The translations under genes were made by a program, and so were the position numbers. Shown one piece after another: positions 1 through 32,644 of a DNA stretch of 32,644 bases. The notes beneath the pieces were generated by a model that worked only from the letters and a program-made list of their open reading frames with translations, was not told the DNA's origin and ran no database searches. Origin of the DNA: Thomasclavelia sp. (GTDB taxonomy: Bacteria > Bacillota_I > Bacilli_A > Erysipelotrichales > Coprobacillaceae); NCBI RefSeq assembly GCF_017889095.1, contig NZ_JAGHEW010000249.1, positions 1-32,644 of the forward strand, written 5' to 3'. Within the stretch, counting starts at the first letter, position 1, and the number at the start of each line of letters is the position of its first letter.

Positions 1-818
1 ATAAAACTTTAGAAAATTACGCTAAAGCTAAACAAAAGCTATTTATGAAAACAAGAAATAAAAAAATTGCTGTAATTAATGGTGATGATAAACATTATCA
101 AACTTTTATGTTACCTGAAAATAACAATATTGTTATTAGTGAACATGATGGTGATTTAATCATTAAAGAAATTAAATTCACTCATTTAGGAACATCATTT
201 AAATTTGAATATTTAAATCAAGAATATCAAACGACATTAAATATGGTAGGGCGATATAACGTTTATAACTATTTAACAGCGTTGCTTTTGATTACTAATT
301 TAGGTTTTTCAATTGAAAAAATTTTAACCTTAAATGAAAATTTAAAAGCACCAGAAGGAAGAATGGAATTAATCAAATATCAAACTAACAGCGTTTTTGT
401 CGATTTTGCGCATACCCCCGATGCAGTGTTTAATGTTTTAAAAAGTGCTCAGGAATTTAAAATTGGAAAGATTATTACAATAATTGGCTGTGGTGGTGAT
501 CGTGATCCACTTAAACGACCAATAATGGGTCAAATAGCGGTTGAAAACAGTGATTATGTTATCTTTACTAGTGATAATCCTCGCAGTGAAGATCCTTTTA
601 AAATCCTTGATGATATAACTGCTAATTTAGTTAAGGACAATTATGAAGTGATTGTTGATCGTAAAGAAGCAATAAAAAAAGCAATGGGATTATTAAAGGA
701 AAATGATATTTTAATGATTCTTGGTAAAGGACATGAAAACTATCAGATCACCAAAGCTGGTAAACAGCATTTTAGTGACCAGGAAGAAGTTTATCGCTAT
801 CTTGAGGAAAATAAATAA
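1..818 (+). CDS. murE: UDP-N-acetylmuramyl-tripeptide synthetase MurE, 5'-truncated by the window edge
   Basis: The frame stays open upstream of the listed ATG (KTLENYAKAKQKLFMKTRNKK...), so the true start lies outside the window. Mur ligase C-terminal motifs are present: VDFAHTPDAV, GCGGDRDPLKRPIMG, TSDNPRSEDP, GKGHENYQ. Confidence 0.95.
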   Translation, partial: KTLENYAKAKQKLFMKTRNKKIAVINGDDKHYQTFMLPENNNIVISEHDGDLIIKEIKFTHLGTSFKFEYLNQEYQTTLNMVGRYNVYNYLTALLLITNLGFSIEKILTLNENLKAPEGRMELIKYQTNSVFVDFAHTPDAVFNVLKSAQEFKIGKIITIIGCGGDRDPLKRPIMGQIAVENSDYVIFTSDNPRSEDPFKILDDITANLVKDNYEVIVDRKEAIKKAMGLLKENDILMILGKGHENYQITKAGKQHFSDQEEVYRYLEENK

Positions 819-1099
819 TGCGGATCCAACAAATTGATATTAGTGAAATTGAATTTAAGGAAACTGAATATAGTGATAGTTTATTGGCATCAATTAAACG
901 AATCGGTCTATCACTTCCAATTAAAGTAAAATTAGAAAATAATCGTTATTATTGTGTTGATGGTCATAAACGCTTAAGTGCTATTAGCCAGATTAATGAT
1001 CATGAATTGTATCAAAAAAGAAGAAAAATAAATATAGTAATTGTTAATAATGGTGATCTAAGATCAAATGACTGTTGGCGCAGTCGAAATTATCATTAA
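818..1099 (+). CDS. Small single-domain ParB/Spo0J N-terminal-like protein
   Basis: MRIQQIDISEIEF...LLASIKRIGLSLPIKVKLENNRYYCVDGHKRLSAI resembles the ParB N-terminal fold, with GHKR in the GERR/GHRR position. The ATG overlaps the murE stop (taATG). Confidence 0.7.
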   Translation: MRIQQIDISEIEFKETEYSDSLLASIKRIGLSLPIKVKLENNRYYCVDGHKRLSAISQINDHELYQKRRKINIVIVNNGDLRSNDCWRSRNYH

Positions 1100-1142
1100 C
1101 AGTATAATTGCTCCTTTATTGGCGATAATGGTTATAAGTAGT

Positions 1143-1170
1143 TTGCAATCGGCTTATTTTGTGATAAAAT
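1143..1170 (+). promoter_or_regulatory. Putative sigma-A promoter for the riboswitch/ATPase transcript
   Basis: TTGCAA (1143-1148), 16 bp spacer, TAAAAT (1165-1170), with an extended -10 TGa (1162-1164). Confidence 0.6.
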
Positions 1171-1174
1171 AAGG

Positions 1175-1295
1175 TTATAAAAGGGAGTAGTTAGCCAAAC
1201 GGTTTACGATGCGTCAACACGATAAGATTATCCGTATCGTAATTAAACAACGAGACTTTTATTGTATGCAAGTACGATAAAAGTCTCTTTTTTGT
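1175..1295 (+). ncRNA. yybP-ykoY (Mn2+) riboswitch with a terminator expression platform
   Basis: Has the hallmark AAAGGGAGTAG ... GCGTCA ... CAACGAGACTTTT. P1 pairs ATAAAAG (1177-1183) with CTTTTAT (1256-1262). The mutually exclusive terminator pairs GAGACTTTTAT (1252-1262) with ATAAAAGTCTC (1277-1287), followed by TTTTTT. It lies directly upstream of a P-type cation ATPase. Confidence 0.85.
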
Positions 1296-1313
1296 TAGAA
1301 GGAGTGAAAATTT

Positions 1314-3914
1314 ATGAATTATAATCAAACGATTGAAGAGTTGGCACAAAAATTTTCGACCGATTTAAAACATGGTCTAACTGACAAGCAAGTTAATGAA
1401 TCTTTAGAAAAATATGGTTTAAATGAGCTGGAAAAAGCTGAAAAACAACCATTGATCGTCCGTTTTTTATTACAGTTTAAAGATGCTTTGACAATTATTT
1501 TAATTATTGCAGCTATTGTCAGTATCATTGTTGAGCCAAGTGAATGGATCGATAGTGTTATTATTGTTTTTGTTGTAATTGTTAATGCAATTTTAGGATT
1601 AATTCAAGAAAATAATGCTCAAAGAGCCCTAGAAGCATTACAAAAAATGGCCAGCCCCCATGCTAAAATTATTCGTAATGGTAAGTTAAAAACAATTGAA
1701 GCTAGCCAAATTGTTCCTGGTGATTTGTTAGTATTAGAAGCAGGTGACTGTATTGCTAGTGATGGGCGCTTAATTGAAGCTTTTAATTTAAAGGTCGATG
1801 AAAGTGCTTTGACCGGTGAAAGTGTTCCAGTTGAAAAAAATGATTTAATTATTGATCAAGATGAAGTTCCATTGGCCCAGCGTACTAATATGGTTTATGC
1901 CTCATGTAATGTTACTTACGGTAGGGGGATTGCAATTGTCGTAGCTACTGGTAAAGATAATGAAGTTGGTAAAATTGCGACAATGCTAAAACAAACTGAT
2001 CAAGAAACTACTCCTTTACAACAGCAGTTAAGCCAAATTGGTAAAATGATCGGAATGATTTGTATTGTTATTTGTATCGTTGTTTTTATCATGGAGTCAT
2101 TAGAAGGCTTAAATTTTTTAGAAGCGTTTAAAACTTCAGTGGCATTAGCGGTAGCAGCTATTCCTGAAGGACTGGCAACGGTAGTAACTGTTGTTCTAGC
2201 TTTAAGCGTTCAAAGAATGGTCAAGAAAAATGCAATTGTTAAAAGTTTACCTGCAGTAGAAACGTTAGGAAGTACGTCAATTGTTTGTAGTGATAAAACG
2301 GGTACGTTAACGCAAAATAAAATGACTGTTGTTAAAACTTATTGTTATCAAGAAGAAATTGAATTGATTGAAACAGCAAGTCAAAAAACAAAACAGTTAT
2401 TAAATTATTTTACGTTATGCTGTGATGGAACGATTTCATTTGAAAACGGTAAGGAAGTTAGTATTGGTGATCCTACGGAAACAGCCTTAGTAAAAGCCAG
2501 TTTAGAAAAAGGATTTAGTAAAGCAGCTTTGAATGAACAATATCCACGTTTTAATGAATTGGCTTTTGATAGTGATCGGAAGATGATGACGGTTTTTGTA
2601 AAAGATAATGGTAAAATTTTATCAATTACCAAAGGCGGTCCTGATGTTATCTTTGCTCGCTGTAAAAATATTGATCTTCAAGAAGTTAATCGCGTTAATG
2701 AAGCAATGTCTAATGAAGCCTTACGAGTATTAGCTCTAGGAATTCGTTACTGGGATCAAGAACCAGAAGCATATACTAGTGAAATCGTTGAACAAGATCT
2801 TACTTTCATGGGTATGGTTGGAATGATTGATCCACCACGGCAAGAAGCTAAACAGGCTGTTAAACAGGCTAAAAGTGCCGGTGTACGAACAATCATGATT
2901 ACTGGTGACCATGTAGTTACCGCTAGTGCCATTGCCAGCAGTTTGGGGATTTTACAGCCGGGTCAAAAAGCAATCATGGGTAGTGAACTAGAAAAAATGA
3001 GTGATGCAGAATTGGAAGAACATATTGAAGAATATTCAGTTTATGCCAGAGTTGCCCCTGAACATAAAGTAAGGATCGTTAAAGCTTGGAAAGCTAAAGG
3101 TAAGATCGTAGCCATGACTGGTGATGGTGTTAATGATTCACCAGCTTTAAAAGCAGCTGATATAGGTGTTGGTATGGGAATTACCGGAACTGATGTTGCT
3201 AAAGGAGCAGCTGATATGATCTTAACCGATGATAATTTTGCTACGATCATTACTTCAATCAAAGAAGGCCGTGGAATTTTTGATAATATCAAAAAAGATG
3301 TACAGTTCTTGTTATCAAGTAATATTGGTGAAGTAATTACGATTTTTGGGGCTTCATTAATATCTTTGCTTACGCCATATAATTTAGGCGTGCCATTATT
3401 ACCAATTCATTTATTATGGGTCAATTTAATTACGGATACTTTACCAGCCTTTGCTTTAGGAGTAGAACCAGTTGAAGCTGATATCATGGAAAGAAAGCCA
3501 CGTAATAAAAATGAAAACTTTTTTGCAGATGGTCTTGGATTTACAATTGCCTGGCAAGGTCTAATGATTGGTGTTTTAACCTTAATTGCTTATATGATTG
3601 GTAATAATCAAGATCATACTATTGGAATGACAATGGCTTTTATTACTTTATGTGGCTGCCAGTTAGTTCATGCATTCAACGTAAAAAGTAGTAAATCAAT
3701 TTTAAATCGAACGTTATTTAGTAATCCACATCTCTGGGGTGCCCTGGCAGCTGGATTATTATTACAAGTAATTATTTTAGCGGTTCCTGAATTAAGTATG
3801 ATCTTTAAATTGCAGCGATTAAATGCTTGGCAATGGACAATTTGTCTTGCGTTGTGTTTAACTACGACTTTGATTTGTGAAATTGTTAAATTTGTGCATC
3901 GTAACAATAAATAA
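1314..3914 (+). CDS. Cation-translocating P-type ATPase, Ca2+/Mn2+ (PMR1/SERCA-like) type
   Basis: 866 aa with the phosphorylation motif CSDKTGTLTQNKM, TGES, PEGL in M4, and TGDGVNDSPALKAADIG. SD AAGGAG lies upstream. Confidence 0.93.
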   Translation: MNYNQTIEELAQKFSTDLKHGLTDKQVNESLEKYGLNELEKAEKQPLIVRFLLQFKDALTIILIIAAIVSIIVEPSEWIDSVIIVFVVIVNAILGLIQENNAQRALEALQKMASPHAKIIRNGKLKTIEASQIVPGDLLVLEAGDCIASDGRLIEAFNLKVDESALTGESVPVEKNDLIIDQDEVPLAQRTNMVYASCNVTYGRGIAIVVATGKDNEVGKIATMLKQTDQETTPLQQQLSQIGKMIGMICIVICIVVFIMESLEGLNFLEAFKTSVALAVAAIPEGLATVVTVVLALSVQRMVKKNAIVKSLPAVETLGSTSIVCSDKTGTLTQNKMTVVKTYCYQEEIELIETASQKTKQLLNYFTLCCDGTISFENGKEVSIGDPTETALVKASLEKGFSKAALNEQYPRFNELAFDSDRKMMTVFVKDNGKILSITKGGPDVIFARCKNIDLQEVNRVNEAMSNEALRVLALGIRYWDQEPEAYTSEIVEQDLTFMGMVGMIDPPRQEAKQAVKQAKSAGVRTIMITGDHVVTASAIASSLGILQPGQKAIMGSELEKMSDAELEEHIEEYSVYARVAPEHKVRIVKAWKAKGKIVAMTGDGVNDSPALKAADIGVGMGITGTDVAKGAADMILTDDNFATIITSIKEGRGIFDNIKKDVQFLLSSNIGEVITIFGASLISLLTPYNLGVPLLPIHLLWVNLITDTLPAFALGVEPVEADIMERKPRNKNENFFADGLGFTIAWQGLMIGVLTLIAYMIGNNQDHTIGMTMAFITLCGCQLVHAFNVKSSKSILNRTLFSNPHLWGALAAGLLLQVIILAVPELSMIFKLQRLNAWQWTICLALCLTTTLICEIVKFVHRNNK

Positions 3915-4017
3915 GTTCTAAATGATAAAATAGAAATTATTAAATTGATTTTTTCAGGCTGTTGATAAAATCGGTTTTAAATTTTTGATTTTTTAAATAA
4001 CCAGTTTGACAACATGT

Positions 4018-4042
4018 AAAAGAGCGAAAGCTCTTTTCTTTT
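4018..4042 (+). terminator. Rho-independent terminator
   Basis: AAAAGAGC-gaaa-GCTCTTTT then TCTTTT. Confidence 0.75.
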
Positions 4043-4094
4043 AGAATATTTTGCTTTATAATGTTAGTGTTTATTTAAATAGGGAGGAAACGTT

Positions 4095-4649
4095 ATGATT
4101 TGTAAACAATGTGGCAAAGAAATTGAAGATAATGCAAGATTTTGTCCTGAATGTGGTGCTGCAGTTGAAAACAGCAATGCTGCTAGTGGTAATAACTTTG
4201 AACAGACAACTGCTAATATTCAAGATAAAGTTGATGGATTTACGCAAAATATGAAGCAAAAAGAAGTTGAAATTTCTGGTAAAAAATTTAATATGCTTGA
4301 AGTGGTGACTTTTGCTTCAACAATTATTGCAATAGTTGCCTGCTTTTTACCATTTATCTCAGTTAGCTATTATAGTCTTAGTTTGATGGATGCTGGAAAA
4401 GATGCTATTATCTTTATAGTATTAGCTGTAGGAGCTAGTGTTTTGACTTATCTTCGTCAAGATTTACCAGCGATGTGTGTTTCAATTGTTACGGCAGTAT
4501 ATTTATTTATGGAATATACTGATGTAAAAGATACTTTAGGTTCTTATGCTAGTTTATCAATGGGATTTTATTTGATGCTTTTAGCAGTAGCTGGACTAAT
4601 CATTAGCACTTTATTAGTGTATTTAGATGGAAAAAAACAAATGAACTAA
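4095..4649 (+). CDS. Zinc-ribbon domain-containing membrane protein
   Basis: N-terminal MICKQCGKEIEDNARFCPECGAAV (CxxC...CxxC zinc ribbon), then several hydrophobic segments. SD GGGAGG lies upstream. Confidence 0.8.
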   Translation: MICKQCGKEIEDNARFCPECGAAVENSNAASGNNFEQTTANIQDKVDGFTQNMKQKEVEISGKKFNMLEVVTFASTIIAIVACFLPFISVSYYSLSLMDAGKDAIIFIVLAVGASVLTYLRQDLPAMCVSIVTAVYLFMEYTDVKDTLGSYASLSMGFYLMLLAVAGLIISTLLVYLDGKKQMN

Positions 4650-4672
4650 CGGTAAATGCCGTTAGTTTTTAT
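4644..4672 (+). terminator. Rho-independent terminator
   Basis: AACTAACGG-taaatg-CCGTTAGTT plus a T tract. Confidence 0.8.
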
Positions 4673-4680
4673 TATATTAT

Positions 4681-4709
4681 TTGCTTTTTGCAGGTAAATT
4701 GACTATAAT
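4681..4709 (+). promoter_or_regulatory. Putative sigma-A promoter for the FMN riboswitch/ribU
   Basis: TTGCTT, 17 bp spacer, TATAAT just upstream of the RFN element. Confidence 0.55.
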
Positions 4710-4721
4710 AGTATCGAAAAA

Positions 4722-4835
4722 TAAGTCTTCAGGGCAGGGTGTAATTCCCGACCGGTGGTAAAAGTCCACGAGCGCAAGCTGAATAGGTGCAATTCCTATA
4801 CCGACAGTAAAGTCTGGATGGAAGAAGAACATAGT
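4722..4835 (+). ncRNA. FMN riboswitch (RFN element)
   Basis: Conserved RFN segments: TCTTCAGGGCAGGGTGTAATTCCCGACCGGTGGTAAAAGTCCACGAGCGCAAGCTGA...GGTGCAATTCCTATACCGACAGTAAAGTCTGGATGGAAGAAGA. Confidence 0.96.
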
Positions 4836-4848
4836 TAAAGTGTTTTTG

Positions 4849-4880
4849 TCGTGAAGATTGTATTTTCATGATTTTTTTAT
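4849..4880 (+). terminator. Terminator stem of the FMN riboswitch expression platform
   Basis: TCGTGAA (4849-4855) pairs with TTCATGA (4865-4871, one G-U), followed by TTTTTT, upstream of the ribU SD. Confidence 0.7.
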
Positions 4881-4897
4881 TTTTAAGGAGAAATATT

Positions 4898-5545
4898 ATG
4901 AAAAGTACGAAGACAAGAAAATTAGTACTGGCAGCTGTTTTAGCGGCCTTAGCAATGATTTTAGGATTACTGGAGATTCCTTACCCTTTAGCACCATGGT
5001 TGAATTTGGATTTATCAGAAGTGGTCGTGTTAGTAGCAATTTCAATGTTAGGATTTAAAACTGCTTTGTTTGTATGTGTGTGTAAGTTTTTTATTTCCAT
5101 TTTATTTAAAGGACCAGTTGGACCAATTGCGATTGGTCAAATAACGGCTTTGATTGCATCAATGACGATCTGTTTGGTTTATTATTATTTATCAAAGTAT
5201 TTTAAATTAAAAAATGAACTATTAACTTATATTATTAATATGATCATGACGATGTTTGTTTTTGCAATGGTGATGTTTATTTTGAACTATTTATTTGTAA
5301 CCCCAACTTATTTAATGCAAAAACCAATCTGGTATACACAATTGCCATTTGCGGTTGATATTCAGGCGTTTAATCAGCAGTATGGTACTAATATAGCGGT
5401 TCCAGGCTTTCTAAATTTTTTATCATCCTATGGTCAGGCAATCTTCATTATTTATTTTCCGTTTAATTTTATCAAAGGAATTATTTCTGGGATTGTTTAT
5501 TATTTCGTTCGTCCGATTGAAACTAAATTTAAAGAAATATCATAA
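4898..5545 (+). CDS. ribU: Riboflavin ECF transporter substrate-binding S component RibU
   Basis: ECF S-component-like hydrophobic protein directly under an FMN riboswitch. The start at 4898 follows SD AAGGAG; the ORF track start at 4868 lies inside the riboswitch terminator. Confidence 0.88.
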   Translation: MKSTKTRKLVLAAVLAALAMILGLLEIPYPLAPWLNLDLSEVVVLVAISMLGFKTALFVCVCKFFISILFKGPVGPIAIGQITALIASMTICLVYYYLSKYFKLKNELLTYIINMIMTMFVFAMVMFILNYLFVTPTYLMQKPIWYTQLPFAVDIQAFNQQYGTNIAVPGFLNFLSSYGQAIFIIYFPFNFIKGIISGIVYYFVRPIETKFKEIS

Positions 5546-5576
5546 ATTAAAAAGCAGGTCCTCCTGCTTTTTAATT
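5545..5576. terminator. Bidirectional terminator between ribU (+) and the ferredoxin (-)
   Basis: Perfect 14-bp stem AATTAAAAAGCAGG-tcct-CCTGCTTTTTAATT with A/T tracts on both sides. Confidence 0.85.
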
Positions 5577-5577
5577 A

Positions 5578-5754
5578 TTATTCAATTTCAATTGCGCCTT
5601 CTGGACAAAATTGAGCTGCTTCTTCACCGTTAACCATAATATCAAATTCATTGATTACTTCAGCTACACCATCATCATTAATCGCAAAAACATCTGGTGC
5701 AATTTCTATACATACTCCACATCCAATGCATTTATCATTTACAGTAATAGCCAT
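5578..5754 (-). CDS. Small single [4Fe-4S] ferredoxin (copy 1)
   Basis: MAITVNDKCIGCGVCIEIAPDVFAINDDGVAEVI...FCPEGAIEIE, 58 aa, CxxCxxC...CP. The start is set by the SD (AGGGGG region); the upstream residues in the track ORF look like promoter/leader sequence. Confidence 0.92.
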   Translation of the reverse strand: MAITVNDKCIGCGVCIEIAPDVFAINDDGVAEVINEFDIMVNGEEAAQFCPEGAIEIE

Positions 5755-5759
5755 GTTTT

Positions 5760-5805
5760 CCCCTCCTTTATTATCATTATAATCTAAAAAAATAGAATTT
5801 CCAAG
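5760..5805 (-). promoter_or_regulatory. Putative promoter of ferredoxin copy 1
   Basis: On the - strand: TTGGAAattctatttttttagatTATAATGATAATAAAGGAGG. The same TTGGAAATTC...TATAAT layout precedes all three ferredoxins. Confidence 0.6.
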
Positions 5806-5857
5806 ATTCATAAATGAAACTTAAATTGAGAGTAAAAAGCATATATTTTATAAATAC

Positions 5858-5887
5858 AAAAAAAGACCATACTTACTATGATCTTTT
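5858..5887 (-). terminator. Rho-independent terminator of ferredoxin copy 2
   Basis: On the - strand: AAAAGATCATA-gtaag-TATGGTCTTTTTTT (one G-U pair). Confidence 0.65.
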
Positions 5888-5895
5888 AATTATAA

Positions 5896-6075
5896 TTATT
5901 CTTCAACTTCAATTGCTTCAACTGGACAGCATTCAGCAGCTTCTTTAGCACCATCGATATTTGCGTCATCGATTACTTCTGCTAAACCGTCATCATTAAG
6001 TGCGAAAACATCTGCTGCAACTCCAGTGCATGCTCCACATCCGATGCAATTATCATTTATAGTAATTTTAGCCAT
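5896..6075 (-). CDS. Small single [4Fe-4S] ferredoxin (copy 2)
   Basis: MAKITINDNCIGCGACTGVAADVFALNDDGLAEVIDDANIDGAKEAAECCPVEAIEVEE, 59 aa. SD AGGAGG upstream. Confidence 0.92.
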   Translation of the reverse strand: MAKITINDNCIGCGACTGVAADVFALNDDGLAEVIDDANIDGAKEAAECCPVEAIEVEE

Positions 6076-6079
6076 TTTA

Positions 6080-6128
6080 ATTCCTCCTTTGATATCATTA
6101 TAACCCAAAAGAAAAGGAATTTCCAATA
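6080..6128 (-). promoter_or_regulatory. Putative promoter of ferredoxin copy 2
   Basis: On the - strand: TTGGAAattccttttcttttgggtTATAATGATATCAAAGGAGG. Confidence 0.6.
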
Positions 6129-6239
6129 TTTATAAATAAAACTTAAGTTTAAAAGTAAAAAAGCGGATAAAAAGAATAAAACAGTAACAAAAAAATCTAC
6201 AAATAGTGATATCGAACGATTATTTTGATTTTTTAAATA

Positions 6240-6268
6240 CAAAAAAAGACCATAATAATATGATCTTA
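6240..6268 (-). terminator. Rho-independent terminator of ferredoxin copy 3
   Basis: On the - strand: AGATCATA-ttat-TATGGTCTTTTTTT; same design as the copy 2 terminator. Confidence 0.6.
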
Positions 6269-6271
6269 TAA

Positions 6272-6451
6272 TTATTCTTCAACCTCAATTGCTGCAATTG
6301 GACATCCGTCAACCGCTTCTTTAGCACCCTCAATATTTGTATCATTAATTACTTCTGCTACCATGCCATCATTAAGTGCAAAAACATCTGGTGCAATTGC
6401 TGTACATGCTCCACATCCAATACAATTATCTTTGATCGTAATTTTAGCCAT
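6272..6451 (-). CDS. Small single [4Fe-4S] ferredoxin (copy 3; missing from the ORF track)
   Basis: My translation of the - strand: MAKITIKDNCIGCGACTAIAPDVFALNDGMVAEVINDTNIEGAKEAVDGCPIAAIEVEE*, 59 aa, with SD AGGGAGG. Probably below the track length cutoff. Confidence 0.9.
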   Translation of the reverse strand: MAKITIKDNCIGCGACTAIAPDVFALNDGMVAEVINDTNIEGAKEAVDGCPIAAIEVEE

Positions 6452-6454
6452 TTT

Positions 6455-6505
6455 AATTCCTCCCTTATTGCCATTATAACTTAAAAAAAATGAATTTCCA
6501 ATATT
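6455..6505 (-). promoter_or_regulatory. Putative promoter of ferredoxin copy 3
   Basis: On the - strand: TTGGAAATTCATTTTTTTTAAGTTATAATGGCAATAAGGGAGG. Confidence 0.6.
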
Positions 6506-6560
6506 TATAATAAATTACTAAAAAAGTATGTTATAATGTAGCACGAAAGGGTGATTTTAG

Positions 6561-7421
6561 GTGGATAATTCACGTGTAAGCAAATATCGGAAGTTAAGAG
6601 AAGGAATTAAAGATGAAGTTGGAATAAATCGAGATAGTGGTGTTGATAATAATATTGATAATCACGAAGATGATGATGACGATTTTTTATTATCAGTAAA
6701 CCGGGCTTTTCGTAGTGAACGAAAAGATATAGATCTTGAAGATACTCTAACTGAAGCTAAAACATTTGAACAAATGCGTCAAGAAAGCAGTGAAGAAATT
6801 GATCGTGCTTTACGCAGTGCTAAAGTAAGTGTTGGCAAAGCTGCTCACTACAATACGCGAATGGATATTTTAAATAAAATTAGAGATCCAGAAAAACAGG
6901 TAGTTCGTTTAAATAAATTTGATAATGTCAGTACTTCACAATTTTCTAAAGGTTATTTTGTAAATGAGGATAATGAAGAAAACGATATCGAAGCAAAAAT
7001 AAAAGAAGAAAAGAAAAAGATGACTTTAATGGAACGTTTAGCTAGTATGTCGCCAGAAGAAGATGCCAAAAAAGCTAAAATGGTCATGGAAGAAGTCGAT
7101 CATGATGAAATAGAAGAAGAACTAGAAGAAAATGAAGTTGAACCAGCATTACAACAAACTAAATCGTTAGAAGAAATGCTTAAAGAAATAAAAGAAAAAG
7201 ATCAGCGTGAAGTTGCCAAAGCGTTACAAGAAAAAGAAGCAACCAATGCTTATCAAGAAATAAAAATTGAAGAAGAAATAACTGAAGATAATGAAGAAAT
7301 CGAAGAAGTAAATGGTGATAAAAATGATCGCATTGCAACTGTTTTAAATTATATTATTATCATTTTAGTTATTGTATTTGTCGGATTATGTGGTATGATT
7401 GGATATCAGTTATTCTTTTAA
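6561..7421 (+). CDS. Uncharacterised acidic protein with one C-terminal transmembrane helix (tail-anchored)
   Basis: 286 aa, GTG start. Basic N-terminus (SRVSKYRKLREGIKDEV), Glu/Lys-rich coiled-coil-like middle, C-terminal IATVLNYIIIILVIVFVGLCGMIGYQLFF. Confidence 0.75.
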   Translation: MDNSRVSKYRKLREGIKDEVGINRDSGVDNNIDNHEDDDDDFLLSVNRAFRSERKDIDLEDTLTEAKTFEQMRQESSEEIDRALRSAKVSVGKAAHYNTRMDILNKIRDPEKQVVRLNKFDNVSTSQFSKGYFVNEDNEENDIEAKIKEEKKKMTLMERLASMSPEEDAKKAKMVMEEVDHDEIEEELEENEVEPALQQTKSLEEMLKEIKEKDQREVAKALQEKEATNAYQEIKIEEEITEDNEEIEEVNGDKNDRIATVLNYIIIILVIVFVGLCGMIGYQLFF

Positions 7422-7447
7422 ACTAAGGTTACCCTTAGTTTTTTTAA
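7421..7447 (+). terminator. Rho-independent terminator
   Basis: AACTAAGG-ttac-CCTTAGTT followed by a T run. Confidence 0.75.
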
Positions 7448-7469
7448 AAAAATTGGAGGTAATTAAAGG

Positions 7470-8138
7470 ATGAAAAAAATTTCAATTGCAATTGATGGAC
7501 CTAGTGCAGCAGGCAAAAGTACCATCGCTAAAATTATTGCTAAGAAATTAGACTATGTATATATAGATACTGGAGCAATGTATCGTTGTGTAGGATATTA
7601 TTGTTTAAATAATGATGTTGATTTAGATGATGAAACTGCTGTTAGCAAAGCGTTAAAGGATATAAAGATTGAAATGGATAGTGCTAATCAGGTTTATTTA
7701 AATCAAATAAATGTCAGTCAGGATATTCGTAAAGATGAAATTTCAATGGCTGCTAGTGTTATTTCTAAATATCAGCCTGTCAGAGATTTTTTAGTTAAAC
7801 AACAGCGTCAAATGGCAAGTCTTGGTGGAGTAATCTTAGATGGAAGAGATATTGGTACGGTAGTATTACCAAATGCTGATTTGAAAATCTATCAGGTTGC
7901 TAGCAGTAAAACGCGAGCTAAAAGACGGTATTTAGAAAATTTAGAGCGTGGGTTAGAGGCTGATTTACAAACGATTCAAGAAGAAATTGAAGAACGTGAT
8001 TATCAGGATATGCATCGACAAATATCACCATTAAAAAAAGCTGATGATGCAATTGAAATTGATACTTCTGATTTAACTCTAGATCAAGTAGTTGAAAAAG
8101 TGATGGAATTAATCATAGTTAAACAAAAGGAGGAATAA
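7470..8138 (+). CDS. cmk: Cytidylate kinase
   Basis: [45 protein letters not shown]. Confidence 0.97.
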
Positions 8139-8139
8139 T

Positions 8140-9444
8140 ATGGCTGGAATTGTTGCTATTGTTGGTAGAGCCAATGTTGGTAAATCGACTATTTTTAATC
8201 GAATCGTCGGTGAAAGGGTTTCTATTGTAGAAGATATTGCCGGGGTAACTCGAGATCGGATTTATGCTACGGCATCATGGCTAACTAAAGAATTTAGAGT
8301 TATTGATACCGGGGGAATTGAATTAGAAAATGCTTCATTTACGACCCAAATTAAAATGCAGGCAGAAATTGCAATTGAAGAAGCGGATTTAATTGTCTTT
8401 GTAGTCAATGGTCGTGAAGGGATAACGCGTGAAGATGAATTTGTAGCTCGTTTACTACAAAAAACTAAAAAGCCGGTTTTATTAGCAGTTAATAAAATAG
8501 ATGATGTATCATTAAAAGATAATATATATGAATTTTATAGTTTAGGTGTTGGTGATCCAATTGCGGTTTCGGGAAGTCATGGAATTGGAATTGGTGATTT
8601 GCTTGATGAAATAGTTAAACAGCTTGATTTTAGTGAAGATGAATTTGATGAAGATGAGATTCGTTTTTCTATCATAGGACGTCCTAATGTTGGTAAGTCT
8701 TCATTAACTAATGCAATATTAGGTGAAGAACGGGTAATTGTTTCCGATGTTGCGGGAACAACTCGTGATGCCATTGATACTGTTTTTGAAAAAGATGGTC
8801 AAAAATATCGAGTTATTGATACTGCAGGAATGCGTAAACGTGGGAAAATTTACGAAAATGTGGAAAAATATTCGATTTTAAGAGCGATGAGTGCTATTGA
8901 AAAAAGTGATGTAATTATCGTTGTTGTTGATGGTAGTGGAAAAATCGTTGAACAAGATAAACATGTAGCCGGGTATGGACACGAATCAGGTAAAGGAGTT
9001 ATCCTGGTAGTTAATAAATGGGACTTAGTTGCTAAAGATGGAAAAACGATGAATAAGACAGAAAAAGAATTAAGAAGTCAGTTTAAATATTTGGATTATG
9101 CAAGAATTATCTTTATTTCTGCTAAAACACATCAACGGGTCGATCAATTATTCCCATTGATTGAAGAAGCTTATTTTAATTCTTATAAACGAGTTCAAAC
9201 TAGTGTTTTAAATGATGTATTAGTTGATGCTCAGGCGATGAATCCAACAACTACTTTTAATGGTGGACGGTTAAAGATTTTTTATGCGAATCAAGTTAGT
9301 GTTGCTCCGCCAACTTTTGTCCTATTTGTCAATGATCCTCAATATATGCATTTTAGTTATAAGCGCTATTTGGAAAATAGATTAAGAGAAGCGTTTGGTT
9401 TTGAAGGAACACCAATTCATATTATTTGTCGCAAACGGGATTAA
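8140..9444 (+). CDS. der: Ribosome biogenesis GTPase Der (EngA)
   Basis: Two tandem G domains ([12 protein letters not shown] and [18 protein letters not shown] and DTAGMR) and a C-terminal KH-like domain. Confidence 0.97.
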
Positions 9445-9456
9445 TAGGAGGAAAAT

Positions 9457-10461
9457 ATGAGTAAAATTGCTGTTTTAGGAACTGGAAGCTGGGCAACAGC
9501 TTTAAGTCGGGTCTTAGTTGACAATCAAAATGAAATAATCATGTATGGAATTGACCAGAGTCAAATTGATGATATTAATCAAAACCATCAAAATCAGGCA
9601 TTTTTCAAAGATGTATATTTAGAAACAGAAATTAAAGCAACTAATAATTTAGAAGAAGCATTAAAAGATATGGATTATCTTTTAATAACGATTCCAACAC
9701 AGTATGTAAAAGATACTTTAGAAAAGGTCAAACCTTATATTGATCATAAGATCACTGTAATTAATGCCGCTAAAGGATTTGATTTAGGTACTAATATGCG
9801 GATGTCAGATACAATTAGAAGTGTCTTAGATGAAAGTTTGATCAATCCCGTTGTTTCTTTGATTGGACCAAGTCATGCTGAAGAAGTAGTAATTAGGATG
9901 TTAACGACAGTATGTGCAGTTTCATTAGATGATGATATGGCTCGAGATGTACAAATGTTATTTTCTAATGACTATTTTAGAGTATATCGTTTGCAAGATG
10001 AAGTTGGAGCTGAATATGGGGTGGCCATTAAAAATGTTATTGCAGTAGCTGCCGGGGTCTTAAGTGGTCTTGGTTATGGTGATAATACTAAGGCGGCTTT
10101 GATTACCAGAGGATTAGCCGAAATGGTGCGCTACGGAATGAAAAAAGGTGGTCGTTTAGAAACATATATGGGCTTAACTGGAGTTGGTGATTTAATAGTT
10201 ACCTGCTCATCAATTCATTCGCGTAATTTCCAGGCTGGATTAGAAATTGGTAAAACTAACGATGCTCGTTCATTCATGAAAAATAATACTAAGACTTGTG
10301 AAGGAATTAGAACTTGTCGGGTCATTTATGAAGATGCCAAAAAATATAGTGATATTGAATTACCAATCATTAATGCTATTTATAATGTATTATATAAAAA
10401 TCATGAACCAAAACGGGAAATCCAGCAGTTGATGCGTCGGGAATTAAAAATCGAAGGGTAA
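9457..10461 (+). CDS. gpsA: NAD(P)H-dependent glycerol-3-phosphate dehydrogenase
   Basis: VLGTGSWATALSRVL, GPSHAEEV, KNVIAVAAGVLSGLGYGDNTKAALITRGLAEM. Confidence 0.96.
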   Translation: MSKIAVLGTGSWATALSRVLVDNQNEIIMYGIDQSQIDDINQNHQNQAFFKDVYLETEIKATNNLEEALKDMDYLLITIPTQYVKDTLEKVKPYIDHKITVINAAKGFDLGTNMRMSDTIRSVLDESLINPVVSLIGPSHAEEVVIRMLTTVCAVSLDDDMARDVQMLFSNDYFRVYRLQDEVGAEYGVAIKNVIAVAAGVLSGLGYGDNTKAALITRGLAEMVRYGMKKGGRLETYMGLTGVGDLIVTCSSIHSRNFQAGLEIGKTNDARSFMKNNTKTCEGIRTCRVIYEDAKKYSDIELPIINAIYNVLYKNHEPKREIQQLMRRELKIEG

Positions 10462-10500
10462 CCTTCTTTAAAAACTTTCATATTATATAGTGGTGATAAT

Positions 10501-10743
10501 ATGAAAGATGAAGATATTTTTTTAGACAAGGTAGTTAAGAAAACTAACGTTAATAAAAAAGAGATCATGAAACTGGCAAGTGATTTGCAAACTAAAGATC
10601 TTAATAATGAAAATGATATTCGCGAGTTTATTATGTCAGTAGCTAAGGTTACAAATAAGTCGATTAGTACTAATAAAGTTGATAAATTAGTGTCGATGAT
10701 CAAAAATAATAAAATTCCTCGGGATATCGATCGAATGGTTTAA
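10501..10743 (+). CDS. spoVIF: Stage VI sporulation protein F-like
   Basis: 80 aa, MKDEDIFLDKVVKKTNVNKKEIMKLASDLQTKDLNNENDIREFIMSVAKVTNKSIS..., resembling SpoVIF/YjcC. Confidence 0.7.
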   Translation: MKDEDIFLDKVVKKTNVNKKEIMKLASDLQTKDLNNENDIREFIMSVAKVTNKSISTNKVDKLVSMIKNNKIPRDIDRMV

Positions 10744-10785
10744 ACAAAATGATAAAATAAACGATAAAAACAAATATTTTTTATG

Positions 10786-10814
10786 TTGACTTATGGTGGC
10801 ATTTTATATATAAT
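10786..10814 (+). promoter_or_regulatory. Putative sigma-A promoter for yceD-rpmF
   Basis: TTGACT (10786-10791), 17 bp spacer, TATAAT (10809-10814). Confidence 0.75.
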
Positions 10815-10844
10815 TGTCATTGCGGTTATGGAAAGGTGATTATT

Positions 10845-11354
10845 TTGAAATACAATTTACAATGGATTATTAAACATCATGGAAAATTTGACTTTGAAGA
10901 AGGCATTACATTCCCTTCACAGATGTTTGACCAGTATGCTCAAATTAATGACTTAAAGGACATTATTGTTTCAGGAACCGGAAATCTTGATTCAAATGCA
11001 AAACGCCTTTATGTTGATCTTCATATCAAAGGAACAATGATTCTCCCATGCGCTCTTACATTGGAGGATGTTGATTATCCTTTTGAAATAAGTTCAACAG
11101 AAGTCTTTGCTTTTGACAAACCTGATCCTCTAGAAGATATTCATGAGGTAAAGAAAGATATTGTCGATCTTACTCCAGTCGTATTTGAAAATATTATGCT
11201 GGAGGTACCGATGCGGGTAGTAAAAGACGGCGCAAATATTAAATCTGAAGGAAAAGGTTGGAAAATATTAGATAGCACTACTAGCAAGACCAGTGATGAA
11301 GATTACATTGATCCTAGATTAGCTAAGTTGAAAGATTATTTTAAAGATAAATAG
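10845..11354 (+). CDS. YceD family protein (DUF177)
   Basis: Directly upstream of rpmF, the classic arrangement. YceD-like core [35 protein letters not shown] start at 10845 fits SD AGGTGAT better than the GTG at 10836. Confidence 0.85.
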
Positions 11355-11367
11355 GAGGGTTATACTG

Positions 11368-11535
11368 ATGGCAGTACCATTTAGACGAGTATCTAGTACA
11401 AAAAGAGATAAGAGAAGAACACATGATAAACTTACAGCTCCTGCTGTAGTTGTTTGTCCAGAATGCGGTGAATACAAATTATCTCATCGTGTTTGCAAAC
11501 ATTGCGGTACTTATAAAGGACAAAAAGTTTTATAA
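11368..11535 (+). CDS. rpmF: 50S ribosomal protein L32 (missing from the ORF track)
   Basis: [55 protein letters not shown], 55 aa, zinc-binding CxxC...CxxC form. SD AGGAGG. Confidence 0.97.
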
Positions 11536-11548
11536 AATTTGTTTTTTG

Positions 11549-11579
11549 AAGCACTATCTTAATGATAGTGCTTTTTTTT
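11549..11579 (+). terminator. Rho-independent terminator of rpmF
   Basis: AAGCACTATC-ttaat-GATAGTGCTT plus a T run. Confidence 0.85.
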
Positions 11580-11629
11580 GTTATTTATAAATATTTCTAA
11601 AAAGTCTATACAAACGAAACAATTAAGTA

Positions 11630-11635
11630 TATAAT
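11630..11635 (+). promoter_or_regulatory. -10 element of the mraZ/dcw promoter
   Basis: TATAAT next to the 10-bp repeat array; the -35 is weak. Confidence 0.5.
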
Positions 11636-11636
11636 G

Positions 11637-11686
11637 AGTGGTAAGAAGTGTTAAATCGTGGTATGAAGTGTTAAGAAGTGGGTGAT
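11637..11686 (+). repeat. Five 10-bp direct repeats, putative MraZ-binding boxes
   Basis: AGTGGTAAGA / AGTGTTAAAT / CGTGGTATGA / AGTGTTAAGA / AGTGGGTGAT, exact 10-bp phase, between the -10 and the mraZ start. Confidence 0.8.
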
Positions 11687-11691
11687 TAATA

Positions 11692-12123
11692 ATGTTTATG
11701 GGTCAATTTAAGCATAACATCGACGCCAAAGGGCGTCTTATTATTCCCTCTAAAATAAGAGAGCAATGTGGTGATACAGTTGTGATCACTCGCGGATTAG
11801 ACGGATGTCTAGCTTTATACACGATGGATGGCTGGAATGAATATTACGAAAAATTACACAAATTACCCACAACAAAAAAACAGGCTCGTGATTATGTCAG
11901 AATTGTTACAGCAATGGCTGATGACCTTACTTTTGATAAATTAGGAAGAGTAAATATCTCATCGTTTTTACGAAAAGCCGGAAATTTAGAAAAAGAATGT
12001 ATGATCATTGGAGCTGGTGATCATGTGGAAATTTGGGATAAGGATCGCTGGGAAAGTTATTATGATTTGAAAAAAGATAGTTTTGATGAACTTTGCGAAT
12101 CCCTTGAAGATTTTGATTTATAG
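11692..12123 (+). CDS. mraZ: Transcriptional regulator MraZ
   Basis: MFMGQFKHNIDAKGRLIIPSKIREQCGDTVVITRGLDGCLALYTMDGW; second repeat FDKLGRVNISSFLRKAGNLEKECMIIGAGDHVEIWD. Confidence 0.97.
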   Translation: MFMGQFKHNIDAKGRLIIPSKIREQCGDTVVITRGLDGCLALYTMDGWNEYYEKLHKLPTTKKQARDYVRIVTAMADDLTFDKLGRVNISSFLRKAGNLEKECMIIGAGDHVEIWDKDRWESYYDLKKDSFDELCESLEDFDL

Positions 12124-12132
12124 GAGAAGAAA

Positions 12133-13077
12133 ATGTTTGAACATGTAACCGTTTTATTAAATGAAGCAGTTGAAGGTTTAAAAATAAAAGAAGATGGTAT
12201 TTATGTTGATTGTACTTTAGGTGGTGCCGGGCATAGTATGGCTATTTTAAAACAGTTGACATCGGGTCATTTATACTGTTTTGATCAGGACCAGACTGCA
12301 ATTGAAGCAGCCAGAAAAAGATTAGCGACAATTAGCGATAACTTTACCATTTTTTACTCCAATTTTGTCAATTTAAAAGCAATGCTGGCAAAGGAAAATA
12401 TCTTTAAAGTTGATGGTATTCTTTTTGATCTAGGGGTGTCTTCACCGCAATTTGATACTGGCGAGCGTGGTTTTAGTTATAATCTAGATGCTCGTTTAGA
12501 TATGCGCATGGATAATGCTAATCCTCTAGATGCTTATACGATCGTTAATACCTGGTCGTATCAGCAAATCGTGGAAATATTATATAAATATGCTGATGAA
12601 AAATTTGCTAAACAGATTGCTCGAAAAATCGAACAAAAACGAAAGCAAAAACCGATCGAAACAACTTTTGAATTAGTTGAAATCATCAAAGAAGCTTTGC
12701 CTGCTTCGGTACTTAAAAAGAAAGGACATCCAGCTAAAAAAACATTCCAGGCTTTACGAATTGCGGTTAATGATGAATTAAATGTATTTGATAAAGCTTT
12801 AAAAGATGCCTTAGATTTATTAAACGTTAATGGACGTATCGCAGTAATAACCTTCCATAGTTTAGAAGATAAAATTTGTAAATATACTTTTAATGATGTT
12901 AGTAAATTAAAAGATGTACCGGCAAATTTGCCGATAATTCCTGATTATTTGCAACCAAAATTTAAATTAGTCAATCGTAAACCGATTGTCGCTAGCGAAG
13001 CTGAATTAAGTGCTAATCATCGGGCGCATTCAGCAAAACTGAGAATAATTGAAAGGGTGGTCGAAGATGAAACATAG
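12133..13077 (+). CDS. rsmH: 16S rRNA (cytosine(1402)-N4)-methyltransferase RsmH
   Basis: [54 protein letters not shown]. Confidence 0.97.
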
Positions 13078-13363
13078 AAAAAAAAGAACAAAATTTGAAG
13101 CTTTTGCCCAAAGATTTTTGGTCATTACAACTGTTGTTTTTATTTTTGGGCTAATTGGCGTTAAATCAATGGAATCACAATATAATCGTAATGTCCAGGA
13201 GTTAGAAAAAGAAATCGAAACATTAGAAAGTGAAATTGATAGTCTTGAAATGCAAAAACAAGAATTAGCATCATTTTCACGTTTAAATGCTGTTGCTAGT
13301 GAAAAAGGATATACATACAGTAATGATGCCGTAGCTGCCTCTGCTACTGTTCCAAGTGAATAA
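13067..13363 (+). CDS. FtsL-like cell division protein
   Basis: Small bitopic protein with one TM and a coiled coil between rsmH and a class B PBP. The ATG at 13067 overlaps the rsmH end; the track start at 13049 is a TTG. Confidence 0.75.
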
Positions 13364-15498
13364 TGAAACAATTTAAAAGTGCGACAATTGCCTATATTGT
13401 TTTTGCGTTAGTTATTTTTGCTTTAGTTACTAATATTGTTTATCTGGGAGTAAGTGGAAAACATTTAATTAGTGGCGAGGATATTGCCGCTTTTGCTCAA
13501 TCAAGAGGCAAGGCAAAAACGGTTGAATATGCTAAACGTGGTGAAATAATAACGAGTGATAACCAGGTAGCTGCCTCAACAGTAAAAAAATATAAATTAA
13601 TTGCAATTTTATCAAGTGATCGAATCAATTTTAGTAAAAAAGCAGCTTATGTTGAGGATATTGTGGCGACAGCTAATGCCATTGCGCCGATTATTGGAAT
13701 GGATCCTACGGTCATGGCTAACCAAATGCAAGAAAAAGCTAATGCTGGAGCATACCAGGTTGAATTTGGAAGCTATGGCAATAATTTAAGTGCTAATACT
13801 AAAAAACAAATCGAAGCTTTAAATCTATCCGGATTAGAATTCCAGGAAAGCAATTCTCGGAATTATCCTTATGGTGATTTTTGCAGTTATATTATTGGCT
13901 ATGCTAAATCTTATGAAGAAGACAGTGTCAAAAAATTAGTTGGGGAAATGGGATTAGAAGCAATTTATGATGACACATTAGCTGGTGAAAATGGTTATAA
14001 ATTGTACCAGAAAGATTCTAAAGGTTATATTTTGCCAAATGGAATCTTGGAAGAAAAAGAGGCTAAAAATGGTGAAACTATTTATTTAACGATCAATAGC
14101 ACATTACAAAGAGAACTAGATTATCAATTAGCTCAAGAAGCAGCGGCTGCGGGTGCATCCAAAGCTTCATGTACGATCATGGAAGCTAAAACTGGTAAGA
14201 TTTTAGCAACTTCGACTTACCCGTCTTTTGATCCAAATCAGCGAAATATAACTGATTATAAGAATTTCTTATTCGATACTGCTTATGAATGCGGATCGGT
14301 TTTTAAAACATTTCCGTATGCAAGCTCAATCGAAAGTGGTTTGTATAATGGACAGGCTACATACGAATCAGGAACTTATGATTATGGTGCCAGTCGACCA
14401 ATTCACGATCACAACAATGGTGCTGGATGGGGTACGATTACTTTTGATGAAGGTTTCTATCGTTCCAGCAACGTGGCAATTTGTAACTTGTTAGAACGTG
14501 GTTATACTAACCGTGATGAAGTAGTGCAAACATACCAGGATCTAGGCTTTTTCCAATCAGCTACTGTTGATGGTTTTGATGCTGCAGCTGGAGTAGCTTT
14601 ATATGAAAGTGATGATAGTCGGGCTGCTTATTTAACAACCGGTTTTGGCCAAGGTTCGACAGTAACTTCATATCAGTTATTAAAAGCGTATAGTGCTTTT
14701 GCAAACGATGGAAAAACCGTTGATCCATATTTGGTAGAACGGGTTGTTAATAACGAAACTAATGAAGTTACTTATTCAGCTAAAACAAATTATTCAAGTC
14801 AAATTTTTTCTACGGAAACAGTAAATCAAATTCGCGATTTATTAAAAGGAGTAGTTAGTGATACAACCGGTACTGGTAAAAAGTTTGCATTAACTAATGG
14901 AGTGCAAATGATTGGTAAAACGGGAACTGGTCAATTAGTTGAAAATGGAGCTTATTCTTCAACTAATTATACTAAGTCATTTATGGGAATGGCTCCTTAT
15001 GAAGACCCTCAAATTATTGTTAATATTGTCTTCCAGGGGCCGGATAATGATACAACGACACATCAGGCAAATGTGATTCAAAATGTTATACCAACAGCTT
15101 TGTCAATTGTATCATCATATAATGCTAGTGAAATAACTACTAGCAACGATTATCAATTAGATTCATTTACTAATCAAAGCATAGCTTTTGTAAAAGCTAA
15201 ATTAGAATCAAAATCATTGAATGTCGTAACAATTGGTAATGGCTCTTCGGTTGTTGAACAATACCCGGAAGCAGCGACTAAAGTAACCAAAAATGATCGT
15301 GTCTTTTTAAAGACTGAATCACCAGATATTACTTTACCTAATTTTACCGGCTGGTCGCGTAAAGATGTATTAACCTATGCATCGTTATCGGGATTAAATA
15401 TTACGATTGACGGTCAAAGCGGTCAGGTAGTTAATCAAAGTCTACCGGAAGGAACTGTTGTTCATGCTGGTGATGTTTTAGTAATTGCAATTCAGTAA
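13363..15498 (+). CDS. Class B penicillin-binding protein (FtsI/PBP2B-like) with C-terminal PASTA repeats
   Basis: 711 aa. TM near the N-terminus; transpeptidase motifs SVFK, SSN and KTGTG; two PASTA-like C-terminal segments. The start overlaps the ftsL stop. Confidence 0.92.
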   Translation: MKQFKSATIAYIVFALVIFALVTNIVYLGVSGKHLISGEDIAAFAQSRGKAKTVEYAKRGEIITSDNQVAASTVKKYKLIAILSSDRINFSKKAAYVEDIVATANAIAPIIGMDPTVMANQMQEKANAGAYQVEFGSYGNNLSANTKKQIEALNLSGLEFQESNSRNYPYGDFCSYIIGYAKSYEEDSVKKLVGEMGLEAIYDDTLAGENGYKLYQKDSKGYILPNGILEEKEAKNGETIYLTINSTLQRELDYQLAQEAAAAGASKASCTIMEAKTGKILATSTYPSFDPNQRNITDYKNFLFDTAYECGSVFKTFPYASSIESGLYNGQATYESGTYDYGASRPIHDHNNGAGWGTITFDEGFYRSSNVAICNLLERGYTNRDEVVQTYQDLGFFQSATVDGFDAAAGVALYESDDSRAAYLTTGFGQGSTVTSYQLLKAYSAFANDGKTVDPYLVERVVNNETNEVTYSAKTNYSSQIFSTETVNQIRDLLKGVVSDTTGTGKKFALTNGVQMIGKTGTGQLVENGAYSSTNYTKSFMGMAPYEDPQIIVNIVFQGPDNDTTTHQANVIQNVIPTALSIVSSYNASEITTSNDYQLDSFTNQSIAFVKAKLESKSLNVVTIGNGSSVVEQYPEAATKVTKNDRVFLKTESPDITLPNFTGWSRKDVLTYASLSGLNITIDGQSGQVVNQSLPEGTVVHAGDVLVIAIQ

Positions 15499-15520
15499 GG
15501 TCTAAGGACCTTACTTTTTT
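15495..15520 (+). terminator. Rho-independent terminator
   Basis: GTAAGGTC-taag-GACCTTAC plus TTTTTT. Confidence 0.8.
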
Positions 15521-15543
15521 CATATACTTTATTAGGTGATTAA

Positions 15544-17445
15544 ATGATTTATGAATTGACAAGAAAGAAAATTAGGTTAGTAAAAATTATAACGATAATC
15601 ATAATTTTAGCGATCATTTTAAAAATCAGTTATATCCAAATTATTGACCGTGTTAATATTTATAATAAAGCCGTTGATTTGTGGCAACGCAGTTTTCCGG
15701 TTGAAGCTAATCGCGGTTTAATTTTAGATAGTGATAATAATGTATTAGCTACTAATTTAACGACTGCTTCTTTAGTGGTCGTACCTAGTCAAATTAAAGA
15801 TGTTGTCGATACTGCTCATAAACTAGCTGAAATCTTGAATGTTGATGTAAAAACAATGGAAGAAAAAATAAGTAAAAATGTTTCTATTCAACGTATTCAG
15901 CCTGAAGGAAGGCAGTTAGATGATGAAACTGCAGCTAGGATCGATCGTTTAAAACTAGCTGGTGTATATTTGATCAAAGATACCAAAAGATATTATCCTA
16001 ATGGCAGTTATTTAGGGCAGACTTTAGGTTTTGTGGGAATTGATAATCAAGGATTATTAGGGTTAGAATTAAAATACGATGCTTATTTAAATGGTAATAA
16101 TGGCAGTATCAATTATTTTATGGATGCTAAAAGTAATCCCGTATCTTTATACCCAAGTATATATAACGCTCCTACTAGCGGTTTTAATCTGCAGCTTACA
16201 ATTGATGGTGATATTCAAGATATTGTTGAACGTGAATTAGATAATGCCTATGATACGTATGATCCAGATGGTATTTGGGCATTAGCGATGGATCCTAATA
16301 CGGGTAAGATCCTGGCAATGGCTAGTAAACCTGATTTTGATCCTAATGATTATCAAAATGCAGATCCTGATGTCTATAATCAAAATATTCCCATTTGGAA
16401 ATCTTATGAACCAGGTTCTACTTTTAAGATCATAACTTTTTCATCAGCACTAAATGAAAACTTATTTGATATGGATAAAGATACTTATTATGATCAGGGT
16501 TATGAAATAGTTGGCGGAGCTAGAATTAAATCATGGAAAAAAGGTGGTCATGGTTTGCAGACATTTAGAGAAGTTCTGCAAAACTCATCAAACCCAGGAT
16601 TTGTAGAAATTGGCCGGCGTTTAGGTAAAGAAAAACTCTATGAATATGTAAAAAAATTTGGTTTAACCGAAAAAACAGATATTGATTTACCTGGTGAATC
16701 AAAAGGGATTATGTTTGATTACGAAAATTTTAACGAGCTAGAACAAGCTACTGTTGCTTTTGGCCAAGGTATTTCAATTACCCCATTGCAGTTAGTTCGG
16801 GCTGTTTGTGCCTGTGTTAATGGTGGCACTTTATATCAGCCTTATATTGTTGAAAAGATCATTAATAATTATTCTAATGATATTATTTATGAAAAACAGC
16901 CTAATGCCTTATATCAGGTTATTAGTGAAGAAACCTCAGCTAAAGTTAGAGATGCCTTAGAAACTGTCGTAACTGATGGTGGAGGTCGTAATGCTTATAT
17001 CGACGGTTATCGAATTGGTGGTAAAACGGGAACGGCTCAAAAAGCAGTTAATGGCAGTTATGTTGATGGCGGTTATATTTTATCATTTATTGGCATTGCT
17101 CCTATTGATGATCCACAGATTGTTTTATATGTAGCGATGGATAATCCCAAAAACTGTGTGCAATATGGGGGAACGACTGTTGCACCAATCGCTCGAAAAA
17201 TGTTAGTTGATATTTTACCAGCTATGAATATTGAAAAAGTAAGCAAACAAAGAGAGAAAAGTGAAAATGTGTTAGATATTAAAACAATCAAGGTTGAAAA
17301 CTATATTGGTAAAAGTAAAAAAGAAGTAAGTAATCCGGAATTAAAATTTGAATTTATTGGTGAAGGTGATCAAGTAATTGATCAATTACCACGAGTTGGC
17401 GAATATGTTGATGCTGGCTCGACAATTGTGATCATGTTAGGGTAG
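15544..17445 (+). CDS. Second class B penicillin-binding protein (SpoVD/FtsI-like) with one PASTA domain
   Basis: 633 aa. EPGSTFK, SSNPGF, GGKTGTAQK, C-terminal PASTA-like segment. Confidence 0.92.
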   Translation: MIYELTRKKIRLVKIITIIIILAIILKISYIQIIDRVNIYNKAVDLWQRSFPVEANRGLILDSDNNVLATNLTTASLVVVPSQIKDVVDTAHKLAEILNVDVKTMEEKISKNVSIQRIQPEGRQLDDETAARIDRLKLAGVYLIKDTKRYYPNGSYLGQTLGFVGIDNQGLLGLELKYDAYLNGNNGSINYFMDAKSNPVSLYPSIYNAPTSGFNLQLTIDGDIQDIVERELDNAYDTYDPDGIWALAMDPNTGKILAMASKPDFDPNDYQNADPDVYNQNIPIWKSYEPGSTFKIITFSSALNENLFDMDKDTYYDQGYEIVGGARIKSWKKGGHGLQTFREVLQNSSNPGFVEIGRRLGKEKLYEYVKKFGLTEKTDIDLPGESKGIMFDYENFNELEQATVAFGQGISITPLQLVRAVCACVNGGTLYQPYIVEKIINNYSNDIIYEKQPNALYQVISEETSAKVRDALETVVTDGGGRNAYIDGYRIGGKTGTAQKAVNGSYVDGGYILSFIGIAPIDDPQIVLYVAMDNPKNCVQYGGTTVAPIARKMLVDILPAMNIEKVSKQREKSENVLDIKTIKVENYIGKSKKEVSNPELKFEFIGEGDQVIDQLPRVGEYVDAGSTIVIMLG

Positions 17446-17447
17446 TA

Positions 17448-17475
17448 GGCATAAATAATATTTTTATGCCTTTTG
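17448..17475 (+). terminator. Rho-independent terminator
   Basis: GGCATAAA-loop-TTTATGCC plus TTTT. Confidence 0.75.
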
Positions 17476-17538
17476 TTAATTTTAGGTGTTAAAATCATTA
17501 TTTTTTGATAACTATATAGGTAAATCGAAAACCAAAAT

Positions 17539-17567
17539 TTGACATTTGACAGTGTTTATAATATTAT
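17539..17567 (+). promoter_or_regulatory. Putative sigma-A promoter for the CBS/CorC gene
   Basis: TTGACA, 17 bp spacer, TATTAT. Confidence 0.55.
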
Positions 17568-17606
17568 AATAGCAAAAATGTTATATATAAGGAGATATGA
17601 TTAATT

Positions 17607-18893
17607 GTGGACCCGAGTCAGATAGTTAATATTATTGTGTTTTTTATTTTAATTGCTTTATCAGGTGTTTTTTCCTGCTCTGAAACAGCTTTTTTATCAT
17701 CAAATAAAATTAGGATGCGGAATTTAGCCCAGGAAGGTGATGGGCGTGCTAAAACGGTAATTAAGCTTTTAGAAAATAGTGATCGTTTGTATAGTTCTAT
17801 TTTAGTAGGTAATAACTTAGTAAATATTGGAGCATCTTCATTAACGACATCGATCGTAATTGGCATCTTTGGTAACTCTGCAACGTTGGTTGCCGCTGCT
17901 TCCGGGGTAGTTACATTTATGATCTTAGTTTTTGGTGAAATTACTCCAAAGACTTTTGCTACTAAAAATGCCGATCGGCTAGTTTTGTTTCTTTCAAGAT
18001 TTGTAGCGTTTATTTGTTTTATTTTTACACCAGTAGTCTTTTTATTAAACATCATTACTGGTTTTATTATCAAAATGTTAGGTGGTAATAAAAATCCCGG
18101 ACCGACGATGACTGAAGAAGAATTAAAAACCATCGTTACTGTTGGTCATGAAGAAGGGGTATTGGAAGAAGAAGAAAAGGAAATGATTCATAATGTATTT
18201 GAATTTGGTGAAACTGAAATCAAAGAAATTATGACTCCAAGAATTAATGTTGATAGTATTCCTGATGATTGCAGTTATGAAGAACTGATGGATATTTATA
18301 AACGGGGACAGTTTTCACGTTACCCTGTACATAGTGAAAGTTTTGATGAAATCGTTGGGGTATTAAACGTTAAAGACTTATTATTCTTTAATATCGATCC
18401 TGAAAAGTTTGAAGTAAAAGATTACATGCGGGATACTTTTGTAGTTTATGAATTTAATGAAGTTGGTGATGTCTTTGCTTCAATGCGTAAAGAACATGTT
18501 TCTCTTGCAATTGTTTTAGATGAATATGGTGTAATGAGCGGGATCGTCACTTTTGAAGATATCGTTGAAGAAATTGTCGGTGAAATTGATGATGAATATG
18601 ATGATGAAGAAGACGATATGGTAATTAAGTTAAGTGAAAATGAATTTTTAATTGATGGCAGCTTGAATTTAGGTGAAGTTAATGATAAAGTAGGTACCGA
18701 CTTTGATTCGGAGGATTTTGAATCAATCGGCGGTTTGGTATTAGGTGAGGTTTCTGGAGTACCAGAAATTGATGATGAAGTCCAAATTGATAATGTTTTA
18801 TTTAGAATTGTAAAAATGCATAAAAATCGAATTGCTCAATTGAAAGTTACTATTTTAGAAAATGAAGAGGAAAAAGAAGGAGAGCATGATTAG
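17607..18893 (+). CDS. Hemolysin-family (CNNM transmembrane - CBS pair - CorC/HlyC C-terminal domain) protein
   Basis: SGVFSCSETAFLSSNKIRMRNLAQEG, GEITPKTFATKNADR, IMTPRINVDSIP, two CBS segments, C-terminal transporter-associated domain. GTG start. Confidence 0.92.
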   Translation: MDPSQIVNIIVFFILIALSGVFSCSETAFLSSNKIRMRNLAQEGDGRAKTVIKLLENSDRLYSSILVGNNLVNIGASSLTTSIVIGIFGNSATLVAAASGVVTFMILVFGEITPKTFATKNADRLVLFLSRFVAFICFIFTPVVFLLNIITGFIIKMLGGNKNPGPTMTEEELKTIVTVGHEEGVLEEEEKEMIHNVFEFGETEIKEIMTPRINVDSIPDDCSYEELMDIYKRGQFSRYPVHSESFDEIVGVLNVKDLLFFNIDPEKFEVKDYMRDTFVVYEFNEVGDVFASMRKEHVSLAIVLDEYGVMSGIVTFEDIVEEIVGEIDDEYDDEEDDMVIKLSENEFLIDGSLNLGEVNDKVGTDFDSEDFESIGGLVLGEVSGVPEIDDEVQIDNVLFRIVKMHKNRIAQLKVTILENEEEKEGEHD

Positions 18894-18922
18894 CTTTCCT
18901 TTTTTAAAGGTGAGGTTGTAGG

Positions 18923-20236
18923 ATGAAGAAAACTATTGAAATTAAAAAATTAGGAATTAATGGTGAAGGAATTGGCTATTTAAATCGTAAGATTGTTTTT
19001 GTTTCTGGAGCATTACCAGGCGAAGAAGTAGTTGTTGAAATTGTTAAACAAAATCGCGGTTACAGTGAAGGAAAATTAGTTAAAATCTTAAAAGCATCAA
19101 AGAATCGAGTAGAACCAATGTGTCCTTTATATGAAAACTGTCAAGGTTGCAACATGATGCACATGACTTATGAAAGTCAGTTACAAGAAAAGAAAGAAGC
19201 TGTAAAAGAAACGCTTAAAAAATATACTGAATATGATTTAAAATCAGTTGATTTCAGTGATGTTATTGCATCTAAACAATCAACTGGCTATGTATGTGAA
19301 GTCAATTTACCAATTGTATCTTTTAATGACAAGATTACTTTTGGAATCTACCAGCGTGAAAGTAAGTATTTAACATTAATGACTGGCTGCTTGATGCATC
19401 ATCCGCTAGTCAATCATTGTTTAAAAGAATTAAAAAATATTTTAACTAAAAATAAATGTCGCATTTATAATGATCGTTTTAAAACCGGACTTAGATTTTT
19501 AAAATTAAAACTGATCGAAGATAAGATCCAGTTAGTTTTTGTTACTGGTCGTGATGGTTTGTCAGATAATCTAGTTAAACAGATTAGTGAAATCCCTAAT
19601 GTTGCGGGAATCTTCATGGCGGTAAATACTTCTAAATATCAAAATTTTGATGAATCTAAATATTCTAAATTATATGGTTTATCAAGATTAGAATTACATC
19701 ATGATAATAAGCGGTATTTATTAGGGGTAAAAACAGAACTTAATAAAAGTGTTGATTTGATTTTTAAAGAAAATGAAATCGTTAAAGAAATGATATGTGA
19801 TAGTAAAAAAATTATCGCTACTAATGTTAAAGCGGCACTATTAGAGTTGAATTTGGACCAGGAAGAAATAATTGCGCTTGATAATAAAACTTATCAAGTT
19901 GAAGACGCTAAATTAAATGCTAAATATTTAAAACGAGATAATGTTAAATTTGTTGCTGGAAAAATTGAAGATAAAATCGTTACTTATGCTAAGAAAAAAT
20001 GTTATGATACTTTGATCATTCATGACAGTGGTAAAAAATTAAGTGAAAAAATTATTAATACGATTAAAATTGCTCGCTTTGATACGGTAATTTATATCAG
20101 TGATTCATATTCTGCGCTAGCTAAAGATATTGCATTACTACAAAACAGTTATTCATTAAAACAAGTAGTACCAATTGATACTTCTTGTCATAATACTTAT
20201 TTGACAACAATCGTTAAACTAGTTCGTAAAAAATAA
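18923..20236 (+). CDS. RlmCD/TrmA-family (RNA m5U methyltransferase-like) protein with degenerate catalytic motifs
   Basis: N-terminal TRAM-like domain (GINGEGIGYLNRKIVFVSGALPGEEV), Fe-S cysteines CPLYENCQGC and TGC, methyltransferase-fold C-terminus (EDAKLNAKYLKRDNVKFVAGKIED). DPPR, SCNP and HVE motifs are replaced; see findings. Confidence 0.85.
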   Translation: MKKTIEIKKLGINGEGIGYLNRKIVFVSGALPGEEVVVEIVKQNRGYSEGKLVKILKASKNRVEPMCPLYENCQGCNMMHMTYESQLQEKKEAVKETLKKYTEYDLKSVDFSDVIASKQSTGYVCEVNLPIVSFNDKITFGIYQRESKYLTLMTGCLMHHPLVNHCLKELKNILTKNKCRIYNDRFKTGLRFLKLKLIEDKIQLVFVTGRDGLSDNLVKQISEIPNVAGIFMAVNTSKYQNFDESKYSKLYGLSRLELHHDNKRYLLGVKTELNKSVDLIFKENEIVKEMICDSKKIIATNVKAALLELNLDQEEIIALDNKTYQVEDAKLNAKYLKRDNVKFVAGKIEDKIVTYAKKKCYDTLIIHDSGKKLSEKIINTIKIARFDTVIYISDSYSALAKDIALLQNSYSLKQVVPIDTSCHNTYLTTIVKLVRKK

Positions 20237-20252
20237 AGGGAGGAAAATAAAA

Positions 20253-20498
20253 ATGGAAATTAGATATCAGCCTCAAGGAGTCTGCTCAAGACAAATTATC
20301 ATTGACGAAGAAGACGGGATCATTAATCAAGTAAAATTTGTCGGAGGATGCTCTGGTAACACTCAAGGTGTTGGCGCTCTTGCAAAAGGAATGAAAGTTG
20401 AAGATGTCATCACTCGTTTAGAAGGAATTCGCTGTGGCAGCAAGCCAACTAGCTGTCCAGCTCAATTAGCTAAGGCTTTAAAAGAAAACATGGGATAG
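20253..20498 (+). CDS. TSCPD domain-containing protein (TIGR03905-like)
   Basis: VCSRQIIIDEEDGIINQVKFVGGCSGNTQGVGALAKGMKVEDVITRLEGIRCGSKPTSCPAQLAKAL. Confidence 0.88.
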   Translation: MEIRYQPQGVCSRQIIIDEEDGIINQVKFVGGCSGNTQGVGALAKGMKVEDVITRLEGIRCGSKPTSCPAQLAKALKENMG

Positions 20499-20524
20499 TG
20501 GAAAGCAATTTTCCACTTCTTTTC
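20497..20524 (+). terminator. Rho-independent terminator
   Basis: AGTGGAAA-gcaat-TTTCCACT then TCTTTTC. Confidence 0.65.
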
Positions 20525-20565
20525 ATTTTCTAGTTAAAAAAACATATAATATCATAGGTGATTAT

Positions 20566-20871
20566 ATGTTGATAAAGATAAAAAAATTACAGTTACTTTG
20601 TGGAATGATCCTATTAATGCAAGTGATTTGTCCAATGTGGATCATTCCTTTTCATTTTATCGCTGCCTTGATTTCGATCATTATTATTGGCTGGCAAAGA
20701 AAGTTTTGTGTGCTTCAAGTTCAATACCATTATTATACCTTGATTTTATATGCCTACCGTATCTGGTTATTAAATTATCCAGCCTGGGCTATTTTTGATA
20801 CGATTTATTTATGTTTATGTTTATATATTGCCATTATGATCATATTATTTTCTTTTCGGGCGATTTTGTAA
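20566..20871 (+). CDS. Small hydrophobic membrane protein, unknown function
   Basis: 101 aa, several hydrophobic segments, SD AGGTGAT before the ATG. Confidence 0.6.
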   Translation: MLIKIKKLQLLCGMILLMQVICPMWIIPFHFIAALISIIIIGWQRKFCVLQVQYHYYTLILYAYRIWLLNYPAWAIFDTIYLCLCLYIAIMIILFSFRAIL

Positions 20872-20931
20872 TATCTTTTTAAATAGCTATTTTAGTGGTA
20901 TAATAAAAACATCATGAAAGGATGTGAGATG

Positions 20932-23900
20932 ATGCTAGGACATTTACAAGTTTATAGTTCTTATAGTTTTCAAAATAGTACTATTTTAATTGAAGACTTG
21001 GTAAAAAAAGCTAGCGATCTCCATTTTAAGGCGCTAGCTTTGAGCGATAAAGATAATATGTTTGGAGCTTTTGAGTTTTTTAAAGCAGCTTTAAAATATA
21101 ATATTAAGCCAATATTTGGAATGGAAGCTAGTGTCCTGATTGAAAACGAAATCTATCCTTTGCTCTTGTTAGCTAAAGATATTACTGGTTATTTTGATTT
21201 AGCTAAGATATCTAGTGAGATTTGTTTAAGTGATCAAAAAGCGATTGAGTTATCTCATTTACACTTGCTCCAGGAACACTTGTTTGTCATATCCGCTTGT
21301 AAAGAAGGAATAATTGAACGGCTTATTTTAAAAGAATTAGATTCTCAGGCCTTAAAATATTTAGAATTGTTTAAAAAAAGTTTTAAAAACTTTTATCTTG
21401 GAATTCAAAATCATGGTTTAGCGATGCAACAAAAACTTAATGAAAAAATGATTGCTTTAGCGACTATTGCTAAAGTCGAAATTTGTGTCACTAACGAAGT
21501 TCGTTATTTAGATCCCAGCGAAGCTTATACACTTGATTTGTTGCAGGCATCTTATCATCAAACTACCTTAGAGTTAGATCATCAAGTTGTAACTGATCAG
21601 TTATATTTAAAATCAAGCTTTGAAATGGATAGTTTATTTGATCGTAAATATATTGATAATACTAATAAAATTATTAATTTATGTAATGTAACTATTCCTA
21701 ATAATATTATGCATTTACCTAAATTTCCTGTTCCTCATAACGGTGATGCCAGGGAATATTTAAAACAGCTCTGTGTTGTTGGTTTGAAAAAACGTTTTAA
21801 AGGTAAAAAAATTCCTTATGAATATTTAAAACGACTCCAGGAAGAATTACGAGTAATCAATAAAATGGGCTTTAATGATTATTTTTTGATTGTTTTTGAT
21901 TATGTTCGTTTTGCCAAAATTAATAAAATAATCGTTGGCCCAGGCCGGGGATCAGCAGCTGGCAGCTTAGTTGCTTATGTTTTAGGAATTACTAATATTG
22001 ATCCGATTAAATATAATTTATTATTTGAACGTTTTTTAAATGAAGAAAGAATTAGTTTGCCAGATATCGACATTGATTTCCAAGATGATCGTCGTGATGA
22101 AATAGTTGAATATGTAATTAAAAAATATGGTTCTAGTCATGTTGGGCAAATTGTTACCTTTTCAACTTATGGCCCTAAAGTAGCTTTAAAAGATTTAGGG
22201 AAGGTAGTTAAAGTCCCACTGCCGCGATTAGAACTGTTAGCTAAAAATATCCCTACTAGTCCCAAAAATCGTAAAAGTGCTAAAGAAGTTTATCAAAATT
22301 CTTATAATTTCCAGTCAATGATCAATAAAGATCCTGCTTTAGCTAAGATCATCAACTCTGTTTTTATTGTTGAAAAACTACCTCGTAATATTGCAACCCA
22401 TCCAGCTGGCGTAGTTTTATCAAATGATCCTTTAGAACAAATTGTTCCGTTAGCTAAGGGACCCAATGGTGGTGTCATTACCCAATATTCAAAAGATTAT
22501 ATTGAAGAAGCAGGATTATTGAAAATGGATTTTTTAGGACTTAGAAATCTAACGATGATCGATCATATCATTAAAGATATTGAACATAATTACCAGATTA
22601 AAATCAATATCAATGATATTGATTTTAATGATCAAAAAACATATACCATGATTAGTCGCGGGGATACTTATGGAATATTCCAGTTAGAATCACCAGGAAT
22701 GCGCGATTTACTAGTTAAAATGAAATGTGACTGTCTAGATGATGTAATTGCGGCAATAGCTTTATATCGTCCTGGACCAATGGCTAATATTCCTAGCTAT
22801 TTAGCTAGAAAACAGGGTAAAGAGCCAATTGATTATCCACTTGAATGTTTAAAACCAATTTTAAAATCAACTTATGGGATTATTATTTATCAAGAACAAA
22901 TCATGCAGGTAGCCCAGATTGTCGCTGGATTTTCACTAGCCAAAGCGGATATTTTAAGAAAGGCAATGTCAAAGAAAACTGCTTCTTTGATGCAGTCAAT
23001 TAAAGCGGAATTTATTAGTGGGGGAATTAATAATGGTTTTAGCGAAACAGAGGTTAATGAAATTTTTGATTTGATTGAAAAGTTTGCCAATTATGGTTTT
23101 AATAAATCACATTCAGTTGCTTATGGTTATGTTGCTTATTATTTAGCTTATCTTAAAGCAAATTACCCATTAGAGTTTTTTAGTGCTTTGCTTTCAAATG
23201 CCCAAAGCAGTGATACAAATAAAATTAACTGTATTCAAGAAGGTAAAAAATATGGGATTAAAGTATTGCCGCCTTCGATTAATTATTCAACTAATCGTTT
23301 TAAAGTTGAAAACGGAAACATTCGCTATTCTTTGATGGCAATTAAAAATGTTGGTCATGCTGGCTATCAAGCCATCGCTTTGGAAAGAGAAAAAGGTTTA
23401 TTTAAAGATATTTTTGACTTTATTTCCCGCATGGAATCAAGCAAGCTTAACAGTAAGATGTTGGAAAGTTTGATTCAGGCTGGTGCTTTCGATGAATTTA
23501 AAATTAATCGTTCTTCGATTAAAGAAAACTTACATAAGATCATTGAATATGCTCAGCTTAAAAATACGATTGGAATTGATGACCCACCAATTTTAACGAT
23601 CGTTAAAGATAATAAAATGAAAGTCTTAGAAGAAGAAAAGATGGTTTTAGGGGTCTATTTATCAATGCATCCAATTGCTTTGATAAAAAATAATTTAAAT
23701 GTTAGAATTGTAAATGTAAGCGAGCTAAAGCAATATTTAAATCAATCAGTTCGGGTAATTTTAAATATTACCAGAGTTAAAGTGATCGTTGATAAAAAAG
23801 GTCAGGAAATGTGTTTTGTAGAAGGACATGACGAAACTGGTGAAGTTGATGGAGTCGTGTTTGCTTCAAATTTTCAGGGCTTAAAAAAGATCTTAGTTCG

Positions 23901-23985
23901 TGGTGAAATATATTTGATTGAGGGACGAGTAAATTATCGTGATAAATTATCATTAATAATCAATCAAGCAAGAAATGTACGTTAA
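20932..23985 (+). CDS. dnaE: DNA polymerase III alpha subunit, DnaE type
   Basis: GPGRGSAAGSLVAY, PDIDIDFQDDRRDEIVEYV, ATHPAGVVLS, YRPGPMANIPSYLARK, C-terminal OB-fold. The track start at 20914 is slightly upstream; 20929 or 20932 fit the SD better. Confidence 0.95.
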   Translation: MLGHLQVYSSYSFQNSTILIEDLVKKASDLHFKALALSDKDNMFGAFEFFKAALKYNIKPIFGMEASVLIENEIYPLLLLAKDITGYFDLAKISSEICLSDQKAIELSHLHLLQEHLFVISACKEGIIERLILKELDSQALKYLELFKKSFKNFYLGIQNHGLAMQQKLNEKMIALATIAKVEICVTNEVRYLDPSEAYTLDLLQASYHQTTLELDHQVVTDQLYLKSSFEMDSLFDRKYIDNTNKIINLCNVTIPNNIMHLPKFPVPHNGDAREYLKQLCVVGLKKRFKGKKIPYEYLKRLQEELRVINKMGFNDYFLIVFDYVRFAKINKIIVGPGRGSAAGSLVAYVLGITNIDPIKYNLLFERFLNEERISLPDIDIDFQDDRRDEIVEYVIKKYGSSHVGQIVTFSTYGPKVALKDLGKVVKVPLPRLELLAKNIPTSPKNRKSAKEVYQNSYNFQSMINKDPALAKIINSVFIVEKLPRNIATHPAGVVLSNDPLEQIVPLAKGPNGGVITQYSKDYIEEAGLLKMDFLGLRNLTMIDHIIKDIEHNYQIKININDIDFNDQKTYTMISRGDTYGIFQLESPGMRDLLVKMKCDCLDDVIAAIALYRPGPMANIPSYLARKQGKEPIDYPLECLKPILKSTYGIIIYQEQIMQVAQIVAGFSLAKADILRKAMSKKTASLMQSIKAEFISGGINNGFSETEVNEIFDLIEKFANYGFNKSHSVAYGYVAYYLAYLKANYPLEFFSALLSNAQSSDTNKINCIQEGKKYGIKVLPPSINYSTNRFKVENGNIRYSLMAIKNVGHAGYQAIALEREKGLFKDIFDFISRMESSKLNSKMLESLIQAGAFDEFKINRSSIKENLHKIIEYAQLKNTIGIDDPPILTIVKDNKMKVLEEEKMVLGVYLSMHPIALIKNNLNVRIVNVSELKQYLNQSVRVILNITRVKVIVDKKGQEMCFVEGHDETGEVDGVVFASNFQGLKKILVRGEIYLIEGRVNYRDKLSLIINQARNVR

Positions 23986-23998
23986 GGAGTTATAATTG

Positions 23999-26611
23999 AT
24001 GATAGAATTAGTATTAATAGATGGAAATTCACTGCTGTATCGAGCTTATTATGCTACTGCAGCAATGGGAAATTTAATGACCAATAAAGATGGTATTCCC
24101 ACTAATGCTGTTTTTGGTTTTGCTAATATGTTAGAAAGTGTTTTAAAAGGCAATCCCGAATATTTGGTCGTTGCTTTTGATTATGGTAAAAAAACTTTTA
24201 GAAATGATTTATTTGAAGTCTATAAAGGAACTAGAAGTGCTACACCAGATGAACTGATTTGTCAGTTTTCCATGATTCGTGAATATTTAACTGCTCATGG
24301 CATCAAATACCAGGAAGTTGAAGGTTATGAAGGTGATGATGTAATTGGAACAATTGCAACTGTCGCTAGTAAAAATCGTTTTAAAGTAAGCATTGTAACT
24401 AGTGATAAAGATATGTTGCAGTTAGTAACTGATGAAATCAGTGTTTATTTAACGAAAAAAGGGGTTGGTGAGTTAGAAAAGATCACCCCAGCTAAATTTA
24501 AAGAAATGTATGGATTAATCCCTGATCAAATGCGGGATTTAAAAGGGTTAATGGGTGATAAATCCGATAATATTCCCGGAATTCCTGGTGTCGGGGAAAA
24601 AACAGCTTTAAAATTATTGAAACAATATCATACCGTTGAAAATCTAAGTGAACATTTAGATGAATTAAAAGGTAAAATGGGTGAAAAGATCAAAACTAAT
24701 ATTGATCAAGGATTATTATCGAAAAAAATTGCAACGATCGTTAAAGACGTTCCCTTTGAGATTGATTTAAATAACTATCGTTATCTTGGTCATGATTATA
24801 ATGAATTAGCGGATTTTTACCGTCGTTATGGCATGAATTCTTTGCTTAAACGAATGTCAATCAACAACGAAGAAAAACAGCCCGTTAAACAAGTAAGTGT
24901 TGAAATCGTTAAAAACTTACCAGTTATTAAACGTGATAGTGCTTTAGTCGTTGGGGTCTATGATTCTAATTATCATCGTTCGTTAATCGTTGGATTTGCG
25001 ATTTATAACGATAGTGAAGCTTATTATATTGCAATTGAAGATGCTTTGAATTGTACTAATTTTAAAAATTTTATTAACAGCCCGGAAATTGAAAAATATG
25101 GTTATGATATAAAAAAATGTATCAATGCTTCTAGATGGCATGGTTTAGAGATTAAAAACTATGTTTTTGATTTACAGTTAGCTTCATATATCTTAAATCC
25201 AAGTTTAAAAGATGAAATTCGCAGTGTTTGTGAATACTATGATTACTATGATGTTTATTATGATGAAGAAGTTTATGGTAAAGGGGCTAAAAAGAAAGTT
25301 CCCGAAACTGCTAAGGTTGCCGATCATTTAATTAAGCAAGCTAAAGCCATTTATACATTAAAAGATCAGGCAATCGAAAAACTTAAACATGAAAATCAGT
25401 ATGAATTATATAAAGATGTTGAAATGCCAGTAGCTAAAATCTTAGCTAATATGGAGTATCAGGGAGCTAAAGTTGATTTAAAAGTATTAAAGGAAATGCA
25501 AAAACAATTTGGTGGTGAAATCAAAATCTTAGAAACGGAAATTTATGAATTAGCGGGAAAAGAGTTTAATATTTCTTCACCAAAACAGTTGGGTGAGGTT
25601 TTATTCGTTGATCTTGGCTTACCAAATGGTAAGAAGACGAAAACTGGTTATTCAACTTCGGTAGAAATCTTAGATAAGATCAAAGGATTCCATCCAATTG
25701 TTGAAAAGGTTTTAAAATATCGAACTTTAACTAAATTATATTCAACTTATATTGTTGGCTTACAGGACCAGGTTTTTGTTGATGGCAAGATCCATACGAT
25801 CTATAATCAAGCTTTAACGCAGACTGGAAGATTATCATCAACGGATCCTAATCTTCAAAATATTCCGGTTAAAACACCGGAAGGGAAATTAATTCGTAAA
25901 GCCTTTGTTCCCGAAAATGATTATTTAGTTTCTTTTGATTATTCACAAATTGAATTAAGAGTTTTAGCTCATTTAGCGAATGTTAAATCATTGATCCAGG
26001 CTTTTAATGAAGATAAAGATATTCACCGTCATACGGCTAGTGAAGTATTTGGAGTAAGTGAAGACCAGGTTGATGATACGATGCGTCGTAATGCTAAAGC
26101 AGTAAACTTTGGTATTATTTATGGAATGTCTGATTTTGGCTTGGCAGAACAAATTGGCGTATCGGTAAATGAAGCACGAAATTTTATTAAAAGTTATTTT
26201 GATAATTATCCTGAAATTAAGACATATATGGATAGTAATATCGAATTTTGTAAAAAACATGGTTATGTAACAACGATGCTTAATCGGAAACGGTTTATTC
26301 GTGAAATTAATGAAAAAAATTATATGCGTCGTGAACTGGGAAAACGGTTAGCGATGAATACTCCAATCCAAGGTTCGGCAGCGGATATTATTAAAGTTGC
26401 CATGATCAAAGTAGATCAGTTATTAAAAAAACATCATTTAAAATCAAAGATGATCTTGCAAGTACACGATGAATTGATTTTTGATGTTTACCAGGATGAA
26501 TTAGATGAAGTTATGGAAGTTGTATCAAAAGGGATGACTTCGGCAGTTAAGATGAAAGTCGAATTAAAATCTCAAGGTAGTTATGCCGTTAACTGGTACG
26601 AATTAAAATAG
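23999..26611 (+). CDS. polA: DNA polymerase I
   Basis: LIDGNSLLYRAYYA 5'-nuclease domain; polymerase motifs A (VSFDYSQIELRVLAHLA), B (RRNAKAVNFGIIYGMS) and C (QVHDELIFDV). Confidence 0.97.
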   Translation: MIELVLIDGNSLLYRAYYATAAMGNLMTNKDGIPTNAVFGFANMLESVLKGNPEYLVVAFDYGKKTFRNDLFEVYKGTRSATPDELICQFSMIREYLTAHGIKYQEVEGYEGDDVIGTIATVASKNRFKVSIVTSDKDMLQLVTDEISVYLTKKGVGELEKITPAKFKEMYGLIPDQMRDLKGLMGDKSDNIPGIPGVGEKTALKLLKQYHTVENLSEHLDELKGKMGEKIKTNIDQGLLSKKIATIVKDVPFEIDLNNYRYLGHDYNELADFYRRYGMNSLLKRMSINNEEKQPVKQVSVEIVKNLPVIKRDSALVVGVYDSNYHRSLIVGFAIYNDSEAYYIAIEDALNCTNFKNFINSPEIEKYGYDIKKCINASRWHGLEIKNYVFDLQLASYILNPSLKDEIRSVCEYYDYYDVYYDEEVYGKGAKKKVPETAKVADHLIKQAKAIYTLKDQAIEKLKHENQYELYKDVEMPVAKILANMEYQGAKVDLKVLKEMQKQFGGEIKILETEIYELAGKEFNISSPKQLGEVLFVDLGLPNGKKTKTGYSTSVEILDKIKGFHPIVEKVLKYRTLTKLYSTYIVGLQDQVFVDGKIHTIYNQALTQTGRLSSTDPNLQNIPVKTPEGKLIRKAFVPENDYLVSFDYSQIELRVLAHLANVKSLIQAFNEDKDIHRHTASEVFGVSEDQVDDTMRRNAKAVNFGIIYGMSDFGLAEQIGVSVNEARNFIKSYFDNYPEIKTYMDSNIEFCKKHGYVTTMLNRKRFIREINEKNYMRRELGKRLAMNTPIQGSAADIIKVAMIKVDQLLKKHHLKSKMILQVHDELIFDVYQDELDEVMEVVSKGMTSAVKMKVELKSQGSYAVNWYELK

Positions 26612-26620
26612 GAGAAGATT

Positions 26621-27433
26621 ATGCCAGAATTACCAGAAGTAGAAACAGTTAGAAATACGTTAAAGAATTTTGTATTAAATCGTAAAATTGAAGATGTTCA
26701 AATAATTTATCCTAAAATTATTGAAGATGATCTAGAAACATTTGTAAGTAGTGTCGTAAATCAAACAATCAAGGACATTGATCGCGTTGGCAAGTTTTTG
26801 GTTTTTAAATTAGATCAGATTGCGTTTGTTTCCCATTTACGAATGGAAGGAAAGTATCATTATGTAAATAAAGATGAGCCAATTCAAAAACACGATCATA
26901 TCATTTTTAAATTAGATAATGGCTATCAGTTACGCTATAATGATACACGAAAATTTGGTCGCATCAAATTAGTAAGTTTAGATAATTATCGAAATGAATT
27001 GCCCCTTTCAAAATTGGGTCCAGAACCATTTGCGGCAACAGTAGCCGACCTTTATCCTAAATTACATAAAAGTACGCTGCCAATAAAACATGCCTTGTTA
27101 GACCAAAGCATGATTGCGGGAATTGGAAATATTTATGCTAATGAAATTTGTTTTGCCATGGGCTTAAATCCAAGTACACCAGCAAAAAATTTAACTAAAA
27201 AAAGTGTTCAGGAGTTAATTGACACCGCTTGTTTAATTTTAAATGAAGCGATTGAACAAGGCGGAACAACGATTCATTCATTTTCAGCTAATGGAATCGA
27301 TGGGCTATTTCAAGTTAAATTAAAAGCCCATCTGCAAAAAACTTGTTCTATTTGTAAGGGACCAATTAAAAAGATTAAAATCAAAGGTCGGGGAACTTAT
27401 TATTGCCCGCATTGTCAAAAAAGGAGACGATAA
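26621..27433 (+). CDS. mutM: Formamidopyrimidine-DNA glycosylase
   Basis: MPELPEVETV N-terminus, IAGIGNIYANEICF, C-terminal zinc finger CSICKGPIKKIKIKGRGTYYCPHCQ. Confidence 0.97.
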   Translation: MPELPEVETVRNTLKNFVLNRKIEDVQIIYPKIIEDDLETFVSSVVNQTIKDIDRVGKFLVFKLDQIAFVSHLRMEGKYHYVNKDEPIQKHDHIIFKLDNGYQLRYNDTRKFGRIKLVSLDNYRNELPLSKLGPEPFAATVADLYPKLHKSTLPIKHALLDQSMIAGIGNIYANEICFAMGLNPSTPAKNLTKKSVQELIDTACLILNEAIEQGGTTIHSFSANGIDGLFQVKLKAHLQKTCSICKGPIKKIKIKGRGTYYCPHCQKRRR

Positions 27434-27434
27434 T

Positions 27435-28382
27435 ATGATCAACTGGGGAATTATTGGCGCTGGACGAATCGCTCATCGTTTTGCAAATGCGTTTGCAAAC
27501 GATAATACAAGCTGCTTGTATGCTACTAGTAATCGAACGATGGAAAAAGCTAAACAGTTTCAAGCGCTGCATCATAGCAAAATTGCTTATGATTCTTTCG
27601 ATGCTATCATCAATGATGAAAACATTGAGGCTATCTATATTGCTTTGCCTCATTATTATCACTATGAATATATTAAAAAAGCCTTGCTGGCTAATAAAAA
27701 AGTGCTTGTTGAAAAACCAGCAACAATTTCGTTAGCGCAAATGGAAGAAGTGGCAAAGTTAGCTAAAGATAAACAGGTCTTATTGATGGAAGCAATGAAA
27801 ACACGTTTTGTTCCGGCTTATCAAAAATTAAACCAATTAATTGATGATGGTATAATTGGTGAAATCAAAGAAATCAAAACTAATTTTTGTTATCCTGGTG
27901 AATATGATCCTAATTCCTATTTATATGATCAAAAACAAGGGGGCTGTCTGTTTGATCTAGGTATTTATAATATTGGTTATATCGCTGATTTTATTGAAGA
28001 TGATTTAAAAAATGTTATCGTTACTAGTAAAAAACATCCTTGTGGGGTGGAAACTTACTTAAATGCTAAATTAGAATTTAATACATCAACTGCAATTATT
28101 GAATGTGCAATGGATCGTCAGGGAACTAATGATTTAATTATTGTTGGAAGTAAAGGAACGATTAAGTTAACACCAATTCATCGACCTTTAGATCTGAAAA
28201 TTAAGTTGAATGATGGAACTAATCAAACAATCCATCTTAATTATTTAATTGATGATTTTTATGGTGAAATTGCTCATTTTAATCGGTTGATCATTGATGG
28301 ACGTTATGAAAGTCCTATCATGCCGTTATCACAAAGTATTAAGTGTGCTAAGATCTTAGCTAAAATTAAGGAGAAGCTATAA
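27435..28382 (+). CDS. Gfo/Idh/MocA family oxidoreductase
   Basis: WGIIGAGRIAHRFANAF Rossmann motif; VLVEKPATISLAQMEEVAKLA; GGCLFDLGIYNI. Confidence 0.9.
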   Translation: MINWGIIGAGRIAHRFANAFANDNTSCLYATSNRTMEKAKQFQALHHSKIAYDSFDAIINDENIEAIYIALPHYYHYEYIKKALLANKKVLVEKPATISLAQMEEVAKLAKDKQVLLMEAMKTRFVPAYQKLNQLIDDGIIGEIKEIKTNFCYPGEYDPNSYLYDQKQGGCLFDLGIYNIGYIADFIEDDLKNVIVTSKKHPCGVETYLNAKLEFNTSTAIIECAMDRQGTNDLIIVGSKGTIKLTPIHRPLDLKIKLNDGTNQTIHLNYLIDDFYGEIAHFNRLIIDGRYESPIMPLSQSIKCAKILAKIKEKL

Positions 28383-28960
28383 TGAAAGTATATGGAATTA
28401 CAGGCAGTATTGCTACTGGTAAAAGTACTGTAACTAAATATTTAAGGGATAAAGGATATTTAGTTGTTGATAGCGATAAATTAGCTTATGATGCTTTAAC
28501 GATCGATTTAGAATGTATTGAAAAAACTAAACAGCGTTTTAATTTAACTGGTGATGGAATTGATCGTAAGGCATTAGGTAAAATTGTTTTTAATGATTCC
28601 AAAGCAAAAGCTGATCTAGAAGCAATCATTCATCCTTATGTGATTAAAAAAATCAAAGAAACAATCAATGATAATCAAGATCAAGAGCTGATTTTTTTAG
28701 ATATTCCTTTGTTATATGAAAGTAATTTAGAATATTTATGCAATAAAGTTATCGTTGTATACTTAAATTATCAAAAAGAAGTAAAAAGATTGATGAAACG
28801 TGATAATATTGATGAAAAATATGCTAAAATTATAATTAGTAATCAAATAAATATTGAAGAAAAAAAATCACGGGCCGATATTGTTCTTGACAATAATGGA
28901 ACATTAGAAAATTTATATTTGCAAATCGAAGCAATGTTAGCAGGTAAAGATGATGAGTGA
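28382..28960 (+). CDS. coaE: Dephospho-CoA kinase
   Basis: YGITGSIATGKSTVTKYLRDKG, VVDSDKLAYDAL, IFLDIPLLYES. ATG overlaps the previous stop. Confidence 0.95.
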   Translation: MKVYGITGSIATGKSTVTKYLRDKGYLVVDSDKLAYDALTIDLECIEKTKQRFNLTGDGIDRKALGKIVFNDSKAKADLEAIIHPYVIKKIKETINDNQDQELIFLDIPLLYESNLEYLCNKVIVVYLNYQKEVKRLMKRDNIDEKYAKIIISNQINIEEKKSRADIVLDNNGTLENLYLQIEAMLAGKDDE

Positions 28961-30200
28961 ATTAATGAATTGTGATCTTTACAGCGTAAGTGCTACTTAT
29001 CCTTTAGATATCGTGCATTTAAAAACGCTTCATCTATTATATCAGCCATTAATTGGCAATCAGTCCTGCAGTTTATATTTAACTTTATATAGTGAATTAG
29101 ATCAGCTTAGTTTAACTAAAGTAGCTAGTTTGCATCAGCGTTTAGTTAAGCTTACTGGTTTGTCATTAAAAGAAATTAATGAAGCCAGTTTAAAATTAGA
29201 AGCATTAGGATTAATGGCTAAATATGTTAAAGAAGCAGAGAATAAACGAATTTATTGTTATGCTTTAAAAACACCATTAACACCAGCTAAGTTTTTTAAT
29301 CATCCAATCTTAAATCCGTTATTAAACAAACGGTTAGGTAAAGAGGAATTTTATCGAACCAAGCTATGTTTTAAATCGGCAGCTTACGATCATCGTGGTT
29401 ATCAAAATATTACAGCCAAGTTTACTGATGTTTTTGATATAAATTTAGTTGATCAAAATAGTGAAGTGTTAGTGGAAAAGGATTATTTTAATAGTGATTA
29501 TGGTAAAGTTGAGCTTGAATATGATTTAAGTTTATTTTATCAAAACTTAGCTGATTATCAGATCAAACATTCTAGTATTACTAAAGATGATGAAATATTG
29601 ATCAAACAGCTTGGAATAATGTATCGTATCAATGCTTTAGATATGCTTTCATTAGTTAAAGAAGCAATGATCAATGATAAATTAAATCACCAGGAGCTTA
29701 AAAAAAGGTGTCGTGATTATTTTGATTTAAAAGTTCCGGAAAACTTTAAAGAAATTTATCATCATCAATCACTTGTTCATAAAAGTACTAGTGATGATCA
29801 GTCTTTGAATCAGCATATTAAATATTTAGAAACTGTTAATCCTTATCAGTTATTAAAAGATAAACAAGGCGGTCGGGAACCGTTGAAACATGATTTGCAA
29901 ATAATTGAATCAATCATGACATCATTATATCTAGAACCAGGTGTAATGAATGTTTTAATTGAATTAACACTATCACAATGTGATAATGTTTTATCTCGGG
30001 CTTTTATGCAAGCCAGAGCATCGCAGTGGAAACGAAAAAAGATTAATACGGTCAAAGATGCCATTGATGAAGCTAAAGTATATATAAGATATCGTAAAGG
30101 TAATTATAGTGATCAAGTGGAAGAGACTAGTGTTAATATGATCGATAATGAAAGTGTCGATGAAAGTGAATTAGATGAATTTTTAAGTCAATTTGAATAG
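28950..30200 (+). CDS. DnaB-like replication initiation/membrane attachment protein (Firmicutes type)
   Basis: Lies between coaE and dnaI as in other Firmicutes. Contains DnaD/DnaB_2-like segments; overlaps the coaE end. Confidence 0.82.
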   Translation: MMSELMNCDLYSVSATYPLDIVHLKTLHLLYQPLIGNQSCSLYLTLYSELDQLSLTKVASLHQRLVKLTGLSLKEINEASLKLEALGLMAKYVKEAENKRIYCYALKTPLTPAKFFNHPILNPLLNKRLGKEEFYRTKLCFKSAAYDHRGYQNITAKFTDVFDINLVDQNSEVLVEKDYFNSDYGKVELEYDLSLFYQNLADYQIKHSSITKDDEILIKQLGIMYRINALDMLSLVKEAMINDKLNHQELKKRCRDYFDLKVPENFKEIYHHQSLVHKSTSDDQSLNQHIKYLETVNPYQLLKDKQGGREPLKHDLQIIESIMTSLYLEPGVMNVLIELTLSQCDNVLSRAFMQARASQWKRKKINTVKDAIDEAKVYIRYRKGNYSDQVEETSVNMIDNESVDESELDEFLSQFE

Positions 30201-30210
30201 GGGAGATATA

Positions 30211-31119
30211 ATGAAAGACGTCCAAAGTGTTAATCTGTTTATCAATGATGAAAGTTTTAGGAAAAATAAGGAAAATAGTATTAATGAGCTTTTAAGTGAT
30301 CATAATATTATTAAGGTCTTAAAGCAGTATAACTTGACTAGAGAAGATATTGAAGAAAACTGGATCGAATTTTTGGATTATCAAGAGGATCTGAATTATT
30401 GTAAAGGTTGTAGATCATTAAAATCTTGCCCTAAAATATCTAAAGGAATGGTTCGCTGTTTTAATTATGAAAATGAGCAAATTACTTTATCGTTACAGCC
30501 ATGTGTTTATGGTAAAGCATATTATGCCGATCAAAAGATCATTAGCTCAATTTTACTAAAAAATGTTAGTGATCGAATTTTATTAACTAAACCAAGTGAT
30601 CTGACAATCAAAAATGATCCGGAAAGTAATGGTAAAGCAGTAATTAAGATATTAAGTGATTATATTAAAAAGCCGCAAACCAAAGGAATCTATCTTTTTG
30701 GAACCGGTGGTAGTGGTAAAAGTACTTTAATGGGATTTTTAATCCGGTGTTTGGTAACTGGTGGCAATAAATGCGGTTTTATTCATTTTCCAACTTTTTT
30801 GATGGATATCAAAGCTTCGTTTGGAAATGAAGGTGTCAATAACTCAATCGAGTTAATGAAAAATCTTGATTATTTAGTTATTGATGATGTTGGCGGGGAA
30901 AATGTGACTTCATGGTCACGTGATGAAATTTTGTCAGCAGTAATCGCTTATCGGCTTCAAAATCAAAAGACGACTTTTTTTACAAGTGAGTATTCTTTTG
31001 AAAAGCTAAAAAAGATTTATATGTTGAAAGCTGGCGATAAAGAAAACGTCGAAAGACTAATTTCAAGAATGAAAGCGATAAGCATGCCGGTGGAGTTGAA
31101 AGGGAGGGATTTAAGATAA
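30211..31119 (+). CDS. dnaI: Primosomal protein DnaI (helicase loader)
   Basis: N-terminal cysteine cluster CKGCRSLKSCPKISKGMVRC; AAA+ Walker A GTGGSGKST; Walker B YLVIDDVGGE. ATG at 30211 after SD GGGGAG; the track start at 30193 is a TTG upstream. Confidence 0.92.
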   Translation: MKDVQSVNLFINDESFRKNKENSINELLSDHNIIKVLKQYNLTREDIEENWIEFLDYQEDLNYCKGCRSLKSCPKISKGMVRCFNYENEQITLSLQPCVYGKAYYADQKIISSILLKNVSDRILLTKPSDLTIKNDPESNGKAVIKILSDYIKKPQTKGIYLFGTGGSGKSTLMGFLIRCLVTGGNKCGFIHFPTFLMDIKASFGNEGVNNSIELMKNLDYLVIDDVGGENVTSWSRDEILSAVIAYRLQNQKTTFFTSEYSFEKLKKIYMLKAGDKENVERLISRMKAISMPVELKGRDLR

Positions 31120-31217
31120 AAATATAATGTAAAAATATGCCATTATTGATGGAAACATCAAAACTTTTGTGTTAAAATGTCTTGGAAATTAATATGAGGT
31201 ATAAAGGAGGAGAAACA

Positions 31218-32177
31218 ATGGTTAAATGTATTGGTGTATTAACTTCTGGTGGAGACGCTCCTGGGATGAACGCTGCTGTTCGTGCAGTTGCAAGAACATG
31301 CTTAAATAAAGGAATTGAAATTTACGGTGTTCGTTTAGGATATAAAGGTTTGCATGAAGGTGAATTTATTAAATTCGATCGTCATAGCACTCGTAATATT
31401 ATCAATTTGGGAGGAACTATCTTAAAATCAGCTCGTTTCCCAGAATTTAAAGATCCTGAAGTTAGAAAACAAGCCATCGAACAAATGAAAAAAGTTGGAA
31501 TGGAAGCTTTAGTAGTAATCGGTGGTGATGGAAGCTATAACGGAGCTTTAAAACTTACAGAAATGGGTGTCAACTGTATCGGAATTCCTGGTACAATTGA
31601 TAATGATATTCCTGATACAGATTTTACAATTGGATTTGATACAGCCTTAAATACAATTGTTGACGCTTTAGATCGTTTAAGAGATACTTCAGGTTCACAT
31701 CAACGTTGTACTATTTTGGAAGTAATGGGACGTCGTTGTGGTGATCTTGCTATCAATGCTGGAATTGCAGCTGGAGCTGAAATGGTTATTACTAGTGAAA
31801 TGGGATATGATGAAAATAAAGTAATCGAAGTCTTAAAAACAGCTAAAGCATCTGATAAAAAACATGCTATTGTGGTAATTACTGAACATATTACTGATGT
31901 TCATGAACTAGCTAAAAAAGTTGAAGCAGAAACTGGATTTGAAACTCGTGCTAACGTATTAGGACATATGCAACGTGGTGGACGTCCTTCAGCACGTGAT
32001 CGTGTTTTAGCTTCAAGAATGGGTGTTTATGCCGTTGAATTATTAGAAGCTGGAAAAGGTGGACTTTGCGTCAGTGAAGTACATGGTGAAATTAAAGGTT
32101 TAAAAATTGAAGAAGTATTGTCACATAAACGGGCAGTAGACTATGATATTTACGAAGATCTATATAAACTTCGTTAA
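31218..32177 (+). CDS. pfkA: ATP-dependent 6-phosphofructokinase
   Basis: [54 protein letters not shown] at 31218 follows SD AAAGGAGG. Confidence 0.97.
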
Positions 32178-32211
32178 TATAATAAAATGAATGTAAGGTG
32201 AGGAATAGGAA

Positions 32212-32644
32212 ATGGTATTTGCATTAAAAGAAAGAAAAAAGAAAACAAGAATTGTATGTACGATTGGACCTGCTAGTGAAGATGAAAAAATGATGCGTAA
32301 ATTAATCTTAGCAGGGATGAATGTAATGAGATTAAACTTCTCTCATGGTGATTTTGAAGAACATGGTGGAAGAATTAAAACAGCTCGTAAATTAGGTAAA
32401 GAATGCAATAAAAATATTGCTGTATTATTAGATACTAAAGGACCAGAAATTAGAACTGGTAATTTTGTTGGGGGACAAACTGAGTTTAAAAAAGGCCAAG
32501 TATCAGTGATCACTACTGAAGATATTGAGGGAACAAGTGATCGTTTTACAATTACTTATAAAGAATTATATAAAGATGTTAAACCAGGTGGATTTATTTT
32601 AGTAAACGATGGTCAAGTAGAATTATTAGTTGATCATGTTGAAG
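32212..32644 (+). CDS. pyk: Pyruvate kinase, 3'-truncated by the window edge (missing from the ORF track)
   Basis: MVFALKERKKKTRIVCTIGPASEDEKMMRKLILAGMNVMRLNFSHGDFEEHGGRI...ILAVLLDTKGPEIRTG-type N-terminus, open to the end of the window. Confidence 0.95.
   Translation, partial: MVFALKERKKKTRIVCTIGPASEDEKMMRKLILAGMNVMRLNFSHGDFEEHGGRIKTARKLGKECNKNIAVLLDTKGPEIRTGNFVGGQTEFKKGQVSVITTEDIEGTSDRFTITYKELYKDVKPGGFILVNDGQVELLVDHVE

Follow-up and report, generated by a model that had tools for sequence, protein, structure and literature searches.

Organization of the locus

The window, by which we mean the whole 32,644-nucleotide stretch of Thomasclavelia sp. DNA that was analyzed, carries on its forward strand an uninterrupted 437-codon open reading frame with no internal stops, as an earlier reading of the letters alone (the sequence-only reading) had described. 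We refer to this gene as pseudo-YfjO and to its product as P0001. It lies between a CNNM/CBS transporter-like gene and a gene for a small TSCPD protein, and the three genes likely form one operon.

17539..17567, + strand: promoter-like site TTGACA-17-TATTAT, 5' of the putative operon; such sites occur in the region at chance frequency
17607..18893, + strand: CNNM/CBS transporter-like gene that opens the putative operon, found 5' of pseudo-YfjO in most of the family
18923..20236, + strand: pseudo-YfjO (P0001), full-length TRAM/Fe-S/central/Rossmann methyltransferase (MT) protein of 437 aa, m5U catalytic residues lost
18923..19093, + strand: TRAM domain, residues 1-57 (PF01938, E=5.9e-12); INGEGIGY motif intact and mostly invariant in 36 orthologues
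19121..19150, + strand: putative Fe-S cysteines C67, C73, and C76 (C67-x5-C73-x2-C76); the fourth, C156, is at 19388-19390
20253..20498, + strand: TIGR03905 4-Cys TSCPD small protein, 81 aa, last gene of the putative operon
20497..20517, + strand: terminator-like hairpin, 3' of the TSCPD gene

The source is a draft assembly with 93.8% completeness and 5.2% contamination, but closely related assemblies show pseudo-YfjO among the same neighbors. The TSCPD gene is kept directly 3' of pseudo-YfjO in Thomasclavelia, Faecalibacillus, and a third genus, and in nine loci a hydrophobic 101-aa open reading frame (20566-20871), which has no Pfam or NCBIfam match, separates the TSCPD gene from dnaE.

P0001 has the architecture of the YfjO/SP_1901 subfamily, with a TRAM domain, the four cysteines of a putative Fe-S cluster, a central domain, and a Rossmann MT domain. 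Its score against the NCBIfam profile TIGR00479 (rumA) is 199 bits, above the cutoff of 183.55, so automatic annotation would label it an RlmD-type 23S rRNA methyltransferase. The Pfam profile tRNA_U5-meth_tr (PF05958) had no match in P0001, and the idea that the MT family is absent from this protein was overturned by the rumA model and the trees.

P0001 belongs to the YfjO/SP_1901 subfamily

In a tree rooted on RlmCD, the copies from this family, which we refer to as the dead clade for the reasons given below, form one clade (SH-aLRT 100) that is sister to Erysipelotrichaceae YfjO proteins with intact motifs, with RlmCD separate (99-100%). The TRAM and central columns alone gave the same result, with the dead clade again monophyletic. 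Streptococcus, Enterococcus, and Listeria each have a second paralogue with all motifs intact, and these are the tree neighbors of RlmCD and of the dead clade plus the Erysipelotrichaceae copies; the remaining Streptococcus paralogue is a close match to SP_1029 (RlmCD). From this tree position and the assignment of the Streptococcus paralogues, P0001 is a member of the YfjO/SP_1901 subfamily (COG2265) and not of RlmCD, where the name YfjO rests on the second Streptococcus/Listeria paralogue and on PMC4605293, B. subtilis YfjO itself having been left out of the tree. The earlier placement of P0001 in the RlmCD/TrmA family called for refinement at the level of the subfamily, YfjO in place of RlmCD. 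The same genome also has the intact RlmCD that the sequence-only reading had proposed looking for, at G000:C109 (L002), with the motifs DPPRKGC, SCDVATQARD, and HVE.

RlmCD (YefA, SP_1029) shares its fold and domain order with P0001 but is an active dual-site 23S rRNA enzyme. YfjO of B. subtilis and SP_1901 of S. pneumoniae are orphan COG2265 proteins that resemble P0001 in tree subfamily, TRAM domain, Fe-S cysteines, and central and MT domains, and that have BrkB nearby in several Bacilli. In pneumococcus, SP_1901 is not involved in m5U747 or m5U1939 (PMC4605293, PMC7226160).

The m5U active site was lost throughout the family

Our alignment comprised 36 YfjO copies from the family and 66 from elsewhere. 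Residues are related to the RlmCD numbering of PMC6235398 and PMC5614603, which was transferred by phmmer alignment. Compared with RlmCD, P0001 has E272 for F281, N274 for Q283, N284 for Y293, K303/A305 for GxG, H367 for D381, G370 for R384, T428 for E443, and D394 for the nucleophile Cys. The replaced sites are as follows.

19736..19744, + strand: E272-L-N274, replacing the uracil-holding F-x-Q
19817..19861, + strand: former SAM loop, residues 299-313, ATNVKAALLELNLDQ; GxG lost in the Thomasclavelia genome studied
20021..20032, + strand: H367-D-S-G370, replacing DPPR (alignment)
20102..20104, + strand: D394 codon at the position of the nucleophile Cys (alignment)
20204..20206, + strand: T428 codon at the position of the general-base Glu (alignment)

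These positions bear out what had been read from the letters for the nucleophile (Cys to Asp394), the DPPR motif (HDSG), and the Glu of HVE (Thr). Set against active m5U methyltransferases (RumA, RlmCD, and TrmA), P0001 lacks the Cys of SCNP, the catalytic Glu together with the Asp and Arg of DPPR, and the GxG loop. No alternative SCNP, HVE, or GxG motif was seen elsewhere in P0001, and misalignment or hidden intact motifs were considered and rejected. Since residues shown by mutagenesis to be needed in RlmCD are lost, P0001 is almost certainly inactive for m5U.

The loss extends across the family, in contrast to YfjO outside it, where the catalytic residues are kept in 65 or 66 of the 66 sequences. 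The equivalents of the uracil-stacking F281 and of Q283 are each present in 0/36 family copies and 66/66 outside sequences, the nucleophile Cys in 0/36 and 65/66, the DPPR Asp in 1/36 and 65/66, and the general-base Glu in 6/36 and 65/66. In the 36 family copies, the Cys is replaced by D (19), Q (8), S (5), K (3), or E (1), and the Glu is T in 16. The loss is therefore conserved among the orthologs, as had been anticipated, but the C-to-D and E-to-T substitutions are not, and the variety of replacing residues argues for an inherited loss rather than a single substitute. Loss of the SAM loop, which the sequence-only reading had also noted, holds for P0001 and for eight further copies at scattered tree positions but not clade-wide, as GxG is kept in 27/36 copies; the ribose-binding acid is kept in 34/36. 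By alignment and tree, the catalytic Cys, the uracil-holding Phe and Gln, and the DPP motif are shown to have been lost once, in the common ancestor of the family, so that the 36 sequences from the family and the 66 from outside do not represent separate events and the loss counts as one.

Pseudo-YfjO is retained under purifying selection

A copy of the gene is present in 43/43 sampled genomes, from 20 genera, of this family of gut bacteria, among them Thomasclavelia, Faecalibacillus, Beduini, Longibaculum, Stoquefichus, Massilimicrobiota, Sharpea, Eggerthia, and Kandleria. Pairwise dN/dS is 0.04-0.25 for the whole gene in pairs with usable dS and comparably low for the MT part, although these values are rough because many pairs have a dS close to 1 or larger. 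The AlphaFold2 model of P0001 (mean pLDDT 93.1, pTM 0.90) predicts an intact fold. Its closest solved structure is S. pneumoniae RlmCD with RNA (5xj2, TM 0.91), and its TM to E. coli RumA (1uwv, 2bh2) is 0.84-0.86. The structure prediction and the ortholog dN/dS that had been proposed as checks thus gave a high-confidence RlmCD-like fold and low ratios, and the view that the gene is retained rather than decaying stands. These comparisons show purifying selection, as judged from substitution patterns, on the fold, the TRAM and central domains, and mostly the Fe-S cysteines. They also show P0001 to be, on the same kind of evidence, an anciently inactivated pseudoenzyme kept by selection. The sequence-only reading was blind to the family-wide, ancient loss and to the link with BrkB described below.

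Constraint has shifted from the MT domain to a putative RNA groove

The ratio of MT to central-domain identity is 0.80 (jackknife standard error 0.03) in the dead clade, compared to 1.36, 1.35, and 1.36 in the intact groups (two YfjO groups and RlmCD), where the MT domain is the more conserved. While 25/29 columns conserved only in intact YfjO are in the MT domain, 25/29 columns conserved only in the dead clade are in the TRAM and central domains and 4/29 are in the MT domain (Fisher p 4e-8, versus the intact-only columns). Within the dead clade, INGEGIxY in TRAM does not vary, nor do parts of the central domain, and conservation in the stand-alone dead protein is highest in TRAM INGEGIGY and at the central RNA-groove positions. 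Two stretches, QRESKYLTLM and NTSxYQxF, are conserved specifically in the dead clade.

19352..19381, + strand: central-domain loop QRESKYLTLM, residues 144-153, matching RlmCD loop 145-151
19625..19648, + strand: linker B NTSKYQNF, residues 235-242, matching the RlmCD N247/N249 linker; N235, T236, and F242 are invariant in the dead clade

In RlmCD, loop 145-151 stacks on RNA and linker B (N247, N249) contacts the RNA loop (PMC6235398). This match between dead-clade conservation and the RNA-contact segments of RlmCD favors an RNA groove that is retained, and possibly re-tuned. Counting against its retention, the equivalent of R127, which RlmCD needs for RNA binding and activity, is V124 in P0001, and R or K is found at this position in only 22/36 family copies.

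An enzyme-like protein that is under strong selection without its chemistry suggests that binding RNA, and not modifying it, is now the role. We propose that members of this family still bind an RNA stem-loop in the TRAM/central-domain groove, where the Fe-S cluster would be a structural element, and that they would serve as non-catalytic RNA chaperones or scaffolds. For P0001, an RNA-binding scaffold is the function we consider probable from the conservation pattern. TrmA provides a precedent, since it folds tRNA via its RNA-binding domain independently of methylation (PMC11301382), although TrmA keeps its catalysis and P0001 does not. A bovine mitochondrial Trm2 homologue also lacks a key catalytic residue and is suspected of RNA binding without methylation (PMC11301382); that is a single-residue loss, whereas the P0001 family has lost the whole active site, family-wide. 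We found no report of pseudoenzyme RNA methyltransferases, or of catalytic loss in YfjO/SP_1901, in the open-access papers searched.

YfjO is an orphan RNA methyltransferase found across many Bacilli without a known target, and a family that has kept it throughout its history without the chemistry is a natural experiment separating binding from catalysis. This experiment points to TRAM and the central groove as the probable site of the retained function, with BrkB as a candidate partner. P0001 is also a warning for annotators, as it passes the rumA/RlmD equivalog cutoff of TIGR00479 yet lacks the residues for the reaction.

The Fe-S cysteines are largely kept but dispensable in one clade

The cluster cysteines first read as C-x5-C-x2-C plus a further Cys are indeed C67, C73, C76, and C156, and all four are present in 33/36 family copies. 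This co-retention, which extends to five BrkB-fused copies (below) despite their decayed TRAM, would fit an Fe-S or redox sensor whose retained function lies in the cluster, with the remainder of the protein as scaffold. However, the three exceptions belong to one clade (Kandleria and relatives) that has lost the four cysteines together while the gene is kept, so the cluster is not indispensable to the retained function. In addition, intact YfjO outside the family has the cysteines in 60-63/66 sequences, losing them now and then, so keeping them does not set the dead clade apart, and the residues that gained conservation are in the RNA-groove segments. A pure Fe-S sensor is less likely than an RNA-binding scaffold, and we consider it unlikely. 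The suggestion that the protein was retained for RNA binding or for Fe-S/redox sensing is thereby favored, from conservation, in its first part and weakened in its second.

The copies of the Kandleria clade, at L039:2937-4241, L040:2565-3872, and L041:2631-3935, are stand-alone dead YfjO genes with TRAM kept. Rnf-like genes, recognized by eye from sequence only, are 3' of pseudo-YfjO in several family genera; a possible Fe-S/electron link was dropped, as they are absent at the Thomasclavelia locus.

BrkB is a neighbor or fusion partner of YfjO in many relatives

A gene for a BrkB/YihY (PF03631) membrane protein is directly upstream in 18/37 sampled family genomes (manual count). Listeria newyorkensis and several Erysipelotrichaceae whose YfjO is intact share this arrangement. 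In other Bacilli and Mollicutes relatives, BrkB is no more than about 6 kb away, and a polysaccharide deacetylase gene often intervenes. This proximity in the wider class may be a remnant of an old gene order and not the sign of a functional link. Five genomes, from three genera, encode a fusion of BrkB with a second, degenerate YfjO-like protein (about 710 aa); one of the five is assembled as a single contig.

L038:1636-3768: BrkB-YfjO-like fusion
L069:940-3069: BrkB-YfjO-like fusion
L187:2133-4265: BrkB-YfjO-like fusion
L188:1838-4003: BrkB-YfjO-like fusion
L189:2162-4276: BrkB-YfjO-like fusion

The fused copies have a degraded TRAM motif and keep the Fe-S cysteines in 5/5, the reverse of the Kandleria-type stand-alone copy, and the degraded TRAM points away from RNA binding for these copies. 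Two genomes, G023 and G031, carry both a fused and a Kandleria-type stand-alone copy, which is only suggestive of a division of labor. The AlphaFold2 model of the fused protein (5 sequences; mean pLDDT 61.6, membrane half poor) was left out of the evidence.

In many relatives, pseudo-YfjO is probably made with the upstream-encoded BrkB-type protein and may act beside it. Membrane association via BrkB is a weaker proposition than RNA binding, and the Thomasclavelia genome encodes BrkB away from pseudo-YfjO, so a membrane link is unsupported by the locus itself; we regard membrane-associated action of P0001 as conceivable rather than probable. No link between BrkB/YihY and RNA or YfjO was found in the open-access papers searched. 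Taken as a whole, P0001 would plausibly, and in our judgment somewhat probably, be a YfjO-subfamily pseudoenzyme retained as a scaffold that binds RNA and is possibly membrane-associated.

The adjacency, the five fusions, and the deacetylase in the wider neighborhood could instead reflect a purely protein-protein scaffold, lacking an RNA ligand, on which a membrane (BrkB) or envelope complex is built. We think this quite unlikely, as conservation in the stand-alone protein is highest in the TRAM motif and at central groove positions, and BrkB is not adjacent in Thomasclavelia. A broader proposal, speculative and rather doubtful, is that YfjO and BrkB form an ancient two-part unit in Bacilli, a membrane-associated RNA-binding module whose main role is independent of RNA methylation, of which this family would have discarded the catalytic half while some genera fused both into a membrane-anchored pseudomethyltransferase.

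Residual SAM-binding features and inactivation elsewhere

The GxG and ribose-binding acid that most family copies keep would be compatible with a neofunctionalized enzyme or SAM sensor, which still binds SAM for other chemistry or to report SAM levels. Against this, motif IV is freely variable, the Phe, Gln, and Cys are lost throughout, the 4/29 dead-clade-specific columns in the MT domain provide no new conserved polar set, and GxG is absent in 9/36 scattered members including P0001; we therefore view it as improbable. The idea of a dispensable enzyme decaying recently in a single genome, to which the greater erosion of P0001 (GxG lost) than of most relatives might point, is hardly credible and was rejected, being contradicted by the 43/43 presence, the low dN/dS, and the high-confidence fold, and the orthologs did not prove intact with only this genome mutated (Cys in 0/36).

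The single outside sequence without the Cys (1/66) is the YfjO of an Erysipelotrichaceae metagenome-assembled genome (L101:4001-5317, the same gene as L042:2423-3736), in which Cys is replaced by Ser and Glu by Gln with the other motifs intact, an apparent independent inactivation.
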